A stretch of 50,762 nt of DNA, taken from NCBI GenBank assembly GCA_017436125.1, contig JAFSDS010000068.1:1-50762 (forward strand). Direction: 5' to 3'. The DNA is from Oscillospiraceae bacterium. Lineage in GTDB: Bacteria > Bacillota > Clostridia > Oscillospirales > Ruminococcaceae. Of this stretch, positions 1 to 50,762 are shown piece after piece; position 1 is the first letter of the stretch, and every line of letters begins with the position of its first letter. The position numbers and the translations under genes were made by a program. The notes under the pieces are model-generated. The model had not been told where the DNA came from, did no database searches, and worked only from the letters and a program-made list of their open reading frames with translations.

Positions 1-81
1 GCTGTTGCGCTTGACAAAATTGTCGAAAAAGGTAACGGCGGAAACGACGGCGAACCCGAAGGCGAAGGCGAAGCAGCATAA
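1..81 (+). CDS. rplJ: 50S ribosomal protein L10, C-terminal end (partial)
   Basis: The window opens inside this gene; only the last 26 codons and the TAA stop are present. The tail is rich in Gly, Glu and Asn (GNGGNDGEPEGEGEAA), as in the variable acidic ends of some clostridial L10 proteins. The body of L10, which binds 23S rRNA and anchors the L7/L12 stalk, lies outside. The call rests mainly on position: it sits 69 bp upstream of rplL on the same strand, which is the usual rplJ-rplL order. No domain residues can be checked here. Confidence 0.8.
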   Translation, partial: AVALDKIVEKGNGGNDGEPEGEGEAA

Positions 82-150
82 TTGCGCAGCCTGATCGCTA
101 AAAACTATTATTAAGATTACAACGAAATTATCTACAGGAGGTAAACTACA

Positions 151-525
151 ATGGCTTCTGAAAAAATCCAGAACATTCTCGAAGAGATCAAAGCTCTCTC
201 TCTTCTCGAAGCAAACGAACTCAAAAACGCAATCTGCGAGGAATTCGGCGTATCCGCTGATGCTCCCGTAATGGTAGCTGGCGGCGCTGCTGCTGCTCCT
301 GCTGCTGCAACCAAAGACAGCTGGGATGTTGTTCTCACCGGCGCTGGCGAGACCAAAATGGCTGTTATCAAAGCAGTTAAAGAAATCACCGGTCTTGGCC
401 TCAAAGAGTCCAAAGATCTCGTTGACAACCTTCCTAAAGCAGTTAAAGAAGGCGTTTCCGAAACCGAAGCTGACGAAATCAAAAAGAAACTCGAAGAAGC
501 AGGCGCTTCTGTTGAAGTTAAATAA
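151..525 (+). CDS. rplL: 50S ribosomal protein L7/L12
   Basis: A 124-residue stalk protein that recruits translational GTPases to the ribosome. The N-terminal dimerisation helices (about 1-35) are followed by an Ala-rich hinge (about 40-55) and a C-terminal domain containing the conserved [13 protein letters not shown] helix that contacts EF-Tu and EF-G. Length and layout match the family. The start is the ATG at 151, preceded by a strong AGGAGG at about 137-142. It is probably co-transcribed with rplJ. A strong terminator follows directly, and rpoB, the usual next gene, is not present downstream. Confidence 0.98.
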
Positions 526-546
526 TTTCCGCTTTATCGGATTCAA

Positions 547-580
547 AAAAAGCTCTTCCCTTTTCGGGAAGAGCTTTTTT
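547..580. terminator. Bidirectional intrinsic terminator after rplL
   Basis: The inverted repeat AAAAGCTCTTCCC / GGGAAGAGCTTTT has a short TTTTC loop, with an A-run before and a T-run after, so it can act for rplL on the plus strand and for the convergent XRE gene, whose stop lies at its edge. Confidence 0.9.
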
Positions 581-1343
581 ATTTATGTTTCAAAGCGGCC
601 CAATAAATCGGAACAACAATAAAAACTATTGCAGCAATCAAAAACAACAGTTTTATCCATTTATCAATTATATGCGGCGGCAAAATCCAAAAGGTAAGAA
701 TAAAAATAAGCGGAGTTAAAACCAATCCGGAGAGAAGACCCATTCTTGCACTTTTAACAATATGGGGCCAGTTTTTGTTATTTAATGTTACTCCCGGAAG
801 ATTCATGCGATAAGCTCCGTCACCATAAAGGCTTATCTTGTTGTTGTCATAATAATCCGGCAGGCGTTCCTTGACAAAAAACATAAAATATGCGCCGAAA
901 ACAGCAAAAAGTCCTTCAGTAGTCCATATAAGTTTGTTTACAGACTCAAGATATATAAAATTACATATCACCGCACCGCTGACGCCAATTATAATACAAA
1001 GTAGATACATCAGTATTCCCTTTGTACTTATAGCCCGTTTCGTTTTTTCGTCTTCCGAAAAATTTATGGCTTTTCCAACCAGTTCTTCAACCTGTTCGGC
1101 ATTTATTATTTCCTCCTGCGCAAGCTTTCCGCAATTTAAAAGTTCTGCGGCGGTAACACCAAGAGCTTCTGCCAGAGGATTGAGCATGGTGATATCCGGA
1201 AGGCTCTGTCCCCTTTCCCATTTGCTGACGGCTTTATCCGAAACAAAAAGTTTTTCCGCAAGTTCTTTTTGTGTCATCCCGTTTTCCTTGCGAAGCTGCG
1301 ATATAAATTCTCCGAATTTTTCCTTATCGATTTCAGCGGTCAT
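579..1343 (-). CDS. XRE-family transcriptional regulator with C-terminal membrane domain
   Basis: Probable DNA-binding regulator of 254 residues. Residues about 5-60 form a Cro/CI-type helix-turn-helix (TQKELAEKLFVSDKAVSKWE). The C-terminal half holds four hydrophobic segments (around LLCIIIGVSGAVICNFI, GLFAVFGAYFMFF, LLSGLVLTPLIFILTFW and LLFLIAAIVFIVV), so the protein is likely membrane anchored with a cytoplasmic DNA-binding head. The start is the ATG at 1343. An in-frame GTG at 1352 is part of the Shine-Dalgarno GGAGGTG itself and is rejected. The promoter is overlapped by a perfect palindrome, which suggests autoregulation. Its target beyond itself is unknown; no partner gene is adjacent. 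Confidence 0.85.
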   Translation of the reverse strand: MTAEIDKEKFGEFISQLRKENGMTQKELAEKLFVSDKAVSKWERGQSLPDITMLNPLAEALGVTAAELLNCGKLAQEEIINAEQVEELVGKAINFSEDEKTKRAISTKGILMYLLCIIIGVSGAVICNFIYLESVNKLIWTTEGLFAVFGAYFMFFVKERLPDYYDNNKISLYGDGAYRMNLPGVTLNNKNWPHIVKSARMGLLSGLVLTPLIFILTFWILPPHIIDKWIKLLFLIAAIVFIVVPIYWAALKHK

Positions 1344-1387
1344 AAAAATCACCTCCGGGAAAAATTATATCCCCGGAGGTGATTTTT
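1344..1387. promoter_or_regulatory. Perfect 16-bp inverted repeat, probable XRE operator
   Basis: Arms AAAAATCACCTCCGGG (1344-1359) and CCCGGAGGTGATTTTT (1372-1387) are exact reverse complements, 12 bp apart. On the minus strand one arm lies in the -35/-10 spacer and the other carries the ribosome binding site. The -10 is in the centre, so a dimeric repressor here would block RNA polymerase. The left arm is not transcribed, so an RNA hairpin is unlikely. Confidence 0.7.
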
Positions 1388-1392
1388 TTCAA
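1364..1392 (-). promoter_or_regulatory. Sigma-A promoter of the XRE regulator
   Basis: Minus-strand TTGAAA (1387-1392), 17-bp spacer, TATAAT (1364-1369). The predicted transcript begins about 20 nt before the ATG. Confidence 0.8.
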
Positions 1393-1430
1393 TGCGTTTT
1401 CAGTTCGGTCAAGGTAAACCGTCGGTAGAA

Positions 1431-1730
1431 TCAGCTTCCTGCATATTCTTTTTTGATTATTTCAAGATAATAATGCTCTTCACTTCCCAAAACAACTTCA
1501 GTAATATTATTTTCTATATCAAAACCGAAATTGTTATAGGCAATCTCTATTCCTTCCGTATTGGAAACCGAAGCGGACTGTTTTACAATATCAAGATTCG
1601 TTCCGAGTCTTGTTACCATATCAAAGCCTTCCATATCTTGGCTTTCTCCGAAAGTTCCGAAACGGAATCTCTGTACCAATATCTGCGGATGAAAACCATC
1701 CTTTCGGGTTGATTTTTTGAGGGCCTTCAT
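1431..1730 (-). CDS. Small protein of unknown function, possibly a gene remnant
   Basis: An open frame of 99 codons. I do not recognise it. The second half (TEGIEIAYNNFGFDIENN and GSEEHYYLEIIKKE) has a natural acidic and aromatic composition typical of a folded protein, while the first 25 residues are basic and less convincing. No clear Shine-Dalgarno precedes the ATG at 1730, and no promoter was recognised. It follows the terminator of the GTPase-NYN gene. It may be the surviving end of a decayed gene, or an unexpressed frame. The plus-strand frame over the same bases looks less protein-like. Confidence 0.35.
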   Translation of the reverse strand: MKALKKSTRKDGFHPQILVQRFRFGTFGESQDMEGFDMVTRLGTNLDIVKQSASVSNTEGIEIAYNNFGFDIENNITEVVLGSEEHYYLEIIKKEYAGS

Positions 1731-1770
1731 ACTTTATGACGCATTTTTTGCCACTATATTTCATATTTTA

Positions 1771-1799
1771 AAAAAAGACGCAAAATCTGCGTCTTTTTT
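1771..1799 (-). terminator. Intrinsic terminator of the GTPase-NYN gene
   Basis: AAAAAAGACGCA / TGCGTCTTTTTT stem with a 5-nt loop; the minus-strand T-run begins right after the stem. It starts next to the stop codon at 1799. Confidence 0.85.
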
Positions 1800-4402
1800 T
1801 AAACCAGTTTATCAATATTATCAAAAGGACGATAAAAGCTTTTTCTTCCGTAAGTTTCGATTGCGGCCTTAATCTGTTTATTGACCCATTCGATTTCCTG
1901 CAAAAGTTCGTTTGCGCTCATTCGAAGAACGCCGCTTCTCAATGCGGCAACCTGAATCAGGTTATCGGAAGTTGCAACTTTTACGTTATAGTTTTTGCCG
2001 ATATCCTGAACAAGTTTTTCGATATACATATCTCCTGTTTCGTTCTCTTTCGTATATGCAACGTGGATATCGTGATAATCGAATTTTTCGCCGTAATTGC
2101 CTTTTACTTTATATCCATCGAAAACAAGAACCAGCTCGCATTTTGTATATCCGCGATAGTTGCTGAGGATATCCATAAGGATATGGCGGGCGGCATCAAG
2201 ATTTTCGTTTGCAAGCTTTTTAAGGCCGTCCCATGCAAAAATGATATTGTATCCGTCAACTATAAGATAATCCTTCTTTTTCGGTGCAGATGATTTATAT
2301 TCCTTCGGGCGGTCCATCACCGCTTCGGAATACTGCTTGCGGCGAATAGGGCCAAATTCCCTTTCCATTATAGCTTCCAGCTCTTTTTCATCAATGCTGA
2401 AGTTTCTGCGGAAAACCTTTACGTTAGGAATAAGCATGATCCCGTTTTCTCCGGAAAAATCAATGCCACTTGAAACATGCATATGTTTTTCTACTTCGTT
2501 CCATTTTACCGTAATACCGGCACCATGGGAACAGAAAACAGAATCCGGGCTGTTAAGAACGTCCGCTTCCGGATCGTATCCTGTTTTTGCAAGGACATCT
2601 TCCGTATTATGGCATGGTGCGTATCCATCGGAGAAACAGACAAGCTTTCCTCTTCCGTGAGTATATGAAAGCACTTCTTTGAGATATGAACGCATAGTGG
2701 AAACCGGGGCGCGGCCGGAAATTTCGACCATATCTCCCCTTGTTTCCGGTGAAGAAAAAGTTCCGTTCATTTCCCTAATGTCATTTATTGCTCTGCCTAT
2801 CTGTTCGGAAGGCACTTCCAAACGGAAGGAATAATAAGGCTCAAGAAGAACGTTTTTCGCTTTCATAAGGCCCTGGCGTACTGCGCGGTAAGTCGCCTGA
2901 CGAAAATCCCCGCCCTCTGTATGTTTTACATGGGCTCTTCCGGCAATAAGGGTTATTTTTATATCGGTTATCGGTGAACCGGTAAGAACTCCGATATGAG
3001 TTTTTTCCGCAAGATGAGTTAGAACAAGCCTTTGCCAGTTACGGTCAAGGTTATCCTCGCTGCATCGCGTTTCAAAATGAAGGCCGCTTCCCGGTTCACC
3101 AGGTTCAAGGATAAGATGGACTTCCGCATAGTGTCGGAGGGGTTCAAAATGCCCAACACCTTCAACCGGTTCCGCAATGGTTTCACGATAAATTATCCTT
3201 CCCTCATCAAGGCCGATTTCCGCTCCAAAACGGTCACTCACCATGCTTTTCAGTATTTCTTCCTGAACTTCGCCCATAAGGCTGGCATATATTCCGCCAA
3301 GCTGTTCATTCCATTCGATATGAAGCTGGGGGTCTTCGTCCTCAAGCTGTTTAAGCTTTGGCAAAAACTGTGCCGGACTTATTCCCTCCGGAAGCTTTAT
3401 TCTATAGGTCAGTACAGGCTCTAAAATCGGCTCAAATCCGCCTTTTTCAAAGCCAAGTCCCTGGCCCGGATATGTTTTTGAAAGCCCCAGAACAGAAACC
3501 ACGCTTCCCTGGGATGCTTCATCAACAGGTTCAAACTTTGCGCCGGAATAGATACGCAGGATGTTGGCCTTTTCCTCGATTTCACCTTCCGTTTCATCTT
3601 TTGAACGATAGGAAACCACCGAGCGGACTTTAAAACTTCCGCCGGTTATTTTCATAAAAGTCATTCTGTTGCCCTGATTATCCCGGGATATCTTAAATAT
3701 CTTTGCGCCGAATTCTTCTTTTTTCGGCGGTTCTTCGGCATATTTTTCGATTCCGGCAATAAACTCATCAATACCGGAAAGTCTTAATGCACTTCCAAAA
3801 AAGCAAGGAAAAACTTTGCGTTCTTTTATGAGCACCGATATTTCATCCGTGCTCAAAGAGCCGTTTTCCATATAATTTTCCATGCTCATTTCATCGCAAA
3901 GAGCGATATTCTCGTAAAAATCCTCGTCCTCAACAGAAAAATCAACACAGCCTTCAGAAAGATTATCCCGAAGATTTTTCATAACAAAGACTTTATCAGT
4001 ATCTTCAAGATCCATTTTGTTTACAAAAACAAAAGTTGGGACATTATAGCGCGAAAGAAGCTTCCATAAAGTTTCGGTATGTACCTGCACCCCGTCCCTT
4101 GCACTTATAACAAGAATAGCGTAGTCAAGTACCTGAAGTGTGCGTTCTGTTTCTGAAGAAAAGTCAACATGTCCGGGGGTATCAAGAAGGGTCAGTTCGG
4201 TATTTTCTGTTTTTATTACCGCCTGCTTTGAAAAAATGGTTATTCCGCGTTCGCGCTCAAGTTCATAGTTATCGAGAAAAGCGTTTTTGTTATCCACTCT
4301 TCCGAGTTTTTTTACTCTTCCGGTGGAATATAAGAGCGCTTCCGAAAGGGTTGTTTTTCCTGCGTCAACATGCGCAAGAATGCCCACAACCAGTTTTTTC
4401 AT
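1799..4402 (-). CDS. TetM-like ribosomal GTPase fused to a C-terminal YacP/Rae1-type NYN domain
   Basis: A protein of 867 residues; plain ribosomal protection proteins have about 640. The N-terminus is an EF-G/TetM-family translational GTPase: AHVDAGKTT (10-18, G1), RERG switch (50-53), DTPGH (74-78, G3), NKMD (128-131, G4). Domains II to V follow to about residue 690. From about 712 to 845 there is a NYN nuclease fold of the YacP type, with VDGYN (715-719), VFDGY near 760, GDMYIEKL near 790 and ATSD near 810; these carry the family's acidic residues. In Bacillus subtilis the single-domain YacP (Rae1) cuts mRNA in the ribosomal A site. The fusion therefore suggests a GTPase that brings a nuclease to the ribosome. 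The start ATG at 4402 has AAAGGGGG upstream. The leader is only about 30 nt, with no tet(M)-type attenuator. Tetracycline protection remains possible but is not implied. Confidence 0.9.
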   Translation of the reverse strand: MKKLVVGILAHVDAGKTTLSEALLYSTGRVKKLGRVDNKNAFLDNYELERERGITIFSKQAVIKTENTELTLLDTPGHVDFSSETERTLQVLDYAILVISARDGVQVHTETLWKLLSRYNVPTFVFVNKMDLEDTDKVFVMKNLRDNLSEGCVDFSVEDEDFYENIALCDEMSMENYMENGSLSTDEISVLIKERKVFPCFFGSALRLSGIDEFIAGIEKYAEEPPKKEEFGAKIFKISRDNQGNRMTFMKITGGSFKVRSVVSYRSKDETEGEIEEKANILRIYSGAKFEPVDEASQGSVVSVLGLSKTYPGQGLGFEKGGFEPILEPVLTYRIKLPEGISPAQFLPKLKQLEDEDPQLHIEWNEQLGGIYASLMGEVQEEILKSMVSDRFGAEIGLDEGRIIYRETIAEPVEGVGHFEPLRHYAEVHLILEPGEPGSGLHFETRCSEDNLDRNWQRLVLTHLAEKTHIGVLTGSPITDIKITLIAGRAHVKHTEGGDFRQATYRAVRQGLMKAKNVLLEPYYSFRLEVPSEQIGRAINDIREMNGTFSSPETRGDMVEISGRAPVSTMRSYLKEVLSYTHGRGKLVCFSDGYAPCHNTEDVLAKTGYDPEADVLNSPDSVFCSHGAGITVKWNEVEKHMHVSSGIDFSGENGIMLIPNVKVFRRNFSIDEKELEAIMEREFGPIRRKQYSEAVMDRPKEYKSSAPKKKDYLIVDGYNIIFAWDGLKKLANENLDAARHILMDILSNYRGYTKCELVLVFDGYKVKGNYGEKFDYHDIHVAYTKENETGDMYIEKLVQDIGKNYNVKVATSDNLIQVAALRSGVLRMSANELLQEIEWVNKQIKAAIETYGRKSFYRPFDNIDKLV

Positions 4403-4435
4403 TCTTTTACCCCCTTTCTTACAAAATATAAAACT

Positions 4436-4444
4436 ATTATATCA
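4436..4444 (-). promoter_or_regulatory. Extended -10 promoter of the GTPase-NYN gene
   Basis: Minus-strand TGATATAAT at 4436-4444, with no good -35 at 17 bp. It gives a leader of about 30 nt. Confidence 0.55.
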
Positions 4445-4508
4445 TTAAATTCTGTTTATTAAAAGAGATATATAAAAAATGCCTTTTCGGAATATTTTTT
4501 CTTATATG

Positions 4509-4537
4509 TTGACCGGCAATCCATTTAATTATATAAT
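4509..4537 (+). promoter_or_regulatory. Sigma-A promoter of the 4561 gene
   Basis: TTGACC (4509-4514), 17 bp, TATAAT (4532-4537), followed 10 bp later by AAAAGGAGG. Confidence 0.8.
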
Positions 4538-4560
4538 CGAAGTGAAAAGGAGGTTTTGGT

Positions 4561-5127
4561 ATGCTGAAAAACGTAAAATTCCTTCAATGTGCCGCGGCAA
4601 TTCTGCTTGTTGTCTGCGTTCTTATGGGAATACATATCGTTAAAGACCGTTCTCTTATGTATAAAGAACGCGAACACTATGTAAGTACTTTTTCCGCACA
4701 GACGGAAGGCGTTCTTGAATGGATCCAAACCGCCCTTGAATCCGATGATTCTAAAGAGATATCCGCTTCTCTCGCCAATGCACAGAACTATCTTGAATCG
4801 CTTACAGATACCGCCTATGCCGGCACCTATTATTCAATCTGTTATAATACCCTTTTAACCGAAAAAACTTTTTTCAGCGGTGCCGGAATGTTCTATCACG
4901 ATCTTATGGTAATGAGCGGAAGATTTACCGAAATACTCGAAAATCTTTCAGAAAACAACGCTCTTTCCGAAGAAGATACCGAATATCTTGAATATGCCGA
5001 AGAGGCTTTTTCCTATCTTTTCGAGCGTCTTGAAACAGACGGAATCATAAATAAACAGGCAATAAAAAGCGATACCTATCTTTCAAATGCCTGCGGATAT
5101 TTTTGCTATATGATGCTTAATAAATAA
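4561..5127 (+). CDS. Uncharacterised membrane-anchored extracytoplasmic protein
   Basis: 188 residues, function unknown. A single hydrophobic segment (about 8-27, FLQCAAAILLVVCVLMGIHI) acts as a signal anchor, or as a signal peptide without a clear cleavage site. The rest is mainly helical, acidic and amphipathic (residues 40-150), which suggests an extracytoplasmic helical bundle; no catalytic motif is visible. The start ATG at 4561 has AAAAGGAGG 8 nt upstream and a good sigma-A promoter, so it is a single-gene transcript ending at the 5126-5157 terminator. Its layout resembles bacterial sensors without their signalling domains, but there is no partner kinase nearby. Confidence 0.8.
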   Translation: MLKNVKFLQCAAAILLVVCVLMGIHIVKDRSLMYKEREHYVSTFSAQTEGVLEWIQTALESDDSKEISASLANAQNYLESLTDTAYAGTYYSICYNTLLTEKTFFSGAGMFYHDLMVMSGRFTEILENLSENNALSEEDTEYLEYAEEAFSYLFERLETDGIINKQAIKSDTYLSNACGYFCYMMLNK

Positions 5128-5157
5128 AAAAACACCCGCTTTTGCGGGTGTTTTTTA
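5126..5157. terminator. Bidirectional terminator
   Basis: AACACCCGC / GCGGGTGTT stem with TTTT loop, flanked by A-run and T-run; it serves the convergent genes on both sides. Confidence 0.9.
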
Positions 5158-5511
5158 TTAAAGAAATTTTTCAAGCTCGGAAAAATCAAATTCATCCAAA
5201 ACGGCATTTTTTTCATAATGCAGGATTTCTCCGGTTTTAAGATTTATGGTCATGGCATCTTTTCCGAACGTTACCGTCAATTCCTCACCGTTGAGAGATC
5301 CGCTGTATTCCCCATCCTTATCATGTTCTGTAACGATTGCGATACGAAGGGTTTTGTCCGTTTTAGCGATTATTCTTACAGCGTCGTGGCTGCGGCTTCT
5401 TTCAATATTATTCGGATTGAAAATGATATCATAGTTTTCATCCTCGCAGCCAAGAACAAATTTTTCATCTATTTCAAGCACCGCAGTACATTTTTCATTC
5501 TTCAAAATCAT
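5158..5511 (-). CDS. Uncharacterised small cytoplasmic protein
   Basis: 117 residues, no signal peptide or membrane segment, not recognised. It alternates short beta-like stretches (CTAVLEIDEKFVLG, AVRIIAKTDKTLRIAIV, ELTVTFGKDAMTINL), which points to an all-beta fold. The start ATG at 5511 is preceded by GGAGGG, which overlaps the end of the upstream lipoprotein gene 14 bp away, so the two are very probably co-transcribed and the protein may assist that lipoprotein or share its condition of expression. It ends at a strong shared terminator. Confidence 0.75.
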   Translation of the reverse strand: MILKNEKCTAVLEIDEKFVLGCEDENYDIIFNPNNIERSRSHDAVRIIAKTDKTLRIAIVTEHDKDGEYSGSLNGEELTVTFGKDAMTINLKTGEILHYEKNAVLDEFDFSELEKFL

Positions 5512-5525
5512 AAAACAGCCCTCCT

Positions 5526-5927
5526 TCAGCCGTATCCCCAGGTCACAAGCCTCCAGGCTCCACCTTTATTGCGAACAAGTATCCAGTTCCAACCATCATA
5601 AGTTTCTCCTACTGCAAGGCTTCCGTCACCTTCTGCAGCAACATAGAATTTTGATAGAAGGACTATTCCCTCGTCATAGCCGTAGTTTTCTGCCCATTCC
5701 TTGGCTCTTTCTTTTGAATATTTTTCATCATATTCAAGTTCAATAAGAATACAGCCTTCAAAGTCAAGGCCGAATTTTTTATATACCTTGAACATTGCGG
5801 AATTTATCTCATCTTCCGTAAAAATATCGGAATCTGAAATGATTTTTTCCGCCATAAAGCTTATTCCGCAGCCGGAAAAACTAAAAATCATAATAACAGC
5901 AAAAACAGCCGCCAAAAATTTTTTCAT
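5526..5927 (-). CDS. Small putative lipoprotein
   Basis: 133 residues. The start is the ATG at 5927, which has GGAGG 6 nt upstream; a longer reading from 5990 lacks a ribosome binding site and would bury the signal. Residues 1-20 form a lipoprotein signal (KK, then a hydrophobic core, then lipobox FSGC), so the protein should be lipid-anchored on the outer face of the membrane. The mature part is acidic with aromatic residues (GYDEGIVLLSKFYVAAEGDG, TYDGWNWILV). A TATAAT lies at 5962-5967 on the minus strand, with only a weak -35. Function unknown. It forms an operon with the 5158-5511 gene. Confidence 0.8.
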   Translation of the reverse strand: MKKFLAAVFAVIMIFSFSGCGISFMAEKIISDSDIFTEDEINSAMFKVYKKFGLDFEGCILIELEYDEKYSKERAKEWAENYGYDEGIVLLSKFYVAAEGDGSLAVGETYDGWNWILVRNKGGAWRLVTWGYG

Positions 5928-5996
5928 AAAACCTCCGTCCTTTTTTCGGTTCTTTGGTTTTATTATAGCGCGGCTGTTTTTATTTTCCATAGAGTT

Positions 5997-6029
5997 AAAG
6001 GAATCTTAATGAAAGATTAAGATTCCTTT
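5997..6029 (-). terminator. Hairpin terminator over the stop codon of the 6017 gene
   Basis: A perfect 14-bp stem AAAGGAATCTTAAT / ATTAAGATTCCTTT with a 5-nt loop. The minus-strand T-run is short, so efficiency is uncertain. Confidence 0.6.
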
Positions 6030-6388
6030 TGTTTTACGGATACGCTTCCCCTATGTTCATCGGCATTCACCGTTATTTTAACAAAACCCTCCGCCTCAAA
6101 TTCAAAACTTCCTGTTTCTGCGTTTTCTATTTCTATTATTTCTTCACCGGAAAGAGTTTTTACGATAATATCTATTTCTCCTTCTTCGGTTTCAACCTCT
6201 ATTTCCATTTTTGAATCTGCTTTGAGAAACATAATATGGGATTTTTTTCCGTCAAGAAGATCATGGCGCTGGCTCCAGCTTTTTAATGTTCCGCTTTCAA
6301 TAGACATAAACGCGCGGTAGCTGTCGCATCCGCAAAGCAAAAGAAGCGCCATGAGCACCGATATAATTTTGAGCACCGATTTTTTCAT
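6017..6388 (-). CDS. Small putative lipoprotein
   Basis: 123 residues. The N-terminus is a lipoprotein signal (MKKSVLKIISVLMALLLLCG then Cys), with the lipobox LLCGC ending at residue 21. The mature domain is small, acidic and rich in beta strands (EIEVETEEGEIDIIVKTL, FVKITVNADEHRGSVSV), consistent with a beta-sandwich that binds something outside the cell. A ribosome binding site GAGGTGA precedes the ATG. It lies 4 bp after the HD hydrolase gene, as the last member of a three-gene operon (7681 to 6017). Two copies of TGAGCACCG fall in the signal-peptide codons. Function unknown. Confidence 0.8.
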   Translation of the reverse strand: MKKSVLKIISVLMALLLLCGCDSYRAFMSIESGTLKSWSQRHDLLDGKKSHIMFLKADSKMEIEVETEEGEIDIIVKTLSGEEIIEIENAETGSFEFEAEGFVKITVNADEHRGSVSVKQKES

Positions 6389-6392
6389 TCTG

Positions 6393-7043
6393 TCACCTCA
6401 GCTCGCTGTTTATAACCTGATCAAAAAGCTTTTTATAAAAAACTATCTGATAGTCAAGTTTTTCTATCCACATATTTTTGCTTGTTTCTGTTGCAAAATC
6501 AAGGTTTTTAAAACTTTCAAGCTTCTCTATCATCTTTTTTGTATGCGCATTTTTCTCTTCAAGGGACATTTCATCATATTTTACCCATTTAAGGTTTTCA
6601 AAAATCCTGTAGGCATCAAAGCGGTCAATATTATCCGCATCGCCGACCGTTTGGGCAAAAACCGTTCTTTCCCCGGGAAAATCCGCTTCGTCATCCACAT
6701 GTATCGCTATTCCATAGCATATTTCCTCGATGATTTCCGGCTCCATTCCGATTTCTTTCAGGAATGGACGGGCAATTTTTGCGGAATATCTTCCGTGATT
6801 CCTTGCTTCTTCCCTTGTTTTGAATTCGTTTATATAAGAGATATCATGGAGAAGGCAGGCTATCACTATTGCGTCGGAATCCATTCCCTCTTTTTCCGCA
6901 ATTATTTTTCCGATATTTGCAACTCTTACGGAATGCTCAAAGCGATAATCTTTTTCCGCCTTTTTATCGAAAAAATATTCGCTTTCGTCAAATTTCTGTT
7001 TAAGAAATGCTTTTGTAAGCTCAACGCAATTTTCTTTTCTCAT
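6393..7043 (-). CDS. HD-domain phosphohydrolase
   Basis: 216 residues. A metal-dependent HD hydrolase by its signature: His37 (in RFEHS), His66-Asp67 (in CLLHDIS), His residues around 83 and 115, and the GDADNID stretch near 134-140 that supplies the last ligand. Such proteins cleave phosphate esters of nucleotides or related small molecules; the substrate cannot be told from sequence. There is no membrane segment. The start codon overlaps the stop of the upstream DUF3592 gene by 4 bp (ATGA), and a good AAGGAG lies within that gene's last codons, so translation is coupled. Confidence 0.85.
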   Translation of the reverse strand: MRKENCVELTKAFLKQKFDESEYFFDKKAEKDYRFEHSVRVANIGKIIAEKEGMDSDAIVIACLLHDISYINEFKTREEARNHGRYSAKIARPFLKEIGMEPEIIEEICYGIAIHVDDEADFPGERTVFAQTVGDADNIDRFDAYRIFENLKWVKYDEMSLEEKNAHTKKMIEKLESFKNLDFATETSKNMWIEKLDYQIVFYKKLFDQVINSELR

Positions 7044-7681
7044 TTTTTCTCCTTTACCGCTGCAAAAACGGTTTTTATCATTTGAATAACACCAACTATG
7101 GCAAGAATCGACGGAATTATCGCCAAAAATCCCATTGATTTAACAGCAGAACCGATCCAAAAGCTTCCGCCCATAACATATATGAACAGTTCACCCACCA
7201 AAAACAGTACAAAGCCAGCTGTAAAGTCTAATATCTTTACATTTAATTTTACTTTTTCTGTAACAAAAAGCCAGCAGATTATCATAAAAAGCGGTATGGC
7301 AGTAAACATAACACCTATTGTAAGATAGACAGAAGAGGCTTCTCCGCCTTTTATTACTGCATTTTTTGGGTTTTCCGGCTCATAGAGAATTGTTTTTATA
7401 CTGTCGATTTCCGGAACTATTTCGCTTCCGTAATCCGTTTCAATATAATATTCCGCACCGCCGGAATAATAGACATATTTAAGGCGGTACGTTATGTCGC
7501 CGTCGCTATCAACGTCATAAACGCTGTAATCGCGTAAATATCCCGGTGCTTCGAACCAATCCTTTGTTTTTATTGCAAGAGAAACGCTTTCTTTTATTCC
7601 GAGAAAGAGGAAAATTATTCCGGCGAGCAGCGCGGATGAAAAGAGCAGGATTATTATCGCTTTTTTAAAATTAACTTTCAC
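7040..7681 (-). CDS. DUF3592-family membrane protein
   Basis: 213 residues with a typical DUF3592 arrangement: an N-terminal membrane helix (about 8-30), an extracytoplasmic beta domain of about 75 residues containing RLKYVYYSGGAEYYIETDYG and the family-like LYEPENPKNAV, then three further membrane helices (about 120-140, 150-172, 180-200). DUF3592 proteins have no defined biochemical role. The start is a GTG at 7681 with GGGAGG 7 nt upstream; no ATG fits. It is the first gene of an operon with the HD hydrolase and a lipoprotein. Confidence 0.8.
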   Translation of the reverse strand: MKVNFKKAIIILLFSSALLAGIIFLFLGIKESVSLAIKTKDWFEAPGYLRDYSVYDVDSDGDITYRLKYVYYSGGAEYYIETDYGSEIVPEIDSIKTILYEPENPKNAVIKGGEASSVYLTIGVMFTAIPLFMIICWLFVTEKVKLNVKILDFTAGFVLFLVGELFIYVMGGSFWIGSAVKSMGFLAIIPSILAIVGVIQMIKTVFAAVKEKK

Positions 7682-7726
7682 TGCATCGCCTCCCCTTTTT
7701 ATTTTATTATATCACTGTTTTATTGA

Positions 7727-7755
7727 TAAAAAAAGTCCGCCTTTTGGGGCGGACT
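7727..7755 (-). terminator. Terminator of fba
   Basis: AGTCCGCC / GGCGGACT stem (7734-7755) with a minus-strand T-run made by the A-run at 7727-7733. Confidence 0.85.
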
Positions 7756-7773
7756 ATAGTTTTTTTATTCAAA

Positions 7774-8709
7774 TTATGCTTTGCCGTTACAGCCGAGAAC
7801 ATCAACGATTTTATGGCGAACCATTTCTTTGATGTTTTCTCTTGCAGGTTTAAGATACTGTCTGGGGTCGAAGTGATCCGGATGCTCAATGAAATGCTGA
7901 CGGATGGAACCGGTGCATACAAGGCGAAGGTCGGAGTCGATGTTGATCTTGCAGACAGCCATTCTTGCTGCCTCACGAAGAAGTTCTTCCGGAATACCGA
8001 TGGCGTCGGGCATCTGGCCGCCATATTCGTTAACAATTTTTACCCATTCCTGCGGAACGGAAGAAGAACCGTGGAGAACAATCGGGAATCCGGGAAGGCG
8101 TTCTTCAACTTCTTTAAGAATGTCAAAACGAAGTTCCGGAGTGTGGCCGGGTTTAAATTTATATGCGCCGTGGGAAGTTCCGATTGCGATAGCAAGGGAA
8201 TCAACGCCGGTTCTTTCAACAAATTCCTGAACCTGATCGGGTCTGGTATAGGAAGAATCCTCTGCGGAAACGTTTACGTCATCTTCAATGCCTGCAAGAG
8301 TTCCAAGTTCACCTTCAACACAAACGCCGTGTGCATGAGCATACTCAACAACCTGTTTGGTAAGAGCGATGTTATCCTCGAAGTCATATTTGGAACCGTC
8401 GATCATAACGGAGGTAAAACCGCTGTCGATGCAGTCGCGGCATATTTCAAAGTCTGCGCCATGGTCAAGATGAAGAGCTATCGGAAGACCGGTGTCATAA
8501 ACAGCGGCTTCAACAAGCTTGGTAAGATAGATGGATTTCGCATATTTTCTTGCTCCGGCGGATACCTGAAGAATAAGAGGTGCGTTTTCTTCCGCTGCTG
8601 CTTCGGTGATACCCTGGATGATTTCCATATTGTTTACGTTGAAAGCGCCGATTGCATAGCCGCCTTCATAGGCTTTTGCGAACATTTCTTTTGTTCCAAC
8701 AAGGGGCAT
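7774..8709 (-). CDS. fba: Class II fructose-1,6-bisphosphate aldolase
   Basis: 311 residues, the normal length. This glycolytic zinc enzyme splits fructose-1,6-bisphosphate into glyceraldehyde-3-phosphate and dihydroxyacetone phosphate. Visible signatures are GAFNVNNMEI near the start, the zinc-binding LHLDHGA (about 79-85), the EGELGTLAG stretch (about 131-139), GTSHGAYKFKPG and LHGSSSVP (zinc and phosphate binding), and NIDSDLR near 250. The start ATG has AAAGGAATGAA upstream. A candidate promoter (TTGAAA 8771-8776, TATAAA 8750-8755 with TG extension) has a short 15-bp spacer. It is a single-gene unit ending in a strong hairpin. Confidence 0.97.
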   Translation of the reverse strand: MPLVGTKEMFAKAYEGGYAIGAFNVNNMEIIQGITEAAAEENAPLILQVSAGARKYAKSIYLTKLVEAAVYDTGLPIALHLDHGADFEICRDCIDSGFTSVMIDGSKYDFEDNIALTKQVVEYAHAHGVCVEGELGTLAGIEDDVNVSAEDSSYTRPDQVQEFVERTGVDSLAIAIGTSHGAYKFKPGHTPELRFDILKEVEERLPGFPIVLHGSSSVPQEWVKIVNEYGGQMPDAIGIPEELLREAARMAVCKINIDSDLRLVCTGSIRQHFIEHPDHFDPRQYLKPARENIKEMVRHKIVDVLGCNGKA

Positions 8710-8789
8710 AAAAATTCATTCCTTTCAATGCAATATTTTACAGTTTCATTTTATAACAAAAATCAAATGTTTTCAATAGATACCGGGAT

Positions 8790-9635
8790 TTATTTGGTAT
8801 TTATGCCGACAAATTTTTCCGGAAAGTTTCTTGCATAGTGGAAAAGGAACTGCTGGGCAATTCCGGCATAATCCGTAACGCAAGGAGGCATTTCTCCGCC
8901 TAGGGCAGCAATTACCCTTTTCATCCAAACATCCGCGGGACAGCGCTCCACCCTTCCAAGGCCGTATAGCAAAACACAGTCCGCAACCTTCGGTCCGACG
9001 CCATGTACTTTAAGAAGTCTTTCTCTCGCCTCATTAAGAGGCAACGTCATAAGAGATTCAAGGTCAAGAGTCTGTTCATATACCTCTTTTGAAGCGGCAG
9101 AAATATAATCTGCCCGATAACCGCAGCCAAGCTTTGCAAAGCTTTCTGTTGGCTCTTTTGCAAGTCTTTCCGCAGTTGGAAAAGAATATATTCCTTCTTC
9201 AATTTCTTCGCCAAAGGCGGCGCAAAGACGTTCAACGATACCTTTTATCCTTGCGATGTTATTGTTCTGGCTGATGATAAAAGTGATAAACGCTTCCCAG
9301 GGTTCCTGGCGAAGGACCCTTATTCCCGGAGCAAACTCACAGGCGGCGTTTATCATTTCGTTTGCGGAAAAATCCGCTTTAAGGGCATCGTAATCTCTAT
9401 CAAAATCGAAATAATCGAACCAGATGTTTTTAAATTCTTCTTCGCTTGCGCCGATGAAAGTTATACCGTCCTCTTCCGGTCGGATTTTTCCCAAAACACC
9501 GCGGACAACGCCCTTCCATACTCCGTTTTCGTCCGGCTTCCAGCGGAAGCACTGGCCGCAGTCCAAAGTTTCCGGAAGAGAAAGCCTGCTTATATCGGTC
9601 ACCTTTATTCCTTCGGCAGTCTTTTCGATTTTCAT
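8790..9635 (-). CDS. ogg: 8-oxoguanine DNA glycosylase/AP lyase, Ogg1 type
   Basis: 281 residues. A base-excision repair enzyme that removes 8-oxoguanine from DNA. The N-terminal OGG domain (about 10-105, with LPETLDCGQCFRW) is followed by the HhH-GPD domain. The helix-hairpin-helix KVHGVGPKVADC carries the expected catalytic Lys216, and the catalytic Asp235 is in CPADVWMKR. ISQNNNIARI (about 122-131) matches the family's minor-groove loop. The start is the ATG at 9635 with AAAGGTGA upstream; an upstream ATG at 9683 has no ribosome binding site. Upstream lies an array of TGAGCA half-sites, so expression may be controlled. No other repair gene is nearby. Confidence 0.92.
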   Translation of the reverse strand: MKIEKTAEGIKVTDISRLSLPETLDCGQCFRWKPDENGVWKGVVRGVLGKIRPEEDGITFIGASEEEFKNIWFDYFDFDRDYDALKADFSANEMINAACEFAPGIRVLRQEPWEAFITFIISQNNNIARIKGIVERLCAAFGEEIEEGIYSFPTAERLAKEPTESFAKLGCGYRADYISAASKEVYEQTLDLESLMTLPLNEARERLLKVHGVGPKVADCVLLYGLGRVERCPADVWMKRVIAALGGEMPPCVTDYAGIAQQFLFHYARNFPEKFVGINTK

Positions 9636-9994
9636 AAAAAAATCACCTTTTTTCTTTACTTTTTGTGCAGTTTTTTCGAGCATTTTCGCGCTGTTTTATG
9701 CTCATTTTTTGAGCACAGGTGCTCGAAAAAAGATTACGTAAAGTCTAATAAACTGTTTGTATGATTATGAATAAACTGTTTCCACAATGTTAAAACACCG
9801 GATTTTCCCTTAAAAACAAGCCTTTTTATTAAAAGTTTTCAACGTTTTCCACCAAGTTTTCCACAAAAGGGTTTAAAATAATATCCTATTTGTATAATTC
9901 CTGTTTCTTGAAAAACAACCAAAAAACGATGAATAAAACCGTACAAAATATAAAAAATATATATGGATAATTTTATACGGAGGTGCAGTGCAAA
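9636..9994. other. 359-bp divergent intergenic region with several repeat elements
   Basis: No gene seen. It holds four helically phased TGAGCA-type half-sites (9677-9725), a 12-bp direct repeat AATAAACTGTTT at 9747-9758 and 9770-9781, and three GTTTTC repeats (9835, 9844, 9856), two of which read GTTTTCCAC and one of which differs by one base from a DnaA box. A plus-strand TATAAT lies at 9893-9898 and may serve the gene at 9995. Confidence 0.6.
9677..9725. promoter_or_regulatory. Phased array of TGAGCA half-sites upstream of ogg
   Basis: CGAGCA (9677-9682), TGCTCA (9699-9704), TGAGCA (9710-9715) and TGCTCG (9720-9725), with centre distances of 22, 11 and 10 bp. The last pair makes the perfect dyad GAGCAC-AG-GTGCTC (9711-9724). 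Confidence 0.5.
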
Positions 9995-10255
9995 ATGCTT
10001 CGCGGAGTAAACAAAAAGATCATTGAAATAAACAATGTGGAGGGCGGATATTTTGACCGTGTTCTTTTTTTCATAAGTGACGACAAAAGATCCGAACCGG
10101 ATTCCGTTCTCAATAATCAGGCGGAAAAATATGTATCCGATACCTGCAGTCTAAAATATAAAAAACGGCTTTTAAGCGGAGAAACCGCAAAACTTATTTT
10201 TAAAATGGCTCTTTCCGCAGGAATCGGTCTTGCCATAGGAACCATGTTCCTGTGA
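9995..10255 (+). CDS. Small conserved-looking protein with C-terminal membrane helix
   Basis: 86 residues. The start is the ATG at 9995, 9 nt after GGAGGTG; a GTG at 9983 lies inside that site and is rejected. The N-terminal part (VNKKIIEINNVEGGYFDRVLFFI) looks beta-rich, followed by a charged linker and a C-terminal hydrophobic helix (about 66-86, KMALSAGIGLAIGTMFL) that ends the protein, so it is probably tail-anchored with the soluble part in the cytoplasm. From memory it resembles short unnamed proteins found across Clostridia, but no function is known to me. Its stop abuts that of the convergent cupin gene with no spacer. Confidence 0.75.
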   Translation: MLRGVNKKIIEINNVEGGYFDRVLFFISDDKRSEPDSVLNNQAEKYVSDTCSLKYKKRLLSGETAKLIFKMALSAGIGLAIGTMFL

Positions 10256-10753
10256 TTATTTTGTAAGGCGTTTTATAATAAGTTCGTGCTGGGGATACTG
10301 GCGAATAAGTTCTTCCCTTTCAAGAAGTTCAAAATCGCCGAATTCAAATCCCGGAGCAACCATGCATCCGGCAAGAGAATAGCCTGTTCCGTCCATGATT
10401 GCGCCGAAAATGGTGCCTTTTGGGATAAGTACCTGAGGCTGTTCCCCTCTTTCAATATCAACGCCAAGCTTTACTCTTTCAAGTTCGCCGTTTTTATTGA
10501 TGATGTGAATAATCATCGGAACACCGGAATGATAGTACCAAATCTCATCAGATTTAAGACGGTGGAAGCGTGAAACATCCCTGTCTTTAAGAAGAAAATA
10601 AATGCTGGTCCAAAGTTTTCTGTTTCCGTCAAAGGCGGGATCTATTGCGGAAGCATCAACCATATCCTTTGATTTAAGGCATTCGTTATAGTATCCGCCT
10701 TCCGGATGTTCTTTCATATTGAGCTTCTCAACAAAATATTTACCTGTAAACAA
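10256..10753 (-). CDS. Cupin domain protein, DUF985 family
   Basis: 165 residues covering one double-stranded beta-helix (cupin) fold of the DUF985 type: EHPEGGYYNE near the start, SIYFLLKDRDVSRFHRL, DEIWYYHSG and the later QVLIPKGTIFGA and GCMVAPGFEFGDFEL segments. His and Glu residues in these positions may bind a metal. The biochemical role of the family is unsettled. The start is a TTG at 10753, 9 nt after GGGAGG; no ATG or GTG fits. Its promoter and ribosome binding site sit inside the terminator hairpin of the upstream MATE gene. Confidence 0.88.
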   Translation of the reverse strand: MFTGKYFVEKLNMKEHPEGGYYNECLKSKDMVDASAIDPAFDGNRKLWTSIYFLLKDRDVSRFHRLKSDEIWYYHSGVPMIIHIINKNGELERVKLGVDIERGEQPQVLIPKGTIFGAIMDGTGYSLAGCMVAPGFEFGDFELLEREELIRQYPQHELIIKRLTK

Positions 10754-10755
10754 TT

Positions 10756-10811
10756 AAAAAAGCCTCCCAAAAAAATGATACATATATTGTACCATTTTTC
10801 GGGAGGTTTTT
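10756..10811 (-). terminator. Large terminator hairpin after the MATE gene, containing the cupin promoter
   Basis: An imperfect dyad spanning 56 bp with a central loop of about 7 nt: on the minus strand AAAAACCTCCC...AAAAATGGTAC, loop, GTATCATTTTT...GGGAGGC followed by TTTTTT. The 3' arm holds the ribosome binding site of the cupin gene. Confidence 0.75.
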
Positions 10812-10814
10812 GAA
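10786..10814 (-). promoter_or_regulatory. Promoter of the cupin gene
   Basis: Minus strand TTCAAA (10809-10814), 17 bp, TACAAT (10786-10791) with a TGG extension. It lies within the hairpin of the MATE terminator. Confidence 0.6.
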
Positions 10815-10818
10815 GTGG

Positions 10819-12171
10819 TTAATCCGAAAATCTTATCTCGATTTCCCTCTTTTTATACATGTAATATATGGTTCCCAAAATAGCGCTTATCATCCAGCCA
10901 AGAGGATAACCAAGGGCTACTGCAGTAAAAGAATCCGTATATTGAGTTACAAAGAAAAGATATATCTGGCGGAAAACAACAAAGGAAAAAAGCCTTATGG
11001 CCGTTGGCATCCTTGTTTCGCCGCTTCCGCAAAGTGCGCCGGAAAGAACGGAGTTCATAGCAACAAGAGAATAGAAAGGCGTCATAAATCTAAGCAGGAA
11101 AACGCCGTATTCAATAACTTCCGCTTCTTTGTTAAACAACGCGATAAAATGAGGTGCAAATATAAGTATCGGTGCGGAAATCGCCGCCGTTGCTGCAACA
11201 GCCATGATAACGGCGTATTTCGTTCCCTTTTCCGCCCTTTTTACGTTGTGGACCCCGAGGTTTTGGCCAACGAAAGTCGTTATACTCATGGAAATGCTGT
11301 CCAGCGGGATTATTGCAAAATGGTCTATTTTGATATATGCGGACCATGCCGCCATTGCGGACGAACCGAAAGAGTTAATATAGGACTGGACAAATACGTT
11401 TGAAAAAGAGGTTATGCTCTGCTGCAATGCCGTTGGAAAACCGATATGCAGTATCTCGCGCATAACATAGCTGTGCATTTTTATTCTGTCCCAATGTAGC
11501 CTGAACATACCGCTGCTTTTCGTAAGGGTCATCATAACGAGCACCGCGGATATTATCTGTGAAAGAACAGTTGCATAGGCAGCTCCCGCAACGCCCATAT
11601 TGAATCCAACAACAAATATAAGGTCAAAAACAATATTTACAAAAGAAGACGCAACAAGAAAATAGAGCGGTCTTTTTGAATCTCCTACTGCGCGGAGTAT
11701 TGCTGCGCCCATGTTATAAATCATAAGTGACGCAACGCCGCTGAAATATATCGTAAGATATGTTTTTGATTCTACAAAAACATCGTCCGGGGTTTTCATA
11801 AATTCCAGCATATACGGAACCATAAAAACACCGATAACAGTTGCAAATATGCTCAGCACAAAAATCATCGCTATAGCGGTATGGACGGAATCCTGGACTT
11901 TCTTTTCGTTTTGAGCACCGAAATTCCTCGCAATAACTACCGATGCTCCGCTTGAAAGACCGGTAAAAAAACCGATGAGCATATTGATTATCGGCGTTGT
12001 TGTTCCAACTGCCGCAAGGGCCTGTTTGCTTACAAAGTTACCGACAACAATGCTGTCCACCGCGGTATAAAACTGCTGAAAAAGATAACCAAGCATCAAA
12101 GGGAGCGCAAATTTTATGATACGTTCCCAGATATTGCCTTCGGTCATAAGGGTTCCGCCTTTTGATGCCAT
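10819..12171 (-). CDS. MATE-family multidrug/cation exporter
   Basis: 450 residues with 12 predicted membrane helices in two MatE repeats. It exports drugs or metabolites in exchange for Na+ or H+; the substrate is unknown. Recognisable family features are the N-terminal FALPLMLGYLFQQFYTAVDS with VDSIVVG, GASVVIARNFGA, AILRAVGDSKRP at the end of the first half, and ITTFVGQNLG and GALCGSGETRMP in the second half. The start is the ATG at 12171 with AGGAG 8 nt upstream; an earlier ATG at 12198 lacks a site. It is transcribed alone. No regulator is adjacent. Confidence 0.93.
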   Translation of the reverse strand: MASKGGTLMTEGNIWERIIKFALPLMLGYLFQQFYTAVDSIVVGNFVSKQALAAVGTTTPIINMLIGFFTGLSSGASVVIARNFGAQNEKKVQDSVHTAIAMIFVLSIFATVIGVFMVPYMLEFMKTPDDVFVESKTYLTIYFSGVASLMIYNMGAAILRAVGDSKRPLYFLVASSFVNIVFDLIFVVGFNMGVAGAAYATVLSQIISAVLVMMTLTKSSGMFRLHWDRIKMHSYVMREILHIGFPTALQQSITSFSNVFVQSYINSFGSSAMAAWSAYIKIDHFAIIPLDSISMSITTFVGQNLGVHNVKRAEKGTKYAVIMAVAATAAISAPILIFAPHFIALFNKEAEVIEYGVFLLRFMTPFYSLVAMNSVLSGALCGSGETRMPTAIRLFSFVVFRQIYLFFVTQYTDSFTAVALGYPLGWMISAILGTIYYMYKKREIEIRFSD

Positions 12172-12364
12172 AAAATCCGCTCCTTTCTTTTGTTCCATAT
12201 TGAATAATAAACTTATATTTTTACATTTTCAATATCCTTTTGCCCTTTTCTCCGTTAAATATAAAAAGTAACCGAAAAAACATGCATATTTTGATTATTT
12301 TTATTCAGCTTCAAATTATATTGTTCATAACTTTTGTTTTTTGAATTTTTTGCTTCAAAACCCT

Positions 12365-12392
12365 TTTACAAAATAAGTTTTTGTGATATGCT
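12365..12392 (+). promoter_or_regulatory. Promoter of the 12423 gene
   Basis: TTTACA (12365-12370), 16 bp, TATGCT (12387-12392) with TGA extension. Confidence 0.5.
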
Positions 12393-12422
12393 ATATAAAG
12401 AATTTTTTCAAAGGAGTTTAAC

Positions 12423-12764
12423 ATGAATTACATATATCTTGTTCTCGGCATTGTTCTCGGCATTGTGTTTCTTGGAAGAGGAAAAAACGCAAAACAAAAA
12501 AAATTTATTCCTTATGAAGCAAAGATGAAACTTAAAACAAAGAAGACCAATGAGCAATACGACGCATGGTGCAAAAACGAAGCAACCGGATGCAGCCTTG
12601 TCGGCCTTGGCTTTATTATTTTCGGCATTTCTGCAACTTTTATGGACAGCAACGCTCTTATAAGCACTATCATCTCCGTTGTTTCCCTTATCATTTTCAT
12701 TGCCGGATTTATGATAAGAGTATATAACAACAAAAAGCATCTTGGGCACTACTTTACAAAATAA
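12423..12764 (+). CDS. Small membrane protein of unknown function
   Basis: 113 residues with three hydrophobic segments: 3-18 (YIYLVLGIVLGIVFLG), about 58-74 (LVGLGFIIFGISATFM) and about 78-100 (ALISTIISVVSLIIFIAGFMI). Between the first two is a basic loop of Lys and Thr residues. The start ATG at 12423 has AAAGGAG 8 nt upstream. It ends with a strong terminator, so it is a single-gene unit. I do not recognise the family. Confidence 0.78.
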   Translation: MNYIYLVLGIVLGIVFLGRGKNAKQKKFIPYEAKMKLKTKKTNEQYDAWCKNEATGCSLVGLGFIIFGISATFMDSNALISTIISVVSLIIFIAGFMIRVYNNKKHLGHYFTK

Positions 12765-12773
12765 TAAAAAATT

Positions 12774-12798
12774 ATCCCGCTTTTGCGGGATTTTTTTA
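12774..12798 (+). terminator. Intrinsic terminator
   Basis: ATCCCGC / GCGGGAT stem with TTTT loop followed by seven T. Confidence 0.85.
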
Positions 12799-12806
12799 TT
12801 TTTCGG

Positions 12807-12834
12807 TGCAACCTTTTTGCTTTTCTTTCGTGAT
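12807..12834 (+). promoter_or_regulatory. ECF-type promoter in front of the sigma factor gene
   Basis: TGCAAC (12807-12812), 16 bp, CGTGAT (12829-12834). The AAC -35 core, 16-bp spacing and CGT -10 are the hallmarks of ECF sigma promoters such as those of SigW and SigM, so the sigma factor probably drives itself. Confidence 0.7.
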
Positions 12835-12859
12835 ATATGGATGAAAGGAGGTTTTTTTA

Positions 12860-13420
12860 TTGGATGATTTAAAAATAATCGAGCTGTTTTTTGACAGAAA
12901 AGAATATGCCATTGCCGAAACGGAAAGAAAATACGGCTGTTATCTTTCAAAAATTGCTTATAACATCCTTTTCGATACCGAAGACAGCAAAGAATGCGTC
13001 AACGACACCTATATGAAGGCTTGGAACACCATTCCGCCGCAAAAACCGAATATCCTCAGAACTTTTCTCGGAAAAATCACAAGGCGCCTTGCCATAGATA
13101 TTTTCCGCAAAAAGCACGCAGAAAAACGAGGGAACTCCGAATATGCCATTTCCCTTTCGGAACTTGACGAATGCATACCGGATAAATATTCCGCAGAAAC
13201 GGAATTTGAGCAAAAAGAACTTTCTAAAAGCATAAACCTTTTTCTGGCTTCGCTTTCAAAAGAAAACCGGGATATTTTTGTCTGCCGTTATTTTTATTCC
13301 GATTCGATAAAGGAAATTGCCTCCTTTTTCGGAACAAGCGAATCAAAAATTAAAAGCAGCCTTTTCCGAAGCAGAAAAATTCTTAAAGACCAACTTTTAA
13401 AGGAGGGTTTTTATTTATGA
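12860..13420 (+). CDS. ECF-subfamily RNA polymerase sigma factor
   Basis: 186 residues with only regions 2 and 4, the ECF plan. Region 2 (about 25-90) includes LSKIAYNILFDTEDSKECVN and KAWNTIPP and the promoter-melting part RRLAIDIFRKK. Region 4 (about 125-180) ends with the helix-turn-helix IKEIASFFGTSESKIKSSLF. The start is a TTG at 12860, 7 nt after AAAGGAGGT; the nearby ATG at 12841 soon meets a stop. It overlaps the next gene by 4 bp (ATGA), so the two are translationally coupled. A promoter of ECF type precedes it, which implies positive autoregulation released when the anti-sigma factor lets go. Confidence 0.93.
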   Translation: MDDLKIIELFFDRKEYAIAETERKYGCYLSKIAYNILFDTEDSKECVNDTYMKAWNTIPPQKPNILRTFLGKITRRLAIDIFRKKHAEKRGNSEYAISLSELDECIPDKYSAETEFEQKELSKSINLFLASLSKENRDIFVCRYFYSDSIKEIASFFGTSESKIKSSLFRSRKILKDQLLKEGFYL

Positions 13421-14691
13421 AAGCAGAAGATATTTCCGAAGCGATGAATGACATAAATGAAGATTTTATTGAATCAGCAAATAACATAAGAAAAAAGAAA
13501 AACAAAAATTTAAAATGGCTCAAATATGCCGGAGCCGCCGCAGCCGCTTTCGTTATTGTTTTTACCGGCATAACATATAACCCCGGAAAACCGCCTTTGG
13601 AAGATGGAGAAAACATCCCTCCGCAAAACCCTTCGGAAAACGATCCGGAGGTGGGAGAAACTCAATACGGCGGACCGCTTCCACAGCTTGTTTTTGAAGA
13701 ATCCGATGGTTTTGCCTATGGATTCGAAGGTTATCTTGCCTATGATATTTCCGAACTTGATAATGGAAACCCTTGGAACGAAAAAATAGTTTTTGAAACC
13801 CTTCCGGTTTTTGAAAACACATCTTTCCATCCAACCGGCCTTGTAAATCCCGGCATCGGCGAAAAAGCAATGCTTGAAAAAATCGAATTTTCCGCCCATG
13901 CCCTTGATGCAAAAATCAATGAAGTTGTCAAACATACTATCGGCGATACCACCGAGGGAACAGATATCCCTCCGGAAGTCCTAACTGTGGTTTATGCTTA
14001 TTCAGATGCCTGTACCATCGAAGTTTCCGGAAACGGAACCATAACCGCACGTTTTGGTTATGATGAAAAAGTTTACAGAGAAGGAATCGAACTTCCGGAT
14101 GAATACAGCTTCACTTATAACAAAACTTCCGACGGCGAGGCCTTTGAAACCATAAAATATATCTATGAAAATTACGGAGATTTTATCGGTCTTGATGAAG
14201 CGACTTTTGTCACTTCCGGAGATTACACTTTTGACGGTGAATTCAGCAGGAACTACCGCATCTACGATTTTTCCGGCGATGAAATAAGCGATATGCTGAA
14301 TTTTGCTTTCAATGAAATTCAGCTTGCTCCCAACGACGAAGGAAAACTGATGCTCATAAGAATCAATGATAAGCTTTCCTGCGCAGAAAAAATCGGAGAT
14401 TACCCTATCATTTCTATTGATGAAGCGACCGATATGCTTCTTGAAGGCAGTTACATCACAACCGTACCCTTTGATATGCCCGGAAAGAAATATATCTCAA
14501 AAGTTGAGCTGATTTATCGCAGCGGCACAAACGAAAATATATGGATGCCCTATTACCGCTTCCTTGTTGAACTTCCAGATGACGGAATGAACTATGCTAA
14601 AGGCCTTAAGAATTTCGGTGCATATTACGTTCCGGCGGTGGAGGCTGAATATATAACCGGTCTTACCCTTTGGAACGGAAGCTTTAATTAA
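13417..14691 (+). CDS. Probable membrane anti-sigma factor with large extracytoplasmic domain
   Basis: 424 residues. A short cytoplasmic stretch (1-35) carries the ISEAMNDINEDFIESA motif that I associate with putative anti-sigma proteins beside ECF genes in Clostridia. One membrane helix follows (about 37-52, YAGAAAAAFVIVFTGI), then about 370 residues outside the membrane, starting with a Pro-rich linker (PPLEDGENIPPQNPSENDP). The outer domain resembles nothing I can name; it is acidic and beta-rich, with no enzyme motif, and could sense the cell surface. Its start overlaps the sigma gene by 4 bp, giving matched amounts. Assignment as anti-sigma is inference from architecture and position. 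Confidence 0.8.
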   Translation: MKAEDISEAMNDINEDFIESANNIRKKKNKNLKWLKYAGAAAAAFVIVFTGITYNPGKPPLEDGENIPPQNPSENDPEVGETQYGGPLPQLVFEESDGFAYGFEGYLAYDISELDNGNPWNEKIVFETLPVFENTSFHPTGLVNPGIGEKAMLEKIEFSAHALDAKINEVVKHTIGDTTEGTDIPPEVLTVVYAYSDACTIEVSGNGTITARFGYDEKVYREGIELPDEYSFTYNKTSDGEAFETIKYIYENYGDFIGLDEATFVTSGDYTFDGEFSRNYRIYDFSGDEISDMLNFAFNEIQLAPNDEGKLMLIRINDKLSCAEKIGDYPIISIDEATDMLLEGSYITTVPFDMPGKKYISKVELIYRSGTNENIWMPYYRFLVELPDDGMNYAKGLKNFGAYYVPAVEAEYITGLTLWNGSFN

Positions 14692-14719
14692 AAAAACGGG
14701 CTTTTAAGCCCGTTTTTTT
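14691..14719. terminator. Bidirectional terminator
   Basis: AAAAAACGGGCTT / AAGCCCGTTTTTT with a 2-nt loop, shared by the convergent anti-sigma and acetyltransferase genes. Confidence 0.88.
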
Positions 14720-15182
14720 ACAGTATTAACCTATAAATTTCAAGATCATCTGTTTTTCCTTCATAAGCAAAGCCGTTTTTTTCGGCAATATGTCTGCTTG
14801 CGGATTGATTTTCGTCACATTCGATAACAAGGCTTCTTATATCCAGAGTTTTTGAATATTCTATAAGCCTTTTTGTCAGTTCATCCGCAATTCCTTTTCC
14901 CCAGTAATTTCGGTTTAAAATCCATCCGATTTCACAATCATTGTTTTTGTAGCTGTGGAAAATCAGATGTCCTATTACTTTTCCTGTTTTCTTTAATTCA
15001 ACCGCATAAATCAGGGGCGGTTCGCAAAGACCTGCGGTTTTAATAAAATCGACCGTTTTTTCCATATCAAAAACCGGTTCAACATATTTCATAACTTCCT
15101 CATCTGAAAGCACTTCATATAAATCTTTCGCATCTTCCAAACGAAAATTTCGAATTATACATCTTTCTGTAAAAATTTTCAT
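14718..15182 (-). CDS. GNAT-family N-acetyltransferase, RimJ/RimL-like
   Basis: 154 residues, one complete GNAT domain. It transfers an acetyl group from acetyl-CoA to an amine; the acceptor is unknown. The N-terminus TERCIIRNFRLEDAKDLYEV and the segment IGHLIFHSYKNNDCEIGWIL are typical of the RimJ/RimL group. The acetyl-CoA pyrophosphate loop is the stretch NYWGKGIADELTKRLIEY (about 92-109), and SASRHIAEKNGFAYEG is the conserved C-terminal helix. The start ATG has GAGGGGA upstream. It lies just beyond the terminator of the 15228 gene and probably has its own promoter, which I could not place. Confidence 0.9.
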   Translation of the reverse strand: MKIFTERCIIRNFRLEDAKDLYEVLSDEEVMKYVEPVFDMEKTVDFIKTAGLCEPPLIYAVELKKTGKVIGHLIFHSYKNNDCEIGWILNRNYWGKGIADELTKRLIEYSKTLDIRSLVIECDENQSASRHIAEKNGFAYEGKTDDLEIYRLIL

Positions 15183-15196
15183 TTAAATCCCCTCTT

Positions 15197-15229
15197 AAAA
15201 AATCCCGCAGAAAACTGCGGGTTTTTTTT
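15197..15229 (-). terminator. Terminator of the DUF2284 operon
   Basis: CCCGCAG / CTGCGGG stem (15204-15221) with AAAA loop and a minus-strand T-run. Confidence 0.85.
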
Positions 15230-16037
15230 ATCTGTAATCGTCCATTTCAAAAGTGAAGGTTCCGACTTCGCCGAATTCGTCGTATTCGATTTCTTTTCCC
15301 GGAAGAACAAATCCCTTGCTGTGGGAAAGAGGAAGAACTTCAACCATTTCTCCCTTGTTTTCCATCCATTCAAGACGGCATACGATAATGCTGGTGCAGC
15401 AATAATAGATATCAACAATATCCGTTCTCATAGCAACATAATCCGCACCGTCATGGGAATAGCAAAGAGCCATGCAAAGTTCATCGCCCTCAAGAAGAGA
15501 TTTTATTTTTCGGATAAGTTTTTCGTCCTTATTTTCTTTAATAAGTTCGTTTTTTATAAATTTTGCAACGGAAAGATAATTTTCTTTTCCTTTTTCGGAA
15601 AATCCATCCTTTGCAAGAATGTCAAAAACCTGTGAATCCTCCGGAAATCCTTCCATAAGAAGCGCAAGAGGATTTTCCTCAACGGCCTTGCGATAGGTCA
15701 TAAGGCTTACGGTTTCGCCCTCTTTGATTTTTCCCTCAACAAAAGGAATTATGGGATCATAGCTGAAACGGATATAGTCTTCTCCGAAAAGCGGCGCTTC
15801 TTCAAAAAGCGTTTTTTCGTGATTATCAAGGCATTTTCCGCCATTGCGAACAACCCTGTAAAGTTCTGGAGCTTTAATCTCTTTCGATGCAGAAAACAGC
15901 GCTCCGGCTGTTTCCTCAAGAAGTTTATTTACATCTTCTTTGGAAAGATTTTCGCGTTTTTCAAGTTTTTCAAGCTTTTCTGAAAGTTCCTCGCTGTTAA
16001 ATCCGTTAAGTTTTTCAATGGCTTCTTCGTATTTCAT
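15228..16037 (-). CDS. Uncharacterised soluble protein
   Basis: 269 residues with no signal peptide or membrane segment. The N-terminal 50 residues are strongly helical and charged (LSEKLEKLEKRENLSKED), possibly a coiled coil. The rest is mixed, with some clustered Cys (YYCCTSIIVC near 215-224) and no motif I can name. The start ATG at 16037 has GAGG 8 nt upstream. It lies 7 bp after the DUF2284 gene and is very likely co-transcribed with it. Function unknown; the Cys cluster may be structural. Confidence 0.75.
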   Translation of the reverse strand: MKYEEAIEKLNGFNSEELSEKLEKLEKRENLSKEDVNKLLEETAGALFSASKEIKAPELYRVVRNGGKCLDNHEKTLFEEAPLFGEDYIRFSYDPIIPFVEGKIKEGETVSLMTYRKAVEENPLALLMEGFPEDSQVFDILAKDGFSEKGKENYLSVAKFIKNELIKENKDEKLIRKIKSLLEGDELCMALCYSHDGADYVAMRTDIVDIYYCCTSIIVCRLEWMENKGEMVEVLPLSHSKGFVLPGKEIEYDEFGEVGTFTFEMDDYR

Positions 16038-16044
16038 AAAAACC

Positions 16045-16650
16045 TCAATCGTTTATGATAATTTCTTCGGAATCGCTTAAAAGTCCAACGATAAAAAGAA
16101 AATATTCCGGGGCTTTTCCGTTTTCGATCCAAAGTATCTTTGTTCCGAAAATATCGTCGGCAGTTTTTACAAGATTTCCGCCGATGGCATCTATCGCCGG
16201 GCGGATATCATCTTCGTGGCGGCAGGGTTTTCCTTTTGGACGGGTACAGCGCTTGCATTTTGCGCAATGTCCGCCGTCAAGGGCAAAAGAACCCGGATTT
16301 GCTCTTTCAACGCCGAGTATCCATTTGCTTGCAAGAATGTAATTCTGGTGGCGGATGCCGAGAACAAGTTCATCTATCTGTTCTGCGGTCATTCCGTGCT
16401 CAACAAGGTCATCCTCAAGATACATTTTGAACGCAAAAAGGTGAAGATATTTATAATTGTTCCAATATTTTTCTTTAACGTCAAAAGCATAGGGCGGACA
16501 GCCCCATTTTGCGCCATAATTGGGACACATTTTGCAGCATTCGATAAAGCGTTCAACTTCGACAAATCCGTTTACATATTCCGCGGTAGTTATCTTTTTA
16601 TAATCACGCTCGATGCTTTTTATTCCTTTTGCTTTTCTGAAACGAACCAT
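16045..16650 (-). CDS. DUF2284 domain protein, predicted metal-binding
   Basis: 201 residues. Two cysteine clusters define the family: ECCKMCPNYGAKWGCPPY (about 36-53) and CAKCKRCTRPKGKPCRH (about 129-145), spaced like ligands of Fe-S clusters or zinc. DUF2284 proteins are predicted metal-binding proteins in anaerobes without a proven role. The start is the ATG at 16650, 6 nt after AAGGTGA; the GTG at 16659 overlaps that site and is rejected. It is the first gene of a two-gene unit with the 15228 gene. A redox or electron-transfer role would fit but is not shown. Confidence 0.88.
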   Translation of the reverse strand: MVRFRKAKGIKSIERDYKKITTAEYVNGFVEVERFIECCKMCPNYGAKWGCPPYAFDVKEKYWNNYKYLHLFAFKMYLEDDLVEHGMTAEQIDELVLGIRHQNYILASKWILGVERANPGSFALDGGHCAKCKRCTRPKGKPCRHEDDIRPAIDAIGGNLVKTADDIFGTKILWIENGKAPEYFLFIVGLLSDSEEIIIND

Positions 16651-16702
16651 TTTAATCACCTTTTATAAATAAACTACTGCTTATAATAACATAATAAGCC
16701 GT

Positions 16703-17203
16703 TTATTGCAAATCTTCCGCAAGTTTTTCCAAAATAACCCTGTATGCCGGAACATAAGTCTTTCTGTATTCATCGCTGTGGCTTACCATCTCACCGTTAT
16801 ATCCGGAAAGATATTCCGAAAGAGCATTTTGGGAAAAGGGTGTTCTTCCCTCTTCGGCAAGCTTTTTAAGAAGCTTTATTTTCGGTTCCAGCGGGGTTTT
16901 TCCACCGTAATTTGCGCTTTTTATAAAAACCTCACAAACTTTTTCCGGTAAAATGCCCATGGCTTTTGCTTTATGAAGATCAAGCCTTATATACCCTTCC
17001 CCTATCGGTTCAAAAATTTGAGCACCGTCATCCGCTTCGATGTTTTCCATCTCATTTCTGAGCATGCTCAAAGCAAAATCCTCATTTTTAACAAGATGTC
17101 CGCATCCGAATGCGCTTTGATAACAAAGTTTTACTGCGTCCTGCGGCATCATAAGGGGGTATTTTTCAAAATGGAAAAGAAGGATATTTTCAAATTCATC
17201 CAT
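16703..17203 (-). CDS. Uncharacterised protein
   Basis: 166 residues, cytoplasmic by composition. The segment KLCYQSAFGCGHLVKN and the later EGYIRLDLHKAKAMG look conserved in type (His, Gly and Arg at likely functional positions), and the C-terminal half is helical. I do not recognise a named family. The start ATG at 17203 has AGGAGGAG 6 nt upstream. It is 53 bp upstream of the DUF2284 gene on the same strand and could share its transcript, although the gap leaves room for a separate promoter. Confidence 0.75.
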   Translation of the reverse strand: MDEFENILLFHFEKYPLMMPQDAVKLCYQSAFGCGHLVKNEDFALSMLRNEMENIEADDGAQIFEPIGEGYIRLDLHKAKAMGILPEKVCEVFIKSANYGGKTPLEPKIKLLKKLAEEGRTPFSQNALSEYLSGYNGEMVSHSDEYRKTYVPAYRVILEKLAEDLQ

Positions 17204-17243
17204 ATTCCGTTCTCCTCCTAAATTAAAATTTACATTTCAAAAG

Positions 17244-17271
17244 TTGAATTTTATCATTTTGAAAGTATAAT
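17244..17271 (+). promoter_or_regulatory. Sigma-A promoter of the BrkB-type gene
   Basis: TTGAAT (17244-17249), 16 bp, TATAAT (17266-17271). A TTTCAAAA / TTTTGAAA inverted repeat surrounds the -35. Confidence 0.65.
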
Positions 17272-17318
17272 ATAATTATAATAACATAAAACCATTCTTT
17301 TAAACAAGGTGCTTTTTG

Positions 17319-18203
17319 ATGAACCATATTTTATCCGTAAAAGGAATTATCGGCATTACCGAAAAATATCTTAATATGAGGCTAAACCGTTCTGCGGCAG
17401 CTCTTTCATACTTTCTTATAATGACGCTTTTTCCCATGCTTATCTGCGTTCAGTGGATACTTGGCGTTTTCGGCGAAAATATTGTAACTTTCCTCGAAGA
17501 AATGTCTTCTATCATTCCTTCCGGCGTTCTTTCGATAATCGAAGATTACCTCGGCTATACAGGTTCACAGTCCAACGGACTTTTATTCATAGGCATCATC
17601 ACGGCTATATATACCGGTGCGGCGGCATTCAGGATGCTTTCCGATTCCCTTCGGGAAATTTTTGAAAGCCGCGGCGGAAGCGACGCTGCAAGATTTGCCT
17701 TCAGCTTTGTTTATGCCATAGCTTTTCTTGTTGCGGTATATCTTTTTGCGATAATCGTTCTTGCCGGAAGATGGCTTATAACCCTTCTTGAACCGGTTTT
17801 TGAAATGATAGATTCCATAGATCTTATTGATCTTGCTTATTTATGGAACTGGTTCCGCTTTGTAATACTTGATGTTCTTTCGGCCGGAATGCTTTATGTT
17901 ATATATTATTTCAGCGCATGGCGAAGCCCCTATCGGATGAAAATACTTCCCGGGGCAGTGATCGGATCCGTTCTTTTTACAGTTGTCAGCGGTGTTTTCT
18001 CCTGGTTCATAAGTTCTTCCGTAAGATATTCGACCATTTATGGATCCCTTGCCTCTGTTATCATTCTTATGCTTTGGCTTTATATTCTCAGCAATATCAT
18101 TTTCATAGGCGCACTTGTAAATAAAGAGTTGAGCGACCACCGAAACGACCCGAAAATGAAACTTCATACCGATATTCACAGTTTTATAAAAAAGAAACAG
18201 TAA
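17319..18203 (+). CDS. YihY/BrkB-family inner membrane protein
   Basis: 294 residues with six membrane helices, the normal plan of this family (once mislabelled ribonuclease BN). Typical stretches are RSAAALSYFLIMTLFPMLIC at the first helix, the conserved TAIYTGAAAFRMLSDSL, and near the end SVRYSTIYGSLASVIILMLW followed by GALVNKEL. The molecular role is not settled; transport has been suggested. The start is the ATG at 17319, 7 nt after AAGGTG; the TTG immediately before it is rejected. It is a single-gene unit with its own promoter and terminator. Confidence 0.92.
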   Translation: MNHILSVKGIIGITEKYLNMRLNRSAAALSYFLIMTLFPMLICVQWILGVFGENIVTFLEEMSSIIPSGVLSIIEDYLGYTGSQSNGLLFIGIITAIYTGAAAFRMLSDSLREIFESRGGSDAARFAFSFVYAIAFLVAVYLFAIIVLAGRWLITLLEPVFEMIDSIDLIDLAYLWNWFRFVILDVLSAGMLYVIYYFSAWRSPYRMKILPGAVIGSVLFTVVSGVFSWFISSSVRYSTIYGSLASVIILMLWLYILSNIIFIGALVNKELSDHRNDPKMKLHTDIHSFIKKKQ

Positions 18204-18232
18204 AAAAAGCTCCCGTTTACCGGGAGCTTTTA
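18203..18232. terminator. Bidirectional terminator
   Basis: AAAGCTCCCG / CGGGAGCTTT with a 5-nt loop that contains the stop codon of the convergent MerR-like gene. Confidence 0.85.
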
Positions 18233-18657
18233 TAATATTTGTCAATAAGTCCGAAAACGTCCTTCGGTTTTCCTCTGAGAATAACCCTTGGCGTTTTGTA
18301 TAATCCGTCAAGGCTGAAATTTATGTCTTTATATTCCCCATTGCTTATACTATAACAGAAAAATTCAGAAGTAGCTTTAATATCAGCACCCGGCATATCA
18401 AGGATAACGCAGGTTTCTTCTTCCTTTTTACTGTCATTAAGCATAAAATCATAAACAACGCTGTTATTCTTTGCAACGATACTTGGACGCACCGCAGGAT
18501 TTTTAATAAAAGAATCCACTTCTTCCGGGGTAAAATGCCACATTCCGTTTATCTTTTCCCCTTTCAGTATTCCGGAAGCGATATAATTGCGGATAGTGCG
18601 GTCGGTAAGACCGGTTATAAGAGTCAGATGGCTTATAAGATAAAGTTTTTCTTCCAT
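18217..18657 (-). CDS. MerR-like helix-turn-helix regulator
   Basis: 146 residues. The N-terminal 70 residues form a MerR-type winged helix (LITGLTDRTIRNYIASGI then KINGMWHFTPEEVDSFI). The C-terminal part (about 75-146) is not a known effector domain to me; it has a beta-rich pattern with CVILDMPGADIKATSEFFC. The start is the ATG at 18657 with AGGAG upstream; an ATG at 18795 gives 46 extra residues with no site and would overlap the promoter. It is divergent from an XRE gene, so the two probably share an operator region. The last codons and stop lie in the terminator hairpin. Confidence 0.83.
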   Translation of the reverse strand: MEEKLYLISHLTLITGLTDRTIRNYIASGILKGEKINGMWHFTPEEVDSFIKNPAVRPSIVAKNNSVVYDFMLNDSKKEEETCVILDMPGADIKATSEFFCYSISNGEYKDINFSLDGLYKTPRVILRGKPKDVFGLIDKYYKSSR

Positions 18658-18702
18658 TTTTGAAAACTCCTTTTTACAATTTATCCTGCAGGCTATGATT
18701 AA

Positions 18703-18731
18703 ATTATAATGCCCGCTCCGAAAGTTTTCAA
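18703..18731 (-). promoter_or_regulatory. Sigma-A promoter of the MerR-like gene
   Basis: Minus strand TTGAAA (18726-18731), 17 bp, TATAAT (18703-18708). Confidence 0.8.
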
Positions 18732-18758
18732 TTTGAAATAATGGGAGTTTTTCATAGA

Positions 18759-18800
18759 TGCAACCAATAGTTGACATGGGGTTGGTGGACTGCAACCGAT
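18759..18800. promoter_or_regulatory. Repeated CAACC half-sites between divergent regulators
   Basis: CAACC (18761-18765), GGTTG (18780-18784) and CAACC (18793-18797); the first and last lie in a 10-bp direct repeat TGCAACCRAT placed 32 bp apart. Candidate binding site for one of the two flanking regulators. Confidence 0.5.
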
Positions 18801-18810
18801 TTTATATGAT
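18782..18810 (+). promoter_or_regulatory. Candidate promoter of the XRE gene
   Basis: TTGGTG (18782-18787), 17 bp, TATGAT (18805-18810). A consensus TTGACA at 18771-18776 has no -10 at a usual distance. Confidence 0.5.
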
Positions 18811-18836
18811 AACATATCCTCACGGAGGTGATTTAT

Positions 18837-19508
18837 ATGACTCTTGGCGAAAGAATCGCAAAATTAAGAAACGAATGCGGGTATTCCCAGGAATATATCG
18901 CCGAACAGCTCGAAGTTTCCCGCCAGGCTGTTTCGAAATGGGAAAAGGACTTATCTTCCCCGGATACCGAAAACCTTATAAAACTTGCGGAAGTTCTTAA
19001 TACTTCCGTCCAGTTTCTTGCAACGGGAAAAGATTTTTATTTTCCGGAAGGAAAACCGCTTCCCGAAAAGAAAAAATTAAAAATCACAAAAGAAAATCTT
19101 CCGAAAATAATAAAAACCGTTGTTATCACAATAATAATCATTTTTGCTGCGGCGTATATCCTTTTTGGATTTTTTGCGCCGGTCATATATGATTCCGGTG
19201 CCTGTTCCGGCGGTTACCGTACTTTTCTTTTTGAGAAATATTCCGAACAACTTACGGAAAAATTCCTAACCAATCTTGAAAACAGCGGTGAACTGCACCC
19301 GGATTTTGTTTCCGCTGTTCCTTTTGGAGAAAGCATAGATATGACCGCATCAAAAGGAAATATATGGCTCACTTTTTCGATAATCTGCGAAACAAAATCC
19401 GGAAATGAATACGCTTATCGGGTAACATTCAAAGGAAAACGCATCTGGTACGATACTTATATCTGGACAACGGTTTCCATTGTCGGTTCCGATAATCCTT
19501 ATACTTGA
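18837..19508 (+). CDS. XRE-family regulator with membrane helix and extracytoplasmic domain
   Basis: 223 residues. Residues 1-60 form a Cro/CI helix-turn-helix (YSQEYIAEQLEVSRQAVSKW). After a Lys-rich linker comes one membrane helix (about 93-117, VVITIIIIFAAAYILFGFF), then about 105 residues that should be outside the cell, with CETKSGNEYAYRVTFKGKRI. This is the plan of a one-component membrane sensor-regulator. The start is the ATG at 18837, 6 nt after GGAGGTGA; the GTG at 18828 is within that site. It is divergent from the MerR-like gene and ends in its own terminator. Confidence 0.85.
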   Translation: MTLGERIAKLRNECGYSQEYIAEQLEVSRQAVSKWEKDLSSPDTENLIKLAEVLNTSVQFLATGKDFYFPEGKPLPEKKKLKITKENLPKIIKTVVITIIIIFAAAYILFGFFAPVIYDSGACSGGYRTFLFEKYSEQLTEKFLTNLENSGELHPDFVSAVPFGESIDMTASKGNIWLTFSIICETKSGNEYAYRVTFKGKRIWYDTYIWTTVSIVGSDNPYT

Positions 19509-19517
19509 TGAAAAGCA

Positions 19518-19550
19518 AAAAAATCCCTCCGGTTTTTCCGGAGGGATTTT
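19518..19550. terminator. Bidirectional terminator
   Basis: AAAATCCCTCCGG / CCGGAGGGATTTT with a short T loop, between the convergent XRE gene and the patB operon. Confidence 0.9.
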
Positions 19551-19553
19551 AAT

Positions 19554-20726
19554 TTAAAGCTCTTTTTTCGCTTTATAAATTCTTTCGAGTGTTGCTTCAA
19601 GAACTTTTTTCGGGCAGGCAATATTGATTCGCTCAAAGCCGATCCCGCCTTCTCCGAATACATAGCCTTCGTCAAAAATCGCCTGAGCTTTGTGTATCAT
19701 AAAATCCTCAAGCTCTTTTTCATTCATTCCCCATGCGCGGAAATCAAGCCACATGAGGTATGTTCCCTGAAGGCGGTGGACTTTTACTTCCGGCATATTT
19801 TCCGCAACAAATTTTTCAACAAGCTTTCTGTTTTCATCAAGGAAAGCCAAAAGTTCCTCAAGCCATTCTTCGCATTTATCGTATGCAAGCTCGCAGGCTT
19901 TGTATCCGAAAATATTGAGGGAAAAATATCCCCTCGCGGCGGTCATTTTGTTTCTGTATTCCTCGTTTGGAATAAAGATGTTGGAAGTCTGAAGTCCCGC
20001 AAGGTTAAAGGTTTTGCTGGGTGCTGTGCAAATTGCGCAGTTGTTGAGATACTTTTCCTCAAAAGTGCCCATGGAAACATGTTCAAATCCCGGCATGATA
20101 AGGTCAAAATGTATCTCGTCGGAGATGATGAAAACATTGTTTTCAAGGCAGATCTCGCAGAGCTTCAAAAGCTCCTCCTTTGTCCAGATGCGGCCAATGG
20201 GATTATGAGGGCTGCTGAGGATGCAGAGGGTTGTTTCCGGTCTTGCGGCTTTTTCGGCAAAATCCTCAAAGTCAATGGTATATTCCGTTCCGTTAAGAAT
20301 AAGTTCGCTTCCGAGAACGGTTCTTCCGTTGGCTTCAACGCTGGAATAGAAAGGATAATATACCGGAGTGAGCATGAGCACAGAATCGCCGTCTTTTGTA
20401 AATGCGCCAACCATTTCCTTGATTGCGGGAACAACGCCGGCAGTCATTACAAACCATTCCTTTTTCGGAGAAAAACCGTGGCGGCGTTCCATCCAGGAAA
20501 TTACGCTTTTATAATAATTTTCTGTTTCGCCGGTATAGCCGAGAATGGTCTTATCGAGATAATCTTTAAGGCCTTCGATAATTGCGGGCGGATTTTTAAG
20601 CTCCATATCCGCAACAGAAAGCGGAACTACCTCGTCGCCCGCTTCCGGAAGCTGGGCATACATGCCTTCCCATTTATGGGAACCTGTATTTCTTCTGTTA
20701 ACAAGGGTTTCAAAATCGTATTTCAT
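19554..20726 (-). CDS. patB: PLP-dependent aminotransferase/C-S lyase, MalY/PatB family
   Basis: 390 residues, fold-type I PLP enzyme. MalY/PatB proteins cleave cystathionine or cysteine S-conjugates, giving pyruvate, ammonia and a thiol. The features are PLSVADMELKNPP (about 35-47), SSPHNPIGR (171-179), ISDEIH (201-206) with the cofactor-binding Asp203, and SKTFNLAG, whose Lys238 should hold PLP. The group is distinguished from other class I/II aminotransferases by the N-terminal RRNTGSHKW stretch. The start ATG has AAGGAG upstream. It is the last gene of an operon with mrp and an HD hydrolase, 11 bp after the latter. Confidence 0.92.
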   Translation of the reverse strand: MKYDFETLVNRRNTGSHKWEGMYAQLPEAGDEVVPLSVADMELKNPPAIIEGLKDYLDKTILGYTGETENYYKSVISWMERRHGFSPKKEWFVMTAGVVPAIKEMVGAFTKDGDSVLMLTPVYYPFYSSVEANGRTVLGSELILNGTEYTIDFEDFAEKAARPETTLCILSSPHNPIGRIWTKEELLKLCEICLENNVFIISDEIHFDLIMPGFEHVSMGTFEEKYLNNCAICTAPSKTFNLAGLQTSNIFIPNEEYRNKMTAARGYFSLNIFGYKACELAYDKCEEWLEELLAFLDENRKLVEKFVAENMPEVKVHRLQGTYLMWLDFRAWGMNEKELEDFMIHKAQAIFDEGYVFGEGGIGFERINIACPKKVLEATLERIYKAKKEL

Positions 20727-20737
20727 CTTGCCGCTCC

Positions 20738-21316
20738 TTATTCCTCAATGCCTTCCATCTCTTTTTCAACAAAAGCCTCACAGGATTTCATGGCTTCAAG
20801 AGTTTTTTCAAGAAGCTCGCCAAGTTCCCAGCCAAGGCGCTCTGCGCCGAGTTTTATAACGTCGCGGCTGCATCCGGCTGCAAACTTTTTATCCTTGAAT
20901 TTTTTCTTTACACTGGAAACATCCATATCCATGCAGCTTTTTGAAGGACGCATTTTTGCCGCAGCCCAGATAAGACCGGTAAGCTCGTCCGCTGCATAAA
21001 GAACCTTTTCCATAAGATGTTCCGGCTCAACGTCGGAAGTCATGCCGTAGGCATGGCTGCAAACCGCATGGATGAATCTTTCATCAAAGCCGGCTTCGGA
21101 AAGAAGTTCCGGTGCTTTAATGCAATGTTCTTCCGGCCAGTTTTCAAAGTCAACGTCATGCAAAAGACCGACGGTTGCCCAAAAATCCGCTTCATCGCCA
21201 AAGCCGAGTTCGTTTGCATACCAGCGCATAACGCCTTCAACGGTATAGGCATGACGGATATGGAAAGCAACTTTATTATATTTTTTAAGGGTTTCAACAG
21301 CAAGCTCTCTGTTCAT
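20738..21316 (-). CDS. HD-domain hydrolase
   Basis: 192 residues with an HD metal site: His22 (in HIRHAY), His53-Asp54 (GLLHDVD), further His residues near 64, 84 and 88, and Asp in YAADELTG near 109. It should hydrolyse a phosphate ester; the substrate is unknown. The start is the ATG at 21316, preceded by AAGGAGGA; an ATG at 21349 would overlap the end of mrp and lacks a site. Placement between mrp and patB, 16 and 11 bp from each, indicates co-transcription, but the joint role is not clear. Confidence 0.87.
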   Translation of the reverse strand: MNRELAVETLKKYNKVAFHIRHAYTVEGVMRWYANELGFGDEADFWATVGLLHDVDFENWPEEHCIKAPELLSEAGFDERFIHAVCSHAYGMTSDVEPEHLMEKVLYAADELTGLIWAAAKMRPSKSCMDMDVSSVKKKFKDKKFAAGCSRDVIKLGAERLGWELGELLEKTLEAMKSCEAFVEKEMEGIEE

Positions 21317-21332
21317 TTTGTCCTCCTTGGGG

Positions 21333-22160
21333 TCAGCCGAGTTTTTCAAGCGCCTCGGTTACGGGTTTGAGCCAGTCTTCGGTGCAATATTCGATATCGC
21401 CTGCGTCGCATTTTGCGGCAACGGTGGGATCCATGGGAATCTTTGCGGTTACGGGGATACCGTATTTTTCCGCTATCTCATCGATATGGCTTTCGCCGAA
21501 GATGTTATGAACTTTTCCGCAGTCCGGGCATTTGAATCCGGACATATTTTCAACAACCGCAAGAACGGGAATATCCATCATCCCGGCCATTTTTACGGCT
21601 TTTTCAACGATCATTCCAACAAGTTCCTGAGGGGAAGTTACAACAACGATTCCGTCAACAGGAAGGGACTGGAATACAGTAAGCGGAACATCGCCGGTGC
21701 CCGGAGGCATATCGACGAACATATAGTCAACGTCATTCCAAACAACATCCTGCCAGAATTGTTTTACTGTTCCGGCAATAACAGGTCCGCGCCATACAAC
21801 GGGCTCGGTTTCATCCTGAAGAAGAAGGTTTACGGACATAACTTCGATGCCGGTTTTGCTCATTTCCGGAATGATTCCGGCTGCGCTTCCGGTTGCTTTA
21901 TTGGTGATACCGAAAGCCTTGGGAATGGAAGGACCGGTAACGTCCGCATCGAGTACGGCGGTTTTATAGCCAAGACGCTGCATATTTGCGGCAAGAAGAG
22001 AGGTAACAAGGGATTTGCCAACGCCTCCTTTTCCGCTTACAACACCGATCACGTGTTTGATATCGGAAAATTCGTTCTGATCAACGAGAAAACTTTCGGG
22101 AGCCTGTCTTGAAGAACAGTTCTGTCCGCAGTGTTCACAATCATGATTGCATTCGCTCAT
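21333..22160 (-). CDS. mrp: Mrp/NBP35-family P-loop ATPase, iron-sulfur cluster carrier
   Basis: 275 residues. It carries and delivers [4Fe-4S] clusters to apoproteins in an ATP-dependent manner. The deviant Walker A SGKGGVGKS (42-50) has the signature lysine of the MinD/Mrp group. The N-terminus has four cysteines at 4, 8, 11 and 15, similar to the NBP35 ferredoxin-like extension, and CPDC (211-214) is the bridging-cluster motif. PPGTGD (about 152-157) and the VTSPQE stretch are conserved. The start ATG at 22160 has AAGGAG about 12 nt upstream, slightly far. It heads the operon mrp, HD hydrolase, patB. Confidence 0.95.
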   Translation of the reverse strand: MSECNHDCEHCGQNCSSRQAPESFLVDQNEFSDIKHVIGVVSGKGGVGKSLVTSLLAANMQRLGYKTAVLDADVTGPSIPKAFGITNKATGSAAGIIPEMSKTGIEVMSVNLLLQDETEPVVWRGPVIAGTVKQFWQDVVWNDVDYMFVDMPPGTGDVPLTVFQSLPVDGIVVVTSPQELVGMIVEKAVKMAGMMDIPVLAVVENMSGFKCPDCGKVHNIFGESHIDEIAEKYGIPVTAKIPMDPTVAAKCDAGDIEYCTEDWLKPVTEALEKLG

Positions 22161-22201
22161 TTTTGCAAAAATCTCCTTTTCTAATTTTTCAATACTTGAT
22201 T

Positions 22202-22230
22202 AGTATAACACTTTTTCAGCAGAAAGTTAA
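22202..22230 (-). promoter_or_regulatory. Promoter of the mrp operon
   Basis: Minus strand TTAACT (22225-22230), 17 bp, TATACT (22202-22207) with TGT extension. Confidence 0.7.
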
Positions 22231-22342
22231 CATATAAATATGTTATTTTTTAAATTTTAACATTTTTGCAAAATAGGGTCGCTTTTTGTCAAAAAGTGTG
22301 GTATAGTTCTTTTATGATTGATTTTTTAGGAGAGTGTTCAAA

Positions 22343-23272
22343 TTGGCTTCAACAGCAGTTTTCGGCGTTGCTTTCGTCGATATCAAGGGATTCCCATTCG
22401 AAAAATATATTCCCACCGGCACAAATCTTGGAAATATCACTATTGTTCACGGCGGTGTTTCCCGCAATGTCTGTGAGGACTTTGCAAATGTCGGAATGCC
22501 CGTTGACTTTGTAAGCGTTACCGACCATACCATCATTGGTCAGGACGTTGTTGACCACCTTCAGAATATTGGCGTAGGCACCGACTACATCACCCTTATC
22601 CCCAACCGCGGCGTTGGAATGTGGCTTGCGGTCATGGACGAAAAAGGAGACCTTGCAGGTTCCACCTCACAGATGCCGGACCTTGATGCCCTTGAAGCTT
22701 TCATCGGTGCGAAAGGTGAAGAAATTGTTGCAAAATGCGAAAATATCATTCTCGAAATTGATATGAACGAAGCTATTGCAGAAAAAGTTCTTTCCCTCGC
22801 TGAAAAATATAATAAAAAAGTCTATGTTATAGTCGGCAACCTCAGCATCATCGGAAAACGCCCCGATTTTCTCAGCAGAGTTGACTGCTACATCTGCAAC
22901 GAGATAGAAGCAGGAAAATTCTTTGAAATGGATCTTGAGGATTATACCCCCGATCAGATGCTCGAAGTTGTTAAAGTAAAATCCGCAGAACTTCGTGTTC
23001 CCTCCATGGTAGTTACCATGGGCAAAGACGGCGCTGTTTTCTATGACAGCCGTACCGGTGAAGAGGGCCACTGCCCCTGCTGCCCCTGCAAGCTTGTTGA
23101 TACCACCGGCGCAGGCGATGCTTTCCTTTCCGGAACCGTTATGGGTCTTACAAAGGGATACAGCCTTGAAAAGGCCGTTAAAGCCGGAACTTATCTTGCT
23201 TCCGCAACTATTCAGGTTGCAGAAAGTTCCTGCCCCAAAAACCCGAAGTTCTTTGAACAGTTTGAAGATTGA
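22343..23272 (+). CDS. PfkB-family carbohydrate/nucleoside kinase
   Basis: 309 residues, ribokinase fold. It phosphorylates a sugar or nucleoside with ATP. The N-terminal GGVSRNVCEDFANVG (37-51) matches the substrate-binding Gly motif, and DTTGAGDAFLSG (253-264) is the second PfkB signature with catalytic Asp259. The early part (AFVDIKGFPF, GTSRN-like) most resembles pseudouridine kinase and related subgroups, but the substrate is open. Directly before the signature lies a cluster HCPCCPC (243-249), unusual for the family. The start is a TTG at 22343, 8 nt after AGGAGAG; the GTG at 22334 is too close to that site. An extended -10 (TGGTATAGT, 22299-22307) is upstream. Confidence 0.9.
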   Translation: MASTAVFGVAFVDIKGFPFEKYIPTGTNLGNITIVHGGVSRNVCEDFANVGMPVDFVSVTDHTIIGQDVVDHLQNIGVGTDYITLIPNRGVGMWLAVMDEKGDLAGSTSQMPDLDALEAFIGAKGEEIVAKCENIILEIDMNEAIAEKVLSLAEKYNKKVYVIVGNLSIIGKRPDFLSRVDCYICNEIEAGKFFEMDLEDYTPDQMLEVVKVKSAELRVPSMVVTMGKDGAVFYDSRTGEEGHCPCCPCKLVDTTGAGDAFLSGTVMGLTKGYSLEKAVKAGTYLASATIQVAESSCPKNPKFFEQFED

Positions 23273-23290
23273 TTTTAAAGATATAGCATA

Positions 23291-23319
23291 GGCAGACGGA
23301 TAAAACCGTCTGCCTTTTT
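23291..23319 (+). terminator. Intrinsic terminator of the PfkB gene
   Basis: GGCAGACGG / CCGTCTGCC stem with ATAAAA loop and T-run; the next gene follows 22 bp later, so some readthrough is possible. Confidence 0.85.
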
Positions 23320-23340
23320 CGTTTTAAAGGAGTTGATATC

Positions 23341-24135
23341 ATGAATTTTGAAGAGCTTTATCAAATAAAGGACGAAGCCGAACAGATAAATAAAACCTAT
23401 GAGATATTCAACGAGGACAAAAGACTTTGTTCAAAAGCCGGAAGAGTTGAATTTCTTACAACGGTAAAATATATCGAAAAATATCTTGAGCCCGGCATGA
23501 AGATACTTGATATCGGTGCCGGAACAGGCGCATACAGCTTTTATTTTGCCGAAAAGGGTTATGAAGTTTCCTCTCTTGAACTTGCCGACAACAATATCGC
23601 GGTTTTTAAAAGAAAACTAAAACCGGAACATAAGATTGAGCTTATTCAGGGCAACGCCGTTGACCTTTCGCATTTTGACGATGAAAGCTTTGACATCGTA
23701 CTCATGTTCGGCCCGCTATATCATCTTCACAACGAAGAGGGCAGACAGAAAGCCATTGCTGAGGCAAAGCGCGTTGCAAAAAAAGATGCTGTTTTATTCT
23801 TTGCTTTCATAGAAAACGATATGATCTTTCTTACAGAAATGAACTATGACCCTGGTTACATAAAGGGAAACACTTATAACCACGAAACATTTAAAACGGA
23901 GGACTTTCCCTTTGTTTTCCATACCCTTGATTCCTGCCGTGAAATACTCAAAAACGGCGGAATAAAAATCATGCACGAAGTGGCTTCCGACGGTGTTTCC
24001 GAGCTTATTGCGGATAAGATAAACGCTATGGATGACGAAGATTATGAAACATATCTCCGCTATCACTATTACTGCTGTGAAAAGCCGGAAATGCTTGGAA
24101 GAAGCAACCATCTTTTGTTCGTTGGAAGGATGTAA
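23341..24135 (+). CDS. Class I SAM-dependent methyltransferase
   Basis: 264 residues. Motif I, LDIGAGTGAYS (56-66), binds S-adenosylmethionine; an acidic residue at the end of strand 2 (SSLELAD, about 78-84), and FDIVLMFGPLYHL (about 119-131) gives motif IV. The rest is a Rossmann-type Methyltransf family domain with a helical insertion carrying the substrate site (YDPGYIKGNTYNHETF). The methyl acceptor is unknown, probably a small molecule. The start ATG has AAAGGAG upstream. It is 4 bp from the Nudix-DUF952 gene, so both are co-translated. A functional link between them is likely but undefined. Confidence 0.9.
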   Translation: MNFEELYQIKDEAEQINKTYEIFNEDKRLCSKAGRVEFLTTVKYIEKYLEPGMKILDIGAGTGAYSFYFAEKGYEVSSLELADNNIAVFKRKLKPEHKIELIQGNAVDLSHFDDESFDIVLMFGPLYHLHNEEGRQKAIAEAKRVAKKDAVLFFAFIENDMIFLTEMNYDPGYIKGNTYNHETFKTEDFPFVFHTLDSCREILKNGGIKIMHEVASDGVSELIADKINAMDDEDYETYLRYHYYCCEKPEMLGRSNHLLFVGRM

Positions 24136-24139
24136 ATAA

Positions 24140-25003
24140 ATGAAAAATATCGTAAAACTTACGGATAAAACTGTTCTTGGAATTGATGGCATAACTTATG
24201 CAAAACCCCGATACACCTCAAGAGCAGTCCTTCGTGATCCGCAGGGAAAATTTGCCGTTATGATTATGAAAAATGTTAATTTTCAGCTTCTTCCCGGAGG
24301 AGGAATCGACCCCGGCGAAGATAGCGTTTCTGCTTTACGCCGTGAAATCCTTGAAGAAACCGGTTGTTCATGTGATCACATTAAAGAAATCGGAATTGTT
24401 GAAGAAAATCGCGCCCACTGCAATTACACACAGGTATCTTACTATTATTTTGTGCATACAAACGGAAAAATCGCAGAAATAAGCCTTACCGAAAACGAAA
24501 AAGCCACAAAAACCGAAGTTCATTGGAAGAGTTTTGAAGATGTTTACCGTCTTATTACTGAATTCATCCCAAAAACAGAACAGCAAAAGTTCCTGCGCGC
24601 AAGAGATACTGCTGTTCTTGAAGAAGTTAAAAACTCTTTTTCCGAATACACAACAATTCTTCATGTTATGAAAAAATCAACATGGGAAGAACGTAAAAAC
24701 AAGGATTTCTGGGGAAAACGCAACATTGATACCGAAGGGTTTATCCACTGTTCACAACCGGAATATTTCTGGCGTGTTGCTCCGAATTTTGATAAAATCA
24801 CCGATGAGCTTGTTATCCTATGCATTGACGAAAACAAGCTTTCATCCAAGGTGCTTTATGAGGACGGCGATAACTGCGGAAGAAGCTATCCCCATATTTA
24901 CGGAACCGTAAATAATTCTGCCGTTACGGCTGTCCTGCCTTTTATTCGTAATGAAAACGGCTGGGTAAAAAATAAGGAACTTGAAAATTTTGAGGATAAA
25001 TAA
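24140..25003 (+). CDS. Nudix hydrolase fused to a DUF952 domain
   Basis: 287 residues with two domains. The N-terminal Nudix fold (about 25-145) has a complete Nudix box from Gly54 to Cys76 (GGIDPGE then RREILEETGC), which cleaves nucleoside diphosphates linked to other moieties. From about 172 to 275 is a DUF952 domain (ILHVMKKSTWEE, GFIHCSQPEYF, YEDGDNCGRSYPHIYG), a family similar to ADP-ribosyltransferase-like folds. The pair in one chain hints at handling of a nucleotide or ADP-ribose compound. The start ATG at 24140 lies 4 bp after the methyltransferase stop. Domain assignments are secure; the joint reaction is unknown. Confidence 0.9.
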   Translation: MKNIVKLTDKTVLGIDGITYAKPRYTSRAVLRDPQGKFAVMIMKNVNFQLLPGGGIDPGEDSVSALRREILEETGCSCDHIKEIGIVEENRAHCNYTQVSYYYFVHTNGKIAEISLTENEKATKTEVHWKSFEDVYRLITEFIPKTEQQKFLRARDTAVLEEVKNSFSEYTTILHVMKKSTWEERKNKDFWGKRNIDTEGFIHCSQPEYFWRVAPNFDKITDELVILCIDENKLSSKVLYEDGDNCGRSYPHIYGTVNNSAVTAVLPFIRNENGWVKNKELENFEDK

Positions 25004-25020
25004 TATCCGCACCTGCTCTC

Positions 25021-25049
25021 TTGAAGAATGTTTTTCTTTATGATATTAT
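25021..25049 (+). promoter_or_regulatory. Promoter of the ADP-ribosylglycohydrolase gene
   Basis: TTGAAG (25021-25026), 17 bp, TATTAT (25044-25049) with TGA extension. Confidence 0.65.
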
Positions 25050-25084
25050 ATAAAGTAGCTTTATTTTTGACTGGAGGATATTGA

Positions 25085-26281
25085 ATGATCGGTGCAATTA
25101 TCGGCGACATTGCCGGAAGCATATATGAATTCAACAACATAAAAACAACTGATTTTCCGCTTTTCAGCGAGAATTGTTTTTTCACTGATGATACCGTAAT
25201 GACCGTTGCGGTTGCGGAAGCTCTTCTTAAAGGCGGAAGAAACGAAGCAAAAACCGAAAAAGAAATGGTAAAAGCCATGAGAAAATTCGGAAAAATCTAT
25301 CCCGATGCCGGCTACGGCACCCGTTTTAAGGAATGGCTTTCCTCTTCCGATCCCAAACCTTATGGCAGCTTTGGCAACGGAAGTGCAATGCGTGTTTCTC
25401 CTGTTGCATGGTTTTTCCACAGTCTTGAAAAGGTTGAAAAATATGCCGAAATAAGCGCAAAAGTTACTCACGACCACGAGGAAGGCATAAAAGGCGCAAA
25501 AGCCACCGCTGTTGCAATTTTCATGGCAAGAAGAGGCTATGAAAAGGACTATATCAAGCGCTATCTTGAGCTTAAATACAAATATGACCTGAGCCGCACC
25601 CTCGATGAGATCCGTCCGGAATATCAGTTTGACGAAACCTGTCAGGGAACTGTTCCCGCTGCTTTCCGCGCTTTCTATGAGGCAGAAAGCTTTGAGGATA
25701 CCCTTCGCAAGGCAATTTCCCTCGGAGGCGACAGCGACACCCTTGCGGCTATCGCCTGCAGCATTGCGGAAGCATATTACCCCATTCCCGAAGAAATCAA
25801 AAACGCCGCCCTTGCAAAGCTTGATAAAAAGCTTCTTGCTGTACTCAAAAAATGGGATGAGGACCTCAGTGTAACCCCCTCCGCTTTTGAAAAGCGCGAT
25901 ATCATGGCTTATGCAGATTATCTTCTTACTAACCCCCGCACCGAACGCAGAACTATCACTCACCCGGACACTTCACAAAACTATGTTGTTCCGGAATACA
26001 GCGAAACTATGTATAACTTCATCCATGACGCTGTTGAGTGTCCCCTTTTCCGTGATGACTATGTCCAGATCCTTGCAAACCACAACATTAGAAGCCACCA
26101 GGACATGGTATGCGAAGTCTGTGATGCTTCCGAAGTTCTTCTTGAAGCAATGTTCACCGTTATCATAAGTGGCGAAAAAGTCCATCCTGGAAATGTTGCA
26201 TGGGCTGCCGAAGACGGAATCCTCGGCGACATTATGTTCTATCTTCGCAAAAGACACGAGGAAAACGAAGCAGAAGAATAA
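25085..26281 (+). CDS. ADP-ribosylglycohydrolase family protein with DUF6508-like C-terminus
   Basis: 398 residues. Residues 1 to about 265 form a DraG/ARH fold that removes ADP-ribose from proteins or small molecules. It shows GDIAGS (7-12), the metal-binding FTDDTVMT (33-40), GSFGNGSAMRVSPVAW, THDHEEGIKGA and GGDSDTLAAIA near 215, all expected metal or ribose ligands. The last about 110 residues (ETMYNFIHDAVECPLFRDDY, then ISGEKVHPGNVAWAAEDG) resemble DUF6508, a small domain of unknown role; I am less sure of this part. The start ATG has GGAGGA upstream. It has its own promoter and terminator. Confidence 0.9.
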   Translation: MIGAIIGDIAGSIYEFNNIKTTDFPLFSENCFFTDDTVMTVAVAEALLKGGRNEAKTEKEMVKAMRKFGKIYPDAGYGTRFKEWLSSSDPKPYGSFGNGSAMRVSPVAWFFHSLEKVEKYAEISAKVTHDHEEGIKGAKATAVAIFMARRGYEKDYIKRYLELKYKYDLSRTLDEIRPEYQFDETCQGTVPAAFRAFYEAESFEDTLRKAISLGGDSDTLAAIACSIAEAYYPIPEEIKNAALAKLDKKLLAVLKKWDEDLSVTPSAFEKRDIMAYADYLLTNPRTERRTITHPDTSQNYVVPEYSETMYNFIHDAVECPLFRDDYVQILANHNIRSHQDMVCEVCDASEVLLEAMFTVIISGEKVHPGNVAWAAEDGILGDIMFYLRKRHEENEAEE

Positions 26282-26290
26282 ATTTTCATA

Positions 26291-26322
26291 AAAAAACACC
26301 CGGCAAAAGCCGGGTATTTTTT
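26291..26322. terminator. Bidirectional terminator
   Basis: ACCCGGC / GCCGGGT stem with AAAA loop (26298-26315), A-run and T-run on the two sides. Confidence 0.88.
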
Positions 26323-27472
26323 ATGCTTTTATTTTGTTGAGTTTTTCCATTACAGCAAACATCAGCAAAAGAAGTCCGCAAAGATAATACGGCAAAAGCC
26401 CTGCGGAAATATGATTTGCGATGATTCCGAAAATCGGCGGCATAAAACAGCTTCCTATATAGGCGCATGCCATCTGGACACCGACTATCGCCTGGGATTT
26501 ATCCGCACCGAAATGTGACGGAGTTGAATGGATGACACAGGGGTATATCGGTGCGCAGCCCAAACCGACAAGAACTATACCGGCCATGGCTGTTTTTTCG
26601 CCAAAGGGCAAAAGCATCGCCGCAACGCCAAGAGTAATTACCGCCTGACCAAGACGAATCATATTTTTGTCGTTCAGTTTATATGTAATAAACCCGCTTA
26701 TTCCCCTTCCAACTGTTATTCCCGTATAAAAGAGGGTTGCAAGTCCGGCGGCAGCTTCCTCCGAAACGCCGAATTCCATAACAAGATAGCTGCTTGCCCA
26801 AAGACCGGCGGTGCTTTCGAGAGCACAGTAACAGAAAAACGCTGTCATTACTTCTTTTGCGCCCGGAATGGCAAAAATCTCTTTTATGGAAAGCGCCTTT
26901 GTTTTTTCTACGCTTTCTGCGGAGGGTTTGTCCTCTTTCCAGAGAGGAAGAGTCATAAAAAGAACGGCGGTGAGCGCTATCTGAACAAAGGATACCCAGC
27001 GGTAGCCGAGATTCCATGTTCCGTTTGTCATGGCCGCAGAAAGGATATAAGGACCGGCGGAAGCTCCGATTCCCCACATACAGTGGAGCCAGCTGAGATG
27101 GCGGCTCGCGTAATGGACCGCCGCATAGTTGTTTATGGATGCGTCAACGCCTCCGGCGCCAAGACCGTACGGAACAGCAATAATGCAGAGCATTATAAAA
27201 GAATCGCTTACGGAAAATCCAAAAAGCGCCGCCGCTGTAAGCGCAACGCTCATGGCAGTAACTTTTCCTGTTCCAAAGTGCTTTGTCATTCTGTCGGAAA
27301 GAAGGCTTGAAGCAATAGTTCCCATACAGATTATCATGGAAATTATGCCCGCATAGGAAACCGGAACACCGAATTCCTGCTGCATGGTGGGCCATGCTCC
27401 GCCGAGAAGCGCATCCGGAAGACCAAGGCTGATAAAAGATATATATATGATTGCAAGAAGCAGACTGAACAT
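26321..27472 (-). CDS. Major facilitator superfamily transporter
   Basis: 383 residues with 12 hydrophobic helices. A sugar- or drug-type MFS carrier; the early motif GLPDALLGGAWPTMQQEFG and the loop after helix 2 (SDRMTKHFGTGKV) fit the family, and GVDASINNYAAVHYASR with LHCMWGIGASAGPY in helices 4-5 is similar to the FucP/sugar transporter group. The substrate is unknown. The start ATG has AAGGAG upstream. It is divergent from an XRE regulator, the usual arrangement for local control. Confidence 0.92.
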   Translation of the reverse strand: MFSLLLAIIYISFISLGLPDALLGGAWPTMQQEFGVPVSYAGIISMIICMGTIASSLLSDRMTKHFGTGKVTAMSVALTAAALFGFSVSDSFIMLCIIAVPYGLGAGGVDASINNYAAVHYASRHLSWLHCMWGIGASAGPYILSAAMTNGTWNLGYRWVSFVQIALTAVLFMTLPLWKEDKPSAESVEKTKALSIKEIFAIPGAKEVMTAFFCYCALESTAGLWASSYLVMEFGVSEEAAAGLATLFYTGITVGRGISGFITYKLNDKNMIRLGQAVITLGVAAMLLPFGEKTAMAGIVLVGLGCAPIYPCVIHSTPSHFGADKSQAIVGVQMACAYIGSCFMPPIFGIIANHISAGLLPYYLCGLLLLMFAVMEKLNKIKA

Positions 27473-27501
27473 ATAAAACTCCTTTTTAAAATGCTTTTAT
27501 C

Positions 27502-27517
27502 ATTATATCACAGCTGT
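27502..27517 (-). promoter_or_regulatory. Extended -10 promoter of the MFS gene with adjacent palindrome
   Basis: Minus strand TGATATAAT (27502-27510) without a good -35. The perfect palindrome ACAGCTGT (27510-27517) abuts it. Confidence 0.5.
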
Positions 27518-27576
27518 CAACAATCATTTTTTACCGTTGGTTAAAAATTTTTTTTACTGTCTTTCTTTTCGGTGTA

Positions 27577-27605
27577 TTCAAATCCCGAAAAAACCGTGTT
27601 ATCAT
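27577..27605 (+). promoter_or_regulatory. Promoter of the XRE regulator at 27646
   Basis: TTCAAA (27577-27582), 17 bp, TATCAT (27600-27605) with TGT extension. Confidence 0.55.
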
Positions 27606-27611
27606 TTAGCC

Positions 27612-27621
27612 ATGGTACCAT
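27612..27621. promoter_or_regulatory. Palindrome ATGGTACCAT, candidate autoregulatory operator
   Basis: A perfect 10-bp palindrome placed 6 bp after the -10 of the XRE gene, at the expected transcription start. Confidence 0.45.
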
Positions 27622-27645
27622 AAAACATTTTTTGGAGATAGTGAT

Positions 27646-28725
27646 ATGAAATCAAACATCAGCGAAAACATCAGATTTTACAGAAAAGAGAAAAATCTTA
27701 CCCAGGAACAACTTGCTGAAGCAATGGGTGTTTCCGTCGGGGCTGTTTCAAAATGGGAAGGCGGAATTTCTGTTCCGGAACTTTCGCTTATCATGGAGCT
27801 TTCCGACTTTTTCGGGATCTCCGTCGATGCGCTTCTCGGCTATAAAATGCGAGATAATACAGCCGCAGAAACTGCAGAAAGGCTTCGCATAATGCGTTCG
27901 CAAAAAGATTATACCAACGCATTTTCCGAAGTTGAAAAGGCCGTTCAGAAGTTCCCGAACAATTTTGATGTTATCTATCAGGGCGGCGGACTTCTTTACT
28001 TTCTTGGGCTTGAAAAAGACGACAGAAAAGTCGTGCTCAAATCGAAGGAGCTTCTTGAGCACGCACTCAATCTTATCGACCAGCCCCATGCTCACAATGT
28101 CGGCAAAAGCGATATCTATGACGATCTTTCCGGAATCTGCTTCATCCTTGATGAATGTGAAAAAGGCCTTGATATGCTTAAAGAACATAACGAAGGCGGA
28201 GTTTTTGATGCAGAAATCGGCTATGAGCTTGCTTCTTCCTTCAAGCGTTATAAAGAAGCCCTACCCTATCTTTCCGATGCTCTTGTAAGAAATCTTACGG
28301 ACCTTTTCAAATGTATCATCGGCTTTGCAAATGTTTATGAAAACCGCAGAGAATTTGAAAAAGCTTTTGACGCAGTAAAAATCTGTTATGAAATCAACGA
28401 AATGTTCCGTGTTCCCGGAACGGTTTCATATTTGGATAAAGGCAGCATCGTTTTGCTGACTGCATGCGCACAGATATGTGAAAAACTCGGTGATGAGGCC
28501 GGCATAAGAAAATATCTTCTTGAGGCCAAATCCGTTGCGGAAAATTTTGACGCAAATCCCGATGATTCCGCAAAAAATGTAAAATTTTACGAAAAGGATA
28601 TTCCCGCTTCCGCTGCGGACGATTTTGGCGAAACGGCAATCGCCACCATCGAAAATGTCATAGCCTGGGAAAAAGAAAAATATCCGAAAACCTGTAAAAT
28701 CTGGCAGGAGATTAAAGAAATATAA
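27646..28725 (+). CDS. XRE-family regulator with tetratricopeptide-like C-terminus
   Basis: 359 residues. Residues 5-62 form a Cro/CI helix-turn-helix (TQEQLAEAMGVSVGAVSKWE, then SVPELSLIMELSDFFGISV). The remainder (about 75-345) is entirely helical with pairs of helices that look like divergent TPR repeats (SEVEKAVQKFPNNFDVIYQG, ELASSFKRYKEALPYLSDAL, IGFANVYENRREFEKAFDAV). TPR-containing regulators often respond to a peptide or protein. The start ATG at 27646 has GGAGATAG upstream. It diverges from the MFS gene, which it probably controls, and ends in a terminator. Confidence 0.88.
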   Translation: MKSNISENIRFYRKEKNLTQEQLAEAMGVSVGAVSKWEGGISVPELSLIMELSDFFGISVDALLGYKMRDNTAAETAERLRIMRSQKDYTNAFSEVEKAVQKFPNNFDVIYQGGGLLYFLGLEKDDRKVVLKSKELLEHALNLIDQPHAHNVGKSDIYDDLSGICFILDECEKGLDMLKEHNEGGVFDAEIGYELASSFKRYKEALPYLSDALVRNLTDLFKCIIGFANVYENRREFEKAFDAVKICYEINEMFRVPGTVSYLDKGSIVLLTACAQICEKLGDEAGIRKYLLEAKSVAENFDANPDDSAKNVKFYEKDIPASAADDFGETAIATIENVIAWEKEKYPKTCKIWQEIKEI

Positions 28726-28729
28726 AAAG

Positions 28730-28760
28730 ACGAGCACCGGTTTTTATTCGGTGCTCATCT
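28730..28760. terminator. Terminator between convergent XRE and bactofilin genes
   Basis: GAGCACCG (28732-28739) / CGGTGCTC (28749-28756) stem with T-rich loop. Its 3' arm is a copy of the over-represented 9-mer. Confidence 0.75.
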
Positions 28761-28768
28761 TTGTTATA

Positions 28769-29539
28769 TCAGATTTTCTCGCATCTGCCGACTTTTGCTT
28801 TTGGGGAAATTTCAACACTTTCGCTATACTGCACAAGGCCGATATCGCAGTCTTCGCCAATCATAACATATTTTCCGGTAACGGTTTTTGCGCTTGTGTG
28901 CTCGATGATTATTTCGTCACCTTCAATTGATTCCGAAACAGCGAATCCGAATTTTTTTCTTCCGAAAAGTTTTTCAACAATTCCTTTTCCTCGGTAATTT
29001 TCAATTATAATCTTGCTTCCGCCGATGCTTTCTGCCTTTGATCCATAAGAATTTGAAAGTTCGATTCTGAGATTTTCCGCGTTGATAAGCCCTCCGCAGG
29101 AAATGCCGCCGGTTATATAAGCATCTTCTGCTTCAAAATCTCCGGAAACTTTAAGTCCGCCGCTGATTTTTACTTCCGCTCCGCGGAGGGTTCCGCCGCA
29201 TTTGAAACCGCCGGAAACTGAAATTTTTTCATCAGAAGCGCAGTCGCCTTCAACTTTGAAAGCTCCGGAAACTTTTATTATATCGGAAGAAAGTCTTCCT
29301 TCGTTTTTCGCGCTTCCGGAAACGTAAAATTCTTTTGAGGAAAGGGTTCCGCGGTTGCTGAAAGCTCCGGAAATATGCATATCACCATCGCATTCAATAT
29401 CGGAATTTCCGGAAAAGGCTCCGGAACAACGGAATTCTTTGCAGCGGATAAGGCCTTCCGATTTTACGCTTCCGCTGATTCCCACTTTATCATATTCGCC
29501 GGCGGTAATTACGCCGGAACCTGCAATTTTCATATCCAT
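28769..29539 (-). CDS. Bactofilin-like polymer-forming protein (YhbE/YhbF type)
   Basis: 256 residues made of short repeating beta strands with Gly and Ser turns (ISGSVKSEG, CSGAFSGNSDIECDG, VSGAFKVEGDC, ISGGLKVSGDF), the pattern of a right-handed beta-helix. Bactofilins polymerise into cytoskeletal filaments at the membrane. About 12 turns are visible through residue 160, then a region with YRGKGIVEKLFGRKKFG and a second short helix end. It matches the YhbE/YhbF (BacE/BacF) type in Bacillus, where such proteins sit with YhbD. The start ATG at 29539 has GGAGG 6 nt upstream. It is 12 bp after the yhbD gene, in one operon. Confidence 0.87.
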   Translation of the reverse strand: MDMKIAGSGVITAGEYDKVGISGSVKSEGLIRCKEFRCSGAFSGNSDIECDGDMHISGAFSNRGTLSSKEFYVSGSAKNEGRLSSDIIKVSGAFKVEGDCASDEKISVSGGFKCGGTLRGAEVKISGGLKVSGDFEAEDAYITGGISCGGLINAENLRIELSNSYGSKAESIGGSKIIIENYRGKGIVEKLFGRKKFGFAVSESIEGDEIIIEHTSAKTVTGKYVMIGEDCDIGLVQYSESVEISPKAKVGRCEKI

Positions 29540-29551
29540 AATATACCTCCG

Positions 29552-29932
29552 TCAAAATTTAAGGATTTCGCTTAAATCTGTGCTTTCGCCGTTTTCAAGC
29601 ACCCTTTTTATGCTTTTTATATCTTTTATTCGGAAAGTTTTTTCACCAAAAACCGTATCTATGACTATTTTTGCGTTGTTTTCCTCATCACCGGAAATTT
29701 TTTTCGCCAGTTCATCAAGAAGGATATCCTCTTTATTTGAAAGAATCAGTTCCACCCTTTTAAAAATAAGATCCTTTGGAAAAAAAGTTTCCTGGCCGGT
29801 TACAGTGGATCTTTTTATGAACCATTCTTCCGGAATAAGTCCTTTGCGCTTCCATCGGTAAAGAGCACCGTATGATATGGAATATTTTTCAAGAAGCAGT
29901 TTTTTCGATATAAGATTTTCTTCGGGCTGCAT
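29552..29932 (-). CDS. yhbD: YhbD-type DUF4004 helix-turn-helix protein
   Basis: 126 residues. Residues about 8-45 resemble a MerR-type helix-turn-helix (LLEKYSISYGALYRWKRKGL), and the C-terminal 70 residues are a mixed alpha-beta tail (DELAKKISGDEENNAKIVID). In Bacillus subtilis yhbD precedes bactofilin genes, as here. The start is the ATG at 29932 with GGAGG upstream; an ATG at 30001 would run through the promoter and operators. Two matching palindromes overlap the promoter, so YhbD is a good candidate for their binder. That assignment is inference. Confidence 0.88.
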   Translation of the reverse strand: MQPEENLISKKLLLEKYSISYGALYRWKRKGLIPEEWFIKRSTVTGQETFFPKDLIFKRVELILSNKEDILLDELAKKISGDEENNAKIVIDTVFGEKTFRIKDIKSIKRVLENGESTDLSEILKF

Positions 29933-29962
29933 TTTTCTGCCTCCTTTTTTTGATTTCTCCGG

Positions 29963-29985
29963 AGTGCGTAACATTGTTACGCACT
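29963..29985. promoter_or_regulatory. Operator 1, 23-bp perfect dyad
   Basis: AGTGCGTAACA-T-TGTTACGCACT, centred 27 bp from operator 2, downstream of the -10 and over the expected transcription start of yhbD. Confidence 0.75.
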
Positions 29986-29986
29986 C

Positions 29987-30015
29987 ATTATAACGTAACA
30001 TTGTTACGCTGTCAA
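29987..30015 (-). promoter_or_regulatory. Consensus sigma-A promoter of the yhbD-bactofilin operon
   Basis: Minus strand TTGACA (30010-30015), 17 bp, TATAAT (29987-29992). Both hexamers are perfect, and the whole spacer is filled by operator 2. Confidence 0.9.
29994..30008. promoter_or_regulatory. Operator 2, 15-bp perfect dyad
   Basis: CGTAACA-T-TGTTACG, identical to the core of operator 1, located in the -35/-10 spacer. Confidence 0.75.
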
Positions 30016-30036
30016 TAGAAATCCTGAAAATTTTCT

Positions 30037-30080
30037 AAAAAAAAATGGAAGCACCCCATTTGGGGTGCTTCCGCTTTTTT
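30037..30080 (-). terminator. Strong terminator of the 30082 gene
   Basis: 12-bp stem GGAAGCACCCCA / TGGGGTGCTTCC (30047-30072), with A-run and T-run on both sides. Confidence 0.9.
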
Positions 30081-30081
30081 T

Positions 30082-30870
30082 CTATTCGTTTTTATATGCT
30101 TCATTCTGGGGAATCATTATTATCTCGTTAAGGTGCCCGATTATAAACCTCTGTGCCTCGATATTATAATAGTTTTTGCTGTATTCACGGTAGAACTTAT
30201 TTATTTCCCAAAAATTTTCGATTCCGAGGGATGTTCCCTTTTCTGTTGGAACGCGGTTTTTGGTTTTTGTTTTTTCGTCAAAAACAAGTTCAAGATATCC
30301 GTGCTCAAGAAGATATTTAGTTATCTGGACCGGGGTTATCTTTTCTCTTCCTGCCGCTTCGTTTATTCTTTTTGCAAGAAGCTTTACTCCGACGGGATCT
30401 TTTGTAACCTCGATTTTTTCAAGGACTTCCGGCCTAAATCCATGATTTCTCACTTTCTTTGCGGCGGCCCTTTCGGTATTTACTATATCCGAAAGCTTTT
30501 TTGCAGAAAGCAATTTTTCAAGGCTGGTAAAAGCCTTTGCGTAAACGCCTCCGCATTCCCGGATTATCGGAGTATCGAGTTTTTTCCATTCCTCAATTTC
30601 AAAACGGTAATAATTCATATTTCCGTTTTTGGAAGGAAGGGATTTTATCTCTTCCCTTTTAACAACTTCTGTCTTTGATATCTTTCCGTAATAGCGGATA
30701 CAGCCGTCCTCATCACCGAAAGTTCCCGCAGGAAGATAAAGGGCGATATATTCCACCGGAAGCATGCTTTTCGGGATGACCGCTTCCGGTATATGATAAA
30801 ACTTTTCTTCAAAGTTAACTTCAAACTGTTTTCTGTTTTTAACTGTTCCGATAAGTACTTCGTGTTCCAT
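30082..30870 (-). CDS. Protein of unknown function
   Basis: 262 residues, no signal or membrane segment. The N-terminal half is beta-rich (VEYIALYLPAGTFGDEDGCI, YYRFEIEEWKKLD); the middle has a helical Lys-rich linker; and residues about 165-215 (LAKRINEAAGREKITPVQIT, then KYLLEHGYLEL) look like a winged helix of the kind seen at the C-terminus of phage antirepressors. This could be a nucleic-acid binding protein. I do not recognise a named family. The start ATG at 30870 has only a weak AAGGG upstream. It has its own promoter and terminator. Confidence 0.75.
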   Translation of the reverse strand: MEHEVLIGTVKNRKQFEVNFEEKFYHIPEAVIPKSMLPVEYIALYLPAGTFGDEDGCIRYYGKISKTEVVKREEIKSLPSKNGNMNYYRFEIEEWKKLDTPIIRECGGVYAKAFTSLEKLLSAKKLSDIVNTERAAAKKVRNHGFRPEVLEKIEVTKDPVGVKLLAKRINEAAGREKITPVQITKYLLEHGYLELVFDEKTKTKNRVPTEKGTSLGIENFWEINKFYREYSKNYYNIEAQRFIIGHLNEIIMIPQNEAYKNE

Positions 30871-30902
30871 AAATGCACGCCCTTTTTACTTTCTATAAGG
30901 TT

Positions 30903-30931
30903 AAAATATTACAATTATTATATTGCGTCAA
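30903..30931 (-). promoter_or_regulatory. Promoter of the 30082 gene
   Basis: Minus strand TTGACG (30926-30931), 17 bp, TATTTT (30903-30908). Confidence 0.6.
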
Positions 30932-31061
30932 GCGATATAATTCTTTTTGTCTATTATGCACATATAATTTTAGGATTTTATAGTTAAAAAGCCGAAAAAA
31001 ATATTTTTCTGCCTTTTTTTGATTTTAATTACAAAATTCGTTAAAATATTCATATACTTTG

Positions 31062-31090
31062 TTGTTTTTTTGTAGAATTTTAACTAAAAT
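31062..31090 (+). promoter_or_regulatory. Candidate promoter of xpt
   Basis: TTGTTT (31062-31067), 17 bp, TAAAAT (31085-31090). A second candidate, TTGAAA (31093) with TATAAA (31114), has a 15-bp spacer. Confidence 0.45.
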
Positions 31091-31185
31091 GCTTGAAATT
31101 TTAAAAAAATCAGTATAAACTTAAAACAAGTTTTTAATATTTTATAGCGTATCAAATCCAACTGTTTTTGAGGAGGCCGTCTTCT

Positions 31186-31767
31186 ATGAAAATTCTTGAA
31201 GAAAGAATCTTAAAAGATGGAGTAGTGCGCGCCGGTAATGTCCTGAAGGTTGATTGCTTTTTAAATCACCAGATGGACATTTCTCTTTTTCAGGATATGG
31301 CAAAAGAATGGAAAAAACGTTTTGCCGATAAAAAGATCAACAAAATCCTGACTATTGAAGCTTCCGGCATCGCTATTGCCTGCATTGCAGCAACCGAATT
31401 TGACAATATTCCTGTTGTTTTTGCAAAAAAAAACGAAAGCCTTAACATCGACGGAGAAATATATTCTTCAAAAGTTTCTTCTTTCACCAAAAAACGCGTT
31501 TATGACGTTTTTGTAAGTAAAAAATACCTCACCCCTGAAGACCATGTTCTTATTATTGATGACTTCCTTGCAGTCGGAAGTGCACTTAACGGTCTTATCG
31601 ATATAGTCGAACAGTCCGGCGCAACCGTTGAAGGACTTGGTATTGCCATTGAAAAAGGATTCCAGGGCGGCGGAGATAAACTCCGCGAAAAAGGATATCA
31701 GCTTGAATCCCTTGCGATCGTTGATGTTCTTGATGCGGAAAACGGAACCATCAAATTCCGTGAATAA
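31186..31767 (+). CDS. xpt: Xanthine phosphoribosyltransferase
   Basis: 193 residues, family length. It converts xanthine and PRPP to XMP for purine salvage. The PRPP site is [12 protein letters not shown] (about 124-135), and the flanking stretches [19 protein letters not shown] and [20 protein letters not shown] match Bacillus-type Xpt. The start is the ATG at 31186, 9 nt after AGGAGG; a TTG at 31168 would come before that site. The next gene is a BMP-family nucleoside-binding lipoprotein 76 bp downstream, and no terminator is obvious between them, so salvage and uptake are probably co-expressed. Confidence 0.95.
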
Positions 31768-31843
31768 TTATTGTTAAGAATGCATTGAAAGTGCATTTTT
31801 ATAAAAAGCTTTTAAAAAAAGCACAAATATTAGGAGGAAAAGC

Positions 31844-33025
31844 ATGAAAAAATTTCTCGCTCTTATTCTTGCACTTGTTATGGTTCTTTCTTTCGCAGCA
31901 TGCGGAAATGAAGAAACCCCCAACGGAAACGATGATTCCGAAGTTCTTACCAACGAAAACATCAAAATCGGTTTTGTACACGTAAGTGACCCTTCCGACA
32001 TGGGCTACACCTACAACCACGATCTCGGAACCTGGAAAATGGCTGAAAACCTTGGCATTTCCGAAGATCAGATCATCAACAAATACAACATCGGCGAAGA
32101 CGAAGGCTGCGCAACCGCTATCGAAGAACTTGTCGAAGCAGGATGCGACATCATCTTTGCAACCTCTTTCGGTCACGGTGACTACATGACTGAAGCAGCA
32201 GCAAACCATCCCGAAATCCAGTTCTGCCATGCAACCGGTGCACAGGCAGCAGGCTCCGGCCTTTCCAACTATCACAACTATTTCACCTCCATTTACGAAG
32301 CACGTTATATCGCAGGCGTTGCAGCCGGCCTTAAACTCAACGAGCTTATCGCAAACGGCACCATCACCGAAGACGAAGCAGTTATCGGTTATGTTGCAGC
32401 ATTCTATTTTGAAGAAGTTATTTCCGGTTTCTCCGCATTCTATCTTGGCGCACGTTCTGTTTGCCCTTCCGCAACCATGATCACTCTTAAAGCTGACTCC
32501 TGGTCCGACCCTGTTAAAGAAGGTCAGATCGCACAGTCCCTTATCGATCAGGGCGCTGTTCTCATCAGCCAGCATTCCGACAACACTTCCCCTGCAACCA
32601 CTGCTGAAGCAGCAGGCCTTTTCCACTGCGGCTATAACTCCGATATGAGCGAAGCAGCCCCCAAAGCATCCATCATCTCCGCACGTGCTGACTGGTCCAT
32701 TTATCTCACCTATGCTGTACAGTGCGTTCTTGACGGTGAAGAGATCGTTACCGACTGGTGCGAAGGTTATGCTGAAGGCGCAAACTTCACCAGCCCTCTT
32801 AACGAAGCTGTTGCTGCTCCCGGCACTGCAGAAAAACTTGAAGAAGTTGCAAACGGCATCAAAGACGGTTCCGTTCATGTATTTGCAGGTCCTTGGTCCG
32901 GTTACTATGTATGGGATAACACCCCCTTTGAATGTGCTGAAGGCGAATGGGTAGAAGAATCCGAAACCCAGTCCGCTCCTTACTTCGGCTACATCATCGA
33001 TGGCATTACCCGCCTTGACGCATAA
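31844..33025 (+). CDS. BMP-family substrate-binding lipoprotein of a nucleoside ABC transporter
   Basis: 393 residues. The signal peptide ends in the lipobox SFAAC at Cys20, giving a membrane-anchored outer-surface protein. The mature part is a two-lobed BMP/Med/PnrA binding domain (IKIGFVHVSDPSDMGYTYNH, DIIFATSFGHGDYMTEAA, ADWSIYLTYAVQCVLDGE), a family that binds purine nucleosides. Its ABC partners are the genes at 33194, 34729 and 35826. The start ATG has TAGGAGGA upstream. A strong hairpin follows, which would reduce expression of the downstream parts relative to this protein, as is usual. Confidence 0.93.
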   Translation: MKKFLALILALVMVLSFAACGNEETPNGNDDSEVLTNENIKIGFVHVSDPSDMGYTYNHDLGTWKMAENLGISEDQIINKYNIGEDEGCATAIEELVEAGCDIIFATSFGHGDYMTEAAANHPEIQFCHATGAQAAGSGLSNYHNYFTSIYEARYIAGVAAGLKLNELIANGTITEDEAVIGYVAAFYFEEVISGFSAFYLGARSVCPSATMITLKADSWSDPVKEGQIAQSLIDQGAVLISQHSDNTSPATTAEAAGLFHCGYNSDMSEAAPKASIISARADWSIYLTYAVQCVLDGEEIVTDWCEGYAEGANFTSPLNEAVAAPGTAEKLEEVANGIKDGSVHVFAGPWSGYYVWDNTPFECAEGEWVEESETQSAPYFGYIIDGITRLDA

Positions 33026-33038
33026 TTATTTTTCCAAT

Positions 33039-33078
33039 AAATTGGGGCCGTTTTTATGGCGGCCCCAATTTGATTTTT
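33039..33078 (+). terminator. Hairpin between binding protein and ABC ATPase, probable partial terminator
   Basis: 12-bp perfect stem AAATTGGGGCCG / CGGCCCCAATTT (33039-33071) with T-run after. A further imperfect hairpin lies at about 33080-33140. Confidence 0.75.
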
Positions 33079-33193
33079 TCCGGAAATGAAAAAACGGAGA
33101 AAAAGGTGTTTTTCCTTCGTTTTTTGACTTTCGGAAAATTGTTTTTTTCCAAAAGTTTTATTATTTAATCTTTTTTTGAGGAAGGGTGGTTTT

Positions 33194-34729
33194 TTGGAAA
33201 ACGCTGCAATACAGCTTAAAAATCTTACCAAAAAATTCGGAAGCGTTATCGCAAACGATAACGTAAGCCTCGAGATACGCCGCGGCGAAATTCTTGCTCT
33301 TTTGGGCGAAAACGGAAGCGGCAAAACAACTCTTATGAATATGCTCTCCGGTATCTATTATCCGGACGGAGGCCAGATTTTTGTTGACGGGAAAGAAGTT
33401 ATCATCGGTTCCCCGAAAGAGGCTTTTGACCTTGGCATTGGTATGATACATCAGCATTTTAAACTTGTTGACGTTCTTACCGCCGCAGAAAACATGGTGC
33501 TCGGCATCAAAGAAAACGGCCGTCTTAACACCAAGACCATCGGCGACAAGATGAAAAAAATCTGTGAACAGTATGGTTTTAATGTTGACCCCGATAAAAA
33601 GATCTATGATATGTCTGTTTCTGAAAAGCAGACTGTTGAGATTGTAAAAATGCTTTACCGCGGCGCGGATGTTCTTATTCTTGACGAACCTACCGCTGTT
33701 CTTACTCCTCAGGAAACCACAAAGCTTTTTGCAATTCTCCGCAACATGAAAAAAGACGGAAAATCCGTTGTTATCATCACCCATAAGCTCAACGAGGTTA
33801 TGGAACTTTCCGACCGCGTTTCCGTTCTCCGCAAAGGCGTTCATGTCGGCGACTTCAATACTTCCGAAACCAATCCCCAGGAGCTTACCAACCTTATGGT
33901 AGGCCATGCGGTTACCCTCAATATTGAAAGGACCAAATGCGAAAATCCCGTAAAACGTCTTGAAATCAAAAATCTTTGCTGCGTCAACGATGACGGTGTA
34001 AAGGTTCTTGATGACATCAATTTTGAGGCATATTCCGGCGAAGTTCTCGGTATTGCAGGTATTTCCGGATGCGGACAGAAGGAGCTTCTTGAAGGCATCG
34101 CAGGTCTTCAGAAAGTCAGCGGCAGCATAGAGTTCTATCCTCCGGACGGTTCCGAAAAGAAGGAGCTTAACGGTAAATCCCCCAAAGAAATCATCAAATG
34201 CGGCATTGCCCTTTCCTTTGTTCCGGAGGACCGCCTCGGTATGGGTCTTATCGGCAACATGGACCTTGCCGACAACATGATGCTCCGCAGCTACAACAAA
34301 GGCAAATCCCCTTTTGCGGACAGAAAAACCCCCGCAAAACTTGCAGAAAAAGTTGTTGATGAACTCGAAGTCGTAACTCCGGGCATCAATGTTCCGGTCC
34401 GTAACCTTTCCGGCGGTAACGTTCAGAAGATTCTCGTCGGACGTGAGATTGCATCCGACCCTTCCGTTCTCATGAGCGCTTATGCCGTCCGCGGACTTGA
34501 TATCAACACTTCCTATACAATTTATAACCTTATGAACGAACAGAAAAACAATGGCTGTGCCGTTATTTACGTTGGCGAAGACCTTGACGTCCTTGTTGAA
34601 CTTTGCGACAGGATTCTTGTTCTTTGCGGAGGCAAAGTAAGCGGCATTGTTGACGGAAGAACCACCACTAAAGAAGAGGTCGGTCTTCTTATGACCAGTC
34701 TTGGCGGCGGAAAGGAGGATAATCTTTAA
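33194..34729 (+). CDS. ABC transporter ATP-binding protein, nucleoside uptake (two ABC domains)
   Basis: 511 residues with tandem ABC domains, as in RbsA-type and NupA/YufO proteins. The first has a good Walker A GENGSGKTT (38-46), Q-loop HQHF, an atypical signature (DMSVSEKQTVEI instead of LSGGQ) and Walker B ILDEPTAVLT. The second has a degenerate Walker A (ISGCGQKEL), a proper LSGGNVQK signature and a modified Walker B region (SVLMSAYAVRGLD). This asymmetry is normal for the group: only one site is fully active. The start is a TTG at 33194 after GGAAGGGTGG; the TTG at 33176 is in front of that site. It overlaps the next gene by one base. Confidence 0.92.
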   Translation: MENAAIQLKNLTKKFGSVIANDNVSLEIRRGEILALLGENGSGKTTLMNMLSGIYYPDGGQIFVDGKEVIIGSPKEAFDLGIGMIHQHFKLVDVLTAAENMVLGIKENGRLNTKTIGDKMKKICEQYGFNVDPDKKIYDMSVSEKQTVEIVKMLYRGADVLILDEPTAVLTPQETTKLFAILRNMKKDGKSVVIITHKLNEVMELSDRVSVLRKGVHVGDFNTSETNPQELTNLMVGHAVTLNIERTKCENPVKRLEIKNLCCVNDDGVKVLDDINFEAYSGEVLGIAGISGCGQKELLEGIAGLQKVSGSIEFYPPDGSEKKELNGKSPKEIIKCGIALSFVPEDRLGMGLIGNMDLADNMMLRSYNKGKSPFADRKTPAKLAEKVVDELEVVTPGINVPVRNLSGGNVQKILVGREIASDPSVLMSAYAVRGLDINTSYTIYNLMNEQKNNGCAVIYVGEDLDVLVELCDRILVLCGGKVSGIVDGRTTTKEEVGLLMTSLGGGKEDNL

Positions 34730-35826
34730 TGATTTCTGAAAACACAAAAAAAGAGCCTCTTGTCCGTATTGCAAAACGCGCAGAGCTTTCTCCAAAAAAA
34801 GCAGCGCTTGTTAGATTTTCTTCCATAATCGTTGCGCTTCTTATCGGCGGACTTCTTATCCTTGCTCTTGGATATAACCCCATTTCTGTTTACGGCGGAA
34901 TCATAGAAGGTTCCCTTCTCACTCCTACTGCTCTTAAAGCGACCGCAAAAATAGCCGTTCCCCTTCTCGGAGCTGCTCTTGCAATTGCTCCCGCATTTAG
35001 GATGAAGTTTTGGAACTGCGGCGCCGAAGGTCAGATAACTGTCGGTGCAATTGCTTCCACCTATTTTGCACTTTATCATGTGGGTGACCTTCCCGCTCCG
35101 GTATTTTTTGTTGTTACTTTCATCGTTTCCGCAATTTTCGGCGGACTTTGGGGCCTTATTCCCGCTTTCTTCAAAGCAAGATGGGGCACCAACGAAACCC
35201 TTTTCACCCTTATGCTCAACTATATCGCCATCGGTTTTGTAAAATATCTTCGTATTGGCCCCTGGATGGATAAAGGCCAGATGTTCCCGAAGGTACCGAT
35301 GTTCGACAGAGCCGCAAGACTTCCGGATGTATTCGGAGTTCACATTGGCTGGATAATCGTTCTTCTCCTCGTTGTTTTCACCTATATTTATATGACCCGC
35401 ACCAAACACGGTTATGAGATCGCCGTAGTAGGCGAAAGCGTTTCCACCGCAAGATATTCCGGCATGAACGTTGCAAAGATCATTATGAGAACAATGTTCA
35501 TCTCCGGTGCTGTTGCAGGTATCGTCGGCTGGATGCTCGCTCTTGGAACAAACTACACCCTCAGTGATACCACCGCAAACGGATACGGATTTACCGCAAT
35601 CGTTGTTGCGTGGCTTGCAAAACTCAATCCGTTTGTAATGGTACTTATTTCCGCATTCCTTGCTGTTCTTCAAAAAGGTTCCAACAGCATCCAGACAAAC
35701 TTCGGAATTCCGGCATCCGCATCCGAAGTTCTTACCGGACTTATCCTTCTCTGTATGCTCGGAAGCGAATTCTTTATCAACTACCGCTTCGTTTTCCGCA
35801 AAAAATCTGTTGGAGGTGACGACTGA
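34729..35826 (+). CDS. ABC transporter permease, nucleoside uptake (first subunit)
   Basis: 365 residues with about ten hydrophobic segments, family BPD_transp_2. It forms the membrane channel with the product of the next gene. Typical stretches are RMKFWNCGAEGQITVGAIAS and the coupling-loop-like region RYSGMNVAKIIMRTMFISGA that contacts the ATPase. It begins at ATG 34729 in the sequence TAATG, overlapping the ATPase stop by one base, which indicates coupling. The closest type is YufP/NupB. The final residues are basic. Confidence 0.93.
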   Translation: MISENTKKEPLVRIAKRAELSPKKAALVRFSSIIVALLIGGLLILALGYNPISVYGGIIEGSLLTPTALKATAKIAVPLLGAALAIAPAFRMKFWNCGAEGQITVGAIASTYFALYHVGDLPAPVFFVVTFIVSAIFGGLWGLIPAFFKARWGTNETLFTLMLNYIAIGFVKYLRIGPWMDKGQMFPKVPMFDRAARLPDVFGVHIGWIIVLLLVVFTYIYMTRTKHGYEIAVVGESVSTARYSGMNVAKIIMRTMFISGAVAGIVGWMLALGTNYTLSDTTANGYGFTAIVVAWLAKLNPFVMVLISAFLAVLQKGSNSIQTNFGIPASASEVLTGLILLCMLGSEFFINYRFVFRKKSVGGDD

Positions 35827-36809
35827 TGGATACTTTGCTTAACTTTATTGTTGCAGCTGTTCTTGCCGCCACTCCCCTTCTTTTCGGTGCTATTGGTGAG
35901 ATTCTTACCGAAAAAAGCGGTAACCTCAACCTCGGTGTTGAAGGTATGATGTTCATGGGCGGTGTTGCCGGTCTTGCCGGAACTTATTATTATGAAAAAG
36001 CAGTTGTTGAACCCAACGCTGTTGTTTCCATTATCATCGGCGTTGTCTGTGCCTTCCTTTGCGCAATGTTCGGCGCATTTATCTACAGCTTTCTTACTAT
36101 CACCCTTCGTGCAAACCAGAACGTAACCGGTCTTGCCCTTACTACATTCGGTACCGGCTTCGGTAACTTCTTCGGCGAAATCATGGGAAACGCAGCCGGC
36201 GGCTATGTTTCCGTTGGAACTGTTATTAAAGCAGCTTTTGACGAAGGCATCCCGGTGCTCAAAGATATCCCCGTAATCGGAAAACTCTTTTTCGATTATA
36301 ACTTCATGGTATATCTTGCTCTTGCACTTACCATAATTCTTGCCTACTTCCTTACCAAGACAAAAACCGGTCTTAACCTTCGCGCGGTTGGTGAAAACCC
36401 CGCAACAGCAGACGCGGTCGGTATCAACGTAACTCTTTACAAATACCTTGCTACCTGCATCGGCGGCGGCATAAGCGGTCTTGGCGGTCTTTATATCGTA
36501 ATGAACTCCGCCAACGGAACCGGCGGTGTTTGGGTACATAACAGCATAAGCGGCTATGGCTGGCTTGCGGTTGCCATCGTTATCTTTGCAACCTGGAGTC
36601 CTCTTAAAGCCGTTATCTGCTCCCTTATCATCGGTTCTCTTTCCGTTATCCCCTATTACTATCAGATCCCGTTCATTCATTCCGCAATTTATGAGATCTT
36701 CCCCTATATCGCAACCGTTGCTGTTCTCATCATGATGATCTTCCGCAAAAAGAAGAGCAACCTTCCTCCTGCAAGCCTTGGCCTTGCATATTTCCGCGAG
36801 GAAAGATAA
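35826..36809 (+). CDS. ABC transporter permease, nucleoside uptake (second subunit)
   Basis: 327 residues with about eight membrane segments, family BPD_transp_2 and similar to YufQ/NupC. Conserved stretches include EKSGNLNLGVEGMMFMGG, TLRANQNVTGLALTTFG and GLNLRAVGENPATADAVGIN. It begins at ATG 35826 in TGATG, sharing a base with the previous stop. It closes the transport operon with a terminator following. The gene set binding protein, ATPase and two permeases is complete. Confidence 0.93.
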   Translation: MDTLLNFIVAAVLAATPLLFGAIGEILTEKSGNLNLGVEGMMFMGGVAGLAGTYYYEKAVVEPNAVVSIIIGVVCAFLCAMFGAFIYSFLTITLRANQNVTGLALTTFGTGFGNFFGEIMGNAAGGYVSVGTVIKAAFDEGIPVLKDIPVIGKLFFDYNFMVYLALALTIILAYFLTKTKTGLNLRAVGENPATADAVGINVTLYKYLATCIGGGISGLGGLYIVMNSANGTGGVWVHNSISGYGWLAVAIVIFATWSPLKAVICSLIIGSLSVIPYYYQIPFIHSAIYEIFPYIATVAVLIMMIFRKKKSNLPPASLGLAYFREER

Positions 36810-36822
36810 CAGAATACAGTCT

Positions 36823-36853
36823 AAAAAAGCCGCCCATTAAGGACGGCTTTTTC
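36823..36853 (+). terminator. Terminator of the nucleoside uptake operon
   Basis: AAAAAAGCCGCCC / GGACGGCTTTTT stem with one G-T pair, ATTAA loop and T-run. Confidence 0.8.
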
Positions 36854-36957
36854 TTTTATTTTTTATCACCAAAATATGTTTTTTCCTTAAAAATCTTTTA
36901 ATTTCTGTAAAAAACCGACCATTTTTATCCAAAAATAATAACAAATTGTTAATTCCC

Positions 36958-36986
36958 TTGAATTTAGCTGCGTTTTCCTGTATAAT
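36958..36986 (+). promoter_or_regulatory. Sigma-A promoter of the M23 peptidase gene
   Basis: TTGAAT (36958-36963), 17 bp, TATAAT (36981-36986). Confidence 0.8.
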
Positions 36987-37025
36987 ACATTATGTATTTT
37001 TATGTAAAGTGAGGTGCATGCTTGA

Positions 37026-38756
37026 TTGTCAGTCAAACCTGCCAATGATAAAAAGACAAGTTTTGATTCAGCCATTGAGAAATTGTATCTCCGTATTTAT
37101 GAGTTTTTCTATATAACGGGAATTCGTTTTATCCGCCAGATCCGCGGCGGATATCATTTTGTAATAAAGCAGATTAATTATATTTCTGAAGGTATAAAAG
37201 ACTTTTTGCTCCATACCGGACGAAGAGCATACACTTCGGTTAAAAACTTCCTTACCGGAAAATATCACGCATTCCTGTCATACAGCAATAAGGCTGCCCA
37301 TGCTTTTGTTGTTCTTAAAAACACAAAAAAATCCAGCCGAAAAGAACAGCTTAAAGCCGTTAAAACGGTTATAGAATGCTGGGGTGTTCTTGTATGGAAA
37401 ATATTCTGTACTATTTTCAACTATGCCGCTCCCATTCTCGCCGCAATTCTTCTTGCTGTTACGATAGAATATTTTTCTTCTCTTCAATACGGACTTGCGT
37501 ATGAATCAAACGGAAAAACCCTTGCATACATTGCAGACGAAAAAGTTTATAACGATGCAGAACAGATAATCCGCTCCCGTTCTTTCAGCGAAACCGGCGA
37601 GTTAGGTTCCTTTTCTCCCCAGTTTTCTGTTGTCCCGGTAAGCAGCCTTGAGCTTACCGAAGCGGAGGAACTTGCAAACATCATACTTGAAAATTCCGGA
37701 ATGAGCGTTTATGAAGGATACGGACTTTATGTTGACGACGAATTCATTGGCTCCACCGATGAATCCGATAACCTTCTTCTTCTCCTTAATGAATACCGGG
37801 AACAGTTCCGCGAAGAGGGCGACAATGAATCCAAGCTCCAGTTCAAACAAAAGGTTGCCATTGTTGACGGTGTTTACCCGACTTCTTCCATCATGGCAAT
37901 GTCGGAATTCAGAAACCTTGTTAACAGCGAAGTTGAGGGTGAAAAGGTCCACGTTATCGAAGCGGGCGAATCCCCTTCTCTTGTTGCAAGTATGTATGAC
38001 CTTTATTATCCCGACCTTGTTGCCATGAACCCGAGCCTTGCCGAAAACCCAACCGTAAGAGTCGGCCAGGAGCTTATTGTTTCAAAATCCGTTTCTTTCC
38101 TCACCGTAACATCCACAAGACGTGAGGTCTATACCGAAGAGGTCCCCTATCCTGTAAATGTTACAAAGAGTGATAAATACTATAACACCTATTCCAAGAT
38201 CACCAAGAAAGGTGTTCCGGGTGAACAGCTTGTTACCGCTTTTGTTACTTATGAAGACGGCGTTGCTGTTTCAAAACAGGTTCTTGCAACAGAAATTATT
38301 ACCGAACCTATTGCCGCAGAAAAAGTAGTCGGAACAAAGAACCCGATCTATTCCGTAGGAAACTCCTCCGGAACAAGCAAAGGATTTATCTGGCCCACCA
38401 ACAAAGCCGGCGCGCGTGTCAGCTGCGAGATCTGGGGCTACCGCGGACATACCGGTATGGATATTACCGGTACCGGAAAAGGTTCTCCCATTTATGCTTC
38501 TGCAGCGGGCAAAGTTGTTAAGGTAAAATGGGGTTCTTCCGGATACGGATACCACATCATCATCGACCACGGCGGCGGCATCCAGACCCTTTATGCACAC
38601 TGCAGCAACATGTATGTCAAAGTCGGTCAATATGTAAACCAGGGCGACGTCATTGCCGCTATGGGATCTACGGGCAACTCCACCGGTACTCATCTTCATT
38701 TCGAGATAAGGATAAACGGTCAGTATGCAAACCCGAGAAACTACATATCCAAATAA
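37026..38756 (+). CDS. M23-family peptidoglycan endopeptidase with LysM and G5 domains
   Basis: 576 residues. It probably cuts peptidoglycan cross-links outside the cell. A long N-terminal cytoplasmic part (1-120, basic and aromatic) precedes one membrane helix (about 124-150). Then come a helical linker, a LysM domain (about 308-353, VIEAGESPSLVASMYDL), a G5 domain (about 356-438) and the M23 domain (453-576). Zinc ligands are His475 and Asp479 (HTGMD) and His558 (HLHFE), with His525 (LYAHC) as the other catalytic residue. The start is a TTG at 37026, 9 nt after GAGGTG; the ATG at 37018 is in another frame. The N-terminal 120 residues are not a signal I recognise. Confidence 0.92.
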   Translation: MSVKPANDKKTSFDSAIEKLYLRIYEFFYITGIRFIRQIRGGYHFVIKQINYISEGIKDFLLHTGRRAYTSVKNFLTGKYHAFLSYSNKAAHAFVVLKNTKKSSRKEQLKAVKTVIECWGVLVWKIFCTIFNYAAPILAAILLAVTIEYFSSLQYGLAYESNGKTLAYIADEKVYNDAEQIIRSRSFSETGELGSFSPQFSVVPVSSLELTEAEELANIILENSGMSVYEGYGLYVDDEFIGSTDESDNLLLLLNEYREQFREEGDNESKLQFKQKVAIVDGVYPTSSIMAMSEFRNLVNSEVEGEKVHVIEAGESPSLVASMYDLYYPDLVAMNPSLAENPTVRVGQELIVSKSVSFLTVTSTRREVYTEEVPYPVNVTKSDKYYNTYSKITKKGVPGEQLVTAFVTYEDGVAVSKQVLATEIITEPIAAEKVVGTKNPIYSVGNSSGTSKGFIWPTNKAGARVSCEIWGYRGHTGMDITGTGKGSPIYASAAGKVVKVKWGSSGYGYHIIIDHGGGIQTLYAHCSNMYVKVGQYVNQGDVIAAMGSTGNSTGTHLHFEIRINGQYANPRNYISK

Positions 38757-38760
38757 CATT

Positions 38761-38795
38761 AAAAAGCTCTCTTTTAAAAAAGGGAGCTTTTTTAT
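38761..38795 (+). terminator. Terminator of the M23 gene
   Basis: AGCTCTCTTTT / AAAAGGGAGCT stem with one G-T pair and AA loop (38765-38788), T-run after. Confidence 0.8.
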
Positions 38796-38860
38796 TTGAC
38801 TTCTAAAACATTGATTTGTTTGAATAATTATATAAATATATATAATATATGCTTTACTGC

Positions 38861-38889
38861 TTGAAAGCTTTGCAAAAATATGATATTAT
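38861..38889 (+). promoter_or_regulatory. Sigma-A promoter of murA
   Basis: TTGAAA (38861-38866), 17 bp, TATTAT (38884-38889) with TGA extension. The leader holds a short hairpin (38900-38927) with arms CTTTGT / ACAAAG. Confidence 0.75.
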
Positions 38890-38955
38890 AATTATAACTG
38901 TAACCATCTTTGTTTTTACAAAGTTACAATAAATAAATTTTAAGGGGATAGAACA

Positions 38956-40245
38956 TTGGATAAATTCGTAATCAAAGGCGGCACCCCTCTTCGCGGAGAG
39001 GTCCATGTAAGCGGCGCAAAGAACGCCGCAGTCGCAATAATCCCTGCAACCATCCTTGCAGGAGGCCCTTGCCTTCTTGAAAACATCCCTGACATCAGCG
39101 ATGTTTACACCCTTTATGATATGCTTTCTCTTATGGGCGCAACTGTCAGAGTTGTAAGCCGTACTTCCGTATTTATTGATACCAGCAACATCACTTCCCA
39201 TAAAGTTCCCGAGGATCTTGCAAGACAGCTTCGTGCTTCCTATTATTTCCTTGGCGCACTTCTCGGAAGATGCAATGAAGCAAATGTTCCGCTTCCCGGC
39301 GGATGCGATTTTGGCGTACGCCCCATCGACCAGCATATCAAAGGATTTGAGGCTCTTGGCGCAAACGTAAATATCGGCCACGGAAGCGTTTCCATCAGCA
39401 GCGAAGGCCTTCTTGGAAGCCACATCTATTTTGACGTTGTTTCTGTTGGCGCAACCATCAACGTAATGCTTGCCGCTGTTAAAGCAAAAGGCCTTACCAT
39501 TCTTGAAAACGTTGCAAAAGAACCCCATATCGTTGACCTTGCAAACTTCCTTAACTCCCTCGGCGCGGATATCCGCGGCGCAGGAACCGACGTTATCAAG
39601 ATCCACGGCGTTGAAAAGCTCCACGGCGCAAACTATTCCATCATTCCGGACCAGATCGAGGCCGGAACTTATATGGTAGCCGCCGCCGCAACCAAAGGCA
39701 ACGTACTTATCAGAGGCGTTATTCCGAAGCACCTTGAAGCCATTACCGAAAAACTTGTTAAAACCGGCGCTTCCGTCATTGAATATGACGATGCCGTACG
39801 CGTTTCCGGCGAAGTTGATCATTTCGAGCATGTTAACGTAAAAACCATGCCCTATCCCGGCTTCCCCACCGATATGCAGCCCCAGATGACCACCCTTCTT
39901 GCTCTTGCACAGGGTACCAGCATTGTTACTGAAGGCGTTTGGGATAACCGTTTCAAATATATATCCGAACTTTGCCGCATGGGAGCTTCCATTTCCGTTG
40001 ACGGAAAAGTTGCCGTTGTTCAGGGCGTTGAAGGTCTTTCCGGTGCATCTGTTCGTGCAGCGGACCTTCGTGCCGGCGCCGCAATGGTAATTGCCGGTCT
40101 TGCCGCAACAGGCACTACCGAAATCGAGGAGATCCATCACATTGAGCGCGGATACACCAACCTTGTTGATAAACTTCGCGGACTTGGCGCGGATATCAGC
40201 CGCATCACCGTTCCGGAAGGCTCTTCCATGTATTCCGTTGTTTAA
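38956..40245 (+). CDS. murA: UDP-N-acetylglucosamine 1-carboxyvinyltransferase
   Basis: 429 residues. It catalyses the first committed step of peptidoglycan synthesis by adding enolpyruvate from PEP to UDP-GlcNAc. Two-domain EPSP-synthase fold: GAKNAAV (20-26, catalytic Lys22), LPGGCDFGVRP with the catalytic Cys117 that fosfomycin modifies, and PGFPTDMQPQMT and FENRF-like DNRFKYISEL. The start is a TTG at 38956 after AAGGGG. It has its own promoter with TG extension; the M23 gene before it has its own terminator. A terminator-like hairpin separates it from walJ. Confidence 0.97.
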   Translation: MDKFVIKGGTPLRGEVHVSGAKNAAVAIIPATILAGGPCLLENIPDISDVYTLYDMLSLMGATVRVVSRTSVFIDTSNITSHKVPEDLARQLRASYYFLGALLGRCNEANVPLPGGCDFGVRPIDQHIKGFEALGANVNIGHGSVSISSEGLLGSHIYFDVVSVGATINVMLAAVKAKGLTILENVAKEPHIVDLANFLNSLGADIRGAGTDVIKIHGVEKLHGANYSIIPDQIEAGTYMVAAAATKGNVLIRGVIPKHLEAITEKLVKTGASVIEYDDAVRVSGEVDHFEHVNVKTMPYPGFPTDMQPQMTTLLALAQGTSIVTEGVWDNRFKYISELCRMGASISVDGKVAVVQGVEGLSGASVRAADLRAGAAMVIAGLAATGTTEIEEIHHIERGYTNLVDKLRGLGADISRITVPEGSSMYSVV

Positions 40246-40253
40246 AATAAAAT

Positions 40254-40288
40254 GCGGAGCGGAAACCGCTCCGCTTATTCTGTTTTTT
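40254..40288 (+). terminator. Hairpin after murA
   Basis: 9-bp stem GCGGAGCGG / CCGCTCCGC (40254-40274) with AAA loop; the T-run starts 7 nt later, so it may be leaky and allow walJ expression. Confidence 0.6.
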
Positions 40289-40302
40289 CCGGAGGTATAA
40301 TT

Positions 40303-41094
40303 TTGGCAAAGTTCTTTACCATCGCCAGCGGCAGTTCCGGTAACTCGAGCTTCGTGGGCGCTTTTGGGGAAGGAATTCTTGTTGACTGCGGCATAAGCTG
40401 CCGCAAAATCACAACCGCGCTAAAAGAACGGGGCGTCGACCCGAATTCCCTTGCGGGTGTTCTTGTTACCCATGAACATATCGACCATGTTCGCGGACTT
40501 TCCGTTTTTTTAAGTCATCACAGCGTTCCGCTCTATGCGTCCGCACCGGTGCTCAAGTATCTAACATCCAACGGGCTCGTTCCTTTCAACGCCGTGCTCA
40601 ACGAAATTGACGAGCACGGGCAGCTTATCGGCGGCATGATGGTCAAGCCTTTTAAAACTTCCCATGACAGCGTCGGAAGCCTTGGATACAGCATTTCAAC
40701 ACCCGATGAGCACCGCATAAGCATCTGTACCGATACCGGATATCTTACAGACGGTGCCCGTGAGCACCTTATGAGAAGCGACGTTGTTCTTATAGAATCC
40801 AACTATGATAACAATATGCTCGAATTCGGGCCCTATCCATACCATCTTAAAAGACGTATAAAAGGCCCACAGGGCCACCTTTCAAATACCGAATGCGCCG
40901 CTTTTCTTCCGGAACTTGTTAAAAGCGGCACAGTTCGAATAATCCTTGGCCATTTAAGCAAAGAAAACAACACCCCGGACGTTGCACTCCAGACCTGTAT
41001 ATCGGAACTTTCTATGGCAGGACTGAAGCAGAACCGGGATTATATCATTTTTGCCGCGCCGAGAGATGAACTTTCTGAAAATATTTTACTTTAA
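40303..41094 (+). CDS. walJ: MBL-fold metallohydrolase, WalJ/YycJ type
   Basis: 263 residues of the metallo-beta-lactamase fold. The metal site is THEHIDHVRGL (about 61-71), with His and Asp ligands further on in SHDSVGS and CTDTGY. The N-terminal FFTIASGSSGNSSFVG stretch is typical of YycJ/WalJ proteins, which have been linked to DNA repair and cell-wall signalling. The start is a TTG at 40303, 6 nt after GGAGGT. WalJ next to rlmH is the order found in Bacillus. Five copies of GAGCAC/GTGCTC, four of them full TGAGCAC-type sites, fall within 220 bp of this gene. Confidence 0.93.
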   Translation: MAKFFTIASGSSGNSSFVGAFGEGILVDCGISCRKITTALKERGVDPNSLAGVLVTHEHIDHVRGLSVFLSHHSVPLYASAPVLKYLTSNGLVPFNAVLNEIDEHGQLIGGMMVKPFKTSHDSVGSLGYSISTPDEHRISICTDTGYLTDGAREHLMRSDVVLIESNYDNNMLEFGPYPYHLKRRIKGPQGHLSNTECAAFLPELVKSGTVRIILGHLSKENNTPDVALQTCISELSMAGLKQNRDYIIFAAPRDELSENILL

Positions 41095-41103
41095 GGAGGA
41101 AAA

Positions 41104-41589
41104 ATGCGCACAATAAATATCATCTGCGTCGGAAATCTCAAAGAAAAATATCTGCGCGAAGCCGCCGCCGAATACGAAAAGCGCCTTTCCGCCTATTGTA
41201 AACTTAAAATAACCGAGCTTAACGAATATAAACTTCCGGATAAGCCCTCCCCTTCCGAAATTGCAAAGTGCATCGAGGCGGAAGGCACTGCCATTGCAGC
41301 AAAAATTCCGCAGAACGCGGTCATTGCCGCAATGTGCATTGAGGGTGATATGCTTTCTTCCGAAGGTTTTTCCCAAAAGCTCGAAAATCTTATGTCCGAC
41401 GAAAGCGCAAGCGAACTTTGCTTTGTTATAGGCGGTTCCTACGGACTTTCCGACGAAATAAAAAAGAGAGCAAAACTTAAACTTTCGCTTTCAAGAATGA
41501 CTTTTACACACCAGATTTCCCGCGTGCTCATTCTGGAACAAATCTACAGAGCGTTCCAGATTTCCACCGGAGGAAAGTATCATAAATGA
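41104..41589 (+). CDS. rlmH: 23S rRNA (pseudouridine1915-N3)-methyltransferase
   Basis: 161 residues, the usual size. It methylates pseudouridine 1915 in helix 69 of 23S rRNA using S-adenosylmethionine. SPOUT-fold marks are CFVIGGSYGLSDEI (about 105-118) with the knot, and the C-terminal HQISRVLILEQIYRAFQIST with GGKYHK at the very end. The N-terminus INIICVGNLKEKYLREAAAE fits. The start ATG has AGGAGGA upstream, 9 bp after walJ, so it is co-transcribed. The topoisomerase gene follows 18 bp later. Confidence 0.96.
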   Translation: MRTINIICVGNLKEKYLREAAAEYEKRLSAYCKLKITELNEYKLPDKPSPSEIAKCIEAEGTAIAAKIPQNAVIAAMCIEGDMLSSEGFSQKLENLMSDESASELCFVIGGSYGLSDEIKKRAKLKLSLSRMTFTHQISRVLILEQIYRAFQISTGGKYHK

Positions 41590-41607
41590 TTACCGGAAAG
41601 GGAAAAA

Positions 41608-43839
41608 ATGGCTAAAAAGAAGATAGAAAAACAGACACCAAAAACCGAACAGAAGGCAAATTTTGAAAACGCCGGCGTTATCGTCGATCAGCCGATAGTT
41701 GACGTTCTTGAAAAAAACTATATGCCCTATGCAATGAGCGTTATAGTCAGCCGTGCCATCCCGGAAATTGACGGATTTAAACCCAGCCACAGAAAGCTCC
41801 TTTATACAATGTATAAAATGGGCCTTCTTACCGGCGGAAAAAGCAAATCCGCAAATATCGTTGGCCAGACTATGAAGCTTAATCCCCACGGCGACCAGGC
41901 TATCTATGATACCATGGTGCGTATGTCCCAGGGTCATGCGGCTCTTCTTCATCCGTGGATAGACAGTAAGGGTAACTTTGGTAAAGCGTATTCCAGAAAT
42001 ATGGTTTGCGCCGCATCCCGTTACACCGAAGCAAAACTTGATAAAATCGCGGCGGAACTTTTCCGCGATATCGATAAAGACACCGTTGACTTTGTGGATA
42101 ACTACGATAACACCATGAAGGAGCCCACGCTTTTTCCTGTTACCTTCCCTTCCATACTCGTCAACTTTAACGTAGGTATCGCAGTTGGTATGGCATCCCA
42201 GATATGCCCATTCCGCCTTTCAGAAATTTGTGAAACGACCATAAAACTTATCAAAGACCCGGAACACGACATACATTCCACTCTTCCGGCACCTGATTTT
42301 GCCGGCGGCGGACTTATTATTTACGATAAGGACGAGCTTGATAAAATTTATGAAACCGGCCGCGGAAGCATCCGTGTTCGTTCAAAATACCGCTTTGACG
42401 AAAAAAGCAAATGCATAGAAATAACCGAAATACCTGCAACGACCACCGTTGAAGCTATCATCGAAAAGATCCTCGAACTTGTTAAAGCAAGAAAGATCAC
42501 CGAGATTTCCGATATCCGCGATGAAACCGACCTTTCCGGTCTTAAAATCGCCATCGACGTAAAACGCGGCATTGATCCGGATACTCTTATGCAGAAGCTT
42601 TATAAAAGCACTCCGCTTGAGGATTCCTTCTCCGCAAACTTCAATGTCCTTATAGGCGGTTCCCCGATGGTTCTCGGCGTTCGCCAGATAATCAACGAAT
42701 GGGTAGCCTTCCGTCACGAATGCGTTCGCAGAAGAGTTTATTTTGAACTTAAAGGCAAAAAGGACAGACTTCATCTTCTCAAAGGTCTTCAGAAGATACT
42801 TCTTGACATTGATAAAGCTATCAAGATAATCCGCGAGACCGAAAGCGAGACCGAGGTTGTTCCCAACCTTATGATCGGCTTCGGCATCGACCAGATCCAG
42901 GCGGAATATGTTGCGGAAATAAAACTCCGCCACCTCAACCGCGAATATATTCTCAAGCGCACAGCTGATATCAAGGATCTTAAAAAGGACATCGCCGAAA
43001 TGGAGATCATTCTTAATGATCCCAACAGGATCAACGACATGATCATCGACGACCTTAAGGAAGTCAGCAAAAAATATGATCAGCCCAGACGCAGCGAGAT
43101 CATTTATGTAAGTGAAACAAAAGAAGCCGTTGTTGAGGAAGAAATTCCGGATTATCCCGTAACCCTTTTCTTTACAAGGGAAGGATATTTTAAAAAGATC
43201 ACTCCCCAGTCGCTGCGAATGTCCGGCGACCATAAGCTTAAAGAGGGCGACGAGATCATCCTTGCCATTGAAAGCCGCAACAACGTTGAACTTCTTTTCT
43301 TCAGCAACAAATGTCAGGTTTATAAATCCCGCGCCTGTGACTTTGACGATACAAAAACCAGCGTAATGGGTGATTATATCCCCTCAAAACTCGGTTTTGA
43401 CGAAGGGGAAAGCGCGATATTCATGGCTGTTGTTGAAAAATACAGCGGATATATGGTTTTCTTCTTTGAAAACGGAAAAGCCGCAAAAGTTCCCCTTTCT
43501 TCCTATGAAACAAAAACAAGGCGCAAAAAACTTATCGGCGCATATTCCGATAAATCTCCCCTTGTTGCGTGTTATAATATTGAAGAGGATAAGGAATTCC
43601 TTCTTTCCTCTTCCGGCGGAAGACTTCTTCTTGTTCATACCGGTGCTGTTCCTTCAAAAGCAGCAAGGGATACCCAGGGTGTTGCGGTTATGACCCTTAA
43701 AAAGAACGCCGTTGTTTCCGGAGCAAAACCCTTTAACGAGGGCAGCCTTGAAAACGCACACCGCTTCAGAACAAGAAATCTTCCCGCAGCGGGCGCCATC
43801 CCGAAAGACGGCGACCTTTTTGAACAAATCAGTTTATAA
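41608..43839 (+). CDS. Type II DNA topoisomerase subunit A (ParC/GyrA-like)
   Basis: 743 residues. The A subunit cuts and rejoins DNA strands; Tyr139 (in AASRYTEAK) forms the DNA link. The quinolone-resistance region contains KLNPHGDQAIYDTMVRMSQ (about 90-108). A winged-helix domain, tower and coiled coil lead to a C-terminal beta-pinwheel (about 510-735). The family in Clostridia is often annotated as topoisomerase IV A; length and the absence of a clear GyrA box (no QRRGGKG stretch seen) favour ParC. A B subunit is not in this window. It follows rlmH by 18 bp with a GAAAGGG site. Confidence 0.94.
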   Translation: MAKKKIEKQTPKTEQKANFENAGVIVDQPIVDVLEKNYMPYAMSVIVSRAIPEIDGFKPSHRKLLYTMYKMGLLTGGKSKSANIVGQTMKLNPHGDQAIYDTMVRMSQGHAALLHPWIDSKGNFGKAYSRNMVCAASRYTEAKLDKIAAELFRDIDKDTVDFVDNYDNTMKEPTLFPVTFPSILVNFNVGIAVGMASQICPFRLSEICETTIKLIKDPEHDIHSTLPAPDFAGGGLIIYDKDELDKIYETGRGSIRVRSKYRFDEKSKCIEITEIPATTTVEAIIEKILELVKARKITEISDIRDETDLSGLKIAIDVKRGIDPDTLMQKLYKSTPLEDSFSANFNVLIGGSPMVLGVRQIINEWVAFRHECVRRRVYFELKGKKDRLHLLKGLQKILLDIDKAIKIIRETESETEVVPNLMIGFGIDQIQAEYVAEIKLRHLNREYILKRTADIKDLKKDIAEMEIILNDPNRINDMIIDDLKEVSKKYDQPRRSEIIYVSETKEAVVEEEIPDYPVTLFFTREGYFKKITPQSLRMSGDHKLKEGDEIILAIESRNNVELLFFSNKCQVYKSRACDFDDTKTSVMGDYIPSKLGFDEGESAIFMAVVEKYSGYMVFFFENGKAAKVPLSSYETKTRRKKLIGAYSDKSPLVACYNIEEDKEFLLSSSGGRLLLVHTGAVPSKAARDTQGVAVMTLKKNAVVSGAKPFNEGSLENAHRFRTRNLPAAGAIPKDGDLFEQISL

Positions 43840-43869
43840 TATTTTTATATACCGAAAGGAGATTTGATT

Positions 43870-44163
43870 ATGTACGCATTCTGCAGAAAATGGTTTGACA
43901 GAGCAAGAGACATTGCCGAGGATTTTGAATACAAGGATTATTTCTGGTGCTATCTCCTCGTTCTTCTCCTTGGAGTTCTTTTTGGTATTTCCGCAAACAA
44001 AGCGCTTAAATACCTTGCTCCGTTCATCGCTGTTTTTGCTGCTTTCGCAGCATTTGAGGTTCTCTATCCCCGCCGCGAAAAAATCGCAAAAATGCTCGAC
44101 GGCACTTATGAGGACAGATTTGTTGAATTTGAGGATACCGAAGATATCCCCGACTTTATCTGA
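43870..44163 (+). CDS. Small membrane protein of unknown function
   Basis: 97 residues. Two hydrophobic helices (about 24-42, FWCYLLVLLLGVLFGIS, and about 46-64) are flanked by a charged N-terminus (CRKWFDRARDIAEDFEYK) and an acidic C-terminus (FVEFEDTEDIPDFI). It is probably integral with both ends in the cytoplasm. The start is the ATG at 43870, 8 nt after AAAGGAG; the TTG at 43864 is too close to that site. It lies 30 bp after the topoisomerase gene and may be co-transcribed. Function unknown. Confidence 0.78.
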   Translation: MYAFCRKWFDRARDIAEDFEYKDYFWCYLLVLLLGVLFGISANKALKYLAPFIAVFAAFAAFEVLYPRREKIAKMLDGTYEDRFVEFEDTEDIPDFI

Positions 44164-44173
44164 TCAATAAAAA

Positions 44174-44200
44174 AGAGGATGCCCGTTATTCACGGCATCC
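44174..44200 (-). terminator. Intrinsic terminator on the minus strand with no known gene upstream
   Basis: 9-bp stem GAGGATGCC / GGCATCCTC with a 10-nt loop. The A-run lies on its left, so the T-run reads on the minus strand; on the plus strand an A-rich tract follows instead of T. Confidence 0.6.
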
Positions 44201-44359
44201 TCAAATAAAAAAGCCATCCTTTTTCGACTTTTATCAAGGCAAACGCTTTTTTAGTTTCTTTATCGAAACGGGATGGGCTTGGTAATATTATTTATCCGAA
44301 AAGCGCTATAATACCCTGGTAAAAACAGTCATTTTTTTGCAAAAAAGCATAAAAAAGCC

Positions 44360-44388
44360 TTGCAAAAGCATGATAGCTGTGGTATTAT
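44360..44388 (+). promoter_or_regulatory. Promoter of secG
   Basis: TTGCAA (44360-44365), 17 bp, TATTAT (44383-44388) with TGG extension. Confidence 0.75.
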
Positions 44389-44400
44389 ATTATAGCTATC
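44372..44400. promoter_or_regulatory. Dyad around the secG -10 element
   Basis: GATAGCT (44372-44378) and AGCTATC (44394-44400) are exact reverse complements around the -10, a plausible operator. Confidence 0.5.
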
Positions 44401-44422
44401 GTGTTATTTTTGGAGGTTTATC

Positions 44423-44668
44423 ATGACTGTTTATGAAATTATCGGAAGTATTCTTCTTATCATAACCTGCGTTCTCGTTACCCTTACTGTTCTTTTCCAG
44501 AGCAGCAGCAAACAGGACGGTATCTCTGCTCTCAGCGGCAAAAGCGCTTCTGCAGCAGCAGCCGAAGCAAAAAGCAACAACGCAAAACTTGCTCGTTTTA
44601 CCAAAGTTCTCGCAGTTGTTTTCTTTGTTGTAACCCTCGCAGTTTATGCTATTAACCTTTTTCTTTAA
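44423..44668 (+). CDS. secG: Preprotein translocase subunit SecG
   Basis: 81 residues, family length. SecG assists SecYE in moving proteins across the membrane. Two membrane helices (about 4-24 and 58-80) flank a conserved loop FQSSSKQDGISALSGKSAS. The start ATG has TGGAGG upstream. It is transcribed alone, from an extended -10 promoter inside a dyad, to a strong terminator; the rnr and smpB genes that often follow secG are absent. Confidence 0.96.
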   Translation: MTVYEIIGSILLIITCVLVTLTVLFQSSSKQDGISALSGKSASAAAAEAKSNNAKLARFTKVLAVVFFVVTLAVYAINLFL

Positions 44669-44688
44669 TTAATTCTGAAAATTTCACG

Positions 44689-44723
44689 AAAAAGTCCCGG
44701 ACATTTTGTCCGGGACTTTTTTA
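44689..44723. terminator. Bidirectional terminator after secG
   Basis: 14-bp stem AAAAAGTCCCGGAC / GTCCGGGACTTTTT with a 5-nt loop, shared with the convergent Nudix gene. Confidence 0.92.
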
Positions 44724-44732
44724 TTGAATTTT

Positions 44733-45197
44733 TTAAATAAAGTTTGTCTTTACCTCATCTTCGGTTCTTTCATAAAAAACTTCGGTTATATTTTCATCGG
44801 TAAACACTTTCAGCATATCGCCAAAGCCGTCGATAAGCTTATCTGATTTTATAAGGTCAGAAAGCGGATACCAGAATATCTCTCCCTCATTTGATGATTT
44901 AAGCTCGCCGGAAAACTTATCCGAAGAATAGAGAAAAACGATATATCGCTTTCCATCCTTCATTTTATGAAATTCCTTTATTCCGCAAAGTTTCGGTTCT
45001 TTGATATCAAGGCCCGTTTCTTCTTTTACTTCACGTATTACTGAAGGGGTTATATATTCTCCCTTTTCAACATGTCCGCCGGGAAAATTCCAGCCGTGCC
45101 AATATTCATTGTTCACTTTATTCTGAACAACGACGTTTCCCTTTCCGTCGGATATCATACACATATTTGTAAGTTCGGTTTCTTCGTTTCTCGACAT
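44733..45197 (-). CDS. Nudix hydrolase, MutT-like
   Basis: 154 residues. One Nudix domain with the full box from Gly41 to the second Gly cluster: GGHVEKGE then REVKEETGLDI (about 40-66). The leading part CMISDGKGNVVVQNKVNN and NEYWHGWNFPGG is typical of MutT/8-oxo-dGTP diphosphatase subgroups, which clean damaged nucleotides, but the substrate is not proved. The start ATG has AAGGAG upstream. It lies between two terminators and so is transcribed alone. Confidence 0.9.
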   Translation of the reverse strand: MSRNEETELTNMCMISDGKGNVVVQNKVNNEYWHGWNFPGGHVEKGEYITPSVIREVKEETGLDIKEPKLCGIKEFHKMKDGKRYIVFLYSSDKFSGELKSSNEGEIFWYPLSDLIKSDKLIDGFGDMLKVFTDENITEVFYERTEDEVKTNFI

Positions 45198-45223
45198 TTT
45201 TTCTCCTTATAATTAAACAAAAT

Positions 45224-45250
45224 GCCGCCGAAATTTTCGGCGGCTTATTT
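45224..45250 (-). terminator. Terminator of the segregation/sporulation operon
   Basis: GCCGCCGAA / TTCGGCGGC stem (45224-45244), followed on the minus strand by a T-rich stretch ATTTTGTTT. Confidence 0.75.
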
Positions 45251-45255
45251 TTATA

Positions 45256-46107
45256 TCAAGGTTTTCTTGCAAATTTCATGGTAGGCTTTGAGGGTTTTGC
45301 TCCGGGATTTTTTGCACCGGAATGTTTTTCAAGGAGCTTTCTGCCTGCGTTTTTCTTGGGAGTCTGCTCGCCGGAAACACCTTTTCTTGAAAGGTTATGA
45401 AGGCCGGTAAGCTCCTCTTTTGTAAGTTCACGCCATTTGCCCTGCTGGAGCATTCCGAGTCTTACAACACCGATGGAAGTCCTTTTAAGGCGAATAACAG
45501 TAAGTTCGACCGCTTCGCACATTTTTCTGATCTCGCGGTTTTTGCCCTCCGCAATAACAAACTGGAGAACGGTTCTTTCCTCATTTTCTTCAAGAACGGT
45601 TACGGAAACCGGACGCACAAATCCGGAATCGATTTTAACTCCTTCGGAAAGCTTGATGAGTTTTTCTTCAATGCCTGTTTCACGAACAGTTACGCGATAG
45701 GTTTTCTGGATGTTGCCGCTGGGATGCATGACCATGTTGGCAAAAGCGCCGTCGTTGGTAAGAAGGATAAGTCCCTCGCTGTTGCGGTCAAGGCGTCCGA
45801 TGGGATAAATTCTTGCGGGGATATCGGTTACAAGATCCATCACACATTTTCTTCCCATTTCATCGGAAGTTGTGGTTACAAAACCGCGGGGTTTATTGAG
45901 CGCAACATACCAGAGTTTTTCTCCTGCGCCGGTTCTTATTTCCTCGCCGTTTATGGTGATTATATCTTTTCTTACGTCAACTTTCATGCCTATTTCCGCA
46001 ACATGGCCGTTGACTTTAACTTTGCCTGCAGCAATAAGTTCTTCCGCTTTTCTTCTGGAAGTATAGCCCGCATCGGAAATCGCTTTCTGAATTCTTGTAT
46101 CCTTCAT
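45256..46107 (-). CDS. rluB: 23S rRNA pseudouridine synthase, RluB family
   Basis: 283 residues. It makes pseudouridine in helix 80 of 23S rRNA (position 2605 in E. coli) or a related site. An N-terminal S4 RNA-binding domain (about 3-55, IQKAISDAGYTSRRKAEELI) leads to the catalytic domain with GRLDRNSEGLILLTNDG, whose Asp is the nucleophile, and KNREIRKMCEAV. A basic tail (about 250-283, KKNAGRKLLEKHSGAKNPG) probably adds RNA affinity. The start ATG has GAGGAGA upstream, 18 bp after the dacF-type gene. It is the last gene of its operon. Confidence 0.95.
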   Translation of the reverse strand: MKDTRIQKAISDAGYTSRRKAEELIAAGKVKVNGHVAEIGMKVDVRKDIITINGEEIRTGAGEKLWYVALNKPRGFVTTTSDEMGRKCVMDLVTDIPARIYPIGRLDRNSEGLILLTNDGAFANMVMHPSGNIQKTYRVTVRETGIEEKLIKLSEGVKIDSGFVRPVSVTVLEENEERTVLQFVIAEGKNREIRKMCEAVELTVIRLKRTSIGVVRLGMLQQGKWRELTKEELTGLHNLSRKGVSGEQTPKKNAGRKLLEKHSGAKNPGAKPSKPTMKFARKP

Positions 46108-46125
46108 TTTATTCTCCTCAAAAAA

Positions 46126-47217
46126 CTAAAAAATCTCTTTTATATTATCCCAAAAGCCCGATTTTTCGGGCAAAATTTCAACTGTTTCTTCTGCAATAAG
46201 AGGCGTTTTTGCCAAAAGTTCACCGTCAAGGTAATAAAACACGCTTCCTATTATATCTCCTTTTTCCACCGGGGCAAAAACAAAAGTCGGCCTGCTTATT
46301 ACTGCTTTTACTTTTTCTTCCTCACCTTCAAAAAGCGATGCGAAAACAGGCTTTGCAAAAACGCTGACAGATTTTTCTTTTCCGCCGCAAACCGGAACCG
46401 TTATTTCTCCCAAAGGCTTCATTTCCACTGCTTTAAGCTTTTTAAAATATTCTTCATAAAGGGCAGAATGATAATTCCAGTCATCCGGACAGCCGAGGGT
46501 AACACAAATAAGTGAAACGCCTTCCCTTTCCGCGGATGAAACAAGGCATCTTCCGGATTTTTTTGTAAACCCGGTTTTGACTCCTGTTGCCCCATCAACA
46601 GTTTTTAAAAGCCGGTTATGGTTGGTCAATGTTCTCATATACGGCGGATTTCCGTATTCGATTCGAAGGCTTTTCGCGCCGCATATTGCGGCAAAATCCG
46701 CATTTTCAAGCGCATTTTTGGCAATTATCGCCATTTCGTATGCTGTAGAAAAATGGTTTTCACCGTCAAGGCCGGACGGTGTTTCAAAAGATGTATTTTT
46801 AAGGCCCATCTCTTTTGCTCTTTTGTTCATAAGCTTAACAAAAGCTTCCATCGAACCTGATATCCTTACTGCCGCGGCGTTTGCCGCATCGTTTCCGGAT
46901 GAAAGGAGCATACCGACAGCAAGGCCCCTAAGAGTTGCCCTATCGCCTTCCATAAGTCCCATGGAGGAGCCTTCGGTCTTTATTGCGCGGCTGTTTACGG
47001 TGAAATATTCATCAAGGCCCTCTTCCTCAAGGGCAATAAGCGCCGTCATTATCTTTGTTGTGCTCGCCATAGGAAGAGGCTCATCTTTATTAAGTTCAAA
47101 ATAAATTCTTCCGCTTTCGCCGTCTATGAGCACGGCGCCTTTCGGTGCAGCTATGCTCTGCGTGCTCAAGGAAAATATCATGAGCACCGACGCAGCAAAA
47201 GCCATTATTTTATTCAA
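46126..47217 (-). CDS. Serine-type D-Ala-D-Ala carboxypeptidase, S11 family
   Basis: 363 residues. It trims the terminal D-Ala from peptidoglycan stem peptides. The signal peptide runs through residue 24 (ending TQSIAA). The active-site motifs are STTK (Ser52 to Lys55), SGN (107-109) and KTG (about 217-219), all intact. The C-terminal part resembles a PBP5-type beta domain and ends with a short amphipathic stretch. The start is a TTG at 47217, 7 nt after GGGTGAT; a later ATG (47205) would lose the basic N-terminus. The closest named relatives are DacF and DacB, which act in sporulation in Bacillus; I do not decide between them. Confidence 0.93.
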   Translation of the reverse strand: MNKIMAFAASVLMIFSLSTQSIAAPKGAVLIDGESGRIYFELNKDEPLPMASTTKIMTALIALEEEGLDEYFTVNSRAIKTEGSSMGLMEGDRATLRGLAVGMLLSSGNDAANAAAVRISGSMEAFVKLMNKRAKEMGLKNTSFETPSGLDGENHFSTAYEMAIIAKNALENADFAAICGAKSLRIEYGNPPYMRTLTNHNRLLKTVDGATGVKTGFTKKSGRCLVSSAEREGVSLICVTLGCPDDWNYHSALYEEYFKKLKAVEMKPLGEITVPVCGGKEKSVSVFAKPVFASLFEGEEEKVKAVISRPTFVFAPVEKGDIIGSVFYYLDGELLAKTPLIAEETVEILPEKSGFWDNIKEIF

Positions 47218-47257
47218 ACAGCATCACCCGCAAAAAACTATGCGGAGATTTTGATTT

Positions 47258-47695
47258 TTATTCCGCCGGAGTTTCCTCAACTTTTTCGATAATCGCAGGT
47301 TCTGCGGTTTCAACAACAACGCTGTCGCCTTTTTTCTTGTTAACAAGGCCGGAAATAGTGTCGATAGCATCCGGAACCATGTTTGCAATGCGCTCTGCAA
47401 CGTTGTTTTTATCGGCAATCTGGATCATACGGACGCTTTCGCCCTTAAGTACAAGGAAAGCAACAGGCTGGATGGTAACGCCGCCGCCGGTTCCGCCGCC
47501 GAACATTTCCTTCGGGCTTGCGGAGGGAAAATCGCTTCCGCCGCAGCCAAATCCGACGCTTACTTTGGAAACGGGAATAATGGTAGTTCCGTCCTGAGTA
47601 TAGATAGGTGCACCGATGATGGAGTTGGAATCCACCATTCCCTTTACCTTTTCAAGGGAAATATTTATCATTCCTTCAAGATTTTTTTCGCTCAT
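47258..47695 (-). CDS. gerW: Sporulation protein GerW (YtfJ)
   Basis: 145 residues. GerW/YtfJ is a spore protein required for normal germination in Bacillus. The Gly-rich core is typical: VSKVSVGFGCGGSDFPSA followed by EMFGGGTGGGVTIQPVAFLV. The N-terminal helix SEKNLEGMINISLEKVK is also conserved. A Glu- and Val-rich tail (about 120-145) is variable. The start ATG has AAGGAGAG upstream and it begins 2 bp after the DUF2953 gene; in Bacillus ytfI (DUF2953) and ytfJ are adjacent too. It marks the organism as an endospore-former or a descendant of one. Confidence 0.95.
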   Translation of the reverse strand: MSEKNLEGMINISLEKVKGMVDSNSIIGAPIYTQDGTTIIPVSKVSVGFGCGGSDFPSASPKEMFGGGTGGGVTIQPVAFLVLKGESVRMIQIADKNNVAERIANMVPDAIDTISGLVNKKKGDSVVVETAEPAIIEKVEETPAE

Positions 47696-47697
47696 TT

Positions 47698-48363
47698 TCA
47701 GATACTCTCCTTTGCCTTTATGTTCTGCCGCGGTTTTGCGGACCCATGCTTAGGTTTATTTTTTGCGCTTTTAATAAGGTCGCCGAGAAAAACAAAAGCC
47801 ATCCTCAAAGCGCCTATAATTACGATAAGCGGGTTGAATTCTATATCAGCGCCGCCGTAAATTTCGTCTTTTTCACAAATAAAATCCGGAAAAACACGGA
47901 TTTTTGCTTTTTCAATTTTCATAAGATTTCTGAAAAATCCAAGAACGCCGGAAAGCCATGCGCAAACTCTTCCGTATTTTATGCCGCATTCCGCCGCATC
48001 CTCTCCTCCAACTCTCCAGTAAAGTTCAATTCTATGAAATCTTATGTTCCGAAGAATCATTTTTGCGCCGGGACCGTATTTTTTGACCGCATCAACTATC
48101 ATATCGACAATTTCCTCAACGGTCATTTTCCGTTTTTCTTTTTTCGGCTCTTTTGGCGTTTCTTCGGTTTTCGGTTTTTCTTCCTTTGGCTTTTCTTCTT
48201 TTTTCTTTTTTTCCTTCATGGGGATTATCTGAAACTTAAGGAAAAAAAGACATCTTATTTTAAGTGAAAAATCTTCTTTATACCTTGCTTCTGCATGAAC
48301 GGGAATCATCAGAATGCCAAGTATAAAAAGGATTATTCCAAAAAAAATCAGCCATCCCGTCAT
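47698..48363 (-). CDS. DUF2953 protein (YtfI-like)
   Basis: 221 residues. One N-terminal membrane helix (about 3-22) precedes a Lys/Glu/Pro-rich linker (about 50-80, EEKPKEEKPKTEETPKEPKK) and a DUF2953 domain of about 120 residues (HRIELYWRVGGEDAAECGIK, then GGADIEFNPLIVIIGALRM). In Bacillus the relative YtfI lies next to YtfJ, as here. No enzyme activity is known. The start ATG at 48363 has AAAAGGGGG upstream. A short second hydrophobic segment lies near 185-200. Confidence 0.9.
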   Translation of the reverse strand: MTGWLIFFGIILFILGILMIPVHAEARYKEDFSLKIRCLFFLKFQIIPMKEKKKKEEKPKEEKPKTEETPKEPKKEKRKMTVEEIVDMIVDAVKKYGPGAKMILRNIRFHRIELYWRVGGEDAAECGIKYGRVCAWLSGVLGFFRNLMKIEKAKIRVFPDFICEKDEIYGGADIEFNPLIVIIGALRMAFVFLGDLIKSAKNKPKHGSAKPRQNIKAKESI

Positions 48364-48400
48364 GCTTTCGCCCCCTTTTCGATTTATAAAAAATCAAAAA

Positions 48401-48985
48401 TCAGTCATCAAAAAGCGACTGCTGATCCTCAAGTTCGCGGCTCGGCATTTTTTCCTCTACTTCCGCTTCATCCGCAACGGGCGGCATATCCTCAAGGGAT
48501 TCGAGCCCGAAGGAACGAAGGAAAAGCGGAGTTGTTTTATACGCGATGGGGCGTCCCGGAAGATCAAGTCTTCCCGCCTCTTCGATAAGACCTTTTTCAA
48601 CAAGGGTGGAAATAACACCGGAGGAATCTACCCCACGGACCTGCTCCGCAAAAGCCCTTGTTACCGGCTGGTTATATGCGATGATCGCAAGGACCTCAAG
48701 AGCCGCCTGGGAAAGGGGCGCATTGCGTTTTATTTCAAAAGCGCCGCGGATATAGGGTTCATATTCCGCTTTGGTGCAAAGCTGCCACTGAGTTTCAAGT
48801 CTGCGTACCTCAATGGAACCTTCAAATTTTTCATATTTTGTTTTAAGACTTTCAAGAACGGCCACAGCCGCATCTTCATCAAGTTCCATAGCCTCTGCAA
48901 CGGTTTTCTGATCAACCGGTTCGCCGCCTGCAAAAAGAATCGCTTCGGCTATTTTTTCATACTGTTCCAGCTGCAGTTTCGTCAC
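48401..48985 (-). CDS. scpB: Segregation and condensation protein B
   Basis: 194 residues. ScpB joins ScpA and SMC to compact and segregate chromosomes. Two winged-helix domains are recognisable: IAEAILFAGGEPVDQKTVAE near the start and AALEVLAIIAYNQPVTRAFA near 95-115, with GRPIAYKTTPLFLRSFGLES. An acidic tail follows. The start is uncertain: the GTG at 48985 directly abuts its purine-rich site (AAAGAGG), and a CTG at 48976 would have better spacing. It overlaps the scpA end by 29 bp, implying coupled translation. Confidence 0.95.
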   Translation of the reverse strand: MTKLQLEQYEKIAEAILFAGGEPVDQKTVAEAMELDEDAAVAVLESLKTKYEKFEGSIEVRRLETQWQLCTKAEYEPYIRGAFEIKRNAPLSQAALEVLAIIAYNQPVTRAFAEQVRGVDSSGVISTLVEKGLIEEAGRLDLPGRPIAYKTTPLFLRSFGLESLEDMPPVADEAEVEEKMPSRELEDQQSLFDD

Positions 48986-49712
48986 CCTCTTTCTGTTTTT
49001 TTCTTCTGCTGTCTTTATTGAGAACGACGGTTTCGTTATCGTCGCTTACGTTTATTCTTCCGTTTTTAACAAGCTCGAGTACCGCAAGAAACATTGCTAC
49101 GCTTTCGCTTCTGCTTGTTCCGGAAAAAAGTTCGTTCCATTTAAGCTTTGTGCGGCGGTAGAGGCGCTTTAAAAGGATTATCGCCCTGGAGGGTACCGAT
49201 ATCAGCTTTTTATGAACAACGCCGCTGAAGGCCTCCACAGGGGGCGGCAGCTTGCGCTGCTTTCTTCCCAAAGCGGAAAGATATGCTTTAAGAATATCCT
49301 CGGAGGGATGTACTCTTGCATAGGTGTTATCCGCTTCGATTTCCATGGGCTTTCTTGAAAAAATGCTGTTTCCGCAAAATCTTTTGCGAAAATATTCCGC
49401 AGCCTTTTTGCAAGCCTGATATTCGATAAGTTCTCCCTGAAGTTCCTGGCGAAGCTTTTCGCCCTCGTCGTCATAACGCGGAAGAAGCATTGCGGTTTTG
49501 ATATAAACAAGCCTTGCGGCCATTTCAAGAAATTCGGCGGCGCCGTCCATATCATCAAAGTTTTCAATATCTTTGATGGATTCCGTATACTGCTCAAGAA
49601 GTTCCGAAATGTTGATGTCGCATATATTCAGCTTGTGTTTCTGAATAAGAAAAAGCAGAAGGTCGAGGGGACCCTCAAACGCATCCAGCTTATAGTTAAG
49701 TTTTTCGCTCAA
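48957..49712 (-). CDS. scpA: Segregation and condensation protein A
   Basis: 251 residues. The kleisin subunit that bridges the two SMC heads. The N-terminal helical domain begins with YKLDAFEGPLDLLLFLIQKH, the family hallmark, and LLEQYTESIKDIENFDDMDG and AARLVYIKTAMLLP follow. The C-terminal winged helix is at about 185-235 (SVAMFLAVLELVKNGRINVS). The start is a TTG at 49712, preceded by TGGGGATAG at good spacing; no ATG fits. It lies 29 bp after the site-2 protease gene and overlaps scpB. Confidence 0.96.
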   Translation of the reverse strand: MSEKLNYKLDAFEGPLDLLLFLIQKHKLNICDINISELLEQYTESIKDIENFDDMDGAAEFLEMAARLVYIKTAMLLPRYDDEGEKLRQELQGELIEYQACKKAAEYFRKRFCGNSIFSRKPMEIEADNTYARVHPSEDILKAYLSALGRKQRKLPPPVEAFSGVVHKKLISVPSRAIILLKRLYRRTKLKWNELFSGTSRSESVAMFLAVLELVKNGRINVSDDNETVVLNKDSRRKKQKEGDETAAGTV

Positions 49713-49741
49713 AATTCTATCCCCAAATACTAAAATATAAA

Positions 49742-50425
49742 TCAGATGATAAAGGCGGTGATCCAGTCTATAGGTCTTGTAATATAATCCAGAAGGCTTG
49801 TCACAGCGCCGCTTACAAAACTAATGGGTCCGTCAAGAACACCGAACCAAAGCGCAACAAGAAGAACGATAAAAATAATGTTTTCATACTGCATTATCTT
49901 GAAATAAATGCGCTGCGGAAGAAAATAGGTGGCAATTCTCGAACCATCGAGAGGCGGTATCGGAATAAGGTTAAAAACCCCAAGGGTAATGTTGATGCTT
50001 ATCATATAAAGCAAAAAAGTCTGGACCGTTGCAATAAAAGCACCGGTTACACCAAGATAAACAGGAATATACGAAATTTTATAAAGTACCATGGAAACAA
50101 ACGCAAGACCGATGTTCGACATAGGACCCGCAAGGGACGAGATCATCATTCCCTTTTTCGGATTTTCAAAGTTAAGCGGGTTTATCGGAACAGGCCTTGC
50201 CCAGCCAAATCCGAAAAGGATTATGGCAATGGTTCCTATGGGGTCAAAATGCGCAAGAGGATTAAGGGTAAGTCTTCCCTGTCTTTCCGCGGTATAATCG
50301 CCCATTCTGTATGCGGCGTAGCCATGGGCACATTCGTGTATCGGAAGCGCAATAAGCGCAACAATAAGTCTTATTACAAGAAGATAAACAGCGGACTGTA
50401 TTCCGCCGGATAAAATCGCTGGCAT
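49742..50425 (-). CDS. Site-2 protease family (M50) membrane metalloprotease
   Basis: 227 residues with about six membrane segments. The zinc site is HECAH (31-35) in LPIHECAHGYAAYRMGD, and the third ligand is the Asp in NLIPIPPLDGSRI (about 152-164). It resembles the YwhC/Rip-type proteases that cut membrane proteins, not SpoIVFB. The substrate is unknown. The start ATG has AAGGAGA upstream. It is the first gene of the scpAB operon, a common order in Clostridia, and has a clear sigma-A promoter. Confidence 0.93.
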   Translation of the reverse strand: MPAILSGGIQSAVYLLVIRLIVALIALPIHECAHGYAAYRMGDYTAERQGRLTLNPLAHFDPIGTIAIILFGFGWARPVPINPLNFENPKKGMMISSLAGPMSNIGLAFVSMVLYKISYIPVYLGVTGAFIATVQTFLLYMISINITLGVFNLIPIPPLDGSRIATYFLPQRIYFKIMQYENIIFIVLLVALWFGVLDGPISFVSGAVTSLLDYITRPIDWITAFII

Positions 50426-50465
50426 TGTTTTTCTCCTTAAAAATAAACATAGTTAGTTATAATAT

Positions 50466-50494
50466 ATTATATAGTAAAATCCGGTTTATTACAA
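50466..50494 (-). promoter_or_regulatory. Sigma-A promoter of the M50-scpAB-gerW-rluB operon
   Basis: Minus strand TTGTAA (50489-50494), 17 bp, TATAAT (50466-50471). Confidence 0.75.
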
Positions 50495-50607
50495 GGGCGA
50501 AAAAGGTCGGTTTTGGCCAAAGGGCCGTAAATTTTTTGTTAACCGAAGATAAACCGCCGTTTATTATAAAAAATTCAAAATAATTTGGAAAAAATGCCGA
50601 TAAATAC

Positions 50608-50636
50608 TTGCTTTTTTCGTTAATGTTTGATATAAT
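50608..50636 (+). promoter_or_regulatory. Promoter of rpmB
   Basis: TTGCTT (50608-50613), 17 bp, TATAAT (50631-50636) with TGA extension, then AAAGGAGG before the ATG. Confidence 0.8.
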
Positions 50637-50676
50637 ACGAACGTTGACTTTCTGATAGAACAAAGGAGGTGCCACT

Positions 50677-50762
50677 ATGGCCAAATGTGATTTCTGCGGA
50701 AAAGGTGTTAGCTTTGGTATCAAAGTATCCCACTCCCACAGACGTTCCAACAGAACCTGGAA
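50677..50762 (+). CDS. rpmB: 50S ribosomal protein L28, N-terminal part (partial)
   Basis: The first 28 codons plus two bases are in the window. The N-terminus MAKCDFCGKGVSFGIKVSHS followed by HRRSNRTW is that of L28, in the form with a CxxC zinc half-site (CDFC). The start ATG at 50677 has AAAGGAGG 8 nt upstream and an extended -10 promoter. It is divergent from the M50 operon. The rest of the gene lies beyond the window. Confidence 0.96.
   Translation, partial: MAKCDFCGKGVSFGIKVSHSHRRSNRTW

What the first reader, a model, noticed from the sequence alone, without database searches (positions are those of the whole stretch)
1799..4402. TetM-like ribosomal GTPase fused to a YacP/Rae1-type NYN nuclease domain
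One 867-residue chain joins a translational GTPase of the tetracycline-protection type (intact G1, G3, G4 motifs) with a NYN domain at about 712-845 that keeps the acidic residues (VDGYN, FDGY, GDMYIE, ATSD). TetM enters the ribosomal A site, and Rae1, the stand-alone relative of the second domain, cuts mRNA in that site. The fusion suggests a single factor that recognises stalled or occupied ribosomes and cleaves the mRNA. The short leader without an attenuator argues against drug-induced expression.
Basis: partly seen in the sequence, partly recalled or inferred. Interest (0 to 1): 0.72.

Follow-up and report, generated by a model that had tools for sequence, protein, structure and literature searches.

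The report
Ribosome GTPase with built-in mRNA cutter
Many clostridial bacteria carry a ribosome-type GTPase joined to an RNA-cutting domain that elsewhere is a separate protein, and the joined protein seems to have taken over from that separate cutter rather than to give tetracycline resistance.

Summary
Window 1799-4402, minus strand, encodes 867 residues: a five-domain EF-G/Tet-like GTPase (1-599), a conserved tail (600-642), a low-confidence linker (643-710) and a complete Rae1-type NYN domain (711-853) whose acidic motif residues are kept in 41 of 41 aligned fusions. The architecture is in print: Atkinson 2015 (PMC4342817) noted it in ten clostridial species and suggested a resistance mechanism.

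What I add argues against resistance. The domain IV tip that lets TetM displace tetracycline (Ser508-Pro509-Val510) reads Val-Lys-His here. All 41 fusions carry H-x-[K/Q]-H-T-x-G-G-D-F-R there, and the protein misses NCBI's Tet cut-offs. The GTPase belongs to a sister subfamily of TetM/O/Q that also exists unfused. In 391 genomes of the window's class the fusion and free Rae1 almost exclude each other: 1 of 132 fused genomes has both. In one genus a relative without the fusion keeps rae1 beside rlmB, one fused relative has a decayed rae1 there, and four have none found.

Best reading: a GTPase-tethered ribosomal A-site mRNA endonuclease that replaced Rae1. Ribosome binding, GTP dependence and cleavage are inferred. 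Interest 0.6.

The parts
1799..4402 (-). whole fusion gene (867 codons plus stop)
   Evidence: Pfam
3737..4390 (-). GTPase G domain, residues 5-222, with G1 AHVDAGKTT, G3 DTPGH and G4 NKMD
   Evidence: conservation in 41 sequences
3473..3712 (-). domain II, residues 231-310 (weak Pfam match, below cut-off)
   Evidence: fold
3209..3421 (-). domain III, residues 328-398 (weak Pfam match, below cut-off)
   Evidence: fold
2855..3202 (-). domain IV, residues 401-516, the arm whose tip in TetM reaches the tetracycline site
   Evidence: role of the TetM tip from PMC7456112 passages
3116..3160 (-). domain IV loop I, residues 415-429; 417-430 read GH[FY]EPLRHY[AS]EVH[LV] in 41 of 41 fusions (the name loop I is recalled)
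2900..2935 (-). domain IV loop III AHVKHTEGGDFR, residues 490-501, in place of TetM YYSPVSTPADFR (506-517)
2606..2851 (-). domain V, residues 518-599
2477..2605 (-). conserved tail, residues 600-642, shared with the unfused GTPases, most of which end here
2273..2476 (-). low-confidence charged linker, residues 643-710 (66-114 aa in the 41 fusions, median 75)
1844..2272 (-). NYN_YacP (Rae1-type) nuclease domain, residues 711-853
4410..4416 (-). probable ribosome-binding site AAGGGGG; a TATAAT lies at 4436-4441 with no good -35 (read by eye)
   Evidence: sequence; the scanner did not report it

Best explanation
This is a ribosome-dependent mRNA endonuclease in which Rae1 has become a tethered C-terminal domain of an EF-G/Tet-family GTPase. 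Proposed course: the GTPase, in its GTP form, lands in the factor site of a ribosome with an accessible (stalled or slow) A site. Its domain IV tip, with a conserved His/Lys/Arg-rich signature, probes the decoding centre. GTP hydrolysis withdraws domain IV. The NYN domain, held nearby by a linker of about 70 residues, then enters the vacated A site and cuts the mRNA, as free Rae1 does in B. subtilis. The two domains probably act in turn, because domain IV and Rae1 would compete for the same site. The fusion has taken over the job of the separate rae1 gene. Shown here: architecture, intact motifs, absence of the tetracycline-displacing tip, near-exclusion with free Rae1, empty or decayed rae1 slot. 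Inferred: ribosome binding, order of events, GTP dependence, substrate and physiological role.
For: NYN part: Pfam NYN_YacP 2.3e-44; the only PDB sequence matches up to E 1 are the two B. subtilis YacP/Rae1 sequences, 7e-26; acidic motif residues 41 of 41. GTPase part: G motifs kept in 41 of 41; the 50 best Foldseek hits listed are EF-G-type factors and EF-2. Replacement: of 391 class genomes 132 have the fusion frame, and 1 of those 132 (G330) also a free Rae1, against 109 of the other 259 (Fisher 8e-23, related genomes not corrected for, 21 of the 109 not looked at individually). In 8 of 14 fused genomes examined rlmB and sigH are still neighbours (HMM-edge gaps 178-346 bp in six, 634 and 636 in two), and a tblastn search of these 8 slots finds a Rae1-like stretch in one only, the broken remnant of G025. 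Free Rae1 sits in that slot in G330 and G121 and in B. subtilis. Genus g39: G059 has an RNase III-type gene (mrnC), rlmB, rae1 and a sigma-70-type gene in the sigH place, and no GTPase of this subfamily. G025 has the fusion plus a rae1 remnant (tblastn 1.4e-13 in a database of 9 loci, with one of two queries; two pieces in different frames, three stops in the first). G136, G201, G366 and G294 have the fusion and no remnant found. Not Tet: TetM P509 aligns with K493, and Pro509 overlaps the tetracycline site (PMC7456112, passages). Rae1 is called a ribosomal A-site endoribonuclease, with stalling hypothesised to raise its access to mRNA, in PMC6613710 (passages), citing Leroy 2017, which is not held.
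Against: No biochemical data. The GTPase also occurs in genomes without a NYN match (9 of 164 GTPase genomes), and 94 of 249 NYN genomes lack a GTPase match at the cut-off used (one of the 94, G180, is a truncated fusion), so neither needs the other everywhere. An apparent NYN loss from a fused ancestor (L186, possibly L172) shows the GTPase can do without it. G330 keeps both a fusion and a free Rae1. The exclusion test counts related genomes as independent. Ribosome geometry was not modelled, and the placement of the NYN relative to domain IV is undetermined (pTM 0.62).
Confidence: 0.6

Rival explanations
1. Tetracycline (or other A-site antibiotic) resistance protein with an accessory RNase, as Atkinson 2015 suggested.
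For: The closest curated NCBI model is tet_protect; the GTPase clade is sister to TetM/O/Q; one fusion seen, in Agathobacter rectalis, is named 'TetM/TetW/TetO/TetS family' (another, in Monoglobus, only 'translation factor GTPase family').
Against: Cut-offs not met while TetM/TetO meet them; the Pro509 position is Lys in 40 of 41 fusions and Gln in 1; fusions fall under at least 26 of the family labels of the class draw, typically one per genome; of 72,556 PLSDB records 2 cover at least 80% of the protein, and the two fusions identified there lie on large replicons typed non-mobilizable (3 of 23 NYN rows were not listed); no Rfam match nearby.
Confidence: 0.12
2. The nuclease target is not mRNA but rRNA or tRNA on the ribosome: the GTPase delivers the NYN domain to process or inactivate ribosomes, or to trim A-site tRNA.
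For: [quoted passage not shown]
Against: The nearest characterised relative, Rae1, is described as a ribosomal A-site endoribonuclease with an mRNA substrate, and the gene-replacement evidence says the fusion inherited that job.
Confidence: 0.13
3. The two domains act independently and the fusion only fixes stoichiometry or co-expression; the GTPase has its own (unknown) role.
For: Unfused GTPases and free Rae1 exist, together and apart; linker of 66-114 residues; G243 carries a free NYN that groups with the fused NYNs plus a separate GTPase.
Against: 132 of 391 genomes have the fusion, the 41 aligned ones keep all six NYN motif positions, and the free gene is missing from 131 of the 132.
Confidence: 0.15

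Closest known systems
Tet proteins fused to a YacP-like NYN domain (Atkinson 2015, PMC4342817)
   Same: Same architecture: Tet-class translational GTPase plus a YacP-like NYN domain, in clostridia.
   Different: That paper (passages seen) counted ten species and proposed antibiotic resistance. Here the GTPase falls in a sister subfamily lacking the TetM tip, and the fusion appears to have replaced rae1.
Rae1/YacP of Bacillus subtilis (PDB 5mq8, 5mq9)
   Same: 136 residues align at 7e-26; VDGYN, FD, the Asp of ETAD/ETGD and ATSD are kept.
   Different: Rae1 is free-standing in the rlmB-rae1-sigH cluster; here it is a tethered domain elsewhere in the genome.
TetM / TetO / TetQ ribosomal protection proteins
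   Same: Five-domain EF-G-like GTPase; nearest characterised GTPases in the trees.
   Different: About 30% identity to TetM and TetO; YYSPVSTPADFR tip (TetM, TetO) replaced by AHVKHTEGGDFR; different C-terminal tail.
EF-G and EF-G paralogues
   Same: Same fold (best Foldseek hits) and G-domain motifs.
   Different: Own domain IV tip signature; NYN domain added; 280 bits on the EF-G model against a cut-off of 659.

Membership tests
Tetracycline ribosomal protection proteins (Tet) | Score over NCBI curated cut-offs (NF012153 775; NF033148 1100) | tested here: not met
   421 and 280 bits; TetM 876/1334 and TetO 851/1307 as controls
Tetracycline ribosomal protection proteins (Tet) | Domain IV tip Ser-Pro-Val (508-510) that displaces the drug | tested here: not met
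   V492-K493-H494 here; the P509 position is Lys in 40 of 41 fusions and Gln in 1
Tetracycline ribosomal protection proteins (Tet) | Confers tetracycline resistance | not testable with these tools
   needs an MIC test
Rae1 / NYN_YacP | Score over the Pfam cut-off and match to the solved Rae1 | tested here: met
   151.7 bits vs 24.6; 5mq8/5mq9 at 7e-26
Rae1 / NYN_YacP | Conserved acidic residues of the NYN motifs | tested here: met
   D716, N719, D762, D791, E795, D813 in 41 of 41
Rae1 / NYN_YacP | Position between rlmB and sigH | tested here: not met
   the fusion lies elsewhere; in the 8 of 14 fused genomes where rlmB and sigH are still neighbours the slot holds no intact rae1. In the window's own genome the two genes are not neighbours, so its own slot could not be read
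Rae1 / NYN_YacP | Ribosome-dependent A-site mRNA cleavage | not testable with these tools
   -
EF-G/Tet translational GTPases (EF2 family) | Intact G1, G3, G4 motifs and five-domain layout | tested here: met
   domains II and III weak in Pfam but present in the model
EF-G/Tet translational GTPases (EF2 family) | Ribosome binding and ribosome-stimulated GTP hydrolysis | not testable with these tools
   -

The most novel reading that the evidence does not exclude
A GTP-licensed A-site mRNA endonuclease: a translational GTPase that inspects the decoding centre with a new His/Lys/Arg-rich domain IV tip, then hands the emptied A site to its own tethered Rae1. It would be a one-protein stalled-ribosome mRNA-decay factor that displaced free Rae1 across a large part of Clostridia, and its unfused sister GTPase would be Rae1's partner in trans in Clostridium.
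Probability: 0.4. Interest if true: 0.82.

Novelty: new variant of a known kind. Interest (0 to 1): 0.6.

Why it matters
If true, a translational GTPase found in 164 of 391 sampled genomes of the class, at least sometimes annotated as tetracycline resistance, is an mRNA-surveillance enzyme. That would correct resistance annotations, give Rae1 a delivery mechanism (how it reaches its ribosomes is, to my knowledge, open), and be a bacterial case in which a translational GTPase carries its own mRNA nuclease. The gene-swap series in one genus makes the replacement directly testable.

Tried and rejected
Tetracycline-resistance reading: tested by curated cut-offs, tip residues, plasmid records and leader; disfavoured. 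Anti-phage defence: no PADLOC match up to E 0.1. Sequencing artefact or chance frame: rejected, because 132 of 391 genomes have the same joined frame and 40 of 40 fetched ones are true fusions. Co-occurrence of unfused GTPase with free Rae1 as support for a partnership: weak (16 of 25 against 94 of 227, p 0.035, not corrected for relatedness, and one of the 16, G224, may be a fusion split over contigs), so not relied on. Single origin of the fusion: the trees are compatible, but the node that holds all fusions has low support (0.23, 0.31) and also contains L172 or L172 and L186, so I call it likely, not shown. NYN tree: only 12 clostridial free NYNs (of 25 free ones among loci L002-L031) passed my pattern, plus B. 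subtilis; the clade of fused NYNs (with L024) has support 0.77. The retrieval used the tip motifs themselves, so its 80 loci are not independent evidence for the tip; the 41 fusions were drawn through the NYN domain and are. One search was a wrong query (DNA of a whole locus) and told nothing; redone as a protein. A possible second paper in the listing (PMC8547433) was opened and its held main text has none of the terms YacP, NYN or GTPase.

Full report
WHAT IS THERE. The ORF is real and lies on the minus strand of window 1799-4402. Pfam reads a translational GTPase with EF-G domains IV and V, weak domains II and III, and a NYN_YacP domain at 713-851. The NYN stretch alone finds only the two solved YacP sequences of B. 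subtilis in the PDB up to E 1, at 7e-26. AlphaFold2 on an alignment of 41 gives mean pLDDT 81.8 with low confidence over about 641-710, and the 50 best Foldseek hits listed for the whole model are EF-G-type factors and EF-2. pTM is 0.62, so I draw nothing from how the NYN is placed.

HOW GENERAL IT IS. PF05991 was sought in 391 genomes of the class: 249 have it. A profile of domains IV-V of the fusions finds the GTPase in 164 of 391 at E 1e-60. Joined: both 155, NYN only 94, GTPase only 9, neither 133. Of the 155, 132 have the NYN in a single frame of at least 580 codons, 7 in shorter frames, and 16 have it in a small frame of its own. Of the 7, G051 is a frameshifted fusion and G328 a fusion split over two contigs; the other five have both matches next to each other on one contig. 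Of the 94 NYN-only genomes, 72 were seen to be free-standing, 21 were not looked up, and one (G180) is a truncated fusion. The fusion occurs under at least 26 of the anonymous family labels. In the phylum draw 30 of 398 genomes have the GTPase, 23 with a fusion-sized frame and 7 with an unfused one; 8 of those 30 were already in the class draw. Among the best 80 named loci 72 are fused and 7 unfused (the pattern missed one Paenibacillus locus, L177, whose 658-codon frame was seen).

THE GTPASE IS NOT A TET PROTEIN IN THE FUNCTIONAL SENSE. It misses NCBI's Tet cut-offs, which TetM and TetO pass. Over the GTPase part it is about 30% identical to TetM and TetO, 53-63% to 12 sampled fusions and 41-49% to 15 full unfused relatives. 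In the alignment TetM S508-P509-V510 correspond to V492-K493-H494. All 41 fusions read H-x-[KQ]-H-T-[EQD]-G-G-D-F-R there, with Lys at 493 in 40 and Gln in 1, and GH[FY]EPLRHY[AS]EVH[LV] in loop I. Pro509 of TetM is the residue that overlaps the drug site (PMC7456112 and PMC8161019, passages). In FastTree trees the fused and unfused proteins form one clade (0.983, 0.997) separate from TetM/O/Q (0.996), with the fusions nested among unfused GTPases (0.999 and 1.0 for the group of all fusions plus two unfused sisters). The node holding all fusions is itself weak (0.234 and 0.311). Most unfused proteins end where the linker of the fusions begins: the fusion is a complete GTPase, a linker of 66-114 residues (median 75) and a complete Rae1.

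THE FUSION HAS TAKEN THE PLACE OF FREE Rae1. Only 1 of 132 fused genomes (G330) also has a free Rae1 (the second matches in G136, G201 and G242 are sub-cut-off hits of 21-22 bits, and G133's second match is another fusion). In B. subtilis rae1 lies between rlmB and sigH; so it does in G330 and G121. In 14 fused genomes I looked for that slot. In 8, rlmB and sigH are still neighbours (HMM-edge gaps 178, 221, 253, 284, 337, 346, 634, 636 bp). A tblastn search of these 8 slots with two free Rae1 proteins gave one real hit, the remnant of G025, and one chance-level hit of 16 residues (E 0.9) in G348; frames of five of the 8 were also listed and hold no NYN there. In the other 6, the window's own genome included, rlmB and sigH are not neighbours, so the test says nothing. 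Genus g39 shows the steps: G059 has an RNase III-type gene, rlmB, rae1 and a sigma-70-type gene in the sigH place, and no such GTPase; G025 has the fusion and a rae1 remnant in two pieces, in different frames, with three stops in the first (1.4e-13); G136, G201, G366 and G294 have the fusion and no remnant found; G242, also fused, was not examined. This is the strongest evidence that the fusion does Rae1's job. The window's own genome has one NYN_YacP match, this one, but it is only 87% complete.

HOW IT PROBABLY WORKS. Rae1 is described as a ribosomal A-site endoribonuclease whose access is hypothesised to rise with stalling (PMC6613710, passages; the primary paper is not held). EF-G-type GTPases put domain IV into the same site. 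One protein cannot have both there at once, so I infer a sequence: GTPase binding and inspection of the A site, GTP hydrolysis and withdrawal of domain IV, entry of the tethered NYN, cleavage. The long linker fits a tether; nothing here shows the order. Against a strict dependence: 9 of 164 GTPase genomes have no NYN match, 94 of 249 NYN genomes have no such GTPase match, and L186 (and perhaps L172, near a contig end) seem to have lost the NYN.

WHAT IS KNOWN. The architecture is in print: Atkinson 2015 reports it in ten clostridial species and suggests a new antibiotic-resistance mechanism (PMC4342817, passages). Five searches for papers joining the terms listed no other paper that I could tie to this fusion; the library holds open-licence papers only, and of the 30 papers only 15 were listed and none of these was opened for it. 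So the fusion is not new. The separate subfamily, its tip signature and the replacement of rae1 are, as far as these searches show, not described.

VERDICT. Observation confirmed. Interpretation partly right: a ribosome-linked nuclease is well supported by inheritance, the Tet reading is not. Interest 0.6, because function remains unassayed and the architecture was catalogued before.

Noticed in passing
L186 (Ligilactobacillus salivarius megaplasmid NZ_CP020859.1), 3992-5911: Unfused relative with transposase genes on both sides, annotated as Tet family, that groups inside the fused clade beside the window (node 0.81): perhaps transferred to a lactobacillus with loss of the NYN domain.
   Followed up: partly
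L024 / L189 (G243) and L231: A free 173-residue NYN whose sequence groups with the fused NYNs (node 0.77), in a genome whose GTPase is separate and of the Clostridium-type unfused group: a nuclease domain that may have been set free again.
   Followed up: partly
L205 (G025), 2355-2715, between rlmB and sigH: Decayed rae1 remnant in a genome that carries the fusion.
   Followed up: yes
G222 contig 1, about 4605800-4612500: Here the fusion gene lies about 3.5 kb from sigH and rlmB, unlike in the other 7 fused genomes with a readable slot; might bear on where the fusion arose.
   Followed up: no
H46, H47 (MT835563.1, MT835514.1, faecal 'Bacteriophage sp.' records): Unannotated faecal phage records hold NYN domains 57% and 51% identical to the window's; could be misassigned bacterial contigs or phage-carried copies.
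   Followed up: no
plasmid records of B. subtilis (NZ_AP028965.1) and Clostridioides difficile (NZ_CP149760.1): PLSDB 'plasmids' that carry rae1: the B. subtilis one holds the gltX-cysS-rlmB-rae1-sigH-rplL cluster and the C. difficile one also holds fusA and tuf, so they may be chromosome pieces.
   Followed up: no
window 151-525 and 579-1352: ORFs that by eye are rplL (L7/L12) and a helix-turn-helix regulator lie next to the fusion; rplL is also near rae1 in B. subtilis. Probably chance.
   Followed up: no
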